DNA of 64,000 bases from an uncultured Eubacteriales bacterium. GTDB lineage: Bacteria > Bacillota > Clostridia > Saccharofermentanales > UBA5734. Of the stretch, positions 1-64,000 are shown one piece after another. How positions within the stretch are numbered: position 1 is the stretch's first letter; every line of letters starts with the position of its first letter. The notes beneath the pieces were generated by a model. The model did not search any database and was not told the origin of the DNA. It saw only the letters and a program-made list of their open reading frames with translations. The stretch spans positions 124,001-188,000 of the forward strand of contig CAILLO010000047.1 in NCBI GenBank assembly GCA_903835065.1, given 5' to 3'. A program made the translations under genes and the position numbers.

Positions 1-1
1 C

Positions 2-3835
<3,834 letters not shown>

Positions 3836-3840
3836 CCGAG

Positions 3841-5277
3841 ATGGCGAAGCCGACTGGATTCATGGAGTTCGACCGTTCCGTCTGGCCCGCGCGCCGGCCC
3901 GCCGAGCGGCTCGGCGACTGGAAGGAGCTGCACGGGCCCGCTCCCGTGGACTTCCTGCGCGACCAGGCCGCGCGCTGCATGGACTGCGGCGTGCCGTTCT
4001 GCCACGGCGGCGTGACCGTCGCCAACGTGTCGTCGGGCTGTCCGAAGAAGAACTACATCCCCGAGTGGAACGACCTGCTCTACCGCGGCTTGACCCGCCA
4101 GGCCTGGCGGCGTCTCGAGGCGACGTCGCCGTTCCCGGAGTTCACCGGCCGGGTCTGCCCCGCGCCGTGCGAGGCCTCGTGCACCTGCGCGCTGAAGGGC
4201 GACGCGGTGACGATCCGCGAAATCGAGCTGTACCTCGCCGAGACCGCCTGGGAGCAGGGCTGGGTCATCCCGCGCCCGCCGAAGGTCCGCACCGGCGCCA
4301 CCGTCGCGGTGGTCGGCAGCGGCCCCGCCGGCCTGTCCGCGGCCTTCCGGCTCAACCGCCAGGGCCACCAGGTCACCGTGTACGAGCGCAGCGACGCGCC
4401 GGGCGGCCTGCTCATGTACGGCATCCCGAACATGAAGCTCGACAAGTCCGTGCTGGCCCGCCGCATCCACTACCTCGAGGAGGAGGGCATCCGCTTCGTG
4501 ACCGGGGCCGACGTCGGCCGGTCCGTCGAGGCGACCGAACTGCTGTATGGCCACGACAGCCTGGTCCTCGCCTGCGGCGCCTCCCGGCCGCGCGACCTGG
4601 GCGTCCCCGGGCGCGAACTGTCCGGCGTCCGCTATGCGGTCGACTTCCTGACCGAGGCGACGAAGCGCGTCCTCTCCGGGGAAGTCGGCAAGCCTCTCGC
4701 CGGACGGCGCGTGCTGGTCATCGGCGGCGGCGACACCGGCAACGATTGCGTGGGCACCGCGCTGCGCCAGGGCGCGGCCGATGTGGTACAATACGAACTG
4801 CTTCCCGAACCGCCGGAAAAGCGCCCTGCGACCGCACCCTGGCCCCGCTGGCCGGGTATCCGGAAGACCGACTACGGGCAGGAGGAGGCGATTCTCCTGC
4901 AGGGCGCCGACCCCCGGAAGTACTGCACGTCGACGCTTCGCTTCACGGGTTCGGAGGGCCGCCTGACCGGGGCGGACGCGGTCGAGGTCGAGTGGGCCCG
5001 CGAAGGCGGGCGCATGACCCCGAAGACGAAGGCAGGCTCGGAGCGCCACGAGGACTTCGACCTCGCGATTCTCGCGATGGGCTTCACCGGGGCCGAGGAC
5101 TACCTCTTCGAGGCGTTGCGCGTCACGAAGGACGAAGGGTTCACGACCACGCACCCCGCGATCTTCCTCGCCGGCGACATGCGCCGCGGCCAGTCCCTGG
5201 TGGTCTGGGCGATGGCGGAGGGGGAGCAGGCGGCCGCCGAGGCGGACCGCTACTTGAGAGGAGCTTCGAAGACCTAG
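3841..5277 (+). CDS. gltD: Glutamate synthase small subunit
   Basis: 478-residue NADPH-dependent small subunit that feeds electrons through FAD and Fe-S clusters to GltB. The N-terminal half carries the cluster cysteines ([10 protein letters not shown] and [11 protein letters not shown]). A first dinucleotide site ([12 protein letters not shown], about residues 157-168) and a second one ([11 protein letters not shown]) follow. The C-terminal [13 protein letters not shown] segment is typical of GltD. The ATG at 3841 follows a G-rich ribosome-binding region at the end of gltB. The stop codon TAG directly abuts the ATG of the next gene, which suggests one transcript. Length is normal for the family. 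Confidence 0.97.
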
Positions 5278-6666
5278 ATGCCTGGAAGAGGCGGAATCAG
5301 GACCGGAATCGCCGTGGCCGCGGGAGGAACGATTCTCCGCGGCCTGCGGCTGATCAAGCGCGGTGCGACGACGCTGCCCGGCAAGGTCGCCCTCGGACTC
5401 GACCCGGACCTCCTGCGCTCGCTCTCGAAGGACGTCCCCGTGATCGCCGTCACCGGCACGAACGGCAAGACGACGACGACGCGCATGCTATGCGCGATCC
5501 TCCGCGGCCTGGGCTGGTCCGTCGTGACCAACCGCTCGGGCGCGAACCTCTCGACCGGCCTCGCCACGACCCTGCTCGAGAACCGCCGGCGCCTTCGCCG
5601 TCCGCGCACGGCCGCCGTGCTCGAGATCGACGAGGCGGCCTTCCGGCGCGTCGCCGCCGGGCTCTCGCCCCGGGTCGTCGTCGTCACCAACCTCTTCCGC
5701 GACCAGCTCGACCGCTACGGCGAACTCGCGACCACGATGCAGTTCCTCGCCGAAGGCCTCGACGCCTGCGACGCGCGTCTCGTGACCGACGCCGACGACT
5801 CGCTGTGCGTCTCGCTCGGCCGTGGCCGGGAGGAGCGCACGCTCTACTACGGCTTCGATCCCGCGGCGATGCTCCCGCCCGACGCCGTCCGCGGCACCGA
5901 AGCGACGCACTGCCTGTTCTGCGGCGCGCACTACGTCTACGCCGGGCGCACGTACGGCCACCTCGGCGACTTCGCGTGCCCGGGCTGCGGCTACCGCCGC
6001 CCCGCCTCCTCCGTGAGCTGCCGGGAGATCCTCGAGGAGGACGCCCACGGCTCGCGCGCCGTCTTCGTCCGGGGCGACGAGGCCGTCGAGGCCGACGTGC
6101 CCGTGCCCGGCCGCTACAACCTCTACAACGCCCTCGCCGCGGCCGCCGCGGCCGTCGCGTTCGGGGAGTCCTTCGCGGCGTCCGTCGCGCAGCTGCCGAC
6201 GACCGACGTCGGCTTCGGCCGCATGGAGCTGATCCAGGCCGGCGACCGCCGGATCCGCCTGATCCTCGTCAAGAACCCGGCCGGCTTCGACCAGGCCGTG
6301 GAGTTCCTCGCCCGCGCGACCGACGCCGGTGCTGCGCTGTTCGTCCTCAACGACGGTATCGCCGACGGGACCGATGTGTCCTGGATCTGGGACGCTGACC
6401 TCGAGCGGCTGGCCGACCAGGGCCGGGTGCCGCCGATCGTCGGCGCGTCCGGACAGCGCGTCCACGACATGGCCCTGCGACTCGTCTACGCGGGCGTCCC
6501 CTCCGACCGGCTGCGCACGTCGGGCGACGCCTACGGGCTGATGAGGGAATGCCTCGCGGCCTGCCCGCCAGGCTCCTGCCTCTACGTACTGCCGACCTAT
6601 ACCGCGATGCTCGCCCTGCGCGCCCGGCTGGCCTCCGATTACGGCCTCGCCGGGTTCTGGGAATAG
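5278..6666 (+). CDS. murT: Lipid II isoglutaminyl synthase subunit MurT (Mur ligase family)
   Basis: 462-residue ATP-dependent Mur-ligase-like subunit. With GatD it amidates the alpha-carboxyl of D-Glu in lipid II to D-isoglutamine. An N-terminal hydrophobic segment precedes a GTNGKTTT P-loop at residues 60-67. A C4 zinc ribbon inserted in the central domain (C212, C215, C234, C237) is characteristic of MurT and absent from MurC-F. The C-terminal part matches the DUF1727 region. The ATG follows the gltD stop with no gap, and the nearest GGAG is about 13 bases upstream, so translational coupling to gltD is likely. gatD follows after 10 bases, as in Gram-positive murT-gatD operons. Confidence 0.93.
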   Translation: MPGRGGIRTGIAVAAGGTILRGLRLIKRGATTLPGKVALGLDPDLLRSLSKDVPVIAVTGTNGKTTTTRMLCAILRGLGWSVVTNRSGANLSTGLATTLLENRRRLRRPRTAAVLEIDEAAFRRVAAGLSPRVVVVTNLFRDQLDRYGELATTMQFLAEGLDACDARLVTDADDSLCVSLGRGREERTLYYGFDPAAMLPPDAVRGTEATHCLFCGAHYVYAGRTYGHLGDFACPGCGYRRPASSVSCREILEEDAHGSRAVFVRGDEAVEADVPVPGRYNLYNALAAAAAAVAFGESFAASVAQLPTTDVGFGRMELIQAGDRRIRLILVKNPAGFDQAVEFLARATDAGAALFVLNDGIADGTDVSWIWDADLERLADQGRVPPIVGASGQRVHDMALRLVYAGVPSDRLRTSGDAYGLMRECLAACPPGSCLYVLPTYTAMLALRARLASDYGLAGFWE

Positions 6667-6676
6667 GGGGAGCGAC

Positions 6677-7456
6677 ATGACGAAGACCGTGAAGCGGGTC
6701 CGGATCGCCCACCTCTATCCCGAACTGCTGAACCTCTACGGGGACCGCGGCAACCTGCTGGCGCTCGTCCGACGGCTCGCGCTGCGCGGGTTCGAGGCGG
6801 AGGTGCGGCGGATCGGAGTCGGCGACGCCTTCCGGCCCGACGAGCACGACCTCGTGTTCCTCGGCGGTGGACAGGACTACGAGCAGGCGATCCTGATGGC
6901 CGACCTCCTCGCGCACAAGGCCGCCGCGATCCGGGAAGCCGTCGAGGACGACCGGGCGTTTCTCTGCATCTGCGGCGGCTACCAGCTGATGGGCCGCTAC
7001 TACCGGACGGCCGAGGGCCGGCAACTCGACTTCGTCGGCGCGCTCGACCTGTGGACCGTCGGCGGAGAGAAGCGGCTGATCGGCAACACGGCCTACCGGA
7101 GCGACCTGCTGGAGCAGGCGGGCAAGGACCCCTGGATCGTCGGCTTCGAGAACCATTCGGGGCGGACCTTCCTCGGGGCGGGCGTGAAGCCCCTCGCGAC
7201 GGTCGTCCGCGGCCACGGCAACAACGGCGACGACGGTACCGAGGGCGCCGCCTACCGCAACGTGTTCGGCACGTATTCGCACGGCAGCGTGCTGCCCAAG
7301 AACCCCGGCTTCGCCGACCTCGTCCTGGAGCGGGCGCTGGCCCGACGGTACGGGGAGGACGGACCGCTCGCGCCGCTCGACGACGCATACGAGAGGCTGG
7401 CCCAGACGGCCGCCCTCCGGGCCCTTTCGGTGGATAGGAGCAGAAGGAATGGCTGA
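6677..7456 (+). CDS. gatD: Lipid II isoglutaminyl synthase glutaminase subunit GatD
   Basis: 259-residue class I-like (CobB/CobQ type) glutamine amidotransferase that supplies ammonia to MurT. The nucleophile is the second Cys of FLCICGGYQLMG (C99). The catalytic His lies in the GTYSHGSVLPKNP motif, around residue 202. The N-terminal LYPELLNLYGDRGN segment is typical of GatD. An AGGGGGAG Shine-Dalgarno sits just before the ATG. The 3' end overlaps dapF by 8 bases, linking lipid II amidation to diaminopimelate synthesis in one operon. Confidence 0.94.
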   Translation: MTKTVKRVRIAHLYPELLNLYGDRGNLLALVRRLALRGFEAEVRRIGVGDAFRPDEHDLVFLGGGQDYEQAILMADLLAHKAAAIREAVEDDRAFLCICGGYQLMGRYYRTAEGRQLDFVGALDLWTVGGEKRLIGNTAYRSDLLEQAGKDPWIVGFENHSGRTFLGAGVKPLATVVRGHGNNGDDGTEGAAYRNVFGTYSHGSVLPKNPGFADLVLERALARRYGEDGPLAPLDDAYERLAQTAALRALSVDRSRRNG

Positions 7457-8306
7457 TTCGAGGACTCTCCGCTTCTCCAAGATGCACGGCGCCGGCAACG
7501 ACTATGTCTACGTGGACGGCATCGCGGCCCCCGCGCCCGAGGACGCGCCGTCGCTGGCGGTGCGCGTGTCCGACCGGCACAAGGGCGTCGGATCCGACGG
7601 ACTCGTGTACGTGCTGCCCTCCGCCCAGGCGGACGTGCGCATGCGCATGTGGAACGCCGACGGCTCCGAGGCCGAGATGTGCGGCAACGCCGTGCGCTGC
7701 GTCGGGAAGATCGCCTACGAGCGCGGCTACGTGAAGCGGGACCGGCTGGTCGTCGAGACGATGTCGGGCCTGAAGCGCCTGACGCTCCAGGTCGAGGGCG
7801 GCAAGGTCCTGTCGGCGAAGGTCGACATGGGACGCCCCGTCTTCGAACCGGCGCTCGTTCCCGTCGTCGATGATACGGCCGGCAAGGACTTCCTGCGCCG
7901 CACCGTCGTGGTGGAGGGGCGCGCGTTCGAGATCTCCTGCGTGTCGATGGGGAACCCGCACGCCATCACCTTCGTCGACGACGTCTCCGCGTTCCCGGTC
8001 GAGCGGTGGGGGCCGCTGCTGGAGAACCACGCACTCTTCCCGAACCGCTGCAATGTAGAATTCGTGCAGCCGGTCGACGCCGCCCGCGTGAAGGCGCGCG
8101 TCTGGGAGCGCGGCAGCGGCGAGACGCAGGCCTGCGGCACCGGGGCTTGTGCGATCGGAGTGCTCTGCGCTACTCTGGACAGGACCGGAAGGCACGTCTC
8201 CGTGGAACTTCCCGGCGGCACCCTCGGGATCGACTGGGAGCCGGACGGGAAGGTATACTTGACGGGACCCGTCGAGCACGTCTTCGACGGAACGCTGGAC
8301 CTCTAG
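7449..8306 (+). CDS. dapF: Diaminopimelate epimerase
   Basis: 285-residue cofactor-independent epimerase that converts LL- to meso-diaminopimelate for peptidoglycan and lysine. The N-terminal KMHGAGNDY motif is present. The two catalytic cysteines are C78 (MCGNAVRC) and C229 (ACGTGACA). Length is normal. The start overlaps gatD. The LL-DAP aminotransferase gene dapL lies one gene downstream and makes the substrate of this enzyme, so the last two steps of the aminotransferase route are encoded together. Confidence 0.97.
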   Translation: MADSRTLRFSKMHGAGNDYVYVDGIAAPAPEDAPSLAVRVSDRHKGVGSDGLVYVLPSAQADVRMRMWNADGSEAEMCGNAVRCVGKIAYERGYVKRDRLVVETMSGLKRLTLQVEGGKVLSAKVDMGRPVFEPALVPVVDDTAGKDFLRRTVVVEGRAFEISCVSMGNPHAITFVDDVSAFPVERWGPLLENHALFPNRCNVEFVQPVDAARVKARVWERGSGETQACGTGACAIGVLCATLDRTGRHVSVELPGGTLGIDWEPDGKVYLTGPVEHVFDGTLDL

Positions 8307-8347
8307 GGTCCGGAACGCGCCACAGGCGGGAAAGGGAACCAGTCAGG

Positions 8348-9451
8348 ATGGATTCCGGCACGAAAGGCTCCGATGCGGTCCTCGTCCTCTCGAACGGCAC
8401 CGAATTCCACGGGAGGTCTTTCGGCGCGAAGGGCACGGCCGTCGGCGAGGTCGTTTTCAACACGGGCATCGTCGGCTACCAGCGGGTCCTGACCGACCCC
8501 TCCTACTGCGGCCAGATCGTCACGATGAGCTATCCGCTGATCGGCAACGTCGGCGTCAATCCCTTCGAGCACGAATCCGCGAAGCCCTGGCCCCTGGCCT
8601 ATATCGCGCGCGAATTCACCGACCCGAGCCACTACCAGAGCGAATCCGCGCTCGAACCCTATCTGGCCTCCCACGGCGTCGTCGGGATCCAGGGGATCGA
8701 CACGCGCGCTCTGGTCCGGATCCTGCGCGAGAACGGCACGATGAACGGCGCCGTCTCCTCCGACCCGGACTTCTCGCCCTCCGCCTGGATGGACCGCATC
8801 CGTGCCTTCCGCGCCGTCGACCCCGTCCTCGAGGTCACCTGCCGCGAGACGCGCATCCACCCGCCGGTCGGAGAGCGGCGCTTCCACGTCGCCCTGCTGG
8901 ACTACGGCTGCAAGGACGGCATCGTCCGCGGATTGTGCGAACGGGGCTGCGAGGTCGTGCAGCTGCCGGCCGGCACGAGCGCCGAGGACGTTCTGGCGCT
9001 CTCACCCGACGGCATCATGCTGTCGAACGGGCCCGGCGACCCCAAGGACAACGTCTTCCAGATCGCACAGCTCCAGCGCCTGATCGGCGTCGTCCCGATG
9101 TTCGGGATCTGCCTCGGGCACCAGCTGATGGCCCTCGCGACGGGCGCCGACACCGCGAAGCTCAAGTTCGGGCACCGCGGAGGCAACCACCCCGTAAAGG
9201 ACCTGGCGCACGACCGCGTCTACATCACGACGCAGAACCACGGATACGCCGTGCTCCCGGAGACAGTGGACCCGAAGGTCGCCGAGGTCAGCCACGTCAG
9301 CATGAACGACGACTCGGTCGAGGGCCTGCGCTACTTCGGCATCCCGGCCTTCTCGGTGCAGTTCCACCCCGAGGCCGCCCCCGGACCGCTCGACACCGCC
9401 TACCTCTTCGATGAATTCCTCGCGATGATCCCGCGCGATACCGCGCGCTAG
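8348..9451 (+). CDS. carA: Carbamoyl-phosphate synthase small (glutaminase) subunit
   Basis: 367-residue glutaminase subunit that delivers ammonia to CarB for carbamoyl phosphate synthesis (arginine and pyrimidines). The N-terminal CarA-specific domain (GEVVFNTGIVGYQ) is followed by a class I amidotransferase domain with the nucleophile elbow GICLGHQLMA and the catalytic His-Glu in VQFHPEAAPGP. The ATG at 8348 follows a GAAAGG region; an upstream in-frame extension has no family similarity. No carB is found here: dapL follows directly, so the synthetase subunit must be encoded elsewhere. Confidence 0.96.
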   Translation: MDSGTKGSDAVLVLSNGTEFHGRSFGAKGTAVGEVVFNTGIVGYQRVLTDPSYCGQIVTMSYPLIGNVGVNPFEHESAKPWPLAYIAREFTDPSHYQSESALEPYLASHGVVGIQGIDTRALVRILRENGTMNGAVSSDPDFSPSAWMDRIRAFRAVDPVLEVTCRETRIHPPVGERRFHVALLDYGCKDGIVRGLCERGCEVVQLPAGTSAEDVLALSPDGIMLSNGPGDPKDNVFQIAQLQRLIGVVPMFGICLGHQLMALATGADTAKLKFGHRGGNHPVKDLAHDRVYITTQNHGYAVLPETVDPKVAEVSHVSMNDDSVEGLRYFGIPAFSVQFHPEAAPGPLDTAYLFDEFLAMIPRDTAR

Positions 9452-9465
9452 AAAGGAGCCCTAGG

Positions 9466-10665
9466 ATGGCCTGGGCGAACCCCTCGTTCCTCGAGATCCC
9501 CGAATCCTACCTCTTCGGCACGATCGGCCGGAAGATCCAGGAGGAGCGCGAGCGCGTTCCCGGAAAGTACATCATCCGCATGGGCATCGGCGACGTGACG
9601 CTGCCACTGCCTCCCGTCGTCCTCGCCGCGATGCACCGGGCGGTCGACGAGATGGGCGACGCGAAGACCTTCCAGGGGTATCCCCCGGCCGCCGGCTTCG
9701 ACTTCCTGCGCGAGGCGATCGTGGCGCACGACTACCGCGCGCGCGGCTGCGACATCTCGGTCGACGAGGTCTTCGTCAGCGACGGCGCGAAGAGCGACGT
9801 CGCCAATTTCACCGACCTCTACGGCGACGCCAACGTGATCGCGATCTCGGACCCCGTGTACCCGGTCTATCTCGACAGCGTGCGCATCGCCGGCTTCGGC
9901 CCGCTGCAGGTGAAGTTCATGGAATGCACTGAAACGAGCGGCTTCCTGCCGGCCCTGCCGACAGGACATGTCGACATCCTTTACCTCTGCTCGCCGAACA
10001 ACCCGACCGGCACGGCTATGACCCGTGACCAGCTCGCGCAGTGGGTGGGCTACGCACGTGCCAACGGCGCCCTGATTCTCTACGACTCGGCCTACGAGGC
10101 CTACGTCTCGACGCCCGGCATCCCCCGCAGCATCTACGAGATCCCCGGCGCGCGCGAGTGCGCGGTCGAGTTCCGCTCGTTCTCCAAGACGGCCGGCTTC
10201 ACCGGCGTGCGCTGCTCCTACACGGTCGTGCCGAAGGGCCTGACCGCCCGCACCAAGTTCGGTCACGACGTCGACCTGCACAAGCTCTGGGCGCGCCGCC
10301 AGGCGACCAAGTTCAACGGGGTGCCCTACATCATCCAGCGCGCCGCCGAGGCGGTCTACACGCCCGAGGGCCAGGCCGCCGTGAAAGCGAACATCGCCGT
10401 CTACATGCGCAACGCCGGACGCATCCGCGCCCTGTTCGAGTCGCGGGGCCAGAAGGCTTTCGGCGGCGTCGACGCGCCCTATGTCTGGGTCAAGGTGCCG
10501 GACAAGTACGACAGTTGGAGCTTCTTCGACCACATGCTCCGCGAGTACGGCGTGGCCGGTACGCCGGGCAGCGGATTCGGACCCTGCGGGGAGGGCTACA
10601 TCCGGTTCACCGGATTCGGCAGTCTCGCGGACGTCGAACGGCTGGAAGGACTGATGAAGGCATGA
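9466..10665 (+). CDS. dapL: LL-diaminopimelate aminotransferase
   Basis: 399-residue fold type I PLP aminotransferase that converts tetrahydrodipicolinate and glutamate directly to LL-diaminopimelate. Family hallmarks are FQGYPPAAG, the SDGAKSDVAN segment, CSPNNPTGTA, and the PLP lysine K241 in SFSKTAGFTG. Length fits DapL (about 400 residues). AAAGGAG lies at good spacing before the ATG. The stop overlaps the nadE start as ATGA. Glutamate, the amino donor, is the product of GltBD in the same run. Confidence 0.94.
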   Translation: MAWANPSFLEIPESYLFGTIGRKIQEERERVPGKYIIRMGIGDVTLPLPPVVLAAMHRAVDEMGDAKTFQGYPPAAGFDFLREAIVAHDYRARGCDISVDEVFVSDGAKSDVANFTDLYGDANVIAISDPVYPVYLDSVRIAGFGPLQVKFMECTETSGFLPALPTGHVDILYLCSPNNPTGTAMTRDQLAQWVGYARANGALILYDSAYEAYVSTPGIPRSIYEIPGARECAVEFRSFSKTAGFTGVRCSYTVVPKGLTARTKFGHDVDLHKLWARRQATKFNGVPYIIQRAAEAVYTPEGQAAVKANIAVYMRNAGRIRALFESRGQKAFGGVDAPYVWVKVPDKYDSWSFFDHMLREYGVAGTPGSGFGPCGEGYIRFTGFGSLADVERLEGLMKA

Positions 10666-12608
10666 AGAACGGATTCGTCCGGGTCGCCGCATGCGTCCCC
10701 GTCACCCGTCCCTGCGAGTGCGACGGAAATGCGCGGAGGATCGCGACGGCCGCCCAGGAGGCCGCTGACGCACGCGTCGACGTCGCCGTCTTCCCCGAGC
10801 TCTGCGTGACCGGCTGCACGGCCGCGGACTTCTATCTCCACACCGGACTGCAGGGCCAGGCCGAGAAGGCGCTGGCCGACCTCGCGAAGTCCACCGCGGG
10901 TCTCGCCCCGCTGCTCGCGGTCGGCATGCCCGTCGTCGTCGACGGCCGGCTGTTCAACTGCTCCGTCCTGCTACAGAAGGGAAGGGTCCTCGGCGTGGTG
11001 CCCAAGACCCACCTGCCCGGCTACGCCGAATTCTACGAGCCTCGCTGGTTCGAACCGGCCTTCCGCGCGCACGCCGGCTCCGTCCGGCTCGCCGGTCAGG
11101 AGGCGCCTTTCGGGACCGACCTTCTGTTCGAGGATGCGGCGAAAGGACTTCTCGTGGGCGTCGAGATCTGTGAAGACCTCTGGGTCCCGATTCCGCCGAG
11201 CACGCGGCAGGCGCTCGCCGGCGCACACCTGTCGATCAACCTCTCCGCCAGCAACGAACTCGTGGGGAAGGCCTCCTACCGCCGCTCGCTCGTGAAGGCG
11301 CACTCCGCCGCCTGCATCCTGGGCTACGTCTACGCGTCGGCCGGTCCGGGCGAATCCACCACCGATGTCGTCTACTCCGGGCACGCCCTGATCGCCGAGA
11401 ACGGCGTGCTGCTCGAGGAGAGTCCCCTGTTCCGCCCGGACGGCGGCATGACCGTCGCCGACGTCGACGTGGTCCGCATCGAACGCGAGCGGCTGCGCAA
11501 CAAGAGCTTCTTCGACGCCGCGGACTGTCTGCCCGGCGCCGTCCGGACCTCGTTCCGCCGCGTGGCGTTCGTCGCCGACGGCGGTCCATCCGCGCCGCTC
11601 GATCTGCTGCGCGCCGTGGACCCCTCGCCGTTCGTCCCTGCTTCCGAAATCGAAGCCTGCGCCCGCAGCCGCGAAATCGTCGCGATCCAGGCCGCAGGCC
11701 TCGCGCAGCGCCTGTCCGCCGCGAAGGCGCAGAAGGCCGTCGTCGCCGTCTCGGGCGGCCTCGACTCGGCGCTCGCCCTGCTGATCGGCGCGCTCGCCCT
11801 CGACCGGCTCGGTCGTCCGCGCTCCGCCCTGGTCGCCCTCACGATGCCGGGCCCCGGCACCACGGTCCGCACGCGCGGCAACTCCGAGGCCCTGTCGCTC
11901 GCCCTCGGCGCCGACTTCCGCGAGATCCCGATCGCGGACGCGATCGCCGTCCACCTGCGCGACATCGGCCAGTCCGACGGCGTGCACGACACGACCTACG
12001 AGAACGCCCAGGCGCGCGAGCGCTGCCAGATCGCCATGGACGTCGCGAACCGCGAGTACGGACTCATGGTCGGCACCGGCGACCTGTCGGAACTAGCGAT
12101 CGGATTCACGACCTACGGCGGCGACCACATGTCGATGTACGCCGTCAATACGGGAGTCCCCAAGACCCTCGTCCGCAGCCTCGTCCGCACCCTCGCGGAG
12201 GACATGCCCGGCTGCCGCGACGTGCTCCTCGACGTCCTGGCGACCCCGGTGTCGCCGGAACTGCTGCCACCCGACGAGGACGGCGGCATCTCCCAGCGCA
12301 CCGAGGAGATCGTCGGCCCCTATGAACTGCACGACTTCTTCCTGTACCACTTCGTCCGCTTCGGCGAGACGCCGCGTCGCGTGCTGTTCCTCGCGGAGAA
12401 GGCCTTCGCAGGCCGATACGCGAAGAAGGAACTGCGCCGCGTGCTGGCCGTCTTCCTGCAGCGATTCTTCCAGAGCCAGTTCAAGCGGTCCTGCATCCCG
12501 GACGGCCCGAAAGTCGGCTCCGTCGCCCTCTCGCCGCGCGGCGACCTGCGCATGCCGAGCGATGCCTCACCCGAGGCCTTCCTGAAGGACCTGGAGGACG
12601 CGCCTTGA
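10662..12608 (+). CDS. nadE: Glutamine-dependent NAD+ synthetase
   Basis: 648-residue fusion of a nitrilase-type glutaminase and an NAD synthase domain; it amidates nicotinic acid adenine dinucleotide with glutamine nitrogen. The Glu-Lys-Cys triad is visible as E46 (FPELCVTG), K115 (VVPKTHLPG) and C170 (VEICEDLW). The C-terminal half starts near residue 350 with the ATP pyrophosphatase loop VSGGLDSALALL. The ATG overlaps the dapL stop, and the TGA overlaps the TTG start of purF, so three genes are likely coupled in translation. Confidence 0.96.
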   Translation: MKNGFVRVAACVPVTRPCECDGNARRIATAAQEAADARVDVAVFPELCVTGCTAADFYLHTGLQGQAEKALADLAKSTAGLAPLLAVGMPVVVDGRLFNCSVLLQKGRVLGVVPKTHLPGYAEFYEPRWFEPAFRAHAGSVRLAGQEAPFGTDLLFEDAAKGLLVGVEICEDLWVPIPPSTRQALAGAHLSINLSASNELVGKASYRRSLVKAHSAACILGYVYASAGPGESTTDVVYSGHALIAENGVLLEESPLFRPDGGMTVADVDVVRIERERLRNKSFFDAADCLPGAVRTSFRRVAFVADGGPSAPLDLLRAVDPSPFVPASEIEACARSREIVAIQAAGLAQRLSAAKAQKAVVAVSGGLDSALALLIGALALDRLGRPRSALVALTMPGPGTTVRTRGNSEALSLALGADFREIPIADAIAVHLRDIGQSDGVHDTTYENAQARERCQIAMDVANREYGLMVGTGDLSELAIGFTTYGGDHMSMYAVNTGVPKTLVRSLVRTLAEDMPGCRDVLLDVLATPVSPELLPPDEDGGISQRTEEIVGPYELHDFFLYHFVRFGETPRRVLFLAEKAFAGRYAKKELRRVLAVFLQRFFQSQFKRSCIPDGPKVGSVALSPRGDLRMPSDASPEAFLKDLEDAP

Positions 12609-14122
12609 ACCCTTGTCCCGCCCCGACCGCGGCCGAGCGCAGCGGACTCCGCGACGAGTGCGGCGTCTTCGCCGCGTACGACCCCACCGGCGTGCGCACC
12701 GACCTGGCCCGGCTCGTGTACCTGGGGCTCTTCGCCCTGCAGCACCGCGGACAGGAGAGTGCCGGCATCGCTGTCCGCCAGGACGAGGGACTGTTCGTCC
12801 ACAAGAAGACCGGACTCGTCGTCGAGGCCTTCGACGAACAGACGCTTCGCATCCTCCGCGGCTCCGCGGCGATCGGGCATGTCCGCTACGCGACGTCTGG
12901 CGGCAGCGGCACCGTCAACGCCCAGCCGCTGCTCATGAAGACGCTGGGCGGGCCGATGGCCCTCGCCCACAACGGCAACCTCGTCGACGCCGAGGTCGTC
13001 CGCGCGCAGCTCGAATCCGAAGGCGCGATGTTCCGCACGCTCGTCGACTCCGAGACGCTGCTGTACCTGATCGCCCGGCGCCGCCTGCTCGGCGACGACC
13101 TGACGCCCGCGGTGCGGGAGCTGATGGGCCGCGTCCACGGCGCCTATTCCGTCGTGCTGCTCACGACCGAAGCCGTGGCCGCCTTCCGCGACCCGCTCGG
13201 CATCCGCCCGCTCTGCATGGGCCGGCTCGGCGACGTCGTGCTGTTCGCTTCCGAGAGCTGCGCGATCGAGGCCTGCGGCGGCACGTTCCTGCGCGACCTC
13301 GCGCCCGGCGAGATCGTCGTCCTGACGAAGGACGGGATCTCCTGCGACCGTGCCCCCGTCGAACCGCCCCTCGCCCTCTCCGCCGGGCCCGCTTCCGGGA
13401 TTCCCGCCGCCCTCGCCCCCGGCGCCGGCGCTCTGTGCTCGTTCGAATTCGTCTACTTCGCCCGCCCCGACAGCGTCATCGACGGAGCCAGCGTCGAGAG
13501 GTCCCGCCACCTCGCGGGCCGTCGTCTCGCCGTAGAGCACCCCTGCGTGGCCGACCTCGTGATCGGCGCGCCGGACTCCGGCCTGACCGCGGCTCTCGGC
13601 TTCGCTGAGGCGTCCGGAATCCCCTATGGGAGCGGCCTGCTGAAGAACCGCTACGTGGGCCGCACCTTCATCCAGCCCTCGCAGCACCAGCGCGAGAATT
13701 CGGTCAACCTCAAGTTCAGCGTCCTGCGCAGCGCCGTGAAGGGCCTGCGCGTCGTGCTCGTCGACGATTCGATCGTGAGGGGCACCACCATGCAGCGCGT
13801 GATCCGCAAGCTGCGCGACGCCGGCGCGACGGAAGTGCACATGCGCATCGCCTCGCCTCCGGTCCGCCACCCCTGCTACTATGGCATCGATACGCCCGAC
13901 ACCGACGAGCTGATCGCCAACCATCCGGACGGGGTCGAAGGCGTGCGCGTCTCCATCGGCGCCGACACCCTGGGATATCTCTCCCAGGACGGCCTCGTCG
14001 CGTCGACGGCCGATCTCAGGACGGGGCTCTGCACCTCCTGCTTCGACGGGAGCTATCCTGCCGGCCGCGTCGAACCGCCGTCCGGTGCCCGGGGCGCCTG
14101 CTGCGGCGCCCTGCCGGGATGA
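12605..14122 (+). CDS. purF: Amidophosphoribosyltransferase
   Basis: 505-residue first enzyme of purine synthesis (PRPP plus glutamine to phosphoribosylamine). TTG is chosen as start because it overlaps the nadE stop, has GGAGG about 8 bases upstream, and leaves a short propeptide before the nucleophile C19 (RDECGVFAAY), as in Bacillus-type PurF. The PRPP motif VVLVDDSIVRGTT is present. Cysteines in GALCSFEF, VRHPCYYG and LCTSC fit the 4Fe-4S-containing PurF subclass. The 3' end overlaps the next small gene as ATGA. Confidence 0.95.
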   Translation: MNPCPAPTAAERSGLRDECGVFAAYDPTGVRTDLARLVYLGLFALQHRGQESAGIAVRQDEGLFVHKKTGLVVEAFDEQTLRILRGSAAIGHVRYATSGGSGTVNAQPLLMKTLGGPMALAHNGNLVDAEVVRAQLESEGAMFRTLVDSETLLYLIARRRLLGDDLTPAVRELMGRVHGAYSVVLLTTEAVAAFRDPLGIRPLCMGRLGDVVLFASESCAIEACGGTFLRDLAPGEIVVLTKDGISCDRAPVEPPLALSAGPASGIPAALAPGAGALCSFEFVYFARPDSVIDGASVERSRHLAGRRLAVEHPCVADLVIGAPDSGLTAALGFAEASGIPYGSGLLKNRYVGRTFIQPSQHQRENSVNLKFSVLRSAVKGLRVVLVDDSIVRGTTMQRVIRKLRDAGATEVHMRIASPPVRHPCYYGIDTPDTDELIANHPDGVEGVRVSIGADTLGYLSQDGLVASTADLRTGLCTSCFDGSYPAGRVEPPSGARGACCGALPG

Positions 14123-14577
14123 GCGCGGACGCAGGCGCCGCACCCACGTCGGCACGACCGGCCGTCCCGCGCCTTGCAATCGACGCGCGCTGCGACGCGC
14201 GCCACGAACTCTCCGTCGACGGCATCCCCGTGACCGTCGTGCAGCGCCGGCTCCTGCCGCTCCCGGGGTACGAGGTCCTGGAGCTCGAAATCCTCGCGCC
14301 GTCCGAAGTCCGGTTCGCCTTCGACGTGACCGTTCCCCCGGAGGCCCGGAACGCCTGCATGACCCTGGGCGACGATTCCCTGCTCGAATGGTTCGACGAG
14401 TCGGTCCCCGACGCCGTCGCCGCGATCCTGCCCGAGCGGCTGCCGGGTTGCTCCTGCGAGGCCTGCGCCCCGACGCGGGAACGCCGCTACAGTCCTCTGG
14501 CGCCCGGACGTGTCCAGGCGCTCGTGTTCCGCTGGCATCCCGGAGACGTCCTGCGGATGCACCTTCTGGTTCCCTAG
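14119..14577 (+). CDS. Hypothetical protein coupled to purF
   Basis: 152 residues with no family I recognise. The ATG overlaps the purF stop (ATGA). The N-terminus is Ala/Pro-rich, followed by a beta-rich middle part. A tight cysteine group (CSCEAC) lies near residue 113 and might bind a metal. There is no signal peptide or membrane segment. Codon use looks like the neighbours. The stop is followed at once by AGGAGG, but no usable start lies at the expected distance downstream. It may be the first part of a gene whose second part is the damaged GyrI-like frame that follows. Confidence 0.55.
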   Translation: MSADAGAAPTSARPAVPRLAIDARCDARHELSVDGIPVTVVQRRLLPLPGYEVLELEILAPSEVRFAFDVTVPPEARNACMTLGDDSLLEWFDESVPDAVAAILPERLPGCSCEACAPTRERRYSPLAPGRVQALVFRWHPGDVLRMHLLVP

Positions 14578-14578
14578 G

Positions 14579-14944
14579 AGGTTCTTCGCGGCCGCGGAGA
14601 TCGTCAGGACCGATCGGGAGAGATTGCCCGCGCTGCGCCTGATCGGTGCCCGCGATGCGGACGCCGACCGCATCGCGGGAGATGCCTGCGTCGGCGCCAT
14701 GCGTTTCCAGAGCGGTGTCTTCGAGTACTGGATCGGCATGCTCTGCCTCGCTGGGACGGATTGCCCGGACGGATACGCTTCCGCGGACCTGCCGGAATGC
14801 GACCTCTTCACGGGCTGGCTGCACGGAAGAGAAGAGAAGGGCGAACTCTACGGCGAGGAACCCCAAGAGCGGTTCGTCGCAAGAGCCGCCGAAGGACTGG
14901 CTCCCGTCGCCTTGACGCCGTGGGGCGCTAGTTCATCTTCGTGA
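14579..14944 (+). pseudogene. GyrI-like effector-binding domain remnant
   Basis: The frame at 14582-14944 encodes a recognisable GyrI-like small-molecule-binding domain: RLPALRLIGARD at its start, then FEYWIGMLCLAG, the gap, and GWLHGREEKGELYG. It has no ATG, GTG or TTG at a suitable distance from the AGGAGG at 14577-14582. An upstream in-frame ATG at 14510 would give an unrelated N-terminal extension overlapping the previous gene. The C-terminal third of the domain is missing, and the frame runs into the 3' end of the convergent zinc-ribbon gene. I read it as a truncated, probably dead gene. A sequencing frameshift joining it to the 14119 gene is the main alternative. Confidence 0.5.
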
Positions 14945-15542
14945 AGTTCCCGCTGCCGTCGCCCGGGTCGGCGTAGACGTCGCCCGTTCCGTTGACGACC
15001 GCGAAGGAGTGGATATATTCCTCGCCTTCCGGGGTGCACTTCGGATACACGAGATAGACCCGGACCGAGGGGTCCTTCTCCTGGTTGACGTATATGGCGA
15101 GCGTGCCGTCTCCGTTGTCGACCATGCTGTCCTCCATGTAGAACACGAGCTCCGAGACGTTGGTGCCCGTGACCTGGGAGACGATGCGCAGGGCTTCGTC
15201 CGAGCTGTTCGCGACGGTGGCCTCCGCGTCCGTCGGCTGTGCCGAATTCGGCGCGGTCGTCGGCGTGGGGTCGTCCGCGGGCGGGGCGTCGGGGGAGAGG
15301 GCCGCGTAGAGGATGAAGGTAACGACCGCGAGGACGAGGACGCCGAGAACGATCAGGACGGGATGCATCTTCTTCTTTGCAGGGGTGGCGGGAATCGTAG
15401 AAGCGGCCGGCGTCTCGGCGGGGACCTGGGTCCGGACTTCGGACGGTCCGGCTGTCGCAGGCGTCGGGAGCGGAGACCCGCAGTGTCCGCAGACCGAGTC
15501 GGTTTCGGGGTTCGATGCGCCGCAATTCGGACAGAACGCCAT
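14928..15542 (-). CDS. Zinc-ribbon membrane protein
   Basis: 204 residues. The N-terminal zinc ribbon is C4-x2-C7 and C18-x2-C21. A Pro/Thr/Ala linker leads to one membrane segment (about residues 62-82, rich in V/L/I after KKK). A second Thr/Pro linker then precedes a C-terminal extracytoplasmic domain of about 100 residues that I cannot assign. The start at 15542 is chosen over a frame open to 15782 because AGGAGG lies about 5 bases upstream and the zinc ribbon begins at residue 3. It is the convergent neighbour of the damaged GyrI-like frame and divergent from ohrR. Function unknown; the layout resembles zinc-ribbon membrane proteins of Bacillota. Confidence 0.75.
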   Translation of the reverse strand: MAFCPNCGASNPETDSVCGHCGSPLPTPATAGPSEVRTQVPAETPAASTIPATPAKKKMHPVLIVLGVLVLAVVTFILYAALSPDAPPADDPTPTTAPNSAQPTDAEATVANSSDEALRIVSQVTGTNVSELVFYMEDSMVDNGDGTLAIYVNQEKDPSVRVYLVYPKCTPEGEEYIHSFAVVNGTGDVYADPGDGSGNFTKMN

Positions 15543-15709
15543 GACGACCTCCTGGTTTCGTGAAGGAACCCTGACGGCGCCTTCCTTGGGACCTCTGCAT
15601 CCCCTGCGGGTCGCACTCCGTACAGAATACCATTCCTGGGCGATGCCGCCTACGGGAAGGGCTCTCCATCGATTGGACCGAGACGGGTCGCGCGGCTGTG
15701 CCATCGAGG

Positions 15710-15738
15710 TTGACATCGCGTCTAAGATTTGATACAAA
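15710..15738 (+). promoter_or_regulatory. Predicted sigma-70-type promoter of the ohrR-like gene
   Basis: TTGACA at 15710-15715, then a 17-base spacer, then TACAAA at 15733-15738. The -10 overlaps the palindrome at 15727-15739, as expected for an autoregulated OhrR gene. Confidence 0.5.
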
Positions 15739-15739
15739 T
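15727..15739. promoter_or_regulatory. Candidate OhrR operator
   Basis: Perfect inverted repeat ATTTG-ATA-CAAAT at 15727-15739, AT-rich in a GC-rich genome and overlapping the predicted -10. OhrR operators in Bacillus are AT-rich palindromes of the TACAATT/AATTGTA kind, so the resemblance is in type rather than exact sequence. A second palindrome, CGAACG-T-CGTTCG, lies at 15766-15778. Confidence 0.45.
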
Positions 15740-15808
15740 ATATAGCACGCAACACAATGTGCATCCGAACGTCGTTCGACACGAACCGCTCGGGGAATTG
15801 AGGAACCG

Positions 15809-16276
15809 ATGGCCCACGAATCGCTCCGGCTCTCCAACCAGGTCTGCTTCCCGCTCTATGCGAGCGCCCGGCATATCATGAAGCTGTACAAGCCGTTCCT
15901 CGACCCCCTCGACCTGACGTACACCCAGTACCTCGCCATGATGGTGCTCTGGGAGGACGGCGCGACGACGGTCTCCGGTCTCGGCGACCGGCTATACCTC
16001 GACTCCGGCACGCTGACGCCGATGCTCAAGCGCCTCGAGGCGAGCGGCTACGTCAAGCGGACCCGCAGCGCCTGGGACGAGCGGGTCGTCATCGTCGAAC
16101 CCAGCGAGAAGGGGCTCGCCCTCGAATCGGAGGCTCTCGCGATCCCGGCCAGGATGAGGGCCTGCCTGGAGCTGACCGACGAGGACCTGAAGGAACTGCG
16201 CCGATTGCTGGGAAACTTCCTGGGGGACCCGAAGAACGGCAGTGCGAAGCCCCCCGAAGAAGGGAAGACGACATGA
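15809..16276 (+). CDS. ohrR: OhrR-type MarR family peroxide-sensing repressor
   Basis: 155-residue winged-helix regulator. It closely follows the Bacillus OhrR pattern: the peroxidatic Cys is C13 in SNQVCFPLYASAR, then YKPFLD, LTYTQYLAMMVLWE, and the recognition region LYLDSGTLTPMLKRLE. In the family, oxidation of this Cys by organic hydroperoxides releases DNA. GAGGAA lies before the ATG. The stop overlaps the next ATG (ATGA). No ohr peroxidase gene is visible in the window, so the regulated target may be the downstream membrane protein or lie elsewhere. Confidence 0.88.
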   Translation: MAHESLRLSNQVCFPLYASARHIMKLYKPFLDPLDLTYTQYLAMMVLWEDGATTVSGLGDRLYLDSGTLTPMLKRLEASGYVKRTRSAWDERVVIVEPSEKGLALESEALAIPARMRACLELTDEDLKELRRLLGNFLGDPKNGSAKPPEEGKTT

Positions 16277-16695
16277 AGGTCTCGAAATACAAACTGCTCC
16301 TGATCGCGGGAGCGGTCTGGGCCGCTGCCGGCATTTCCGTCGTGTCGATCGGCCTGCAGGCGCTGTTCAGGAGCTACGTCGCCCTCGACGTGCCCCTGGC
16401 GGCCTCCGTCTTCGCTGTGTTCTACTTCCTGGTCTTCTCGCGGCTCGTCTCGAAGCACGACCGCCACATCGAAGGGCTCATGCAACCGCGCCTGCCGTTC
16501 TACCGGTTCTTCGACGTCCCGAGCTATGCGATCATGGCGGTCATGATGACGGGCGGCATCCTGCTCCGGACGACCGGAACGGTGAAGGACGGGTTCGTCG
16601 GTCCCTTCTACACGGGTCTCGGACTGGCGTTGTTCCTGTGCGGTCTGCGCTTCCTCGCGCTGTATCCGAAGAAGGCCGCGGTCGAGCGGGCCTGA
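16273..16695 (+). CDS. Small membrane protein coupled to ohrR
   Basis: 140 residues with about four hydrophobic segments: residues 7-27, 35-55, a more polar one near 78-95, and 107-126. A basic loop RLVSKHDRHIEG lies between the second and third. I do not recognise the family. The ATG overlaps the ohrR stop, so it is very likely co-transcribed with, and controlled by, the peroxide regulator. It ends 7 bases before the convergent M28-like gene. Confidence 0.7.
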   Translation: MKVSKYKLLLIAGAVWAAAGISVVSIGLQALFRSYVALDVPLAASVFAVFYFLVFSRLVSKHDRHIEGLMQPRLPFYRFFDVPSYAIMAVMMTGGILLRTTGTVKDGFVGPFYTGLGLALFLCGLRFLALYPKKAAVERA

Positions 16696-16702
16696 CGAGG
16701 CG

Positions 16703-17908
16703 TCAGGCGGCGGGCGACGGAGTCGGTCCGACCGTCGGCGTTGGCACCGAGGTGACGACCAGCGGCGTGACCGGGGCGATCCCTCCGTCGATGCCGCGCT
16801 CGACGATCTTGACGAGCAGAAATGCGACCTGGTTGACCCGGGTCTTGAGGCGAGTCGCGTCGAGCACCGCGGAGAGCGTGTCGGAGCTGTCGGCGGCCGT
16901 TCCCCGGATCATCCCGCCGGTCGACGCGAAGGCGGGGTTCTTGCTCTCGACGAGCGCGTCGATGCTCTCCCCGAAGAATTCGAAGGACTCGAAGAAGACG
17001 CACGGAACTCCCATCGCGTCGAACGGCGAATAGTCCGAGCGGTGCGTGGAGACCTCGCGAAGGATCACGGGAGATCCGGTGCCGAGCAGATCGTATTCGA
17101 ACCCGGCCTGGTTGGTCCGCAGGTCGATGCTGTAATTGAGGGCGACGTCGGTCGCCTCGTAGAGCTTCTTGCGCATCGCGTACTTCTCGTTCGCGACCAG
17201 CGAGTTCCACCCTGCGCTGGCATACAGCTTGTCTCCGGCGTAGATCGACTCGGCGCAGTAGACTGCGTCGATCGCGGAGACCTCGGTCTGGTTCATCGCG
17301 GCGAGCGCCGTGGAGGCGCCGAGCTGGTTGTCGTCACCCGCTCCGAGAAACGCGATCTCGACGTCGTATCCGGTCGCATCGGCCTTCAGGATCCTCGCGG
17401 CCTGCATCAGGGCGGCGACGCCGGACGAGTTGTCCTGGATCCCGTCGAACCCGGGGGCAGCGGCTTCGTCGGCCGTCCCGAGCTTCGTGTCGTAATGTGC
17501 GCAGAGGAAGACCGTCCTGCGGACGGAGGAGGCGCCCGAGGTCGGGTCCGTGGACGTGAATCCGGTTCCGCGGATCTTCACGAAGATGTTGCGGGACGTC
17601 GGCACGGCTCCTCCGCGCGTGGCGGTCTTGCCGGACTCGTCGAAGTCCTGCGTCGTCGGGGAAAATCCGAGCGACTTGAGTTCGGCGACGATTGCGTCGG
17701 CTGCCTTGCCTTCCTCGGCGGAAAAGGCCTTCCGGAAGGGAACGTCCGAGGCGAACTTCTGGGCGAAGTCCGCGCCGAAGGTGCCATAATCGGTGTAGAC
17801 GCCGGTGGTCGTCGTGGACTGGCAGGCGACGGCGGCGGTCAGCGTCAGGACCACGGCAAGAGCCGCCGCGATCCGGCGGGTCCATCGACGCATCCGGGAA
17901 ATGGCCAT
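16703..17908 (-). CDS. M28-like zinc peptidase lipoprotein with altered active site
   Basis: 401 residues. The lipoprotein signal has basic residues, a hydrophobic stretch and lipobox AVAC with C29. The body matches M28 aminopeptidases: LCAHYDT (H138, D140) and GIQDNSSGVAAL (D159). Two usual features differ. The catalytic/ligand EE pair is replaced by GDD (D192, D193), and the usual SDH-x-PF near the C-terminus reads SDYSPF (Y293), with a nearby H289. A Pro/Thr tail follows. AAGGAG lies before the ATG at 17908; longer upstream frame has no similarity. It may be an active variant or a non-catalytic peptide-binding relative. Confidence 0.8.
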   Translation of the reverse strand: MAISRMRRWTRRIAAALAVVLTLTAAVACQSTTTTGVYTDYGTFGADFAQKFASDVPFRKAFSAEEGKAADAIVAELKSLGFSPTTQDFDESGKTATRGGAVPTSRNIFVKIRGTGFTSTDPTSGASSVRRTVFLCAHYDTKLGTADEAAAPGFDGIQDNSSGVAALMQAARILKADATGYDVEIAFLGAGDDNQLGASTALAAMNQTEVSAIDAVYCAESIYAGDKLYASAGWNSLVANEKYAMRKKLYEATDVALNYSIDLRTNQAGFEYDLLGTGSPVILREVSTHRSDYSPFDAMGVPCVFFESFEFFGESIDALVESKNPAFASTGGMIRGTAADSSDTLSAVLDATRLKTRVNQVAFLLVKIVERGIDGGIAPVTPLVVTSVPTPTVGPTPSPAA

Positions 17909-17960
17909 TCGAGTGCTCCTTCTTCCGCTTTGCGCGCGGAGGGGGTCGTGGGTCAAGTGA

Positions 17961-17966
17961 TATAAT
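17961..17966 (+). promoter_or_regulatory. Predicted -10 box upstream of AAA ATPase gene
   Basis: Perfect TATAAT, 24 bases before the ATG at 17991, in the short divergent gap after the M28-like gene. No convincing -35 is seen at the proper distance. It would drive the ATPase/DUF4276 pair and probably hemW. Confidence 0.45.
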
Positions 17967-17990
17967 AACACGGAGGGGAGGACCTCTTCC

Positions 17991-19226
17991 ATGCTGATCG
18001 GCCTGCGCGCGAAGAATTTCGGGATTCTCGGCGACGTCACCGTCGGCGCTGTGGACGACGTCCTCGTCGATCGCGGTCCGGAGGCCGGACTGACGCCGGT
18101 CACGGCGTTGATCGGCCGCAACAGCACGGGCAAGAGCACCGTCCTCGACGCTCTCTCCTTCCTGGCCGACTGCCTTCGCGACGGCGTCTCCTCGGCGTCT
18201 TCAGCCGGCCGCCGCGGCGGTTTCACCGAACTGCGGACGTTCGGCGCCTGCGGTCCCATGGAACTCGAAGTCGCGCTCGATGCGCCGGACCGCTCCTGCG
18301 TCCTCGACTACACGCTCCGCCTGGCCTGTGACGGGCACGGCCGCCCGGCGGTGGAATCCGAGCTTGTCCGGAGACTCGTCACCGACGGCGAGGGGAAGCG
18401 CTCCTTCCAGGATGTCCTGCGCCTCGAGAACGGCCAGGGCCGGATCATGGTCTCCGGGTCGTCCGCTCCGGACGCCTCCGCGCTGCTCCCGGCCGGCGTG
18501 GCCGACCTCCGCAAACCAGGGCTCTCCGCCTACGGCACGCTGACCGGACAACCCCAGCTCCGCGCCCTGCTCGGGACGATGACCCGCTGGTACTTCTACC
18601 GCTTCGACGCCGAGGCGGCCCGCACGGCGCATGCCGGCGGCGGGCACCGCCACGTCAGTCCCACGGGTGACAACCTCGCGAACGTGGTGCAGTATCTCGA
18701 AGAGGAAAGCCCGCATGAACTGCAGGTCCTGCTGCAGCGGATCTCCGCCCGGATGCCCGGACTCGGGCTCGTGACGACGTCGCGGTCTCCGGACGGCAAG
18801 GTCCTGCTCCGATTCAACGGAACGGACGGCGCGCATCCGGTGTACCTCGACCGACTGTCCGACGGGACCCTGAAACTGTTCACCTATCTGCTGCTGATGG
18901 AGGACCCGACGCCGAGGCCGCTGGTCTGCCTCGAGGAGCCGGAATCCGGACTCTACCACGACATGGTCGAGCCCCTCGCGGCCGAGTTCCGGCGCCACGC
19001 GACCGGAACCCGGGACGGAGAAGAGGGCGCGCAGGTCCTCTTCACGACGCATCACCCGTACCTGCTCGATTCGCTGCGCCCGGAGGAGGTCTGGCTTCTG
19101 GAGCGCGGTCCGGACGGGCTCGCTTCGGCCCGCCGCGCGGGTGACGACCCGGTCGTCGCTGGCATGACCGCGCAGGGCATCGGTCTTGCCGCGCTCTGGT
19201 ACGGCAGCTATCTGGACAGGGACTAG
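17991..19226 (+). CDS. AAA ATPase (AAA_21/SMC-like), defence-type
   Basis: 411-residue ATPase of the RecF/SMC-like AAA_21 kind. Walker A is GRNSTGKST (residues 42-50). An ABC-like signature LSDGTLKLF comes ahead of Walker B VCLEEPESG (around residues 312-319), and the switch His lies in LFTTHHPYLLDSL. There is no coiled-coil arm of note. A strong GGGGAGGA precedes the ATG. The next gene, a DUF4276 protein, starts 3 bases after the stop. This two-gene layout recalls ATPase plus TOPRIM pairs in phage defence (for example AbiL type), but no role is proven by the sequence. Confidence 0.85.
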   Translation: MLIGLRAKNFGILGDVTVGAVDDVLVDRGPEAGLTPVTALIGRNSTGKSTVLDALSFLADCLRDGVSSASSAGRRGGFTELRTFGACGPMELEVALDAPDRSCVLDYTLRLACDGHGRPAVESELVRRLVTDGEGKRSFQDVLRLENGQGRIMVSGSSAPDASALLPAGVADLRKPGLSAYGTLTGQPQLRALLGTMTRWYFYRFDAEAARTAHAGGGHRHVSPTGDNLANVVQYLEEESPHELQVLLQRISARMPGLGLVTTSRSPDGKVLLRFNGTDGAHPVYLDRLSDGTLKLFTYLLLMEDPTPRPLVCLEEPESGLYHDMVEPLAAEFRRHATGTRDGEEGAQVLFTTHHPYLLDSLRPEEVWLLERGPDGLASARRAGDDPVVAGMTAQGIGLAALWYGSYLDRD

Positions 19227-19229
19227 CGC

Positions 19230-19883
19230 ATGCACCTCGAAGTCCTGGTCGAGGACCGATCCGGGGGGACCGTCGTGGCGGCGCTCCTGGATCGTCTTCT
19301 GCCGCCCGGCCGCCACTCGTTCGCGATCCGGCCCCACCGCGGCAAGGGGGAATTCCCCAGGAACCCGGACGGGCGTCCGGACCGGATGGCCGCGGGACTG
19401 CTCGACCTGTTGCCCGCGAAACTCCGCGCGTATGCCGCCGTGCTCGACCCCGCCGACAACCTCGTCGTCGTCCTGATGGACTCCGACGAGGAGGACCCGG
19501 CCGTCCTGCGCGACGCCCTTTCTGCCCTGTGCGCGCGCTGCGCCCCCGGGATGCCCCTCGTCGTCGCCCTGTCCGTCGAGGAGGTCGAGGCCTGGCTGCT
19601 GGGAGACCCCGAAGCGCTGCTCGCCGCCTATCCCGACGCGGACCGCGCAGGGCTCGCCGCCTACCTGCAGGACAGCGTCTGCGGCACGTGGGAATGGATG
19701 GCCCGGGTGCTGCTCCGGGACGAAGCCCGCACCTTGATCCGGGAGGGCTACCCGCAGGTCGGCATCCGGAAGCATGAATGGTCCGACGCGATCTCGCCGC
19801 ACCTCGTGCCCTCCCGCAACCGTTCTCCGAGTTTCGTCCGCTTCGCGACGGATCTGCTCCGGGCCATCGGAGACGCGCCATGA
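19230..19883 (+). CDS. DUF4276 family protein, TOPRIM-like
   Basis: 217 residues matching DUF4276. It starts with a beta strand ending in VED (E8, D9). A second strand ends in LMDSDEED (D84, D86), followed by SVEEVEAWLLGDPEAL and the C-terminal RNRSPSFVRF motif. An early Glu and a later D-x-D is the metal-binding layout of TOPRIM nucleases; calling it TOPRIM-like is inference. It is the partner of the upstream AAA ATPase (3-base gap). Its stop overlaps the hemW start as ATGA, an unusual tie to a housekeeping gene. Confidence 0.82.
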   Translation: MHLEVLVEDRSGGTVVAALLDRLLPPGRHSFAIRPHRGKGEFPRNPDGRPDRMAAGLLDLLPAKLRAYAAVLDPADNLVVVLMDSDEEDPAVLRDALSALCARCAPGMPLVVALSVEEVEAWLLGDPEALLAAYPDADRAGLAAYLQDSVCGTWEWMARVLLRDEARTLIREGYPQVGIRKHEWSDAISPHLVPSRNRSPSFVRFATDLLRAIGDAP

Positions 19884-21031
19884 CGCAGGCCGCCCCGACT
19901 TCGGCCTACGTCCACGTGCCCTTCTGCCAGCAGCGCTGCGCCTACTGCGACTTCAACACCTACGCAGGCCTGCTGCACCTCGCCGGCCCCTATTTCGACG
20001 CCGTCCGCGCGGAGATCGCCGCCGAGCGCGCCCGCGCCGGACAGGCGGGCGACATGCCCGCACTCGAGACGGTCTATTTCGGAGGAGGGACGCCGTCGCT
20101 CGTGCCCGAGGCGCAACTCGCCTCGACGATGCGGGCGCTGTCCGACGCCTTCGGATTCGCGCCGGGCCTCGAGGCGACGCTCGAAGTCAATCCCGGAACC
20201 CTGCGCCCGGGCGCCGCGGAGTCCTGGCGGGCCTGCGGCTTCAACCGGGCCAGCGTCGGAGTCCAGGCGCTCCGGGACCCGCTGCTCGCCGCGCTCGACC
20301 GGATCCACACCGCCGCGGAAGCGGAGGAGGCGTTCGCGACACTGCGGAGCGCCGGCTTCGAGAACCTCTCCGCCGATCTCATGCTGGGTCTGCCGGGCCA
20401 GACGGAGGCGGACGTCGTCGACGCCGTCGACCGGGTGGTCTCCTGCGGCGCAGGGCACGTCTCCTTCTATTCGCTGACGGTCGAGCCCGGCACGCCGTTC
20501 GCCCTGCGCTATCCGGACGGCCGGGGCCTGCCCGGCGACGATGAGGAACGGCGGCTCTACGATGCGGCGCTCGGCGAGCTGGCCCGGAACGGGCTGTCCC
20601 AGTACGAGATCAGCAGCGCGGCCAGGCCGGGGCTCCGATGCCGGCACAATGTCGTGTATTGGGAGGCCCGTCCCTACTATGGATTCGGCGCAGGCGCCTT
20701 CGCGTATGCGGCGGGCGTGCGCCGCGGCAACGTCGTGGGCGTTCCGGCCTACATCGAGGCGATCGGCGCCGAAGGCGCGGCCGAGGACAGCCGGGAGACC
20801 GTCGACCGGGCAGGGGAGATGGCCGAGGTCATGATCCTCGGGCTCCGCATGAACGACGGTGTCTCCCGCGCGGAATTCCAGCGGCGGTTCGGCGGGACGC
20901 TCGACGCCGCCTTCGGCGCCGCGGTCCGCCCGCTCGTCGCCCAGGGCCTCCTCGAGGACGAGGACGACCGCATCCGGCCGACCCGGAAGGGCATCGACTT
21001 CTCGAACGTCGTCTCCCGCGCCTTCCTGTAG
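19880..21031 (+). CDS. hemW: Radical SAM heme chaperone HemW
   Basis: 383-residue coproporphyrinogen-oxidase-like radical SAM protein; in the family HemW carries heme to target proteins. The 4Fe-4S/SAM motif is C16-x3-C20-x2-C23 (FCQQRCAYCDF), matching HemW rather than HemN. GGGTPS follows (in YFGGGTPSLV), and the C-terminal HemN_C domain is present. The start at 19880 overlaps the DUF4276 stop; an upstream in-frame ATG at 19778 would put a basic non-homologous leader inside the previous gene. In many Bacillota hemW sits beside lepA and hrcA, so this location is different. Confidence 0.92.
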   Translation: MTQAAPTSAYVHVPFCQQRCAYCDFNTYAGLLHLAGPYFDAVRAEIAAERARAGQAGDMPALETVYFGGGTPSLVPEAQLASTMRALSDAFGFAPGLEATLEVNPGTLRPGAAESWRACGFNRASVGVQALRDPLLAALDRIHTAAEAEEAFATLRSAGFENLSADLMLGLPGQTEADVVDAVDRVVSCGAGHVSFYSLTVEPGTPFALRYPDGRGLPGDDEERRLYDAALGELARNGLSQYEISSAARPGLRCRHNVVYWEARPYYGFGAGAFAYAAGVRRGNVVGVPAYIEAIGAEGAAEDSRETVDRAGEMAEVMILGLRMNDGVSRAEFQRRFGGTLDAAFGAAVRPLVAQGLLEDEDDRIRPTRKGIDFSNVVSRAFL

Positions 21032-21085
21032 ACCCAAGGCTCTTCGGCGTCCAGACGGCCTCGCACGAGGTTCGCATTCCGCGCT

Positions 21086-21095
21086 GTGGTACACT
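21086..21095 (+). promoter_or_regulatory. Possible extended -10 promoter of addB
   Basis: TG-G-TACACT with the TG at 21087-21088 and the hexamer at 21090-21095, in the 122-base gap between hemW and addB. There is no -35 at correct spacing. Weak evidence. Confidence 0.3.
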
Positions 21096-21153
21096 GGAGA
21101 ATAGCCGGAGAGGCCCTCGGCGCAAGGTGCGCGGGGCCGCCGGAAGGGGGCGC

Positions 21154-24100
21154 ATGGGACTTCGGATCCTCCACGGCGGCATCGGCAGCGGACGAACCCG
21201 GAAGTGCCTCGAGGAGATCGAGGCGCTCGGCCGCGCATATCCGCAGCGGCGCGCGATGCTGATCGTCCCGGATCCCCTGAAGCTCGACACCGAGGCCTTC
21301 CTGATGGGCGCGACCGGGCGGAACGGTCTGATGATGGCCGAGGTCCTGAGCTTCCCGCGACTCGCGCAGCGGGCGCTGGGAGAAACGGGGGGACTCGCGG
21401 TCCGCTACGCGGATGCGTCGGGGCGCAGCATGGCGGTGCACCGCGTCCTGAAAGCGCGGCGTGGCGAACTGTCCGTCTTCGGTCCGATGGCCGACCGCCC
21501 CGGATTCGTCCCGCAGATCGAGGCCGTCCTGTCGGAGTTCCGGCGGTACGGCGTCCGACCCGAAGACCTCGAGCGGACGCCAGGGGCCGGCGCGGAGGAC
21601 CTTTCCCCGGTCTCCTTCCGCAACAAGGCGAACGACTTCGCGAAGATCCTTCGGGATTATGAATGCGCGCTCGAGCGCCTCGGCCTCCTCGACCCGGGCG
21701 GCGACCTCGATCGTCTCGCGGAGATCCTCGGCCGCGTCTCGGCGGGGGAGAGCTGGCCCTACGACCGCCTCTCCTGGCTCCGGTCGACTTCGGTCTGGAT
21801 CGACGGATTCGGCGAGCGGCGCGACTTCACGCCGCAGGAGACGCGCGTGATCGAGGCGCTGACGGACGTGTGCGAGGAAGTCACGGTGACCCTGTGCACG
21901 GACCTGGTACCCGCGGACGCAGCGGCGGCCGAGGACGGGCCCGACGCGCTCGCGATCGGTCGCAGGACGGCGTATCGGCTGAATCGCAGGCTCGCGGCGC
22001 GACTGGTCCCCGGAGGGATCCTCCCGCTGGCGGTTCCGGGGCGTGGAAGGCACCCGGAGCTGCTCCACCTCGGGCACTCCCTGGAAAGGGGCCTGACGGT
22101 GCCGTATGAAGGGCCCGCCGACGCGGTCGTCGCCTACCGTGCGCTCGACGTGTACGAAGAGACGGCCTGGGTGGCGGGGGAGATCCGCCGGCTCGTCTTC
22201 CAGGAGGGGCTGCGGTTCAAGGACGTCGCCGTCGCGGCCTGCTCCTTCGAGGCCTATGCACCGCTCCTCGAGTCCGCCTTCGACACCTACGGGATCTTCT
22301 CCTTCCTCGACCGGGAGGTGCGCCTGTCGGGCTCCGCGCTTCCGCGCTTCGTCCTGACCTTCCTCGGGATCGCCGACGCGTCCTGGACGCTCGAATCCGT
22401 GATGGCCTGCCTGCGGACGGGGCTCGCGGATATCTCTCCCGACGAGGCCGACCGGTTGGAGAACTTCTTCCTCAAGCGCGGCATCCGCGGCAGATCGAGG
22501 ATCTTCGACGACCGGCGCTATGCCGACCGGTTCGATGCGGACCCGACGGCCGCCGCCGAGGATGAACCCGGAGACGGGCCCGCTTCGACCGCCACCGAGG
22601 ACGGCGCGACGGTCCTCCGGATCCGCGACCGGTCGTTGTCCCCCCTCCGCGACGCCCTCGACGCCGTCCGTGCCGCGAAGACCTGCGGCGCACGCTGCGC
22701 GGCGCTCGCGACCTTCCTCGACGGCTACGGGATGCACGACCGCGTCTACCGTCTGGCGAGGGACCTGCGCGGGAAGGGCGCCTCGGACGGCGCGATGCGG
22801 CTCGTCAAGTCCTGGAACGCCCTCTGCTCGGTCCTGATCCAGATGGTGGACGTGGCGGGAGAGGAGGAGATCCCGCTCGAGGACTTCATCCCGCTCCTCG
22901 CCGCCGGCATCGACGCCTGCCGCGCAGGCACGATCCCCGCTTCGCCCGACGCCGTGCTCGCCGGACCTCCGGACCGGGTGATCGCCCGCCGCCCGGCCGT
23001 CCTGTTCGTTATTGGCGCGACGTCCGACGCGCTTCCCCAGAAGGGCGTATCGGAAGGACTGCTGTCGGCCGCCGACCGGGACCGGCTGGTGCACGAGGGG
23101 GGACTGGACCTGCCGAGCGGCGTCGCCGACAAGCCGTTCGAGGACGCGTTCCGGGAATACTCGCTGCTGTCCCTGCCGACCGAGCGCCTCTACGTGGGCT
23201 TCGCCGAGACCGACAGGAAGGGCGCGAACGTCGACCCCTCCACGACCTGGACCCGCGTCGTCTCCCTGCTGCCGGGCTGCCGACGGGTGACCGTCGGGCC
23301 GATGCGCCGGGCGGAGCCGGACGACCCGCGCCGGCTCGCCGTGAAGCGTTCCGCGACATCGTCTCCCGTCGACGCGGCGGAGGGGTCCCTCGCCGGACCC
23401 GCACCGACCCGCGACGTCCGGCTCCCGCCCGGACTGGTCGCCGGCGCCTTCGGCTCGGTGCGCGGGATGAGCGTGTCCCAGCTCGAGACGTACGCCGCCT
23501 GCCCCTACGCCTACTTCTGCAAGTACGTCCTGCGGCTCGCTCCCCGGGAGGTCTGGAAGCCGGAAGCCGCGAACACCGGCAGTCTGGCGCACGGCGTCGT
23601 CGAACAGGCGATGGGGGAGCTCGCACGGTCGATTGATGCCGCGATTCGGGACGGCAGGAATCCGGACGACGAGATCCAGGCCTTCGTCGACTCCGATCTC
23701 GAGCGGAAGGTCGACGGGCTGATCCGCTCGACGGCTCTCCGCGACCGCCTCGGCCTGTTTCTCGACGAGGGGATCCGGACGTCCGCGGGGCGCAAGGTCC
23801 GCGGCGTGGCGTCCGCCTCCCTGCGCGCGGCGGCCCGCCAGCTGCTGGGGCAGCTGCTGCGGCCTGCCCTGCAGGAATGGGCGTTCGGACCCGAGGATTC
23901 CAACCCACTGGTCGTCGAACTGGCGGACGGGTCCCGCGTGCATTTCCGCGGCCGCGTCGACCGCGTCGACGCGAGGTCGGAAGGAGACCGCGAGTACTAC
24001 CGGATCGTGGACTACAAGACCGGTGACAAGAAGGTGGACTACCAGGCCCTTTACGCCGGGCTGGCCTTCCAGCTGCCCGCGTACCTGGCGGCCTACCGCA

Positions 24101-24531
24101 ACGGAGTTCCGTCGCGGGTGCCCGTGGATGCCGCCTACTTCCACCTGGGCGTCCCCCTGGACCGGGCCGAATGCGCGGCGCAGGCGCCCGCCCTGGCCTC
24201 GCTGCACGACCGGGAATCGGGCTACTACAAGCTGCGCGCGCTCGACCTGGCGCCGGACGCCCTCGAACTCGCCGTCTCCCATTCCCGCGCCCTCCTGCGC
24301 GAGACCTGCGGCGACCTCTTCGGGGGGAGGTTCGACGTGCGTCCTCTGAAGGCCGGGTCGGGTTCGCCGTGCGAATGGTGCGATTACCGCTCCGTCTGCC
24401 GGAAGTCGGGTCCGACCGATTGTCCGTCGGCGAAGCCGCTTCCGTCCGCCTCGGCGGCGGGGACGACGAAGAAGAGGGATCGCTACGTCTCCGCGCTCGC
24501 GAAGGACCGGGACGGGAGGTCGGGAACGTGA
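21154..24531 (+). CDS. addB: ATP-dependent helicase/nuclease subunit B
   Basis: 1125-residue AddB, partner of AddA in RecBCD-like double-strand-break end resection. The C-terminal PD-(D/E)XK nuclease is visible as IVDYKTG (D953, K955) followed by FQLPAYL. The 4Fe-4S ligands fit C783 (AACPYAYFC) and C1073, C1076, C1082 (CEWCDYRSVC), with the same spacing as Bacillus AddB. The N-terminal ATP site reads GGIGSGRT: the usual Walker A Lys is Arg14. GGAAGGGGG precedes the ATG at 21154; upstream in-frame sequence overlaps hemW and is not homologous. The stop overlaps the addA start as GTGA. Confidence 0.93.
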   Translation: MGLRILHGGIGSGRTRKCLEEIEALGRAYPQRRAMLIVPDPLKLDTEAFLMGATGRNGLMMAEVLSFPRLAQRALGETGGLAVRYADASGRSMAVHRVLKARRGELSVFGPMADRPGFVPQIEAVLSEFRRYGVRPEDLERTPGAGAEDLSPVSFRNKANDFAKILRDYECALERLGLLDPGGDLDRLAEILGRVSAGESWPYDRLSWLRSTSVWIDGFGERRDFTPQETRVIEALTDVCEEVTVTLCTDLVPADAAAAEDGPDALAIGRRTAYRLNRRLAARLVPGGILPLAVPGRGRHPELLHLGHSLERGLTVPYEGPADAVVAYRALDVYEETAWVAGEIRRLVFQEGLRFKDVAVAACSFEAYAPLLESAFDTYGIFSFLDREVRLSGSALPRFVLTFLGIADASWTLESVMACLRTGLADISPDEADRLENFFLKRGIRGRSRIFDDRRYADRFDADPTAAAEDEPGDGPASTATEDGATVLRIRDRSLSPLRDALDAVRAAKTCGARCAALATFLDGYGMHDRVYRLARDLRGKGASDGAMRLVKSWNALCSVLIQMVDVAGEEEIPLEDFIPLLAAGIDACRAGTIPASPDAVLAGPPDRVIARRPAVLFVIGATSDALPQKGVSEGLLSAADRDRLVHEGGLDLPSGVADKPFEDAFREYSLLSLPTERLYVGFAETDRKGANVDPSTTWTRVVSLLPGCRRVTVGPMRRAEPDDPRRLAVKRSATSSPVDAAEGSLAGPAPTRDVRLPPGLVAGAFGSVRGMSVSQLETYAACPYAYFCKYVLRLAPREVWKPEAANTGSLAHGVVEQAMGELARSIDAAIRDGRNPDDEIQAFVDSDLERKVDGLIRSTALRDRLGLFLDEGIRTSAGRKVRGVASASLRAAARQLLGQLLRPALQEWAFGPEDSNPLVVELADGSRVHFRGRVDRVDARSEGDREYYRIVDYKTGDKKVDYQALYAGLAFQLPAYLAAYRNGVPSRVPVDAAYFHLGVPLDRAECAAQAPALASLHDRESGYYKLRALDLAPDALELAVSHSRALLRETCGDLFGGRFDVRPLKAGSGSPCEWCDYRSVCRKSGPTDCPSAKPLPSASAAGTTKKRDRYVSALAKDRDGRSGT

Positions 24532-27500
24532 CGGCGAACGGGAGCTTCCGGCCGACACCGCAGCAGGAGGTCCTGCTGCAGGCGGGCGTCTGCGATCTGC
24601 TCGTCTCGGCCGCGGCCGGATCGGGAAAGACGCAGGTGATGACCGATCGGATCGTGAAGCGGATCGCCGAAGGCGCGCTGGATATCCGCCAGGTGCTGGT
24701 GATGACCTTCACGGACGCGGCCGCCGCGAACATGCGGCGCAAGATCGTCGAGAAGCTCCGGAGCGCAGCGGACGGGGCCTCGAAGGAGGACGCGCGGCGA
24801 CTGCGCCGTCAGGCGGGTCTGCTGCCGCACGCCTCGATCTCCACGATCCACGGGTTCTGTCTCGAAGTCCTGAGAAGCGCCTCCTATCAGGCGGTCGACG
24901 GGAGCGGGAAGCCGCTCCTCGAACCCGGCTTCCGGGTGGCCGACGCGGCCGAGTCCGAGATCCTTCGGCTCGAGGCGCTGGACCGCGTGTTCGAGCGACG
25001 CTATCTCGACGCCGAGCCGACCCCCGGGTCGTCCGCGCCCGACGGAGCGGCGGAATTCCTCGACCTCGTCGACGCCTACGGGAACCACCGCGGGGACGAG
25101 CAGGTCCGCTCGCTGGCGCTGACCCTCCACACGTTCCTCCGCAGCATGCCCGACTACCGCGGGTGGGTCGAGGAGCGGCTGGCGCACCTCAGGAGGGACG
25201 TCGCCCGCTTCGGTGCGTCGGAGGCCGCCCGGCTGCTTCTCATCGGGCTGAAGGACCTCCTCGACCGCGCGGACGAGGTCCTTCCCTCCCTGCTGGATTC
25301 GCTCGATGAGGATTGGACCTTCGTCGCGGACGCCGAGAAGGACAGGGCATGGAAGGAGACCTTCCGGTCCACGCTGCGGGAGCTCCAGGATCTCCACGGA
25401 CTTCTCTCCGGCGAGGGACCGGCGGCGGGGACGGACCTTTCCGACCTCTGGGATGCGGTGACCGCTGCGGGACGCCGGATTCCGATCGACGGCCTGCCCC
25501 GGACCCCGAAGAACCCTTCTCCCGAGCGCATCGCCTTCGTCTCGGCCTTCCGGAACCGCCTCTCCGAACCGGTGCACGCCCTCACGGGCCGCTTCGGAGG
25601 CGACGCGTACCGAAGGGAATTCACCGCGCCGACGCGCTACCTGTTCCACGACACGGCCGAAGCGATCGGGAGCGGGATCGCCCCGATGGTGCCGTTGTGC
25701 GAGGCCCTCTTCCGGATCGTCCTGGAACTCGACGCGCTGTACGACGACTTGAAGCGGAAGGCTTCGGTGATCGACTTCAGCGACATCGAGCACCTCGCCC
25801 TCGCCGCACTTGAGCGGGAGGGGGCCGAAGGCGCCTTCCGCACCCGGTTCCAGGAGATCTACGTCGACGAATACCAGGACACGAGCGGCATCCAGGAGGC
25901 GATCGTCGAACGGCTCGAGCGCGGCAACCGCTTCCTCGTCGGCGACGTGAAGCAGAGCATCTACCGATTCCGTCACGCTCGTCCGGAGATCTTCCAGGAC
26001 AAGGCCGACCGATATGCCAGGGACGTCCCTCCCGGACGGGAAGCCGAGGCGGGCACGAACGGCGTGCTGCGGGAACTGAACCGCAACTTCCGCAGCGTCC
26101 CGGCGGTCCTCGACGCCGCGAACCTCGTCTTCGAGCGGATCATGAGCCGGGAGGCCGGCGAAGTCGTGTACGACGCGACGCAGGCCCTCGTGCCCGACCG
26201 GAAGGACCCGCCGACGGGGCGCCTGCCCGTCGAGCTGGTGATCGTCGATGCGCGGGAAGCCGAAACCGCCCCGCTTTCCGTTCAGGTCGGCGCACCGCTC
26301 CCCGGAGACGAAGGGGAATCGGTCGAGGCGAAGGAGGACGCCCCCGCCCTTCCGGCGGGCGACCCCGACCCCGAGGCGCTGGATCCGCAGGAAGCGGGCC
26401 AGCAGGAACTGGAGGCGCTCTGGATCGCCGGTCGGATCCGCTCGCTGGCCGAGGCCGCCCGAGCGGAGGGGCGGGACAAGGTCTACGAAGGCATCGCGGT
26501 TCTCTCGCGGACGCGGTCGGTCCTGTCGGTGGTGAGCCAGGCCCTCAAGGACCTGGGGATCCCCGTCGAGGAGGACCCGGCCGGTGAATTCCTCGCGAGT
26601 CCGGAACTGCGCACGATGGAAGCCCTCGTCCACCTCCTCGACAACCCTCGGCAGGATATCCCGCTCGCCGCGACGATGCAGTCGATGCTGTACCCGGAGC
26701 CCTTCTCCGAAGAGGAGCTGCTGCGCGTCCGCCTGCACCTCCGCAAGCGGGGCGACAGGGACGCCTTCTTCCACGAAGCGGCCGTCGCCTTCACCGAGTC
26801 CGGCACGCCCGAGGACCTGCGCGTCCGGGTCGTCCGATTCCTCGACTGGGTCCGCGATCTCCGCGAACGGGCCGTGCACACCGGACTCGATGCGCTGGTC
26901 GGGCACGTCTACCTCTCGACCGGGTACCTGGAACGCGTCTCCCGCCTGCCGGACGGCACGGAGAGCGTCGCGGACCTCCGCATGTTCCACGAATGGGCCG
27001 GTTCCTTCGAATCGACGCGGATGCGCGGCCTTTATGGTTTCGCGCGCTACATCGAACGCATGCGCGAGAGGGGCGGCGGAGACGCCGCGCGAGGGGCGCG
27101 TCCGGGCGGAGCGGACGCCGTTCGCCTCGCGACCTTCCACGGGAGCAAGGGTCTTGAGTTCCCCGTGGTCTTCCTCGCGGGTCTCGCCCATGCCTTCCGC
27201 CTGACCGAGAAGCAGGACCGCGCAATCGTATCGGAAGCCCTCGGCATCGGGCCCGACGTCGTGGACCTCGCGGCCCGGACGGTCTATCCCTCGCACCTCA
27301 AGCTCGCCGTGTGGGAGCATTCCCGCCGCGCGATGCTCGCGGAGGAGATGCGGCTTCTCTATGTCGCGATGACCCGCGCCATGGACCGACTGTTCCTCGT
27401 CGCGAGCATGAAATCGAAGCCGGATGCTCCGGACGCCCGACTGGCGCGGATCGTCGAGGAGGCCGCGGCCCGTCCGGGCGAACCGGTACCGCCCTATCGC

Positions 27501-28604
27501 GTCCTTTCGGCGAGGAGCCACCTCGAGTGGCTGCTGAATGCCTTCGCGTCCGAATTCCCCCGGGAGGCGTCCGCTCTGATCGGGATCGACGCGCCGGACG
27601 TCCCCGACGGCACGGCGCGCATCGGATCCGTCGTTCCGGGGACCTGGACCGCCCGCCGGATCTTCCCCTCGGACGTGATGGCCGGCTCGGCGACCGCACC
27701 GCCCACGTCGACGGAACCCGCCGCGGCGCCTGCCCCCTCCGGTCAGCCCTTGCTCCGGCCGATGCCGGCGACCTATCGGTTCGACGGCTCCGCGAGAGCG
27801 CCGGCCAAGATCTCGGTCAGCGAACTGAAGCGCCGTATGGCGCCCGAGCCCGAAGCCGGCTCCGAGGAGTCGGACGGAGAGGGCGCGGCGAAGCCGTCGA
27901 CGCCGACGTACGACGAACCCGCGGACGAGGACGGACGCCGTCTGCGCGTCCGGTTCGGCGCGCTGAAGAGCGTCGACCTCGAGATGAAGGACCTTCCTCT
28001 GACCGCTCCGCCGTCGCTTCGGGACGGCCCGACCGCTTCCCGTGCGCTGCCGCCCAACGAAATCGGAACGGCGGTCCACTCGGTGCTCCGCTACCTCGAC
28101 CTCGCTTCGGCCGCCGCCGACCCCACGCCGGACGGGATCGTCCGGCAGATCGGGCGCATGGCGGAACACCGCATGCTGTCCGTCGACGAGGCGGCCGCGG
28201 CGCGCGGTTTCGCCGGGCCGCTCGCCGCCTTCGCCGCGAGCGGTCTCGCCCGGAGGATCCTGGCGGCCGGTCCGCAGGTCTTACGCGAGATCCCCTTCAC
28301 CCTGTCCGTCCCCTTCCCGCCGCTCTACGCGGACGTTCCCGACGCCGGGACCTTCGCCCCGGAGGACCGCATGATGGTTCAGGGCATCATCGACCTCTGG
28401 TTCGTGGAGAACGGATACGGCGTCCTGGTCGACTACAAGACGGACCGCATCGACGGCGACGACGAGTCCGTCCAGGAGACGCTGCGCCGCCGCTATGCCT
28501 CGCAGATGGACTACTACGCGCAGGCCGTGGAGTCCTCGACCGGCGTCCGCGTCGCCGAGCGCGTCCTGTGGCTGGTACGGCAGGGGAGGGCGTTCCGGAT
28601 ATGA
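24528..28604 (+). CDS. addA: ATP-dependent helicase/nuclease subunit A
   Basis: 1358-residue UvrD-like helicase with a C-terminal nuclease. It starts at GTG overlapping the addB stop, with GGGAGG upstream, placing the Q motif (RPTPQQ) and Walker A AAAGSGKT (residues 28-35) at the usual distance. Motif II is VDEYQD. Later helicase motifs include TFHGSKGLEFPVV and LLYVAMTRA. The nuclease motif LVDYKTDRI (D1302, K1304) lies near the end. A stretch between about residues 570 and 630 is acidic and Pro-rich and probably disordered. The stop overlaps mnmM as ATGA. Length is slightly above the usual 1230-1250 residues. Confidence 0.95.
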   Translation: MTANGSFRPTPQQEVLLQAGVCDLLVSAAAGSGKTQVMTDRIVKRIAEGALDIRQVLVMTFTDAAAANMRRKIVEKLRSAADGASKEDARRLRRQAGLLPHASISTIHGFCLEVLRSASYQAVDGSGKPLLEPGFRVADAAESEILRLEALDRVFERRYLDAEPTPGSSAPDGAAEFLDLVDAYGNHRGDEQVRSLALTLHTFLRSMPDYRGWVEERLAHLRRDVARFGASEAARLLLIGLKDLLDRADEVLPSLLDSLDEDWTFVADAEKDRAWKETFRSTLRELQDLHGLLSGEGPAAGTDLSDLWDAVTAAGRRIPIDGLPRTPKNPSPERIAFVSAFRNRLSEPVHALTGRFGGDAYRREFTAPTRYLFHDTAEAIGSGIAPMVPLCEALFRIVLELDALYDDLKRKASVIDFSDIEHLALAALEREGAEGAFRTRFQEIYVDEYQDTSGIQEAIVERLERGNRFLVGDVKQSIYRFRHARPEIFQDKADRYARDVPPGREAEAGTNGVLRELNRNFRSVPAVLDAANLVFERIMSREAGEVVYDATQALVPDRKDPPTGRLPVELVIVDAREAETAPLSVQVGAPLPGDEGESVEAKEDAPALPAGDPDPEALDPQEAGQQELEALWIAGRIRSLAEAARAEGRDKVYEGIAVLSRTRSVLSVVSQALKDLGIPVEEDPAGEFLASPELRTMEALVHLLDNPRQDIPLAATMQSMLYPEPFSEEELLRVRLHLRKRGDRDAFFHEAAVAFTESGTPEDLRVRVVRFLDWVRDLRERAVHTGLDALVGHVYLSTGYLERVSRLPDGTESVADLRMFHEWAGSFESTRMRGLYGFARYIERMRERGGGDAARGARPGGADAVRLATFHGSKGLEFPVVFLAGLAHAFRLTEKQDRAIVSEALGIGPDVVDLAARTVYPSHLKLAVWEHSRRAMLAEEMRLLYVAMTRAMDRLFLVASMKSKPDAPDARLARIVEEAAARPGEPVPPYRVLSARSHLEWLLNAFASEFPREASALIGIDAPDVPDGTARIGSVVPGTWTARRIFPSDVMAGSATAPPTSTEPAAAPAPSGQPLLRPMPATYRFDGSARAPAKISVSELKRRMAPEPEAGSEESDGEGAAKPSTPTYDEPADEDGRRLRVRFGALKSVDLEMKDLPLTAPPSLRDGPTASRALPPNEIGTAVHSVLRYLDLASAAADPTPDGIVRQIGRMAEHRMLSVDEAAAARGFAGPLAAFAASGLARRILAAGPQVLREIPFTLSVPFPPLYADVPDAGTFAPEDRMMVQGIIDLWFVENGYGVLVDYKTDRIDGDDESVQETLRRRYASQMDYYAQAVESSTGVRVAERVLWLVRQGRAFRI

Positions 28605-29254
28605 CGAAGGAGAAGATGTCCCAAGACGGCGCGATTCCGCTCGCAAAACCGCCCGTCGTCCGCAACGCACTGGCGCTGTCGCACGAGTACGTGCGGAAGG
28701 TCGTCGGGTCGGGCGACCTCGTCGTGGACGCGACCGCCGGCAACGGACACGACACCGCCTTCCTGGCCGAACTGGCCGGACCGGACGGACTCGTGCTCGC
28801 CTTCGACGTGCAGGAGGACGCGATCCGCCGCACCAGGGACCGGCTCGAGACGTTGTGTCTGCTGGACCGCTGCCGGCTGTTCGCCGAAGGGCACGAGCTC
28901 TTCGGCGAGCGACTGGACGGGATCGCGCCCGGACGTCCGCTCGCCGCGGTCATGTTCAACCTCGGCTATCTGCCGGGAGCGGACCACGCGCTCGGCACGA
29001 AGGCGCCCACGACGATCGCGGCGCTGCAGCAGGCGATGGCCCGGCTCCGTCCGGGCGGCCTGGCGACGGTCGCGCTCTATTACGGCGGGGACAGCGGGTT
29101 CGAGGAGCGGGACGCGGTGCTCCGGTTCGTGGAGAGCATCGACGTCCACGCCTTCGCCGTGCAGAAGACGGAGATGGTCAACAGCCGCAGCTGCCCGCCG
29201 ATCTTCCTCTGCATCGAGAAGCTGTCTCCCGGGAAGGTCCGGCCACCCGCTTAG
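28601..29254 (+). CDS. mnmM: tRNA (mnm5s2U34)-methyltransferase MnmM (YtqB family)
   Basis: 217-residue class I SAM methyltransferase of the former rRNA-methylase/YtqB family, shown in Bacillus to complete mnm5s2U34 in tRNA. Visible motifs are VVDATAGNGHDTAFLAEL for SAM binding, AFDVQEDAI, FNLGYLPG, and the C-terminal PPIFLCIEK. The ATG overlaps the addA stop; a second ATG at 28616 is possible. Its 3' end overlaps the convergent transporter gene by 4 bases. Confidence 0.88.
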   Translation: MTKEKMSQDGAIPLAKPPVVRNALALSHEYVRKVVGSGDLVVDATAGNGHDTAFLAELAGPDGLVLAFDVQEDAIRRTRDRLETLCLLDRCRLFAEGHELFGERLDGIAPGRPLAAVMFNLGYLPGADHALGTKAPTTIAALQQAMARLRPGGLATVALYYGGDSGFEERDAVLRFVESIDVHAFAVQKTEMVNSRSCPPIFLCIEKLSPGKVRPPA

Positions 29255-30213
29255 CGCGGCGCTTCGGACGGCGTCGGCGGGTTCCCTTGATAGGCCTTCT
29301 TCAGCAACCGGTCGCGGAACACGCACCAGAGCGTCACGGTGACCAGGATCACGGCGCCGCCGGCCATCGCGGAGCCCGACGGAACCTCGCGGCGGAACAG
29401 GTACACGAGCACGGGGTTCAGCAGCGGTTCGATGATGGGCACGAGGATGATCTCGAGCGGCGTCAGGTGGCGGACCGCCTTCGTGTAGAGCAGGTAGGCC
29501 AGGCCGATCTGCAGGACACCGAGGAAGAGCAGGGGCGGCACGTCGGACCAGGCAGGCAGCCGCTGCACGAGGAAGGGCAGGGAGACCAGGAACACGAGGA
29601 GATTCCCCGCGAGGACGGCCGAAACGGGGGAGGTCTTCTTCATGCGGCTCATGAAGAGCGCCTGGAAGCCGAACGTGACACCCGACACGACGGCGAGCAC
29701 GTCGCCGAGGGCGGCCTGCGGATCCGACGAAAACGAGAAGCCGTCCGCGAAGAAGAGGGCCATCCCTCCCATCACGACCGCGACGACGGCGAGGTCCGCC
29801 TTCAGGACGCGCTGGCGGTAGAGGACCCACCCGAACAGGACGACCCAGACGGGCGCCGTGTACTGCAGGAGCACGGCGTTGGCGGCCGTCGTGAGGCGGG
29901 TCGCGACGACGAACAGGAGCATGGTGGAGGCGTTGGCCAGGGCCGACGACCAGAAGCCGAAGCCTCCTCGGAAATCGGGGCGGCCCCGCAGGACGGCGAA
30001 CAGGAAGACGGAGGCGACCAGGCTTCGTCCGCCGGCCGTGGCGACGGGGGAGAGGGAGACCGACTTGATCAGGAGGCCGCCCGTGCTCCAGAGGACGGCG
30101 CAGCCGACGAGTGCGAGCAACGGCAGGAACCGCGCGCCGCGGCGCGATTCCCCGGAAGGCCCGCCAGAGGCGGCACGTTCCTCCATCTCTACGTTACGAT
30201 TCGAACCGGACAT
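29251..30213 (-). CDS. EamA/DMT superfamily transporter
   Basis: 320-residue drug/metabolite-type permease with ten hydrophobic helices in two EamA repeats (first repeat starting GCAVLWSTGGLLIK). Substrate cannot be told from the sequence. The start is uncertain: ATG at 30213 has no Shine-Dalgarno and lies beside the opposite-strand -10, while ATG at 30186 shortens the polar N-terminus by nine residues. It shares its 5' region with the divergent stub leader. Confidence 0.85.
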   Translation of the reverse strand: MSGSNRNVEMEERAASGGPSGESRRGARFLPLLALVGCAVLWSTGGLLIKSVSLSPVATAGGRSLVASVFLFAVLRGRPDFRGGFGFWSSALANASTMLLFVVATRLTTAANAVLLQYTAPVWVVLFGWVLYRQRVLKADLAVVAVVMGGMALFFADGFSFSSDPQAALGDVLAVVSGVTFGFQALFMSRMKKTSPVSAVLAGNLLVFLVSLPFLVQRLPAWSDVPPLLFLGVLQIGLAYLLYTKAVRHLTPLEIILVPIIEPLLNPVLVYLFRREVPSGSAMAGGAVILVTVTLWCVFRDRLLKKAYQGNPPTPSEAPR

Positions 30214-30216
30214 CGT

Positions 30217-30225
30217 TGGTATAAT
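30217..30225 (+). promoter_or_regulatory. Extended -10 promoter of the GPx-stub/tocopherol-cyclase-like operon
   Basis: TG-G-TATAAT, with TATAAT at 30220-30225, 30 bases before the GTG at 30255. It overlaps the start region of the divergent transporter. The -35 is weak. Confidence 0.5.
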
Positions 30226-30254
30226 ACGATAAATCCTTGGAAGGAGGAAGACCG

Positions 30255-30353
30255 GTGTCGAATTTCCATGATTTCACACTCGATGACCTGAACGGGACCC
30301 CTGCCTCGCTCTCCGCATACCGCGGCAAGATCGTCCTGGCCGCGATGCGATGA
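30255..30353 (+). CDS. 32-codon glutathione-peroxidase N-terminal stub (possible leader peptide)
   Basis: A GTG start with a strong AAGGAGGAAG upstream opens a 32-residue frame whose start, FHDFTLDDLNGTPASLSAYR then GKIVL, matches the N-terminus of glutathione peroxidases. It stops before the catalytic Cys/Sec motif. Its TGA overlaps the ATG of the next gene (ATGA). It is too short to be an enzyme. Either it is what remains of a gpx gene after a deletion that fused its promoter and ribosome-binding site to the next gene, or it now works as a coupling leader. The excellent ribosome-binding site argues that it is translated. Confidence 0.6.
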   Translation: MSNFHDFTLDDLNGTPASLSAYRGKIVLAAMR

Positions 30354-31372
30354 GCGATCGCCGCGAACCTGTAGGCCATCGGATGCGTATCGACGCGCTG
30401 TGGCACCCGGAACGCTTCCAGGGCGGCTGGAAGCGGAGGCGGTACTTCGAGGGCTGGTACTTCAAGCTGATCGACCGGGACCGGGACGCCGCGATGGCCC
30501 TGATCCCCGGCATATCGCTGGGGGAGACGCCCGAGGACCGCCACGCCTTCATCCAGCTGATCGACGACCGGACGGGCACGGTCGGGTACTTCCGGTTCCC
30601 GTTCGAATCCTTCCACGCCGACCCGGCCCGGTTCCACGTCGAGATCGGTCCCAACCGGTTCGACGCGCACGGGCTTTCCGTGAACCTCGACGACGGCAAG
30701 CTGGCCGTCAAGGGCACGCTGCGCTTCGACGGGGTGGTGCCGTTCCCGCGTTCGTTCTGGAGCCCGGGCGTCATGGGGCCCTTCTCCTTCGTCCCCGGGA
30801 TGGAGTGCTACCATGGCATCGTCAACATCCGCCACAGGATACACGGCGAGATCTCGGTCGGGGACACGGTGCACAGATTCGACGGCGGCGAGGGCTATAT
30901 CGAGAAGGACTGGGGCCGTTCGTTCCCCGAGTCGTGGGTCTGGCTGCAGGCCAACCACTTTCCGGATTCCGACGCGAGCTTCCTGTTCTCGATCGCCGAC
31001 ATCCCCTGGTTACGCGGCGCCTTCACCGGATTTCTCTGCTTCCTCCTCTTCCGCGGCCGCCTCTACCGGTTCGCGACCTACGACCGGTCCCGCATCGTCC
31101 GCATCGAACGCGACGACACGGTCGTCCGCGCCGAACTGCGCGGACACGGGTTCGTCCTTTCCTTCTCCGCCGACCGCGGCGCCGCAGGCGTCCTGCGCGC
31201 TCCGAAGAACGGGACGATGGAACGCGAGATCGAGGAGAGCCTCTCCGCGGAGGTCGCGGTGAAGCTCACGGATCGGAAGGGAAGGGTGGTCTTCGAGGAT
31301 GCGAGCCGTCGGGGCGGCATGGAGATCAGCGGCGACGTCGACCGGATCCTCGATCGCGTGCGGCGGTCCTGA
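30350..31372 (+). CDS. Tocopherol-cyclase-like protein
   Basis: 340 residues matching the bacterial tocopherol cyclase-like family. Visible motifs are WHPERFQG, RRYFEGWYFKLID, MGPFSFVPGMECYHGI, and GGEGYIEKDWGRSFP. Family members outside phototrophs are of unknown substrate; the fold is a beta-rich lipocalin-like pair. There is no signal peptide. It starts at ATG overlapping the stub leader stop, so its translation should depend on the leader. It ends 21 bases before the convergent gdhA. Confidence 0.82.
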   Translation: MSDRREPVGHRMRIDALWHPERFQGGWKRRRYFEGWYFKLIDRDRDAAMALIPGISLGETPEDRHAFIQLIDDRTGTVGYFRFPFESFHADPARFHVEIGPNRFDAHGLSVNLDDGKLAVKGTLRFDGVVPFPRSFWSPGVMGPFSFVPGMECYHGIVNIRHRIHGEISVGDTVHRFDGGEGYIEKDWGRSFPESWVWLQANHFPDSDASFLFSIADIPWLRGAFTGFLCFLLFRGRLYRFATYDRSRIVRIERDDTVVRAELRGHGFVLSFSADRGAAGVLRAPKNGTMEREIEESLSAEVAVKLTDRKGRVVFEDASRRGGMEISGDVDRILDRVRRS

Positions 31373-31393
31373 AACCCTGCCTCCTCCCGTTCC

Positions 31394-32758
<1,365 letters not shown>

Positions 32759-32786
32759 TCACCCTGCGAATCGATAGAATGGTTCG

Positions 32787-32816
32787 ATTATATTCTTCGC
32801 CGTTCGATGCCTGCAA
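32787..32816 (-). promoter_or_regulatory. Predicted gdhA promoter
   Basis: On the minus strand, TTGCAG (complement of 32811-32816), an 18-base spacer and a perfect TATAAT (complement of 32787-32792), about 59 bases before the gdhA ATG. Confidence 0.6.
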
Positions 32817-32875
32817 CCGTCAGTCTTCGCGAGAAACCCGGCTCTGCCGTACTCCCGGGACTCCCTCCGACTCCT

Positions 32876-32903
32876 TTGATTCGCTTCGCGATTGGGGTAT
32901 CAT
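32876..32903 (+). promoter_or_regulatory. Predicted promoter of acyl-CoA synthetase gene
   Basis: TTGATT at 32876-32881, a 16-base spacer and TATCAT at 32898-32903, 48 bases before the ATG at 32951. Confidence 0.5.
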
Positions 32904-32950
32904 GGGGCGAAGACGGAGCGTCCGGACGGTCGCTGCCCAGGAGGTGCGGG

Positions 32951-34597
32951 ATGGCAGACAGAACGATGTACGAGCTGGTCCGGGAGCGGACGCCGCAATA
33001 TGCCGAGCGGACCGCCGTCGACTTCCTCGGGCATCGGATCCGTTTCCCGCGCATGCTAGACGAGATCGACCGCGCTGCCGACGGACTCACGCGCGCCGGC
33101 GTCGGGCCCGACGACGTCGTGACGCTCTGCCTGCCCAACACGCCGCACGCCGTCGTCGCCTTCTACGCCGCCAACCGCATCGGCTGCGTCGCGAATATGG
33201 TGCACCCGCTGTCTCCGCCCGAGGAGCTGTCCCGGTCCATGGTGGGCGCGCACAGCCGCGTGCTCGTGATTCTGGACGCCTTTCTGCCGAAGCATCGCGA
33301 GCGTCTCGCGAAGGACGGCGTCCGACTCGTGGTCGCCTGCAGCCTGCCCGACTACCTTCCGGCGGTGAAGGCCGCGCTCTTTTCCGCCACATCCGGCCGG
33401 AAGATCCCGAAAGTCGTCGAGGGTGCCGGCCTGCTGCGTTGGCGCTCGCTGTTCCGGAAGGGTCCCGTCGCTCCGTACGGACCCCGGACCCTCCCCGACG
33501 GACCGGCCGTCTACCTCCACAGCGGCGGCACGACCGGCTCCCCGAAGACGGTGGTCCTGTCCTCGATGAACTTCAACCTGTTGGCGCTCGAAGGGCCGGC
33601 GATCATCGGCGTCGAGGACACCGCCGGCCAATCGATGGTCAGCATCCTCCCGTTCTTCCACGGGTTCGGCCTCTGCATGGGCATGCATGCGATGATCGTC
33701 AACGGCATCACGGCGATCCTCGTTCCGAAGTACAGCGCCGAGGAACTCGCGCACGTCGTCCGGAAGACCCGGCCGACCCTGATGGCCGGCGTCCCGACCC
33801 TGTTCGACGGGATGGCCTCGAACCCGAAGCTGCGAAAGGTGGACCTCTCGTCCCTGCAGGCTGTCTTCTGCGGCGGCGACTCGCTCCCGGTCGACCTGAA
33901 GCGCCGGTTCGACGCTTTCCTGAAGGCGCACGGCGCCACCTGTACGTTGCGCGAGGGCTACGGATTGACCGAGACCGTCACCGTCTGCTGCGTGAACCCG
34001 GTCGTCGGCGACCGCGAGGGAACCGTGGGCCTGCCGCTGCACGGCATGCGGATGTGCGTCGTCGAACCGGGCACCGAGCGGATCCTGCCTTTCGGCCAGA
34101 ACGGCGAGATCTGCGTCCACTCGCCCACCACGATGCTGGGCTATCTCGACGACCCGCAGGCGACGGACGAGGCGCTCCACGTCCATGCCGACGGAAGGAC
34201 CTGGGTCCACACGGGCGATTTCGGGTCGATGGACGAGGACGGGTACGTCCGCTTCGTCCAGCGCCTCAAGCGGATCATCAAGGTGTCCGGTGTCCCGGTC
34301 TTCCCCTCGCAGGTCGAGGACACGGTCATGGAGATGCCCGAGATCGCCTCCGCCTGCGCGGTCGGCGTCCCGGACCCGCACCGGATGCAGACCGTCCAAC
34401 TCCACGTCGTTCCCAACGCGGGCGTATCGGCCGACGAGGCCCTTCGGGAGCGGATTCTGGCCCATTGCCGCGAGAACCTGCTCGTCTACGCCGTACCGAC
34501 CTCGGTCCTGTTCCGCGACAGGATGCCCTTGACGCTGGTCGGCAAGATCGACGCGAAGGCGCTGGAGCGGGAGTCCGTCCAGGAGGTACGGCCATGA
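32951..34597 (+). CDS. Acyl-CoA synthetase (AMP-forming), fatty-acid-ligase type
   Basis: 548-residue member of the ANL family, which activates a carboxylic acid as acyl-AMP and then acyl-CoA. The P-loop is LHSGGTTGSPKTV, A5 is EGYGLTET, GEICVHSPTTMLGYL follows, the hinge region is VQRLKRIIKVSG, and the C-terminal catalytic Lys lies in LVGKIDAK. The substrate is not clear; lack of a strong specificity signature leaves medium or long fatty acids as the best guess. AGGAGG lies directly before the ATG. The stop overlaps the next lipoprotein gene as ATGA. Confidence 0.88.
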   Translation: MADRTMYELVRERTPQYAERTAVDFLGHRIRFPRMLDEIDRAADGLTRAGVGPDDVVTLCLPNTPHAVVAFYAANRIGCVANMVHPLSPPEELSRSMVGAHSRVLVILDAFLPKHRERLAKDGVRLVVACSLPDYLPAVKAALFSATSGRKIPKVVEGAGLLRWRSLFRKGPVAPYGPRTLPDGPAVYLHSGGTTGSPKTVVLSSMNFNLLALEGPAIIGVEDTAGQSMVSILPFFHGFGLCMGMHAMIVNGITAILVPKYSAEELAHVVRKTRPTLMAGVPTLFDGMASNPKLRKVDLSSLQAVFCGGDSLPVDLKRRFDAFLKAHGATCTLREGYGLTETVTVCCVNPVVGDREGTVGLPLHGMRMCVVEPGTERILPFGQNGEICVHSPTTMLGYLDDPQATDEALHVHADGRTWVHTGDFGSMDEDGYVRFVQRLKRIIKVSGVPVFPSQVEDTVMEMPEIASACAVGVPDPHRMQTVQLHVVPNAGVSADEALRERILAHCRENLLVYAVPTSVLFRDRMPLTLVGKIDAKALERESVQEVRP

Positions 34598-35868
34598 AGC
34601 CCGTGCTCGTGCCGGATCTCCGTCCACTCCGCCGCACGGCGGTCCTGGCGGTCCTCTCGCTGCTTGTCGCCGTCGCGCTCGTCACGAGCGGGTGCGGACT
34701 GCTGCCGAGCCTCGGGTTCCCGACGCAGGCGCCGACCCGGTCCGAATCGCCCACGCCCTGGAACTTCGACGAAAAGGACCTCCGAGCCGAACTGCTGGCC
34801 GGCATCCAGGCCGAGAAGGAGAAGATCGACCTCGCATCGCTCCGGATCCCCAGCACGTTCCAGGACAAGGTCTATTCCGTCTTCGACCGCCTGATCTCGA
34901 CCGAACCCTCGGCCTATCTCTGCCGCGGGACGCTCGAATACGACCTTTCGAGCGTCGACGACGGCAAGACATGGACGATCGTGGACGTCAAGCCCGGCTA
35001 CCAGCCGGCTTCCGTCCTCGCGGCCGCCGATGCCTGGATCTCCGGGATGGACCTCTCTTCGAAGACGCCGTTCGAGCGGATCCGGCTCCTCCACGACCGG
35101 ATCGTCCTTTCGACCGCATACGACGAGGCCGCCGCGGCAGCGGGCACCTCCGACGACCCCGCCTTCTCGGCCGCAGGCGTATTCAACAGCGGGAAGGCCG
35201 TCTGTCAGGGCTACGCCGAGGCCTATTCCGTCCTGCTGAACCGGGCGGGCGTGCCGGCCGTCTACACGAGCGGCACGTCGAAGGGCGTGGCGCATGCGTG
35301 GGTCGTCCTGCAGCTCAACGGAAAGTGGTACCACGTCGACCCGACCTACGACGACCCGGTCCCGAACACGCCGGGGCAGACCAACTACACGTACTTCCTG
35401 ATGACCGACGCGCAGATCGCGGCGGACCACCAGCGGGACGGGTCCGAGCCCGCCTGCACGGACGATTCCTATACCTGGATGCATCGCATGGAGGATGTCG
35501 TCACGCTGCCGGACGGAAAGTACGCCTTCTCCGACGGGACCGACGACGGGAACGTGAAGACCTGCGGACAAGGCGGCGCCGCGCTCTCGGACGTGCCATT
35601 CCAGCTCTACGGGAAACGCCATGCCGGCACCCGCGGCTACTACCTGTGCGTATCGAAGGAAGGCGACCTGTTCCTGTCGAACTACAGCGACGGGGCCGCG
35701 ATCTACCGCATGAAGTCCGGCGAATCCGTGCTGTCGCTCTTCCAGCCGGAAAGCGAGAACGGCATCTATCCTGCGAAGAACCTCTACATCGACGGGAATC
35801 TGCTCCGATACAATCTCATGGACGACCAGGGGAACGTCACGGGTTCGTATTCGGTACCGGTTTCCTGA
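34594..35868 (+). CDS. Transglutaminase-like lipoprotein
   Basis: 424 residues. The lipoprotein signal has a basic start, a hydrophobic core and lipobox TSGC with C34. A Pro/Thr linker precedes a transglutaminase-core domain with the triad C204 (AVCQGYAEAY), H234 (VAHAWVV) and D249 (HVDPTYDDP). A C-terminal domain of about 160 residues is probably beta-propeller-like or DUF5050-like and is not assigned. Such proteins act outside the membrane as amidases, proteases or cross-linkers; substrate unknown. AGGAGG lies upstream, and the gene is coupled to the acyl-CoA synthetase by ATGA. Its 3' end overlaps the convergent S-component gene by 32 bases. Confidence 0.87.
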   Translation: MKPVLVPDLRPLRRTAVLAVLSLLVAVALVTSGCGLLPSLGFPTQAPTRSESPTPWNFDEKDLRAELLAGIQAEKEKIDLASLRIPSTFQDKVYSVFDRLISTEPSAYLCRGTLEYDLSSVDDGKTWTIVDVKPGYQPASVLAAADAWISGMDLSSKTPFERIRLLHDRIVLSTAYDEAAAAAGTSDDPAFSAAGVFNSGKAVCQGYAEAYSVLLNRAGVPAVYTSGTSKGVAHAWVVLQLNGKWYHVDPTYDDPVPNTPGQTNYTYFLMTDAQIAADHQRDGSEPACTDDSYTWMHRMEDVVTLPDGKYAFSDGTDDGNVKTCGQGGAALSDVPFQLYGKRHAGTRGYYLCVSKEGDLFLSNYSDGAAIYRMKSGESVLSLFQPESENGIYPAKNLYIDGNLLRYNLMDDQGNVTGSYSVPVS

Positions 35869-36430
35869 TCGGGAAGGATTTCTCGAGCAGCAGCAGAACG
35901 GCGAGCGCCAGGACACCGCCCACCGCCGCGGTGACGGCCTGCGGCCAGCTGAAGTTGTTCAGCATCGCGCTGCGCGTCGGTTCCTTCATCGCGAACAGGC
36001 GTTCGTAGATCAGGATGCCGCCCCATAGCCACGCGGTCTTCAGGGCCGCGCCGACCAGGATGCCGAACGAGCGGACGATCAGCTTCGGGCGGAATTTCAG
36101 GGGTTCCGCCATGTGGTCCGCGACCGCGAAAGTCAGCACCAGGATGAGATTCGCGACCGAAATCGCGGCCAGGAAGACCGGCTCGGTCTGCACGCCGATC
36201 GCATAGGCGCCGAGCGGGGAGAGCACCGCGATGGCGATGCCGGACCAGAGGCCGGCGTACGCCGTCGCGACGAGCAGGCAGAGGTTCACGAGAGGTCCGA
36301 CGAAGAAGGTCTGATCGGTCCCGAGTCCGAGCCCGAAGGCCAGGTCGCGACCGAAGACCTGGAAGATCAGGGCGAGGGAGAGCAGAAGCGCCGTACGGGT
36401 CAGGATGCGGGTGGTGCGCGGAATCGGCAT
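35837..36430 (-). CDS. ECF transporter S component
   Basis: 197-residue membrane protein with about six helices. It resembles substrate-binding S components of energy-coupling-factor vitamin importers (ALLLSLALIFQ in helix 1, LVNLCLLVATAYAGLWSG in helix 2-3). The vitamin cannot be named. The start at 36430 is set by a strong GAAGGAGG upstream. No EcfA/EcfT gene is nearby, as is usual for group II systems sharing one energy module. It lies 13 bases downstream of the TM1266-type gene on the same strand. Confidence 0.75.
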   Translation of the reverse strand: MPIPRTTRILTRTALLLSLALIFQVFGRDLAFGLGLGTDQTFFVGPLVNLCLLVATAYAGLWSGIAIAVLSPLGAYAIGVQTEPVFLAAISVANLILVLTFAVADHMAEPLKFRPKLIVRSFGILVGAALKTAWLWGGILIYERLFAMKEPTRSAMLNNFSWPQAVTAAVGGVLALAVLLLLEKSFPIRKPVPNTNP

Positions 36431-36443
36431 GTCGGATCCTCCT

Positions 36444-36695
36444 TCAGGAGTTCTTTTCTTTGGCATAGGCGACGGTCACGGACACGCCGGGGATGCGTCC
36501 GAGACGGCCGGACAGGGCGCTGATGCGCTCCTGGGGCCCGGATACGACGACGCAGATGATCGAGAGGCCCTTTTCGCGGTACGGGATCCCCATGCGGCCG
36601 ATCGCGAGGGACGCGTGCTCGTGGAGGGCGTCGTTCACGGCCGGAGCGGACGCGAGCTCCTCGACGATCACGGTGACGACGGCGATGCGGTCCAT
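36444..36695 (-). CDS. TM1266-type iron-only hydrogenase system regulator
   Basis: 83-residue ferredoxin-like ACT-type protein matching the TM1266 family. The hallmark IGRMGIPYREKGLSII is followed by the GRIPGVSV segment. The family is named from its co-occurrence with HydE/F/G maturases; its mechanism is not established. GGGAGGA lies before ATG 36695, which trims a non-conserved upstream extension. No hydrogenase or maturase gene is in the window. Confidence 0.85.
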   Translation of the reverse strand: MDRIAVVTVIVEELASAPAVNDALHEHASLAIGRMGIPYREKGLSIICVVVSGPQERISALSGRLGRIPGVSVTVAYAKEKNS

Positions 36696-36789
36696 GCAGG
36701 AGTCCTCCCAGGGGCCGGTCGGATTCGGCACCCGGAACCGGCGGTCGTGCCGGGCTCAATCTATCACAAGCGGGTAGCCACGGCAAGCC

Positions 36790-36805
36790 GGCGCCGCGCG
36801 GCGCC
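36790..36805. repeat. 16-base perfect GC palindrome
   Basis: A self-complementary 16-mer of only G and C lies 4 bases beyond the PhoH gene's stop codon. It could act as a hairpin at the transcript end, but no U-tract follows on either strand. Confidence 0.35.
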
Positions 36806-36809
36806 CCGC

Positions 36810-38222
36810 CTACATGCAGCGTTCGGCGAGGCGGGCGAGCTTGCTGCGTTCGACCTGTCGGAGCGTGACGTGTCCGGTGATGTCGCATTCCTTCATCTTG
36901 TCGATGACGTAGACGAGACCGTTCGAACGAGAGTCGACCATGAGGTTGTCGATCTGGTTGTCGGAAGGATCGCCGATGAAGACGAACTTGGAATTCGAAC
37001 CGGCGCGCGTGAGCATGAGCTTGGCGAGGTGGGGCGTGATCTCCTGCGCCTCGTCGACGATCACGAAGGCGTCGGACAGCGTGCGCCCGCGCATGTATGT
37101 GAACGTCTTGGTCTCGATCGTTCCGGAATCGCGCAGGTCCTCGATGAACGAATCGACCTGGAACGCATCCGTCTCCTTGCGGGTGCGGGCGCGAGTCTTG
37201 ACCGGGGATTCCGTCCGCATCAGCATGTCGATCGCATCGTAGAAGCTGCCCATCCAGGGCCGGAGCTTCTCTTCTTCCGAGCCCGGGAGATAGCCGATGT
37301 CGCTGCCCGCCGCGACGGTGGGACGGATCAGGACGATCCGCCGGTATTCCTTCTGCTCGAGCACCTTCTCGAGGGCGACGGCGGTCGCCAGGATCGTCTT
37401 GCCCGACCCGGCGCCGCCGGTCAGCGTGACGAACTGGACGCCCGGGTCCATCAGCAGTTCGAAGGCCATCTTCTGTTCCATGTTGATCGGGCGGAGGCCC
37501 CACGCCTCGTGGTTGCCATACCGCAACGGAACGAGCGTCTTGCCGTTGAAGCGGGCGAGGACGGAGTGGGACGGGTTGTCCTTCGAGACCGCGTGCACGA
37601 ACTCGTTGGGCAGGAACTCGCGCTTCTTCGGCGGCGGAAGGCCGTTCTCGCCGAAGACCCCGTCGATCTCCTCGTCCGTGAACGTCAGTTCCTGGTACCC
37701 CTTGTAGAGGTTCTCCGCCGGCGTCCGGTCGGTCTCGTAGTCCTCCGCGACGATGCCGAGCGCTTCGGCCTTGATGCGCATGCAGATATCCTTCGAGACG
37801 AGGATCGTGGCGTGTTCGGGATGCTCGCGCATGACCCGCAGGGCGGTCGCGAGGATCCGGTTGTCGTTCTTGTTGAGGTCGAGGAAGAGGTCGGTGCGGT
37901 CCATCTCGTCGCCGTGGTGGACGATCCGGAGCACGATGCCGTCGCCGAGGAAGACGCCCTTGGCGAAGCCGGTCCGGAGGTCGGCGCGGCCGAGGAGGGT
38001 CGAGAGGGCGCGCGCCGCTCCGCGGGCCTGGTAACCGGTCAGACCCTCGCGCGTCTTGAGCTGGTCGAGTTCCTCGAGGACGATGATGGGAAGATAGAGG
38101 TCGTTGTCCTTGAAGTTGGAGAGGCAATCCGGGTCGTGGAGCATCACGTTGGTGTCGATGATGTAGTTCTTGCGTCGACCGCCCCGCGTGCGGACGACTC
38201 CGTTCGAATCCACTGCGACCAT
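36810..38222 (-). CDS. PIN-PhoH fusion ATPase/RNase (PhoH2 type)
   Basis: 470 residues. An N-terminal PIN domain starts at IIDTNVMLHDP, with further acidic residues at DLNKNDNRIL. A C-terminal PhoH ATPase domain has Walker A GGAGSGKT and Walker B FVIVDEAQE, then FIGDPSDNQID. This fusion is known as PhoH2, a sequence-specific RNA helicase/RNase in mycobacteria; in Bacillus the YlaK protein has the same layout. AAGGAGGG precedes the ATG at 38222. A separate antitoxin-like gene is not seen upstream. Confidence 0.93.
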   Translation of the reverse strand: MVAVDSNGVVRTRGGRRKNYIIDTNVMLHDPDCLSNFKDNDLYLPIIVLEELDQLKTREGLTGYQARGAARALSTLLGRADLRTGFAKGVFLGDGIVLRIVHHGDEMDRTDLFLDLNKNDNRILATALRVMREHPEHATILVSKDICMRIKAEALGIVAEDYETDRTPAENLYKGYQELTFTDEEIDGVFGENGLPPPKKREFLPNEFVHAVSKDNPSHSVLARFNGKTLVPLRYGNHEAWGLRPINMEQKMAFELLMDPGVQFVTLTGGAGSGKTILATAVALEKVLEQKEYRRIVLIRPTVAAGSDIGYLPGSEEEKLRPWMGSFYDAIDMLMRTESPVKTRARTRKETDAFQVDSFIEDLRDSGTIETKTFTYMRGRTLSDAFVIVDEAQEITPHLAKLMLTRAGSNSKFVFIGDPSDNQIDNLMVDSRSNGLVYVIDKMKECDITGHVTLRQVERSKLARLAERCM

Positions 38223-38346
38223 CGCGAACCCTCCTTCTGACCTGGATGGAAGGACCGTCCCTGCAACAAGTGTAGCACTCTTTGCCGTGCGCGAGAGGGC
38301 GCCGGAAAAGAGTCGCGGAGACCGTGAAAAGGTCGCGGGAAGGCGC

Positions 38347-38375
38347 TTTACAGATGGGAGGACAACACATATAAT
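38347..38375 (+). promoter_or_regulatory. Strong promoter of tRNA-Ala
   Basis: TTTACA at 38347-38352, a 17-base spacer and a perfect TATAAT at 38370-38375; tRNA position 1 lies 26 bases after the -10. Confidence 0.8.
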
Positions 38376-38400
38376 GGTCAAGCGGCGCAACGCCGCACGA

Positions 38401-38476
38401 GGGGCAGTGGCTCAGCTGGGAGAGCACCGCGTTCGCAACGCGGGGGTCGAGGGTTCGAATCCCTTCTGCTCCACCA
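38401..38476 (+). tRNA. tRNA-Ala (anticodon CGC)
   Basis: 76-base cloverleaf: 7-bp acceptor, 4-bp D stem, 5-bp anticodon stem (CCGCG/CGCGG) with loop TTCGCAA, 5-base variable loop, T loop TTCGAAT, and encoded CCA. The anticodon CGC (38434-38436) reads GCG. The acceptor has the G3-U70 pair, the alanine identity element, supporting the assignment. It stands alone with its own promoter and terminator. Confidence 0.97.
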
Positions 38477-38483
38477 CTCGAAA

Positions 38484-38519
38484 GGGACCCCCGCGACCGG
38501 AAGGTGCGGGGGTCCTTTT
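38484..38519 (+). terminator. Rho-independent terminator of tRNA-Ala
   Basis: A 10-bp GC-rich stem (38485-38494 with 38506-38515), an 11-base loop and then TTTT. The hairpin also lies after the 3' end of the opposite-strand RCC1 gene and may serve both. Confidence 0.85.
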
Positions 38520-38548
38520 GCGTGTCGGGAGATCCGGAAGGGAACCGC

Positions 38549-40300
38549 TCAGTTTTCTCGACCGGTGAGATCGCGTCGCGCCGCGTTCCAGAGGAAGACC
38601 TTGACGAGTACCGCGATCACGGCCAGCGAGATTGCGCCGAGAAGAACCCCGTTCAGGACGTCATGATAGGCTACCGTCATCGCGTCGGCCAAGTCCTCGC
38701 CGCCCATCGTCGGCAAGGGGGTCGGCACGCCTGTGAGAGAAGGGTCCGGCGACACGGCGCCCGTGGTCGAAGGCGAGGCATCCGGCGAAATCGAGGGACT
38801 CGTGGCGGGAAGGGTCTGGACGACGAGGGCGGGCGCCTCCTCTTCGGCTCCCGAGATACCGATCGCGATGACGTGGACCGTATGGTTCGCACCGGAAACG
38901 AGGCCGCCGAGTTCGATTCCGCGCACCTTCGCGGGCAACTGGACCGTCTCCCCGGTCGAGCCGTCCGGCAGCGACCAACGGACGATGAACCCCCTGACAT
39001 TCTCCACGTAGAGGTCCTCGGAGCGCCAGGTCAGGGCGAACGAAGTCTGCGTGACGTCGGACGCCTTCAGGGTCGGCGTGGTCGTGCGCCAGATGCGGGT
39101 GGTCATCGTGACGACGTGCGGGTCGAGCGTTCCGGCGGAATCGCCGTCCGCCTGCCCGACGCCGTTCGAACCGAAGGCCCACACGACCCCGACGCTGCTT
39201 CGGGCGAGGATGTGGCGGCCGCCCGTCGAGATCTCGCTGACGCCGGCGAGGCTGAGGGACGTCGGATAGGAAACGGTGCCCTTCAGGGTCATCCCGAGTC
39301 TGCCGCCGTCCGCGAGTCCCCATCCGTAGAGCGCGCCCCCGCTCAGAATGGCGACGACGTGGTCGGGGCCGCATTCGACGGCCAGGACGCCGGACAGGGA
39401 GGACCCGCCGGCCGTGTAGAGTACGGGGGCGGCGACACCGTCGGTCGCGCCGCCCGTGTCACGTCCCAGGACGCCGGACGCGTTGCTTCCGAAGGAATAG
39501 AGCAGTCCGGCCCGGGATACGGCCATGGCGAAGCCCTTGCCTGCGGAGATCGAGGAGATGCCGGAGAGCGGGGCGGTCCCTCCTCCGCTCTTCATCAGAA
39601 CGGGCTCGGCTTGGGCGGGGGTCGTTGAATTGCAGACGTAGACCGTGCCGTCGCTCTTCAGCAGGAAGACCTGCGTCGCCCCGACCGAGACCGCGACGAG
39701 ATTCGTCAGGGAAAGGCCGCTGGACTTGAGGAGGATCGGCGTCGGCCGGAGTCCCTTGCCCCAGACGCGGGCGGTGCCGTCCTTCAACAGCGCCGCGCTG
39801 CTGGAGCCGCCGGCGGAAATCGAGAGCACGCCGGTCAAGGTGCTTCCGGTCTGCAGGCGGACCTGGGTCGGCGACAGGATCTTCGCCGCGGAGGAATTGG
39901 TCGACAGCGCGTTGGTCGGGTTGGCGCCGAAGGTCCACACGGTCCCGTCGCTCATGAGGACTACGGAGTGCGTGTCGCCGGCCGCGCCGGCGATGGCCCT
40001 GCGTCCCGCGGTCACCGCGTAGGCCATGATCGGCGAGAAGCGGCGCGTGGTCGTGCCGTCGCCGAGCTGGCCATAGGTATTGTCGCCGAAGGCCCAGACG
40101 TTGCCGGAAGCATCGATCGCCAGGGAATGGAGGGACCCGGCCGCGATCATGGGTTGCGCGGCGGCGGCCTCCACGCCGACGAAGGGGAGAAGACCGGTCA
40201 GGCTGAGAACGGAAAAGGCGACCGCCAGCGATAAGGCGACGGACCGCCTCCATTTCGACGGTCGAGAGGGGGTGCGTCCGCTTCGTGGGCCTTTCAGCAT
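38549..40300 (-). CDS. RCC1-repeat surface protein with FN3-like domain (downstream copy)
   Basis: 583 residues. A signal peptide (basic start, hydrophobic residues about 22-42) is followed by a seven-bladed RCC1-type beta-propeller. Its repeats are recognisable by G-x-HSLAI, DGTVWTFG and YGQLGDG-type motifs. A fibronectin type III-like domain (TLKASDVTQTSFALTW onward), a Ser/Pro/Thr linker and one C-terminal membrane helix with a basic tail come next. It would sit on the outer face of the membrane. Unlike the upstream copy, several repeats are degenerate. AGGAGG lies before ATG 40300. It is 49 bases downstream of the other RCC1 gene and probably co-transcribed with it. Confidence 0.85.
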   Translation of the reverse strand: MLKGPRSGRTPSRPSKWRRSVALSLAVAFSVLSLTGLLPFVGVEAAAAQPMIAAGSLHSLAIDASGNVWAFGDNTYGQLGDGTTTRRFSPIMAYAVTAGRRAIAGAAGDTHSVVLMSDGTVWTFGANPTNALSTNSSAAKILSPTQVRLQTGSTLTGVLSISAGGSSSAALLKDGTARVWGKGLRPTPILLKSSGLSLTNLVAVSVGATQVFLLKSDGTVYVCNSTTPAQAEPVLMKSGGGTAPLSGISSISAGKGFAMAVSRAGLLYSFGSNASGVLGRDTGGATDGVAAPVLYTAGGSSLSGVLAVECGPDHVVAILSGGALYGWGLADGGRLGMTLKGTVSYPTSLSLAGVSEISTGGRHILARSSVGVVWAFGSNGVGQADGDSAGTLDPHVVTMTTRIWRTTTPTLKASDVTQTSFALTWRSEDLYVENVRGFIVRWSLPDGSTGETVQLPAKVRGIELGGLVSGANHTVHVIAIGISGAEEEAPALVVQTLPATSPSISPDASPSTTGAVSPDPSLTGVPTPLPTMGGEDLADAMTVAYHDVLNGVLLGAISLAVIAVLVKVFLWNAARRDLTGREN

Positions 40301-40349
40301 GGGCGTCCTCCTGGAGATGTCCGCGCCTGGTTGCACGGAGGTCCGGTCG

Positions 40350-42368
40350 TCAGGGCTTCAGGCCATCGACCTTGCGCAGGGCGAGATAAAGGGCGGGCAG
40401 CAGCAGACCGGCCGCGAAGGCGGAGGCGACCGCGATCATCGCGGGGGTCAGCGAGGACGGGGGCAGAATCACGTCGTCGCCATAGAACGAGTCGACGTCC
40501 CAGGGACCCTCGAGGGGAACGGGAACTCCGAATTCATCCGCGTTCCAGCCTGGACCGGCAGGCGGGACGACGGTACCGCCCGCACCCGGCGTGACGTCGG
40601 GCGCGTCGGTCGGCGCGGCATCGGGCGTCGAGGTCGCTTCGGGCGCCGCGGCCGTGGGGGGATCGGTCGGCGCGGCATCGGGCGTGACGGTCGGCTGGAC
40701 GTCGTCGGGCTCCCCCGTCGGGAAGGCCTGCTCGAAGGTCATCCCGTCCGGCACGAACTTGTCGACCAGCCCCGTGTCGGAGGAGTTCCCCGCCGCGTCG
40801 TAGGCGAAGAGACGGATGATCTGGGGATCGGCGGTGTCGATCCCGGTCATGGTCCCCTGGAGTTCCGGGCCGACGTCCACGCTGCTCTCGTCGCCGTTCG
40901 GATCGATGTACTTGAGCTCGTATCCCGCCACCGAGAGGTTGTCGCAGGCCGCGGGCCAGGAATAGGTGATCGTGTTCTTCGTCTTCGAGACGAGATGAAG
41001 GGCGGCGCCGGTATTCCAGGCAGGGGAGATGCGGTCGACGAGAATCGAGGCGGCGGGGTAGGGGTGGTCGGAGGCGGTCCCGTCTCCCAATTGTCCGGAT
41101 CCGTTGCGGCCCATGCCGCCGAGCTGTCCCTTGACGCCGAGGATCAGGGTATGCGACCCGCTGGTCGCGATCGCTTCGAACGGAAGGAAGACGGAGCCGG
41201 TCCACCCGTTGGAAGTGGCCACGAGGGGAGTGGGAACGGTGCAGGCCTGGATGGTGGGGCCCAGTCCGAGGGCGCCGTCGATGTTGGAACCGAAGACGAG
41301 GATGCGGGACTTCCGGGCTCCGGTGCGGTCGAGCAGGGGCTGCACGACCAGGGAGACGCCGGCTCCGGCCGCGATCAGGGATACCTGGTCGTTCCCGGGG
41401 ATCTCGTCGCCCGTGAGGTCCACGCGGACCGGACGGGTGGCGATCGCGGCGGAATCGGGCATCCTGCCCTGACCCAGCTGGCCCGCGGAGTCCGAACCCC
41501 AGGCCCAGACGTTCCGGAGAACCGTGCCGTCGGCCTGCTTCGTCTCCACGACCGCGAGGGCGTGGTCCGCCCCGGCCGCGATCGCGACGACATCCTCGAG
41601 ACCGATGACGTTCGCGGGCTGCCCGCGGGTGACCGTGCCGCCGTCCCCGAGCTGGCCCGAACGGTTGTCGCCGAAGGCCATCACGTTGCCGTTGCGGGTG
41701 ACGTACATGGAGAAATACTGACCGGCCGCGATCGCGATCGCGCCGCTCTGCACGATGCAGACGGGCGTGAGCACGCGGGTGCCGAGCGTCGTGCCGTCGA
41801 CGTCCTTGATCGATTCCGAATCGAAGTTCCCGACCTCGAATTCGGTGTTGCGGCCCCATGCGTAGACGGCGCCGTCGGCGGTCAGCGCGAGCGAGTGGTG
41901 CGCGCCCGCGGCGACGGCGACGACCGGAGGCAGCCCCTCGACCTTGACGGGAACCGAGGAATTCTTGGTATCTCCGGTTCCGAGCTGACCGTAGAGGTTG
42001 CGGCCCCAGGCGTAGACGCTGCCGTCGGACGTCACGGCCAGGCTGTGCCAGTATCCGGCCGCGATCGCGACGACGTCGGTCGGATAGTCGAGCTCGGTCG
42101 GAATGCTGCGACCCACGTTGGTGCCGTCTCCGAGCTCTCCGTAGGTGTTGTCGCCGAACGTGAGCAAGCGGCCGTCGTAGTTCAGCACGAGACTGTGCTG
42201 GAGACCCGTGGCGATGGCGGCGGTCGTCGAGGAGGAAACGGCCTGCGACGGGTCGGTCGTACCGTCGGCCAGGACGGGAGAGAACGGAAGGAAGACCAGG
42301 GCCAGGGAGAGCGCGAGCAGCGGCAGGACCGCCCAGAGGCGCCGGGACTTCGAGATCGTCATGAGCAT
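40350..42368 (-). CDS. RCC1-repeat surface protein with FN3-like domain (upstream copy)
   Basis: 672 residues with the same layout as the downstream copy. A signal peptide ends near VLADG. RCC1 repeats with clear motifs follow (TFGDNTYGELGDG, YAWGRNLYGQLGTG, AWGSDSAGQLGQG). Then come an FN3-like domain (TKNTITYSWPA onward), a low-complexity Pro/Thr/Ala/Asp linker with an internal repeat, and a C-terminal membrane helix. Bacterial RCC1 proteins are mostly uncharacterised; a protein- or glycan-binding role is inference. GGAGG lies 9 bases before ATG 42368. Its promoter is at 42426-42455. Confidence 0.86.
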   Translation of the reverse strand: MLMTISKSRRLWAVLPLLALSLALVFLPFSPVLADGTTDPSQAVSSSTTAAIATGLQHSLVLNYDGRLLTFGDNTYGELGDGTNVGRSIPTELDYPTDVVAIAAGYWHSLAVTSDGSVYAWGRNLYGQLGTGDTKNSSVPVKVEGLPPVVAVAAGAHHSLALTADGAVYAWGRNTEFEVGNFDSESIKDVDGTTLGTRVLTPVCIVQSGAIAIAAGQYFSMYVTRNGNVMAFGDNRSGQLGDGGTVTRGQPANVIGLEDVVAIAAGADHALAVVETKQADGTVLRNVWAWGSDSAGQLGQGRMPDSAAIATRPVRVDLTGDEIPGNDQVSLIAAGAGVSLVVQPLLDRTGARKSRILVFGSNIDGALGLGPTIQACTVPTPLVATSNGWTGSVFLPFEAIATSGSHTLILGVKGQLGGMGRNGSGQLGDGTASDHPYPAASILVDRISPAWNTGAALHLVSKTKNTITYSWPAACDNLSVAGYELKYIDPNGDESSVDVGPELQGTMTGIDTADPQIIRLFAYDAAGNSSDTGLVDKFVPDGMTFEQAFPTGEPDDVQPTVTPDAAPTDPPTAAAPEATSTPDAAPTDAPDVTPGAGGTVVPPAGPGWNADEFGVPVPLEGPWDVDSFYGDDVILPPSSLTPAMIAVASAFAAGLLLPALYLALRKVDGLKP
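40602..40690. repeat. Direct repeat in RCC1 linker
   Basis: The segment GTCGGCGCGGCATCGGGCGT occurs twice within this stretch, around 40610 and 40668. It encodes the repeated PDAAPTD unit of the Pro/Thr linker on the minus strand. Confidence 0.6.
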
Positions 42369-42425
42369 CGGTCGGAACCTCCGGTTGACTCTCGGATCGG
42401 GCATGCGGACGAAGGATACCCGGAC

Positions 42426-42455
42426 AATATACCACCCGTGGGAGCCTACTTTCAA
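42426..42455 (-). promoter_or_regulatory. Predicted promoter of the RCC1 operon
   Basis: On the minus strand, TTGAAA (complement of 42450-42455), an 18-base spacer and TATATT (complement of 42426-42431). It is back to back with the T-box promoter. Confidence 0.6.
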
Positions 42456-42474
42456 ATGAGTTCGAACCCCGGAG

Positions 42475-42504
42475 TTGACAAGGCGGCGGAGTGCCGAATA
42501 TAAT
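42475..42504 (+). promoter_or_regulatory. Promoter of the Trp T-box leader
   Basis: Perfect TTGACA at 42475-42480, an 18-base spacer and perfect TATAAT at 42499-42504. Confidence 0.75.
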
Positions 42505-42510
42505 CCACAC

Positions 42511-42818
42511 AAATCGAATACGATCCTTGGACCGGAACGAGTACTCTGTAATCCGATGACCCAGCGAGCCGGCGGTTGGTGGAAGGCCCGGCGCATCAGG
42601 GACAGGCGAATGGATCCGCGAGGAGCGAGGGGGAAATCCCGAGGGCCGCAGGGCCGCACGGACTGTATCCCGAGCCGCATTCCCGGCGTTAGGTGGGAAG
42701 GGCATCAAGACCTTCGAAGGAAGGAAGCGTGCCTGGAGAAGATGGACCCTGACGGGTCCAAGATGGGTGGCACCGCGAAGCCATATCGCCCCATTGTTGT
42801 GGGCGATATGGCTTTTTT
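42511..42818 (+). promoter_or_regulatory. T-box riboswitch, tryptophan-specific
   Basis: A leader of about 300 bases with the T-box landmarks in order. Stem I has an AGTA element (about 42540) and the GACCCAGCGAGCCGG distal region. The likely specifier GAA-TGG-A has codon TGG at 42611-42613. The conserved GGGTGGCACCGCG antiterminator box is at 42765-42777, and an intrinsic terminator follows. The bulge UGGC (42768-42771) would pair with a GCCA 3' end, fitting tRNA-Trp with discriminator G73. Uncharged tRNA-Trp should therefore permit readthrough into trpB2. This is the only content of the 520-base gap apart from the two promoters and a short ribosome-binding region. Confidence 0.93.
42779..42818 (+). 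terminator. T-box terminator hairpin
   Basis: A 13-bp stem (42779-42791 with 42801-42813) followed by TTTTT. Its 5' arm begins directly after the T-box sequence, so antiterminator and terminator exclude each other. Confidence 0.92.
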
Positions 42819-42889
42819 GCATTCCGCGGCGGCCCACGGCCGCAGTGCCCCGACCGGAGAGACCGGCGGCGGCGGAAAGGAGCATGACC

Positions 42890-44257
42890 ATGGCCAGCAA
42901 GAAGGACGTCATCCGAGTGGACCTGCCCGACAGCGAGATCCCGAAGCAGTGGTACAACATCGTCGCCGACATGCCGAACAAGCCCGCGCCTTACTTCCAC
43001 CCCGGCACGAAGCAGCCCATCGGTCCCGCCGACATGCAGGCCATCTTCCCGATGGAACTGATCATGCAGGAGATGTCCGCGGACCGCTACATCGACATCC
43101 CGGACGAAGTCCGCGACCTCTACCGCCAGTACCGCCCGACGCCCCTGTTCCGCGCCCGCGGCCTCGAGAAGGCCCTCGGCACGCCGGCCCGCATCTACTA
43201 CAAATACGAGGGCGGCAACGCGACCGGCAGCCACAAGCTCAACACCGCCCTCGCGCAGGCCTACTACAACAAGCAGGCCGGCCTGAAGCGCATCGCGACC
43301 GAGACGGGCGCCGGCCAGTGGGGCTCGGCCATGAGCATGGCCACGAACCACTTCGGCCTGGACTGCACCGTCTACATGGTCAAGGTCAGCTACGAGCAGA
43401 AGCCCTACCGCCGTTCGCTCATGGAGACCTTCGGAGCGACGGTCCACGCCAGTCCGTCCCCGCTGACGCACGCCGGCCAGGCCGTCCTCGACGAGCATCC
43501 GCACTCCACCGGCAGTCTCGGCATCGCGATCTCCGAGGCCGTCGAGGACGCCGCGACGCATGGCGACACCAACTACTGCCTCGGCAGCGTGCTCAACCAC
43601 GTGTGCCTGCACCAGACCGTGATCGGCCAGGAAGCCAAGAAGCAGCTCGCCAGCATCGACGAATACCCGGACGTCGTCTTCGCCTGCGTCGGCGGAGGCA
43701 GCAACTTCTCCGGCATGAGCTTCCCTTTCCTCCAGGACAAGTTCAAGGGCGGCAAGGTCCGCTGCGTCGCCGTCGAGCCCGAAGCCTGCCCCACCCTGAC
43801 CCGGGGCACGTACGCCTTCGACTACAGCGACGTCGCGCATCTTGCTCCGATCTCGAAGATGTACACCCTCGGCGCCGACTTCGTGCCGGCCGGCATCCAC
43901 GCGGGCGGTCTCCGCTACCACGGCGACTCCCCGCTCGTCAGCCAGCTCTTCCACGAAGGCATCATCGAGGCGCAGGCCTACGAGCAGATCCCCGTGTTCG
44001 ACGCGGCGGTCCAGTTCGCCCGCACCGAAGGCATCGTGCCGGCGCCCGAGTCGTCCCATGCGATCCGCGCCGCGATCGACGAGGCGCTGCGCTGCAAGGA
44101 AAGCGGCGAGTCGAAGGTCATCCTCTTCAACCTCTCCGGCAACGGGTACTTCGACATGACGGCCTACGACATGTACTTCCACCACACGATGAAGGACAGC
44201 AAGGTTTCGGACGCCTCCATCGCGCAGGGCCTGAAGGGCCTGCCGGTCTTCGGCTGA
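42890..44257 (+). CDS. trpB2: Tryptophan synthase beta-like protein, TrpB2 type
   Basis: 455-residue PLP enzyme of the TrpB2 branch, which makes tryptophan from indole and serine. The N-terminal WYNIVADMPNKPAP segment and about 450-residue length mark TrpB2 rather than TrpB1. The PLP lysine is K116 (TGSHKLNTA). The phosphate loop is CVGGGSNFSG. ATG 42890 is preferred over 42884 because AAAGGAG is 7 bases before it and only 1 base before the other. No trpA or other trp gene is adjacent, so indole must come from elsewhere. Control by the upstream Trp T-box is clear. Confidence 0.93.
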   Translation: MASKKDVIRVDLPDSEIPKQWYNIVADMPNKPAPYFHPGTKQPIGPADMQAIFPMELIMQEMSADRYIDIPDEVRDLYRQYRPTPLFRARGLEKALGTPARIYYKYEGGNATGSHKLNTALAQAYYNKQAGLKRIATETGAGQWGSAMSMATNHFGLDCTVYMVKVSYEQKPYRRSLMETFGATVHASPSPLTHAGQAVLDEHPHSTGSLGIAISEAVEDAATHGDTNYCLGSVLNHVCLHQTVIGQEAKKQLASIDEYPDVVFACVGGGSNFSGMSFPFLQDKFKGGKVRCVAVEPEACPTLTRGTYAFDYSDVAHLAPISKMYTLGADFVPAGIHAGGLRYHGDSPLVSQLFHEGIIEAQAYEQIPVFDAAVQFARTEGIVPAPESSHAIRAAIDEALRCKESGESKVILFNLSGNGYFDMTAYDMYFHHTMKDSKVSDASIAQGLKGLPVFG

Positions 44258-44326
44258 CCCGGAGACTCCCCGCGCCGGGAGCCGCCCTTCATGGACGGAG
44301 CCCGGCGTCAGGGGTATAACAGGCGT

Positions 44327-45634
44327 ATGGAAACCATCGAAGCCCGCCTGATCCCGGACGATGTCCTCGCCGTGCTCTCGACGCTCGAGGCGTCCGGACG
44401 CGAAGCCTACCTCGTCGGCGGGTGCGTCCGCGACCTCGTCGGCGGCCGCGCCCCCAAGGACTACGACGTCGCCACTTCGTCGCTTGCGGACGAGGTGGCG
44501 TCGCTCTTCGCCCGGACGGTCCCGACCGGCCTGAAACACGGCACGGTGACCGTGCTCACGGATTCCCGCGCGGTGGAGGTCACCACGTTCCGCAGCGAAG
44601 CGGGCTACCACGACCACCGCAGACCCTCCGAAGTGACCTTCCACGGCGACCTCGCGCTCGATCTCGCGCGCAGGGACTTCACCTGCAACGCGATGGCCTG
44701 GTCCCCCGGGGCGGGCCTGGTGGACCTCTTCGGCGGGATTCCCGACATGGAGGCGCGGATCCTCAGGACCGTCGGGGACCCGTCCGACCGATTCCACGAA
44801 GATGCCCTGCGCATGCTCCGTGCCGTCCGGTTCAGCTGCGCGCTCGGATATGCGCCCGTCGCGTCCCTCACGGCTGCCTGCGGGCGCCACGCGGACCTCC
44901 TGTCCCATGTCAGCGTCGAACGCATCGCCGCGGAATGCACGAAGATCTTCGATTCTCCGTGTCCGGCCCGTCTCCGCGACTTCGACGGCTGCCGGATCCT
45001 CGAGGCGGCCTTCGAACGGGTCCTGCCCTCCGGCGGCTCGGAAGCCGGTTTCGCCTTCGGCGCCTACCTCGCCGGGTCCCTCGCTTCCTTCGGGCCATCC
45101 GCCGAAGCCGGTTATGCGCTGCTCCTGCTGCATGGCGCGCGCAACGGGGGACTCCCTTGCGACGACCTGCCCGCCGCCCGCCACCGTCTCATGTCGGGCC
45201 ATCGCCTTTCCTCGAGGACCGCTTCCGGAGCGGCTGCGCTCGCCTTCGTCGCGACCGCGCTCTCCGCGCTTCCATCGGCTCCGCAGGCCCCGGCTCCGCC
45301 CGCCGTCCGGCGCGTCGCGGCCTCCCTCTCCCGCATTTCCGGGATGTATGGACCCGAAGCCCGGCGGTGTCTCGCCGAGGGGGCGAGGCTGCTCGCGGCG
45401 GTGGACCCTCTGGCCGATGGAGCGGTCGTCGCGGCGGCGGCCAGGGTCGCGGAGGAGTCGGATCCCGTGACGCCGGACGAACTCGTCGTCACCGGAGCCG
45501 ACCTCGTGGCGGGGGGCCACCCGGCCGGTCCGTCTCTCGGACGGTTGCGGCTGCGGCTTCTCGACGCCGTGCTCGATGACCCGTCGCGGAACGACCGCGA
45601 GGCTTTGTCGGTGCTGCTGGAAGGTATGGTATAA
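44327..45634 (+). CDS. cca: CCA tRNA nucleotidyltransferase / poly(A) polymerase family
   Basis: 435-residue class II nucleotidyltransferase. The head domain has the motifs YLVGGCVRDLVGG and KDYDVATS with the metal-binding Asp pair, then RRDFTCNAMAW and the neck motif DPSDRFHEDALRMLRAVRF. The C-terminal half is Ala-rich and less conserved. Choice between CCA-adding enzyme and an A-adding or poly(A) polymerase relative cannot be made by eye; the one tRNA seen encodes its own CCA. The start is METIEARLIP (44327); an ATG at 44291 is possible. A TATAAC just before 44327 may mean a near-leaderless transcript. Confidence 0.88.
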   Translation: METIEARLIPDDVLAVLSTLEASGREAYLVGGCVRDLVGGRAPKDYDVATSSLADEVASLFARTVPTGLKHGTVTVLTDSRAVEVTTFRSEAGYHDHRRPSEVTFHGDLALDLARRDFTCNAMAWSPGAGLVDLFGGIPDMEARILRTVGDPSDRFHEDALRMLRAVRFSCALGYAPVASLTAACGRHADLLSHVSVERIAAECTKIFDSPCPARLRDFDGCRILEAAFERVLPSGGSEAGFAFGAYLAGSLASFGPSAEAGYALLLLHGARNGGLPCDDLPAARHRLMSGHRLSSRTASGAAALAFVATALSALPSAPQAPAPPAVRRVAASLSRISGMYGPEARRCLAEGARLLAAVDPLADGAVVAAAARVAEESDPVTPDELVVTGADLVAGGHPAGPSLGRLRLRLLDAVLDDPSRNDREALSVLLEGMV

Positions 45635-45635
45635 T
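45605..45635 (+). promoter_or_regulatory. Predicted extended -10 promoter of PP2C-like/LysM gene
   Basis: TTGTCG at 45605-45610, a 19-base spacer and TG-G-TATAAT (TATAAT 45630-45635), overlapping the end of cca. Confidence 0.5.
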
Positions 45636-45701
45636 CGGTTCAGTTTTTCGGGGAAACACGGACGCATGCTTGCGATCGCGTGTCACCCAGAAGGAGTTTC
45701 G

Positions 45702-47150
45702 ATGGCTAGGACCGCACGAATCGCTACCACGGTGACCGCACGATACAGCCCCGCGTCCGGCGCGAAAGATGGATTCTGGCTGGATGGACGCCTGTCCGGC
45801 CGAAGAGAGTCCCGGATGGCCGACATCACGCTCGACCGGGAGGACCGCGGCGCCTTCTTCGCCGTCTTCGCCCGCCCCGCCGCCAGCGGCGACGCCGAGG
45901 CCGACAACGCCTCCGTCAGGCGTGCGCTCGACCGGATGTCGAACGACGTGAAGAACACCACGCGCAACATCGACACCGAGATCAACGAGCTCGCCGACTG
46001 CGCCGTCGAAGTGTGCGGGCGCATCTCGATCTCCCAGGAAGGCGTCCGCCAGCCGTATTTCGCCGGCGTGATCGTGAAGGACAACGAGGTCGCCGCCGTG
46101 ACGATGGGCCGCGGCTGCGCCTACCTGTACCGCGGCGACGCGCTGTATCCGCTGACCGGCGACGACTTCGTCCTCGAACCCGTCGACGCGCTCGGCAACG
46201 TGGTGCACAATCTCGAGGCCTACTGCGCCGGGACCGCCGGCACGGTCCGCTATTCCAACATCGCCCCGCTCCTCCCGGACGACTGTCTGATCGTGTGCAA
46301 CCGCGAGGTCATGGAGACGCTCGGGCAGAAGGAAGTGCTCCGTCTCCTCTATGAAGCCGAGGACCAGTGCGATGCGGCAGGGCTCATGGTCACGTCCGCG
46401 TCCGCGAAGTCTCCGGGCCTCCCGGTCCAGTTCCTGATCGGCTTCGCAGAAACCGTCAACAACGGCGAACGCGGTTCCCGCGCCGTCCCGTTCCGCGCCG
46501 AGAAGGGATCCGTGGGCGCGGCCGCCGCCATGTCGGCCGCCGCGGCCGGTCCCTTCGCCGCCTTCCGCGGCAAGGCGTCCGAACCGGTGGAGGAGATCGA
46601 GGACGAAGGGGAAGAGCCCGACGAGGCGGCCTTCCACTCCGAGCCGGTCGCAGCCTCGGCCGCCGTCTCCTCGAAGCGCACGGCGCCCCCGCCGCCCCGC
46701 CCCGACCACATCCGCCGCGAGCAGCCCAGCCGCCGCGGTCCGGGCCTCGACCCGCGCAAGATCGCCCTCGCCCTCCTGATGGTCGCCATCGCGGCCGGCA
46801 GCATCTTCGCGATCTACAAGATCCTGACCGGCAACGGGCCCGCCGTCACGCCGACGACCGCGCCGACGGCCACGGCGGCTCCGACACTCGAGACGACTCC
46901 CGGACAGGAAACGCCCACGCCGACCGCCGGCGAACTCTCCACGCCGACGCCCGCTCCAGGTTCGCCGACCGCCGCGCCCAAACTGTATACGGTCCAGAGC
47001 GGCGACAGCCTCTATCGGATCTGCATGAACAACTACGGCACGGCTTCGGATACGCTCTACCAGAAGATCATGGCCGCCAACATCGCCACGTACCCGAGTT
47101 TCACGAGCGCCGACAAGATCCAGCCCGGCTGGGTCCTGACCCTGCCGTAG
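45702..47150 (+). CDS. Degenerate PP2C-like / transmembrane / LysM protein
   Basis: 482 residues. The first about 260 residues look like a PP2C phosphatase fold (ending strand region GCAYLYRGDALYPLTGDD, like the GDSRAYLLR-QLT-DHS run of PP2C). The metal-binding Asp motifs are not recognisable, so it is probably inactive. An acidic, Pro/Arg-rich linker leads to one membrane helix (about residues 347-370). A Thr/Pro linker and a C-terminal LysM domain (LYTVQSGDSLYRIC to WVLTLP) complete the protein. The layout joins a cytoplasmic domain to a peptidoglycan-binding domain outside. AAGGAG lies 6 bases before ATG. No partner kinase gene is nearby. Confidence 0.72.
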   Translation: MARTARIATTVTARYSPASGAKDGFWLDGRLSGRRESRMADITLDREDRGAFFAVFARPAASGDAEADNASVRRALDRMSNDVKNTTRNIDTEINELADCAVEVCGRISISQEGVRQPYFAGVIVKDNEVAAVTMGRGCAYLYRGDALYPLTGDDFVLEPVDALGNVVHNLEAYCAGTAGTVRYSNIAPLLPDDCLIVCNREVMETLGQKEVLRLLYEAEDQCDAAGLMVTSASAKSPGLPVQFLIGFAETVNNGERGSRAVPFRAEKGSVGAAAAMSAAAAGPFAAFRGKASEPVEEIEDEGEEPDEAAFHSEPVAASAAVSSKRTAPPPPRPDHIRREQPSRRGPGLDPRKIALALLMVAIAAGSIFAIYKILTGNGPAVTPTTAPTATAAPTLETTPGQETPTPTAGELSTPTPAPGSPTAAPKLYTVQSGDSLYRICMNNYGTASDTLYQKIMAANIATYPSFTSADKIQPGWVLTLP

Positions 47151-47214
47151 CCAGCCTCCCTATCGCGACGCCCCCCTCGCGTTCCTCCGGGAACAGAACA
47201 GGAGACGTTCCTCC

Positions 47215-48282
47215 ATGCACAAGCGACTCTTCATTCCGGGTCCCGTCGAAGTCCGCCCCGACGTCCTCGCGAGGATGTCCACTCCGATGATCGGACACCG
47301 CTCCAAGTCCGCTTCCGCCCTCCAGGCCGGCATCGCGGACAAGATGCGGACCCTGATGTATACGAAGAACGAGATCCTCCTTTCGACTTCGTCGGGCAGC
47401 GGACTCATGGAGGGCGCGATCCGCTCCTGCACCCGAAGGCGCGCCGCCGTGTTCTCGATCGGCGCCTTCGGCGACCGATGGTACAAGATGGCGACGTCGA
47501 ACAACGTGCCGGCGGACCTGTTCTCCGTCGAACCGGGCCGGGCGACCCTGCCGGAGCAGGTCGAGGCCGCGCTCGCCACGGGCGCCTACGACCTCGTGAC
47601 CGTGACCCACAACGAAACCGCGACCGGTGTGATGAATCCCGTCGACGGCATCGCCGAGGTCCTGCGCCGCCACCCCGGCGTCGTCTGGTGCGTCGACGCC
47701 GTGAGCTCCCTCGGCGGGGCGAAGATCGAAGTCGATCGTCTCGGCATCGACGTCTGCATCACGTCCTCCCAGAAGTGCCTCGGGCTGCCGCCCGGCCTCG
47801 CCGTCTGCTCGGTCTCCGAGAAGGCGATCCGCGCCGCGGAGCAGGTCCCCTTCCGGGGCCTGTACTTCGACCTCGTCGAGTTGTACCGGTTCGTGCGGGA
47901 GAAGGAGAGCCAATACCCCGCGACGCCCTCCCTCTCCCACATGTTCGCGCTCGACTACCAGCTCGACCGCATCCTCGCCGAAGGCCCGGAGAACCGGTTC
48001 GCGCGTCACCAGGCGATGGCCGGCCGCGTGCGGGACTGGGCGGATTCGAATTTCGCGCTCTACTCCGACCCGGCGCATCTGTCCGATACGGTGACCTGCA
48101 TCTCCAACACGCGGAACCTCGACGTCTCCGCGCTCAACAAGCGCCTCGGGGATGTCGGCTACACGATCTCGAACGGCTACGGCGCTCTGAAGGACAAGAC
48201 CTTCCGCATCGCCCACATGGCGGACGCCACGCTCGACGACGTGAACGGGCTCCTGACCGCCATCGACGCCCTGCTGGCCTGA
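47215..48282 (+). CDS. Class V aminotransferase, probable phosphoserine aminotransferase (SerC-like)
   Basis: 355-residue PLP enzyme of the alanine-glyoxylate/serine aminotransferase family. Visible are FIPGPVEVRPDVL at the N-terminus, SSGSGLMEGAI, VDAVSSLGG, and the PLP lysine K187 in TSSQKCLGLPPG. Sequence alone would allow serine-pyruvate or alanine-glyoxylate activity. Location 67 bases upstream of serA argues for the transamination of 3-phosphohydroxypyruvate, the next step after SerA. CAGGAG precedes the ATG. Confidence 0.85.
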   Translation: MHKRLFIPGPVEVRPDVLARMSTPMIGHRSKSASALQAGIADKMRTLMYTKNEILLSTSSGSGLMEGAIRSCTRRRAAVFSIGAFGDRWYKMATSNNVPADLFSVEPGRATLPEQVEAALATGAYDLVTVTHNETATGVMNPVDGIAEVLRRHPGVVWCVDAVSSLGGAKIEVDRLGIDVCITSSQKCLGLPPGLAVCSVSEKAIRAAEQVPFRGLYFDLVELYRFVREKESQYPATPSLSHMFALDYQLDRILAEGPENRFARHQAMAGRVRDWADSNFALYSDPAHLSDTVTCISNTRNLDVSALNKRLGDVGYTISNGYGALKDKTFRIAHMADATLDDVNGLLTAIDALLA

Positions 48283-48349
48283 CTGCGGACCGCTCCGCCG
48301 TCGGGATGCGTCGGAGTCGCGCGGGCCCATCCGAGAGGAGGACCTTTCC

Positions 48350-49945
48350 ATGAGAATCCTGATCACCGAGAAGATCGCCGAGGACTCCGTCCAGTACCTG
48401 AAGGACCAGGGGTTCGACGTCGACGAGCGTCTCGGGCTTTCCCAGTCGCAGATCGAGGAGATCGTCGCGCCGTACGATGGTCTGATCGTCCGCAGCGTCA
48501 CGCAGGTGAACCGCAGCCTGCTTTCACACGCTAAATCAATGAAGGTCGTCGGCCGCGCCGGCAACGGCATCGACAACATCGACGTCGACGCCTGCACCGA
48601 CCTCGGCATCATCGCAGTGAACACACCCGAAGCCAACATCATGGCCGCCGCGGAACTCGCCGTGGGCCTCGCCTTCTGCACCTTCCGCAACATCTGCTTC
48701 GCCGACCAGTCCGCGCGCAAGAACGAGTTCCGTCGCGGGAAGATGATCGGCAACGAGCTGGAAGGGAAGACCGCCGGCATCATCGGACTCGGGCGGATCG
48801 GCTCGATCGTGGCCCGGAAACTCTCCGGCATCGGCATGCGCGTGATCGCCTACGATCCCTACATCACCGACGAGCGCTTCGCGCGCGCCGGCGTCGAAAA
48901 GATCGACGGGTTCGAGGACTTCCTCGCGCAGGCCGACCTGATTACCTTCCACACGCCCAAGACCAAGGAGACCGTGAATATGATCGATGCGCCGCAGCTG
49001 GCGAAGTGCCGGAAGGACGTCCGCATCGTGAACGCCGCGCGCGGCGGGCTGGTCAACGAGAAGGCGCTGTACGACGCGCTCGTCTCCGGGCAGGTCGCAG
49101 CCGCCGGCATCGACGTCTTCGACAAGGAGCCGAGCTACGACCGCAAGCCCGGCGAGCAGAACTTCGAACACCCCCTCCTGACCCTGCCCAACGTCGTCGT
49201 CACGCCGCACCTGGGCGCCTCGACGCACGAGGCCAACCGCAACGTCGGGACGGCGGTCACCGAGCTGGTCGCCAAGGCCCTCAAGGGCGAGCTGGTCGCC
49301 GCCATCAACATGCCGGCCGTCGGCGGCCGTCTCAGCGAGATGCGTCCCTATATCCAGCTCGCCGAGCGTCTCGGCTCGATCTACTTCCAGGCCGAGAAGA
49401 CGCGCGTCAACCGGCTCGAGATCGTCTACAGCGGCGATCTCGCCGGCGCCGAGACCGACCTGCTGACGCTGTCGGTCCTCAAGGGCTTCCTCACGCCGAT
49501 CGCCCAGGAGCGCGTCAACTTCGTCAACGTGTCCCGAAACGTCGCGCAGATGGGCGTCGAGGTGGTCGAAAGCCGCACCACGCTGCTCGAGAAGTACACC
49601 AACCTGATTACCGTCCGCTTCACGAACGACACCCGCACGCTGTCCGTCTCCGGCACCGTCTTCGGCAAGGATTCGATGCGCATCACGGACTTCTTCGGCT
49701 ATCCGATGGACTTCGAGCCCACGCGCAATGTCATCGCGGTCCAGAACGAGGACAAGCCGGGCGTCATCGGCCGCATCGGCACGCTGCTCGGCCAGAACGA
49801 GATCAACATCGCGACACTCAACTGGGGCCGCAAGGGCACGCGGGCGAACGCCGTGGTCGGGCTGGACGGCGACGTGACGGACGACGTGATCGCGAAGATC
49901 GCCAGGCTCGAAGGTGTACTTCGCGTTTCGCTGCTGCACTTCTAG
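48350..49945 (+). CDS. serA: D-3-phosphoglycerate dehydrogenase, long form
   Basis: 531-residue first enzyme of serine synthesis. The substrate-binding and NAD domains show RAGNGIDNID, GIIGLGRIGSIVARKL, and NAARGGLVNEKAL. The catalytic His lies in VVTPHLGASTHEA. The intermediate ASB domain and a C-terminal ACT domain (IAVQNEDKPGVIGRIGTLLG) follow, as in type I PGDH, so serine feedback is possible. GAGAGGAGG lies before the ATG. It ends in a bidirectional terminator shared with the convergent YYY gene. Serine from this pathway is the co-substrate of TrpB2 two genes before. Confidence 0.96.
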   Translation: MRILITEKIAEDSVQYLKDQGFDVDERLGLSQSQIEEIVAPYDGLIVRSVTQVNRSLLSHAKSMKVVGRAGNGIDNIDVDACTDLGIIAVNTPEANIMAAAELAVGLAFCTFRNICFADQSARKNEFRRGKMIGNELEGKTAGIIGLGRIGSIVARKLSGIGMRVIAYDPYITDERFARAGVEKIDGFEDFLAQADLITFHTPKTKETVNMIDAPQLAKCRKDVRIVNAARGGLVNEKALYDALVSGQVAAAGIDVFDKEPSYDRKPGEQNFEHPLLTLPNVVVTPHLGASTHEANRNVGTAVTELVAKALKGELVAAINMPAVGGRLSEMRPYIQLAERLGSIYFQAEKTRVNRLEIVYSGDLAGAETDLLTLSVLKGFLTPIAQERVNFVNVSRNVAQMGVEVVESRTTLLEKYTNLITVRFTNDTRTLSVSGTVFGKDSMRITDFFGYPMDFEPTRNVIAVQNEDKPGVIGRIGTLLGQNEINIATLNWGRKGTRANAVVGLDGDVTDDVIAKIARLEGVLRVSLLHF

Positions 49946-49986
49946 AACCTACGAGCGAGGAACGCGCGACGTCCTTCGCCACGCAG

Positions 49987-50022
49987 AAAGAGCGGGATCC
50001 GTCGAAGGGTCCCGCTCTTTTT
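49987..50022. terminator. Bidirectional terminator between serA and YYY gene
   Basis: A 14-base arm (49987-50000) pairs with 50007-50020 around a 6-base loop. It is flanked by AAA on one side and a T-run on the other, so it can work for both converging transcripts. Confidence 0.88.
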
Positions 50023-50049
50023 CCTGTCCGGAGCCGCGCCGCGAGGGCG

Positions 50050-52680
50050 TCAGCCCAGCAGGGCCGTGTCGACGTGGATCACGTAGACGGTGCCGTCGGT
50101 GCTGGTGAAGGCCTTCGAGCCCAGCGCCTGGAGACCGGCCTCGTCGATCGCGCTGAACTGGGAGCGCTCGAGCCCGCCCACGACGATGTATTCGACCTTG
50201 TATTTCTTGAGGAGCACTTTGGCGACGGCCGCGTCGGTATCGTTGTAGATCGCGTCGACGTCCGCGTGGTGCGGCACCACGACGTCGGAGTAGCCGTTCG
50301 GCGTCGCCTTGCTCGTGCGCCACAGCCACTCGTGCGTCTGCCAGCCGATGATCGTGGGCAGGCCGGTGTAGGCCGAGACCACGCAGAAATCGGTGTAGCT
50401 GTCGCCGTAGGCCTCGAGGATCGCGGGCTGTCCCTTCACGTTCTCGTTGAACCAGGAGATCGCCTCGAGGTAGGGCGTGAACTTGCCGGCCGCCGGCTTG
50501 CTGCCGGTGTTGAGGCTGTTGTCCTTCTCCACCGTGACGCCGTCCAGTCCCTTGTAGTACTTGATGCCGAAGGACTCCAGCGAATAGTAGCCGGTGCCGG
50601 TGGACGTGCGGAATTCGTTGCCCAGCCACTGCTCGCTCGAAACGATCGTGTAGGAGAACGGGATGACGAGCGCGAGGACGAAGACGACCGGGGCGATCGA
50701 CCAGCGGTTGTCGAGCTTGTTGCGGGACCGCTTCACGGGGAATCGGGCGATCGCGTAACCCACTACGAGCGAGAACAGGACGAACGCCTGGTAGGTGAAC
50801 TTGAACATGGTGTTCGCCCGCTTGTAGTCGCCGCTGTAGATGTCGACGACGTAGATGATCTCGGGCGCGAGGACGAGACCGACGGCACAGACGAACAGTC
50901 CGCACACGAACAGGTCGGTGGCGTTGAACCCGTTGAGGAAGCGGGCGAAGGGCGTGCGAGAGGCCGCGGCGTCGGGGTCGACGCCGGCCTTGTCCTTCGC
51001 GCGCCGGCGCAGGCAGTAGACCACGAAGACCAGTCCGAGCGCGAAGTGGCCGCCCCACAGGATCAGAAGCTGGAAGAGGGGCGTGTGGTTGATCGCAAGG
51101 GCGAGAGACTTGGAGATCGGCTCGAACGTCAGGTTGAAGGGGAGGGCGACGAGGTGGGCGACCAGGAAGAGGGCCGACATCTGGGCGCCGGTGATCGTCA
51201 GGGCGTCGCCGACCATCATCGTGAGCAGCGTGTTGACGGCGAGGACCACGACGAAGCAGAGGACGGCGAGGACCGGGTTGGAGACGAAGATGAAGGGGAT
51301 GAGCAGGAGGAGTCCCTGGAGCGCGAAGACCGGCAGGGATTCCAGCGTGAAGGTGGCGCCGTATCCCCGCGTGTTGACGAAGAGCAGGGCCATGCAGGCC
51401 ACGACGAAGTAGATCGCGAAGTCCCAGAAGTTGGTCATCATGAAGATGCCGAGCAGCGCCGCGGGAATCAGGAACAGCGGGTTCTTCAGCGTGTCGCCGA
51501 GCAGGGCCCGGGACGCGCGCGATTCTCTCCTGAACCAGTCCTTGTCGGGGCTCTTCTCCGGCGCCTGCAGCTGGACTTCCGAGAAGCGCCGGGCCGCCTC
51601 GCGGGCGGCCGGCTGGGAGACCAGCATGACGAGGAGCCCGAGGAACAGGAGCACGAACATGAGGTCGATCACGTGGGCGTGGAGGTCCGCGACCAGGAAG
51701 GAATAGAACGGGAACTCGTGGATCGTCATGTCGTGGAGGGCGTTGCCGGCCGCGTCCGTCGAGGGGTTGTAGCCGATGTAGCGGGTCGAGTTGGCGAACC
51801 AGAAGTTGGCCTGCCCAAAGCTTCCGACGCGGACGCCCAGGGTCGACAGCCACTTGAGGATCGCGCCGCCGGGGAGGTCGTACGCATAGAAGAAGGCGTG
51901 GGAGTTGCCGCCGACCGTCGTGAGCAGCGCCGCGACGAGTCCGCCGAACGCCGGAGCGGACTTCGGGATCGTGGGGATCTTCTCGCGGGCCTTGGCGAGC
52001 GCGGTGCGGACGACCGCGTAGGCCAGCGCCAGCGTGAAGGCGAAGGTGCCCGCGAGGGCGAGGTTGTAGGAGACGCTCGTGGGGATGCCGGTGAACTTCG
52101 TCACCAGCGTGTACACGTACTGGCCGTAGTAGTAGTAGTTGATATTGCTTCCGGCGAGCCACATGTCCTTGGCGGGCAGCCAGTCGGTCCTCATCATGCT
52201 GTTCATGAAGCCGAAATCCATGAACTTCTCGAGACCCTCGATCACCGGCTTCAGACCGCGGGCATAGGTCCAGACCAGCAGCCCGGCGCCGAACAGGAAT
52301 TCCTGGAAGGCGATCGCCCGGACGCGGTCCCGGGTCGAGAAGGCCTCCAGGAACTTCGCATACCCCTTCTTCGGCACATAGAGGAGCAGGGCGGCCGCGC
52401 AGGCGAGCCCGATCAGGCTGGCCTGGCGGAAGGGGAGGACGTGGATCATGCTCAGGATCCACATCGCGAGGGAGAGGACCGCCAGCGAGAGGGGCTTCGC
52501 GAAGGTCCAGCCCGAATCGACGGTGCCCTTGAACAGCCGCGAGGAGAGCGGGAGGAAGACGATGCCCAGGATCGAGAGGCCGAGCCACCAGATCAGGTAG
52601 GCGGGGGCGTCCGCGCCGAGGAAATGGAAGGAAGCGGCGGCGGGGACGAGGGGGAGCAGGAGCCAGAGGAATCGTGCCAA
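50050..52680 (-). CDS. Giant YYY-domain (DUF2298) membrane protein
   Basis: 876 residues with many hydrophobic helices (about 16-18 by eye). The family hallmark NINYYYYGQYVY lies around residues 178-189, and a HxxxHxxDLxF-like loop (LVADLHAHVIDLMF) follows. The last about 200 residues form a soluble domain. It matches the Chlor_Arch_YYY/DUF2298 family, whose function is unknown; a glycosyltransferase C-like role is a guess from the many helices and acidic loops. It starts at TTG 52680 with AGGTGA upstream, one base beyond the FAD gene stop, so the two are coupled. Confidence 0.85.
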   Translation of the reverse strand: MARFLWLLLPLVPAAASFHFLGADAPAYLIWWLGLSILGIVFLPLSSRLFKGTVDSGWTFAKPLSLAVLSLAMWILSMIHVLPFRQASLIGLACAAALLLYVPKKGYAKFLEAFSTRDRVRAIAFQEFLFGAGLLVWTYARGLKPVIEGLEKFMDFGFMNSMMRTDWLPAKDMWLAGSNINYYYYGQYVYTLVTKFTGIPTSVSYNLALAGTFAFTLALAYAVVRTALAKAREKIPTIPKSAPAFGGLVAALLTTVGGNSHAFFYAYDLPGGAILKWLSTLGVRVGSFGQANFWFANSTRYIGYNPSTDAAGNALHDMTIHEFPFYSFLVADLHAHVIDLMFVLLFLGLLVMLVSQPAAREAARRFSEVQLQAPEKSPDKDWFRRESRASRALLGDTLKNPLFLIPAALLGIFMMTNFWDFAIYFVVACMALLFVNTRGYGATFTLESLPVFALQGLLLLIPFIFVSNPVLAVLCFVVVLAVNTLLTMMVGDALTITGAQMSALFLVAHLVALPFNLTFEPISKSLALAINHTPLFQLLILWGGHFALGLVFVVYCLRRRAKDKAGVDPDAAASRTPFARFLNGFNATDLFVCGLFVCAVGLVLAPEIIYVVDIYSGDYKRANTMFKFTYQAFVLFSLVVGYAIARFPVKRSRNKLDNRWSIAPVVFVLALVIPFSYTIVSSEQWLGNEFRTSTGTGYYSLESFGIKYYKGLDGVTVEKDNSLNTGSKPAAGKFTPYLEAISWFNENVKGQPAILEAYGDSYTDFCVVSAYTGLPTIIGWQTHEWLWRTSKATPNGYSDVVVPHHADVDAIYNDTDAAVAKVLLKKYKVEYIVVGGLERSQFSAIDEAGLQALGSKAFTSTDGTVYVIHVDTALLG

Positions 52681-52681
52681 G

Positions 52682-54007
52682 TCAGGTCACCTCGCTTTTG
52701 TGGAGTCCAGGGGCCGGGCTGGCCCCTTCGATGCGTCGCCTGGGATCGGAACGGACCCGCGCGGCCACCGCGAGGCCTGCGCGTACGGAGCGGTCGATCG
52801 AGTGCTCTTCGGGAAGGGTGCGGGCGATTCCGGCCAGGAACAGCCCGGGATAACCGGCCTCCGGAGCGAAGGCGGCCTGCCGGTCGAACAGGGAGCGCGG
52901 AGGGCAGGCGTAGCGCGTGCGCGTCAGGCGCCAGTCCTTGACGTCCGAACGCAGGAGTTCCGGGTGCATCTCCGTCAGGCCGCGGAAGAAAAGGCGGAAG
53001 ACCTCGCCGTCGGACTGCGTCCAGAGGGGGTCGGCCGTGTCGATGTCGCGGGAGAGGTAGAGGATGTGGCCGCCGTAGCGACGCAGACCCACGAGGTTCG
53101 AGTGCTCGGTGACGAGGCGGAAAGGAGCGGCGGCGGGGACGAAGGTCCGGTGGTAGGAGGACAGGGACTGCTTGAGCCGGAGCGCGAGGCACAGGTGTCC
53201 CTGGTAGCGGATTGAACGGAGCCGCTCGAGGTACGATTCGTCCAGTCCCGCGCCGACGGTCATCTCGGCGAAGCGACGGCCGGAGACCGTCGCGACCACG
53301 GTGTCCGTCTCGAGGCCGTAGGACGTGCAGTCCTCGAGGATGCAGTCGAGCCGGAAACCGACGGGCTGGGGGCGGATATCGGTCACGGTGCACCCGCAGC
53401 GGACCTCTCCCCCCAGCGACTCGATCTCCTTCAGGAGCGCGCGGACGAGGATCGAGAATCCGCCGGCCGGGTAGCCGGCCGAACGGTCCCGACGGGAGCC
53501 GGAGTCGACTCCGGGGGGGCAGGACGCGAGCCATTCCCCCGGGATCTCGACGGGTTCCGAAGCGGAGCGAGGAGCGACCATCGCCCGGAGCGCCTCGGAG
53601 CAGAGGAAGGGCGGGCGGCGGCGGCTGACGGACCGGAAGGCGGCGAGCAGACGGCTGGTCCAGGCGAGCGGCCGGATCGAGAGTAGGTCGCCTGCCCGGT
53701 CGATGCGGTGGTGCGAGCCATCCAGATACAGCGACGCGTTGGGGCGGAACCATTCGATCTGCGCGTCGAGGCCCAGGTCCATGAAGAGCTTCAGCAGGTC
53801 CCGGTCCGAGACGTCGATCACGTACGGAATCCGTTCGAGGTCCTCCCAGCCGATCCGGAAGGTCGACAGCATGCCGCCCGGATGCAACTCGCTCTCGAGG
53901 ACCGTGACGTCGTAGCCGGACCGGGCGAGCGAGCAGGCGGCGACCAGACCGGTCACACCGGCCCCGACGACGCATGCCTTCCTTCTGCCCTGGACCGGTC
54001 CGTCCAT
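52682..54007 (-). CDS. FAD-dependent oxidoreductase, phytoene-desaturase/protoporphyrinogen-oxidase-like
   Basis: 441 residues. The dinucleotide motif is VVGAGVTGLVAACSLARSG, followed by LESELHPGGML. An inner substrate region follows, then the C-terminal GLFLAGIARTLPEEHSIDRSVRAGL, which matches the FAD-closing motif of amine-oxidase/desaturase proteins. Such genes act in carotenoid, heme or sugar (UDP-galactopyranose-mutase-like) chemistry; none is proven here. GAGGAG precedes ATG 54007. Its stop adjoins the TTG of the giant membrane protein, suggesting a joint envelope-related pathway. Confidence 0.8.
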   Translation of the reverse strand: MDGPVQGRRKACVVGAGVTGLVAACSLARSGYDVTVLESELHPGGMLSTFRIGWEDLERIPYVIDVSDRDLLKLFMDLGLDAQIEWFRPNASLYLDGSHHRIDRAGDLLSIRPLAWTSRLLAAFRSVSRRRPPFLCSEALRAMVAPRSASEPVEIPGEWLASCPPGVDSGSRRDRSAGYPAGGFSILVRALLKEIESLGGEVRCGCTVTDIRPQPVGFRLDCILEDCTSYGLETDTVVATVSGRRFAEMTVGAGLDESYLERLRSIRYQGHLCLALRLKQSLSSYHRTFVPAAAPFRLVTEHSNLVGLRRYGGHILYLSRDIDTADPLWTQSDGEVFRLFFRGLTEMHPELLRSDVKDWRLTRTRYACPPRSLFDRQAAFAPEAGYPGLFLAGIARTLPEEHSIDRSVRAGLAVAARVRSDPRRRIEGASPAPGLHKSEVT

Positions 54008-54039
54008 CGATTCTCCTCGTGCAGTCGGGACCCGACGAT

Positions 54040-55407
54040 TCAGCGGATCCTGCGGGACTCCAAGTAATAGCGCTTCTCGGAAGCCTCGCCCATCGAGAAG
54101 GCCTTGCGGGGAAGGACGCCCTCGTCGGCGATACAGGGGAAGAGGGAGGACTTCGGGAGGGCGGGGAGAAGCATGCCGCAGCCTTCCGATCCGGACAGCC
54201 GGAGGACGACGTCCTCCCCGTGGATGTAGTCCACGCGGCAAGGGAAGGCGGACGCGTATGCGTCGACCAGGTCCTGGGCGGTCGCGACCGCGAGGGAACG
54301 ACGGGGCCGCTCGAAGCGGAGGACGGACCCGAGGCCTCGGGAGACCAGAGGCAGCGGATGCGTCGCGGGGTCGCAGCCCCGGGCGAAGAGGACCGCCTGT
54401 TCCGCGGATGCGAAATCGCGGGAACGCGCGCCGAGAGCCGCGTATTCCTCGAGGGCGAAGTCCCGGACGGACGGAAGCGTCGCTCCGAAGAGGATCCGGT
54501 GGATCGGCTCGAATTCCAGGCCGGGGTCGTTCAGGTCGAGCGCTTCGGCGAGGGCGTAGCGCGCGGGGTGCGACGACGTGTCGGAGCCTGCGGGCAGCGC
54601 GTCGCGCACCTCCTGCCAGTGCGTCTTCGCAGCGGCGAGGGAGTGGTTGCCGTCGCCGACGGCGAAGAGCAGGCCGTCCCGCTTGAGGCTCGGAAGGCGG
54701 GAAAAGGCGACGAGGGCGTCGCGGAGATCCTTCGAAGCGGCGTCGATCCGGAAGCCGCGCACGTGGCCGCCGCCCATCGAAAGGTCGAAATCGTAGAGCC
54801 GATCAAGAGAGTCCGATTCCGCGAGGGCGACGAGGGGCGCGAAGACGCTCCGGGCCGGGTCGTCGAAGAGCAGCTGGACGTGGGGGACCTCGAGGGGGGC
54901 ATCGCGGCGAATCGCGACGCGCGGCGGAATCCGGGAGACGACGGTGCCTTCGGTCGCGCGGACGAGGCCGCGGAACCCGGGCGAGAAGTCGTAGCGGTCG
55001 AGGTCGACGGCCAGCACGAGGCCCCACCGGGACGGGTGGAACGCGGTGCGGCGTTCGACGAGGACGAGACAGCGGCCCGCGCTGCGGAGAATGCCGGAAT
55101 CCAGATAATCCTGCATCGTGCGGGAGATCTCTCCGATCCGGGCCGAAAGTCCGGCTTCGGAGGTCCCGTCCAGTAGCGTTTCGGGGAGGACCATCCGGAG
55201 CGTCGAAGGCGCCTTCCCGACGAAGCCGTCGAGCTCACGCCAATAGGACGGTTCCGACGTGAACTGGTCGCAGGCGACCACCGCCCAGCGTGGAAGGTCC
55301 GAGCCCGCCTGGGGCAGGAGGATCTCGGGGACCAGGATTCCGAGTCCATCGACGTTCCCGCAGGGGTCGAGCGAGGTCCGGGCCTGCGGTTCGGAGGTCA
55401 GCGGCAT
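54040..55407 (-). CDS. DUF1015 family protein
   Basis: 455 residues matching DUF1015. Visible are the early WAVVACDQFTSEPSYW, then YDFDLSMGG and FAVGDGNHSLAAAK in the centre, and FEPIHRILFGA. The function is not established, but in Clostridia this gene is often beside serA/serC, and here it is first in the operon converging on serA. GGGAGGA lies before ATG 55407; the frame is open further upstream into the divergent alaS region without similarity. The FAD gene follows after 32 bases. Confidence 0.85.
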   Translation of the reverse strand: MPLTSEPQARTSLDPCGNVDGLGILVPEILLPQAGSDLPRWAVVACDQFTSEPSYWRELDGFVGKAPSTLRMVLPETLLDGTSEAGLSARIGEISRTMQDYLDSGILRSAGRCLVLVERRTAFHPSRWGLVLAVDLDRYDFSPGFRGLVRATEGTVVSRIPPRVAIRRDAPLEVPHVQLLFDDPARSVFAPLVALAESDSLDRLYDFDLSMGGGHVRGFRIDAASKDLRDALVAFSRLPSLKRDGLLFAVGDGNHSLAAAKTHWQEVRDALPAGSDTSSHPARYALAEALDLNDPGLEFEPIHRILFGATLPSVRDFALEEYAALGARSRDFASAEQAVLFARGCDPATHPLPLVSRGLGSVLRFERPRRSLAVATAQDLVDAYASAFPCRVDYIHGEDVVLRLSGSEGCGMLLPALPKSSLFPCIADEGVLPRKAFSMGEASEKRYYLESRRIR

Positions 55408-55525
55408 CGGGTCATCCTCCCGTAAGACGGACCGGTCCGCCCGGCGAGCCGGAAGCGGACCTGGAAGGCTTTGAATCGAACGCTCCCATAATACCACAGG
55501 AAACCCGCACGGGTGAAGGATTCCG

Positions 55526-55555
55526 TTGCCCGTGCAGGGGGAGATGCCGTATAAT
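55526..55555 (+). promoter_or_regulatory. Predicted alaS promoter
   Basis: TTGCCC at 55526-55531, an 18-base spacer and a perfect TATAAT at 55550-55555, 39 bases before the alaS ATG. No T-box or other leader structure fits in the short space. Confidence 0.55.
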
Positions 55556-55594
55556 CCCAAGGAACCGGACCCCCCACGGAAAAGGAGACCTGAC

Positions 55595-58258
55595 ATGCAG
55601 AAACTGGGACTGAACCGCATCCGCGAGGAGTATCTTTCGTTCTTCGAGACGAAGGGGCACCTCCGTCTTCCGAGTTTCCCGCTCGTGCCGAGGAACGACC
55701 CCTCGATCCTGCTGGTCAACGCGGGGATGACCCCGCTGAAATCGTATTTCACGGGCGCCGAGGTCCCTCCCTCCACGCGCATCGCGACCTGCCAGAAATG
55801 CATCCGTACGCCCGACATCGAGCGCGTCGGGAAGACCGCCCGCCACGGCACCTATTTCGAGATGCTCGGCAACTTCTCCTTCGGCGACTACTTCAAGCGC
55901 GAGGCGATCCCCTGGGCCTGGGAATTCTGCACGAAGACGATGGGCCTGCCCACCGAGCGCCTGCACGTGACCGTCTACCTCGACGACGACGAGGCGCACG
56001 ACATCTGGGCGAAGGACGTCGGCGTGGCCCTCGACCACATCTCCCGCCTCGGCAAGGCCGACAACTTCTGGGAGCACGGCACCGGTCCCTGCGGCCCCTG
56101 CTCGGAGATCTACTTCGACCGCGGCGCCGAGAAGGGCTGCGGAAAGGACGACTGCGCTCCGGGATGCGACTGCGACCGCTTCGTCGAGTTCTGGAACCTC
56201 GTCTTCACGCAGTTCAACAAGGAAGAGGACGGCTCCTACACGCCGCTCGCCAAGAAGAACATCGACACCGGCATGGGCCTCGAACGCCTGGCCTGCATCC
56301 TCCAGGGCGTGGACAACCTCTTCGAGGTCGACACGATCCGGGCGATCCTCGACGCCGTCTGCGCTCGCACCGCGACCCGGTACGGCGCGGACCCGAAGAC
56401 CGACGTCGCGATCCGCGTGATCACGGACCACATCCGCAGCACCTCGATGATGATCTCCGACGGCATCATCCCGTCGAACGAGGGCCGCGGCTACGTCCTG
56501 CGCCGGCTCCTGCGCCGCGCGGCCCGCTTCGGCCGCATGCTCGGCGTCGAAGGGACGTTCCTCCACGGAATCGCGTCGGTCGTCGTCGCGGAATCGTCCC
56601 AGGCGTACCCGGAGCTCTCGTTGAAGAAGGACTACATCCAGCGCGTGATCCGGATCGAGGAGGAACGCTTCGCGGAGACCGTCCAGCAGGGGCTCTCGAT
56701 CCTGTCCCAGGAGATGGAGGAGACCCGGGCCCGGGGCGGCCGGCGACTCGAAGGCGCCGACGTCTTCCGTCTGCACGACACCTATGGGTTCCCGCTCGAC
56801 CTGACGCGCGAGATTGCCGCGGAGAACGGATTCGACGTCGACGAAGAAGGCTTCCGCCGAGAGATGGACGCCCAGAAGCGCAAGGCCCGCGAAGCGCTGA
56901 AGGAGAAGGGCGGGTCCGCCTGGGCGGGCGATGCGCTGCCCCAGGGCCTCGCGCCCGGATTCCGAACGGCGTTCCGCGGCTACGAGAAACTATCGCTCGA
57001 GGCGACCACGATCTTCCTCGTGAAACCCGGCGAGGGGGGCGAGATCCCGAGCGTAGTCGAGATCGCCTCCGCAGGAGACCGCGTCGTGGCCGTCTTCGAC
57101 GAGACTCCGTTCTACGCCGAATCCGGCGGTCAGGTCGGGGACACCGGCACGGTATCGGGTCCCGGCTTCTCGGCTCGCGTCGACGACACGCGGAAGACGG
57201 CGGACGGCAAGTTCCTGCACACGTTGACCGTCCTGGAGGGCTCGATCGGAATGGGCGACCGCGCGACGCTGTCCGTCGACGTGGAGCGCCGCCGCGCGAT
57301 CGCGTCCAACCACACGTCCACGCATCTGCTCCACAAGGTCCTGCGCGAGGTCCTCGGGAACCACGTGGCCCAGTCGGGTTCGCTCGTGACGCCGGACCGT
57401 CTCCGCTTCGACTTCAGCCATTTCCAGCCGATGACCCCCGCCGAGAAGGAGGAGGTCGAGCGTCGCGTCAACCGCGCGATCCTCGCCGGCTATCCCGTGA
57501 CGACCGAGGAGATGACTCTCGAGGATGCCCGTCGCACCGACGCCATGGCCCTGTTCGACGAAAAGTACGGCGATACCGTGCGCGTCGTCCGCGCCGGCGA
57601 CTTCAGCCGGGAGCTCTGCGGCGGCACGCACCTCTCGCGCACTTCGGACGCCTGCCTGTTCAGGATCCTCTCCGAAACCGGCGTCGCCGCCGGCATCCGC
57701 CGCCTCGAGGCGACGACGGGCACGTCCGCCATGGAGGCCGACGAAGCCGACCGCCACCTGATCCGGGACGTCGCGGCCGCTCTGAAGAGCACGCCGGCCG
57801 ACCTGCTTCGGCGTGCGCAGCAGACCCAGGAGGAAGCGCGCGCGATGGAGCGCCGCATCGAGGAACTGACCGCCAAGCTCGCGGCGAGCCACGCGGGGGC
57901 CCTCTCCGAACTGGCGAAGGACGTCGGGGGGCTGAAACTGCTCGTCACGCGGGTCGAGGCGCACGACACCGACGCGCTGCGCGTCGCGGCGGACGGGCTG
58001 CGCCAGTTCCTCGGATCCTGCGTGGTCGTGCTGGCCGCCGTGACCGACGGGAAGGTCTCGTTCGTGGCGATGGCCACCCCCGAGGCGGTGGGGAAGGGCG
58101 CCCACGCCGGCAACATCCTGCGCGAAGCCGCGAAGGCAGCGGGCGGCGGCGGCGGCGGACGTCCCGACATGGCCCAGGCCGGCGGAAGAGATCCTTCGCT
58201 GCTCGGTCTCGCCCTCGAGACCGCGGAGAAGACGGCGCGCGCCCAGCTCGGAGCCTGA
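55595..58258 (+). CDS. alaS: Alanyl-tRNA synthetase
   Basis: 887-residue class II synthetase with all domains. Aminoacylation domain: RPSFPLVPRNDPSILLVNAGM-like start (here LPSFPLVPRNDPSILL), GNFSFGDYFKREA, and GMGLERL. Editing domain: HTSTHLLHKVLREVLG, with the CxxxH site in LCGGTHLSRTSD. The C-terminal C-Ala domain ends GGGGGGRPDMAQAGG. AAAGGAG 7 bases before ATG 55595 sets the start, and the frame upstream is inside the promoter. A cysteine-rich insert (CGKDDCAPGCDCD) near residue 190 resembles the zinc-containing loop found in many AlaRS. Length is normal. Confidence 0.97.
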   Translation: MQKLGLNRIREEYLSFFETKGHLRLPSFPLVPRNDPSILLVNAGMTPLKSYFTGAEVPPSTRIATCQKCIRTPDIERVGKTARHGTYFEMLGNFSFGDYFKREAIPWAWEFCTKTMGLPTERLHVTVYLDDDEAHDIWAKDVGVALDHISRLGKADNFWEHGTGPCGPCSEIYFDRGAEKGCGKDDCAPGCDCDRFVEFWNLVFTQFNKEEDGSYTPLAKKNIDTGMGLERLACILQGVDNLFEVDTIRAILDAVCARTATRYGADPKTDVAIRVITDHIRSTSMMISDGIIPSNEGRGYVLRRLLRRAARFGRMLGVEGTFLHGIASVVVAESSQAYPELSLKKDYIQRVIRIEEERFAETVQQGLSILSQEMEETRARGGRRLEGADVFRLHDTYGFPLDLTREIAAENGFDVDEEGFRREMDAQKRKAREALKEKGGSAWAGDALPQGLAPGFRTAFRGYEKLSLEATTIFLVKPGEGGEIPSVVEIASAGDRVVAVFDETPFYAESGGQVGDTGTVSGPGFSARVDDTRKTADGKFLHTLTVLEGSIGMGDRATLSVDVERRRAIASNHTSTHLLHKVLREVLGNHVAQSGSLVTPDRLRFDFSHFQPMTPAEKEEVERRVNRAILAGYPVTTEEMTLEDARRTDAMALFDEKYGDTVRVVRAGDFSRELCGGTHLSRTSDACLFRILSETGVAAGIRRLEATTGTSAMEADEADRHLIRDVAAALKSTPADLLRRAQQTQEEARAMERRIEELTAKLAASHAGALSELAKDVGGLKLLVTRVEAHDTDALRVAADGLRQFLGSCVVVLAAVTDGKVSFVAMATPEAVGKGAHAGNILREAAKAAGGGGGGRPDMAQAGGRDPSLLGLALETAEKTARAQLGA

Positions 58259-58292
58259 GGCTTCCGGCGGAGCGACCGGGGAGGAGACGGAC

Positions 58293-58643
58293 ATGGACGA
58301 CTGCATCTTCTGCCGCATCGTGAGGGGAGAGATCCCTTCGCCGCGCGTCTACGAGGACGACGACCTGATCGCGATCCACGACATCCACCCGGCCGCTCCG
58401 GTGCATGTCCTGATCGTCCCGAAGCGCCACTTCCGCGACCTCATGGACCTCGGGTCCGATCCGGAAGGACCCGCCGTGGCGGCCGCGGTCGCGCGCGCCC
58501 TGCCGCTCGTGGCGAAGGCCGCCGGGCTCTCGGGCCGAGGCTTCCGTCTCCTGTCGAACTGCGGCGCCGAGGCGGGGCAGACGGTGATGCACCTGCACTA
58601 CCACCTTCTCGGCGGGCGCCCCCTCGGGGAGAAGCTGCTCTAG
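58293..58643 (+). CDS. HIT family nucleotide-binding protein
   Basis: 116-residue HINT-type purine nucleoside phosphoramidase. CIFCRIVRGEIP with the zinc-like CxxC at the N-terminus, then HVLIVPKRH, and the HxHxH catalytic triad in QTVMHLHYHLLGG. GGAGGAG lies before the ATG. It follows alaS by 34 bases and is probably co-transcribed; the Hint reaction includes hydrolysis of aminoacyl-adenylates, which gives the pairing some sense. Confidence 0.94.
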   Translation: MDDCIFCRIVRGEIPSPRVYEDDDLIAIHDIHPAAPVHVLIVPKRHFRDLMDLGSDPEGPAVAAAVARALPLVAKAAGLSGRGFRLLSNCGAEAGQTVMHLHYHLLGGRPLGEKLL

Positions 58644-58674
58644 GTTACGACTTTCACTCCCCACGCATTTTCGA

Positions 58675-58704
58675 TTGACTTTGAATGAACCGCGTTCATA
58701 TAAT
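58675..58704 (+). promoter_or_regulatory. Promoter of the MFS-tetR operon
   Basis: TTGACT at 58675-58680, an 18-base spacer and a perfect TATAAT at 58699-58704. The first palindrome lies fully in the spacer. Confidence 0.75.
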
Positions 58705-58722
58705 GCGAACATGGTTCATTCA
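58682..58722. promoter_or_regulatory. Paired operator, probable TetR binding region
   Basis: Two short palindromes, ATGAAC-CGC-GTTCAT at 58685-58699 and GAAC-ATG-GTTC at 58707-58717, have centres 20 bases apart (two helical turns). Together they form a larger inverted repeat, TGAATGAAC (58682-58690) with GTTCATTCA (58714-58722). They cover the spacer, the -10 and the start point. The TetR gene downstream is the likely binder. Confidence 0.75.
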
Positions 58723-58748
58723 TAATGCGCAACAAGGAGGAACGTAAC

Positions 58749-60944
58749 ATGTCGCAGATTTCGACGATCGCCGTCCCGCAGGCGGCGGCCGGGTCGCCGG
58801 GAATCCCGGGAAGAAGGCCCCGCCTCGGCTGGATCCTCACCCTCTATCTGCTCGGCATCTTCATGGGCGCGATCGACACGGGCATCGTGACCCCCGCCCG
58901 CACCCTCATCCAGTCGGCCCTCAACGTCGACGGCCAGACCGGCATCTGGCTGATCACCATCTACACCCTCGCCTATGCCGCGATCATCCCGATCTCCGGC
59001 AAGCTCGCGGACCGCTATGGCCGGAAGGTCGTCTACCTGGTCAGCATCGCGCTCTTCGGCGCCGGCTCCCTGATCTGCGCCATGTCCGCAAGCACCGGCC
59101 TGTTCGGCGTCATCCTGGCGGGCCGCGTGGTCCAGGCCCTCGGTGGCGGCGGCATCATTCCCGTCGCGACCGCGGAATTCGGCACGACGTTCCCAGAGAA
59201 GCGCAGGGGCCTCGCGCTCGGCCTCGTGGGCGGCGTCTACGGCATCGCCAACATCGTCGGCTCCTCGGCCGGCAGCGCCATCCTCGACCTCTTCGGCAAG
59301 AGCCGCTGGGACATCCTCTTCCTCGTCAACGTCCCGATATCCTTGGCCGTCCTGGCCTTCGGACTCTTCTTCCTCCCCAACAACCGAGGCGAGAAGTCCG
59401 CCCCGATCGACTGGGCCGGCATCCCCGTGCTCGCCCTGATGATCCTCTCCCTGCTCTACGGTCTCCGCAACATCGATTTCTTCAAGTTCGGCACGTCGAT
59501 CGTCTCGGACAAGGTCTATCCGTTCCTGCTCGCGTTCGTGCTGCTGCTCCCCGTCCTCCTGCTCATCGAGCGCCGCGCGAAGGACCCGGTCCTCACGCTC
59601 GGCTTCTTCACCCAGCGCGAGACGCTGGTCACATTGGTGCTTTCGTTCCTCGTCGGCGTCATGATGATGGGCATGGTCTTCGTGCCCCAGCTTTCCGAGA
59701 ACGCGCTCCACATCGCTTCCGGCAGCGGCGGCTACTTCGTCGCCGTGCTCGGTCTGTTCGCCGGCCTGTCCGGTCCCCTGAGCGGCACGCTGATCGACCG
59801 CTTCGGCGCGAAGCGGGTCATCGGCATCGGGTTCCTCGTGACCTTCCTCGGTTCGCTGTACCTGATCTTCTACACCCTGTCCTTCCCGAGTCTCGTCGCC
59901 GTGCTCGTCGCCCTCGCTCTGGTCGGCCTCGGCCTCGGCTTCACGATGGGCACGCCGCTGAACTACATGATGCTCGGCTCCGCGCCCAAGGAACGCTCCA
60001 ATTCCGCTCTCGCGACCCTCTCGCTGGTGCGGTCCATCGGCACCGCGATCGCCCCGGCGATCATGGTCGGATTCCTGGCGAACGCCGGCCTGTCCGCTTC
60101 CACGGCGCTGACCGACCGCATGCCGCCGGTGCAGTTGCCGACGCTTGTCAACTACGTCAGACTGCAGACCCAGTACGCCGAGCTCGAGAAGGATCCGGTC
60201 ATGGCGGCCCGCATGGCGGATTCCTCGCTGCCCGACCTGTCCGCCTACCTCACGGCACCGGCCGACTCCGGCGGCATGACCGGCGGCGCGCTCCCCGCGG
60301 ACCTGAAGGAAAAGCTCCAGAACGCGGACGTGACCAACATCGTCGACGTCATGAAGGAGATCGCGGGCCGCATGTACGACCAGAACACGCCCGCCGTGGT
60401 CGTGAAGATCCAGAGCGGCCTCTCCATGGGCATCGCCGGCATCGACGGCGCCCTGGCGGACATGAAGACGCAGGCCGCCAAGATGGGCGACGGGATCGCG
60501 GGACTCGACACCGCGCTCGCGGGAATGAAGTCGGCCCTGGACGGATTCGACGCGGCGCTCGGTTCCCCGGCGCTGCCTCCTGCGCAGCGCGCCGCGATCG
60601 AAGCCCAGCGCGGCGGAGTCCAGGCCTCCTATGACAAGGCGACGACCGACCGAGCCGGTCTCGTGGCTGGAAAGTCCGGCATCGAATCGGCGATCGTCAA
60701 GCTCGCCGACGTCCAGTCGACGATGCAGGCCCTGGTCGCGGAGCTGCCGGGAGCCTTCGCGGACGCACGCACGGCCTACCTTGCCTCGATCGAGGGGAAG
60801 CGCGTCGAATTCGAGAAGATTTTCCAGGATTCCCTCGACGTCGGCTTCCGGAACATGTATCTGCTCGTCGCGGCCGCGACGGTACTTGCATTCCTCGTCC
60901 TACTCTTCTATCGTTCGAAGAAGAAGGCGCCCGCTGGGGCCTGA
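58749..60944 (+). CDS. MFS (DHA2-type) efflux transporter with large extracytoplasmic insert
   Basis: 731-residue proton-driven exporter of the 14-helix DHA2 type. Visible are LGIFMGAIDTGIVTPA in helix 1, GKLADRYGRKVV between helices 2 and 3, and GRVVQALGGGGIIPV (motif C-like). After the helix ending AIMVGFLANAG there are about 245 polar residues (roughly 453-698), with helical, repeat-like Asp/Ala-rich sequence. One last helix and a Lys-rich tail follow. Start 58749 is chosen because AAGGAGG lies 8 bases before it; ATG 58725 lacks one. The substrate is unknown. It is co-transcribed with the TetR gene after 17 bases. Confidence 0.9.
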   Translation: MSQISTIAVPQAAAGSPGIPGRRPRLGWILTLYLLGIFMGAIDTGIVTPARTLIQSALNVDGQTGIWLITIYTLAYAAIIPISGKLADRYGRKVVYLVSIALFGAGSLICAMSASTGLFGVILAGRVVQALGGGGIIPVATAEFGTTFPEKRRGLALGLVGGVYGIANIVGSSAGSAILDLFGKSRWDILFLVNVPISLAVLAFGLFFLPNNRGEKSAPIDWAGIPVLALMILSLLYGLRNIDFFKFGTSIVSDKVYPFLLAFVLLLPVLLLIERRAKDPVLTLGFFTQRETLVTLVLSFLVGVMMMGMVFVPQLSENALHIASGSGGYFVAVLGLFAGLSGPLSGTLIDRFGAKRVIGIGFLVTFLGSLYLIFYTLSFPSLVAVLVALALVGLGLGFTMGTPLNYMMLGSAPKERSNSALATLSLVRSIGTAIAPAIMVGFLANAGLSASTALTDRMPPVQLPTLVNYVRLQTQYAELEKDPVMAARMADSSLPDLSAYLTAPADSGGMTGGALPADLKEKLQNADVTNIVDVMKEIAGRMYDQNTPAVVVKIQSGLSMGIAGIDGALADMKTQAAKMGDGIAGLDTALAGMKSALDGFDAALGSPALPPAQRAAIEAQRGGVQASYDKATTDRAGLVAGKSGIESAIVKLADVQSTMQALVAELPGAFADARTAYLASIEGKRVEFEKIFQDSLDVGFRNMYLLVAAATVLAFLVLLFYRSKKKAPAGA

Positions 60945-60961
60945 TACGGAGGACGAAGACC

Positions 60962-61516
60962 ATGCCCAGAGCCATCGAGCACGCGAAGGCGGACATCCTC
61001 GGCACGGCGCGCCGGCTCATGGCCGAACAGGGTTACGCCCACCTGAACATGAGGACGGTGGCTTCGGCTTGCGGCATCGCCACCGGAACCCTTTACAACT
61101 ATTACCCTTCCAAGGACGACATCGTGTACGCCGTCATGCTGGAGGACTGGGAGATCCTGCTCGCGGAACTGGACGCCCGGTCCTCTTCCGCAACCGACGG
61201 GTCGGACCCGATGGCGGCGCTCCGGCGCATCTTCGAGGCGCTTCGCGTCTACGTCGCAGCGTACCGGGAGGTCTGGATGGCGATGGCCGCGATTCCAGAG
61301 GCCTCCAAACCCGATGTGGTCCGTAGCTACGAGCCGACCGTCTTCGTGCGCCAGCTGGGTTCCCGGGTCGGCGACGCGATGCCCCGCTGCGGGGAAGAGC
61401 CGCTCGAGCCGGTGATGCTGCAGGACCTGATCGTCCGGCTCTTCACGATGTACGCGATGCAGGGGGATTTCGACTTCGACCGCATCGAACCCGCGCTGAG
61501 AAGGCTGACGTGCTGA
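60962..61516 (+). CDS. TetR/AcrR family regulator
   Basis: 184-residue repressor. The N-terminal helix-turn-helix spans about residues 10-55 (ILGTARRLMAEQG, then RTVASACGIATGTLYNYYPSKDD). The all-helical ligand domain follows and is divergent. GGAGGAC lies before the ATG. It is the second gene of the MFS operon, and the paired palindromes at its promoter are the obvious operator, making it an autoregulated exporter/repressor unit. Confidence 0.93.
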   Translation: MPRAIEHAKADILGTARRLMAEQGYAHLNMRTVASACGIATGTLYNYYPSKDDIVYAVMLEDWEILLAELDARSSSATDGSDPMAALRRIFEALRVYVAAYREVWMAMAAIPEASKPDVVRSYEPTVFVRQLGSRVGDAMPRCGEEPLEPVMLQDLIVRLFTMYAMQGDFDFDRIEPALRRLTC

Positions 61517-61557
61517 TTCTCCGGGGGAGCCGGTAGCCCGTTCGTGCCCGGTTCATG

Positions 61558-61563
61558 TATAAT
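61558..61563 (+). promoter_or_regulatory. Predicted -10 box of hisS-aspS
   Basis: Perfect TATAAT, 24 bases before the hisS ATG. No good -35 at the right distance. Confidence 0.4.
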
Positions 61564-61587
61564 ACTGTAACTGCAAAGGAGACCCGC

Positions 61588-62841
61588 ATGCCTTCGATGA
61601 AAGCCCCCAAGGGAACCCGCGACATCCTGCCACCGGAGACTTCGGCCTGGCAGCGAGTCGAGAAGGCGTTCTCCTCCGTCGCCGCCCGCTTCGGATACGC
61701 CGAGATCCGGCTCCCCACCTTCGAGCACACCGAACTCTTCCAGCGCGGCGTCGGCGACACGACCGACATCGTCCAGAAGGAGATGTACACGTTCCTGGAC
61801 AAGGGCGGGCGGAGCCTGTCCCTGAGGCCGGAAGGGACCGCGGGCGTGGTCCGCGCGTACGTCGAGAACGGGATGCCGTCCCTGCCGACTCCCGTCAAGC
61901 TCTTCTACCTGATCACGGCCTTCCGGTACGAGAACGTCCAGAAGGGCCGCTACCGCGAGTTCCACCAGTTCGGAGCCGAGGCGTTCGGCGCCGCGGGACC
62001 CGCGATCGACGCCGAGATGATCGGCCTGCTCTCCGTCTTCTTCGAGGAGATGGGCCTGAAGCGCACGGGACTGCGGATCAACAGCATAGGCTGCCCCGTC
62101 TGCCGCGCATCCTACAACGACCTTCTTCGCGATTCCCTCCGCCCGCATCTCGCGGAGATTTGCGGCCTGTGCAACGACCGGTTCGAGCGCAACCCCCTGC
62201 GGATCCTCGACTGCAAGGAACCGAAGTGCCGCCCCTTCATCGAGGGCGCCCCCGCCCAGCTCGACCACCTCTGCCCGGACTGCGCCGCCCACTTCGAGGG
62301 CATGAAGGGCGAACTGGACCGGCTCGGAATCGCCTACGCGGTCGACCGCGGCATCGTCCGCGGCCTCGATTACTACACGCGCACAGTCTTCGAGTTCGTC
62401 TCGGAGAACGTCGGGACCCAGGGCACGATCTGCGGAGGCGGCCGCTACGACGGACTCGTCGAGGCCTGCGGAGGCCCTGCGACGCCCGGGATCGGATTCG
62501 CGCTCGGCGTCGAGAGGCTGCTCATGGAACTCGCCGCCCAGGGTGTCGTGAACCCGCCGCTCGAGCCCCCGACCCTCTTCGTGGCGGCCGTGGACGATAC
62601 GTCCGGACAAGAGGCGCGGAGGATCTGCCACCAGTTGCGCCGCGCCGGAGTTCCGGCGGAGGCGGATTGGAACGGGCGGAGCCTCAAGGCGCAGATGAAG
62701 GCCGCGAACCGGCTGGGCGCGCGCTACGCGGTCGTGATCGGCAGCGACGAGACCACGACCGGCCGCGCGAAACTCAAGAACATGAAGGACGGGACGGAGC
62801 GCGACGTCGCGCTGGACCGGCTGGCCGAGGAAATCCGGTGA
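61588..62841 (+). CDS. hisS: Histidyl-tRNA synthetase
   Basis: 417-residue class II synthetase. KAPKGTRDILPPE at the N-terminus, LRPEGTAGVVRAYVENG (motif 2 region), and FRYENVQKGRYREFHQFGAE. Histidine-A motifs are RGLDYYTRTVFE and GGGRYDGLVE, and GIGFALGVERL is motif 3. The C-terminal anticodon domain follows. A cysteine-containing insertion (CPVCRASYN and CGLCN) is common in Bacillota HisRS. AAAGGAG before ATG 61588 sets the start. aspS follows after 46 bases, the usual hisS-aspS pair. Confidence 0.97.
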   Translation: MPSMKAPKGTRDILPPETSAWQRVEKAFSSVAARFGYAEIRLPTFEHTELFQRGVGDTTDIVQKEMYTFLDKGGRSLSLRPEGTAGVVRAYVENGMPSLPTPVKLFYLITAFRYENVQKGRYREFHQFGAEAFGAAGPAIDAEMIGLLSVFFEEMGLKRTGLRINSIGCPVCRASYNDLLRDSLRPHLAEICGLCNDRFERNPLRILDCKEPKCRPFIEGAPAQLDHLCPDCAAHFEGMKGELDRLGIAYAVDRGIVRGLDYYTRTVFEFVSENVGTQGTICGGGRYDGLVEACGGPATPGIGFALGVERLLMELAAQGVVNPPLEPPTLFVAAVDDTSGQEARRICHQLRRAGVPAEADWNGRSLKAQMKAANRLGARYAVVIGSDETTTGRAKLKNMKDGTERDVALDRLAEEIR

Positions 62842-62887
62842 CGGGTCCCGGGAGGGGTCTGCCGGAACGGGGAAGGGGATCGCATCG

Positions 62888-64000
<1,113 letters not shown>

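Follow-up and report, generated by a model that had tools for sequence, protein, structure and literature searches.

A HEC-01-type ATPase and predicted Toprim nuclease encoded upstream of hemW: a suspected mobile defence module that may have become a resident of one bacterial order

Within the stretch of DNA analysed here (64,000 nucleotides; the window), a gene pair for an ABC-type ATPase and a predicted Toprim nuclease lies directly upstream of hemW. Beyond the window's order, these proteins are mobile and patchy in occurrence; within it, they are core-like, confined to a single site and inherited together with hemW. Patchy, mobile occurrence is the usual mark by which suspected defence modules are spotted; this pattern, or location in defence islands, was found for the relatives outside the order and not within it, which suggests a suspected immune system that turned into a resident cell function. 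We consider it fairly probable that a mobile, split OLD/PARIS-like module was captured once upstream of hemW and was retained, in most lineages as a Toprim nuclease with an ATP-binding regulator that probably does not hydrolyse ATP. A more specific proposal, put forward tentatively, is that the pair was domesticated once, giving a resident regulator that is translated together with hemW and has no part in defence; in most lineages, an ABC protein that still binds ATP without hydrolysing it would control a fully conserved Toprim nuclease.

The first-pass annotation, made from the sequence of the window, had reported an ATPase gene and a second open reading frame three bases apart, and both are found exactly there (17991..19226, + strand, 411 aa; 19230..19883, + strand, 217 aa; stop-to-start gap of 3 nt). 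A feature absent from that annotation is the ATGA overlap between the stop codon of the second gene and the start codon of hemW (19880..19883, + strand), read from the sequence and matched by comparable small overlaps across the order. By this overlap, the ATPase gene, the DUF4276-like gene and hemW (19880..21031, + strand; radical SAM, HemN_C) form one tight three-gene unit. An extended -10 promoter-like element, TGATATAAT (17958..17966, + strand), was read by eye from the sequence upstream of the ATPase gene; a scan with the sigma-70 consensus -35/-10 matched no promoter in the ATPase leader, so that the putative promoter role of this element draws on the conserved leader as its one line of support. 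The leader of the window's ATPase gene aligns to the hemW leader of a pair-less genome of the same genus (G001) with a score of 56, versus a maximum of 26 in 300 shuffles; the two leaders are thus homologous, so that the pair has a likely promoter on one side and hemW on the other. In G001 the pair is cleanly absent and hemW follows directly behind the same leader; its hemW (L087, 4531-4540) starts with MHL, the same first residues as the DUF4276-like protein (MHLEVL), possibly a deletion scar.

The neighbours of the pair in the window comprise genes for NAD synthase, a GATase/PRTase protein (PurF-like), MarR, an M28 peptidase, HemW and AddBA, and no defence genes were seen among them. Downstream of hemW, both the window (19880-28604) and G001 carry addB-addA, whereas most of the order has hrcA-grpE-dnaK-dnaJ instead.

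The first gene is predicted to encode a HEC-01A-type ABC/AAA_21 ATPase, supported by the AAA_21 (E=1e-31) and PADLOC profiles and by a structural model (pLDDT 93) whose closest folds are SMC/Rad50 heads and PtuA. The AAA_21-type assignment made earlier, with an LSDG signature, a Walker B motif LEEPE and an HHP switch, is confirmed in all its parts, the switch reading TTHHP. The motifs comprise Walker A, GRNSTGKS (residues 42-49; 18114..18137, + strand), the ABC signature, LSDGT (residues 289-293; 18855..18869, + strand), and Walker B, LEEPE (residues 314-318; 18930..18944, + strand), in which E316 (18936-18938) holds the position of the catalytic glutamate.

The second gene is predicted to encode a HEC-01B/DUF4276-like Toprim nuclease, based on profiles, a fold model and conserved residues. 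Its match to Pfam DUF4276 (PF14103; E=2.5e-5) scores 25 bits, below the gathering cut-off of 30.2, so that the name DUF4276 denotes a sub-threshold match on a single sequence; plasmid relatives of the protein carry the DUF4276 annotation. An AlphaFold2 model (41 relatives) reached a pLDDT of 95.5. A Foldseek search of the PDB with this model returned nothing significant (E 0.12 or worse), and the DUF4276 profile found no relevant match among the sequences of solved structures. The top matches in VIA-align were the C-terminal regions of OLD nucleases (Z 10.0-8.6; the highest 10.0, 9.1 and 8.9), the best being 6nk8 (Z 10.0 over 169 residues; model 1-214 on 393-594), and PARIS AriB aligned with Z 7.9 over 167 residues; folds that are evidently unrelated reached a Z of 7.1 at most. 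Since Foldseek alone gave no significant match, the OLD likeness is carried by the VIA-align Z of 8.6-10.

The earlier reading of a TOPRIM-like layout, E8 with D84-x-D86, thus agrees with the predicted fold, for which OLD and AriB rank at the top, and with conservation. The Toprim glutamate E8 (19251..19253, + strand; counterpart of OLD E400 by the range of the fold alignment), the Toprim DxD motif D84-x-D86 (19479..19487, + strand), the proposed metal B ligands E117-E118-x-E120 (19578..19589, + strand; to be compared, putatively, with OLD T506-x-E508) and K181 (19770..19772, + strand; the putative counterpart of OLD K562) are each invariant in 62 of 62 proteins of the order. The active site of Burkholderia OLD comprises E400, D455xD457, T506xE508 and K562 (PMC6755086); judged by alignment range and motif order, E8, D84xD86, E118xE120 and K181 would correspond to this two-metal site.

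Searches against PADLOC profiles matched the ATPase to HEC-01A (PDLC04182; 377 bits, residues 3-410) and its partner to HEC-01B (PDLC04205; 215 bits, residues 1-211). The pair is therefore known as a candidate system, HEC-01, and not as AbiL, and the earlier suggestion that it might be uncharacterised does not stand in so far as it means a pair listed nowhere; a literature search for DUF4276, PF14103 and HEC-01 found no relevant paper in the collection covered. The proposed resemblance to AbiL was not upheld either, and membership in AbiL was rejected: the AbiLi profile scored 73 bits, far below HEC-01A, and AbiLii gave no partner match. Membership in PARIS by profile was also rejected, AriB showing neither a PADLOC profile match nor a sequence match among PDB chains; of the AriA profiles, PDLC02980 scored 103 bits (304 positions, resembling the generic AAA_21 model) and PDLC02979 just 42 bits.

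The pair is present in 137 of 188 genomes of the order (83 of the 106 of good quality), nearly always as one copy. At least 108 carriers belong to family f2, among the matches listed, and at most seven f2 genomes would be without the pair; two genomes of this family (G485, G525) each contain two full-length DUF4276 copies on separate contigs, through duplication or contamination. When the class was sampled, a relative at E 1e-15 was found in 13 of 391 genomes, all 13 in the window's order, and a sample of the phylum added eight scattered genomes outside the order with a relative at E 1e-8. The co-occurrence of the two families holds throughout, DUF4276-like and ATPase genes being adjacent wherever both were found, in and outside the order.

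Linkage to hemW is equally regular: hemW adjoins the pair in every pair-bearing locus with enough flank for the check, and the trio ATPase-Toprim-hemW is constant while the upstream neighbours vary between families. One f3 genome has hemW on the opposite strand from the pair, still adjacent (L036, 6417-8341). Many loci of the order continue with hrcA-grpE-dnaK-dnaJ-prmA, names that were assigned from size, sequence and gene order. Heat-shock control of the pair via CIRCE/HrcA was rejected, since CIRCE, where found, is close to hrcA, beyond hemW as seen from the pair, which places the pair outside that heat-shock unit; no CIRCE was found in the window.

Twenty hemW loci were from genomes with no DUF4276 match; in 18 of these, hemW has other flanking genes and the pair is cleanly absent, and the remaining two are uninformative, with the ATPase at the contig end (G011) or the contig ending at hemW (G048). 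Much of the window's own family is without the pair (g2, g7, g8, g9 and G001), which hence is dispensable there.

Throughout the order, the locus has descended vertically. Compared with outside homologues, the DUF4276-like proteins of the order form one clade (support 98/95), as do the ATPases (100/100), and the pairwise distances of the two pair proteins correlate with those of hemW (0.865 and 0.882; 0 of 2000 permutations). Within the order, mean identity is higher for the DUF4276-like protein (46%) than for HemW (39%), and dN/dS in computable close pairs falls in the same low range for both (0.06-0.23 and 0.13-0.24, respectively). The window and G003 are basal in both pair trees, yet the hemW tree groups them with g5; this conflict might be due to long-branch effects or to an in-situ replacement. 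Presence and absence of the pair are polymorphic between related genomes at one site, as would be the case if the site upstream of hemW were an integration hotspot that had received HEC-01 pairs independently many times. We regard such a history as very improbable, as the order members form a single clade in both trees and co-vary with hemW, and as no other cargo was recognised at the hemW site of pair-less genomes.

The ATPases of the order differ from those outside it in their motifs. The signature SDGT is kept in two of 61 order ATPases (those of the window and of L045) versus 27 of 27 distinct outside ATPases, and the catalytic glutamate E316 in nine of 61 versus 27 of 27 (Walker-B EE); Fisher tests of this contrast (P 3e-15 and 1e-20) are descriptive and ignore relatedness. 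The states of residue 316 were taken from the aligned motif readout and those of residue 315 from a tally: E316 is replaced within the order by T, S, A, N, Q, Y, H or G, while residue 315, the first acidic residue of Walker B, is D or E in every order ATPase. Walker A is retained in all of them (pattern G-x4-GK[ST]) despite the loss of signature and glutamate. Parsimony on the ATPase tree, with the first sequence set, required at least four changes for the motif loss. The ATPases remain under purifying selection, those without E316 included (dN/dS 0.07-0.23 in computable close pairs). Thus, the ATPase motifs are intact in every outside copy examined and were repeatedly lost in the resident lineage, and the nuclease site is untouched. 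Judged from these motifs, ATP hydrolysis may have been lost in most of the order. The window's copy keeps both SDGT and E316, and a non-hydrolysing reading is therefore not directly applicable to it.

The pair is rare beyond the order, where every locus found to have both genes again has them side by side. It lies between T4SS genes and mobF on the conjugative plasmid pGLE121P3, between antiterminator and lysis genes in a Rahnella plasmid prophage, beside toxin-antitoxin and phosphorothioation genes on Synechocystis pSYSM, and inside a type I restriction-modification operon on Meiothermus pMtWR-220 (hsdS-DUF4433-macro-ATPase-DUF4276-hsdR; L147, 1607-9644). The DUF4433 and macro-domain companions in the latter operon are DarT-like and DarG-like, respectively. 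Chromosomal copies outside the order mostly have ordinary neighbours; an enrichment in defence islands was rejected for these copies, with few PADLOC matches among 129 neighbours (raw count), and the matches that were checked include likely housekeeping look-alikes (UvrD/PcrA, a Rad50-like protein). In one locus outside the order (L131, 9914-14531), a UvrD/PcrA helicase gene and another large gene, possibly ligA, follow directly after the pair; the DUF4276 frame of this locus looks broken.

Elsewhere the pair is mobile and probably serves as an anti-phage module, and the earlier description of the window's pair as resembling a defence module holds in part: the context is defence-like outside the order, but the window's pair is in no defence island and its locus is vertical. 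That HEC-01 might still act as an anti-phage abortive-infection system in the order, carried stably, with its vertical inheritance due to a favourable chromosomal site rather than to a changed role, is a possibility of some weight, though we doubt it. It would accord with the plasmid, prophage and restriction-modification settings of the outside copies, with the PADLOC entries for both proteins, with the canonical motifs of the window's copy and with the occurrence of clean, lineage-specific losses. It is harder to reconcile with a nearly always single copy in 108 genomes of family f2, with pair trees and distances that follow hemW, with a DUF4276-like protein more conserved than HemW, and with a window that has no defence neighbours.

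A housekeeping role in nucleic-acid processing or repair that was never tied to defence, e.g. as an RNase M5-type RNA maturation nuclease or as a repair pair resembling RecF/RecN, appears unlikely. The core-like presence in f2, the position in the hemW operon, the strong purifying selection and an ATPase fold near SMC/Rad50/RecN heads would all suit such a role, but the homologues elsewhere are mobile cargo, and the pair is dispensable in g2, g8, g9 and g20. A search for RNase M5 (TIGR00334) found none in the 58 relatives G000-G057, the window's genome included, and this absence, too, would suit such a role. The enzyme is missing with or without the pair, so that there is no complementary pattern, and replacement of RNase M5 by the pair was rejected.

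For the reading that we prefer, capture and retention, the following course is proposed. The ancestor of the order would have acquired the pair once, upstream of hemW, and passed it on vertically as ATPase-Toprim-hemW, with losses. In PARIS, AriA keeps the AriB nuclease sequestered until a trigger arrives (PMC11455837, PMC12409363); by analogy, the Toprim nuclease is probably under the control of the ATP-binding ABC protein, which would assemble with it and hold or license it. A signal would then free or activate the nuclease, and cutting of nucleic acid would slow growth or translation; by analogy with AriB, tRNA or another structured RNA is a more likely target than DNA. With the catalytic glutamate and the signature gone in most of the order, control would no longer depend on ATP turnover; that the hydrolysis motifs were lost while purifying selection continued suggests that ATP binding or protein contact may serve as the switch there. 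The window's copy, with its hydrolysis motifs, may still cycle ATP.

The motif loss in the order offers a natural experiment on the control of OLD/PARIS-type nucleases, i.e. on whether ATP turnover is needed. Furthermore, PADLOC calls of HEC-01 in the window's order may not mean acquired immunity.

Among known systems, HEC-01 is the closest, as the window's pair matches its A and B profiles near full length and in the same adjacent order; PADLOC lists a candidate defence system, whereas in the window's order the pair belongs to the hemW operon, is passed on vertically and has widely lost its ATPase motifs. PARIS (AriA-AriB, class 4 split OLD) shares separate, adjacent genes for an ABC ATPase and a Toprim nuclease and an AriB-like fold, but the window's Toprim protein belongs to another subfamily, with no AriB sequence-profile match, and the pair is linked to hemW. 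Class 2 Bp/Xcc OLD gives the best structural match, with agreement in the positions of the glutamate, the DxD motif, the helical-domain glutamate and the lysine; OLD is one fused polypeptide, whereas the window's module consists of two genes. AbiL shares an ATPase with a second protein, and a weak AbiLi profile match. Cran1 (Sulfolobales OLD clade U11) occurs in one order only, has a tree that follows the species, and is reported to have apparently no part in antiviral defence (PMC12796447). It thus sets an example of an OLD protein with a role other than antiviral defence that is limited to a single order and inherited vertically, and the window's pair resembles it in being OLD-type, order-restricted and vertically inherited. 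Cran1 is archaeal and fused, and its ATPase is active and important to its effect, whereas the pair in the window's order is bacterial and split, with its motifs mostly lost; the pair is a bacterial counterpart to Cran1 for asking whether such modules take resident roles.
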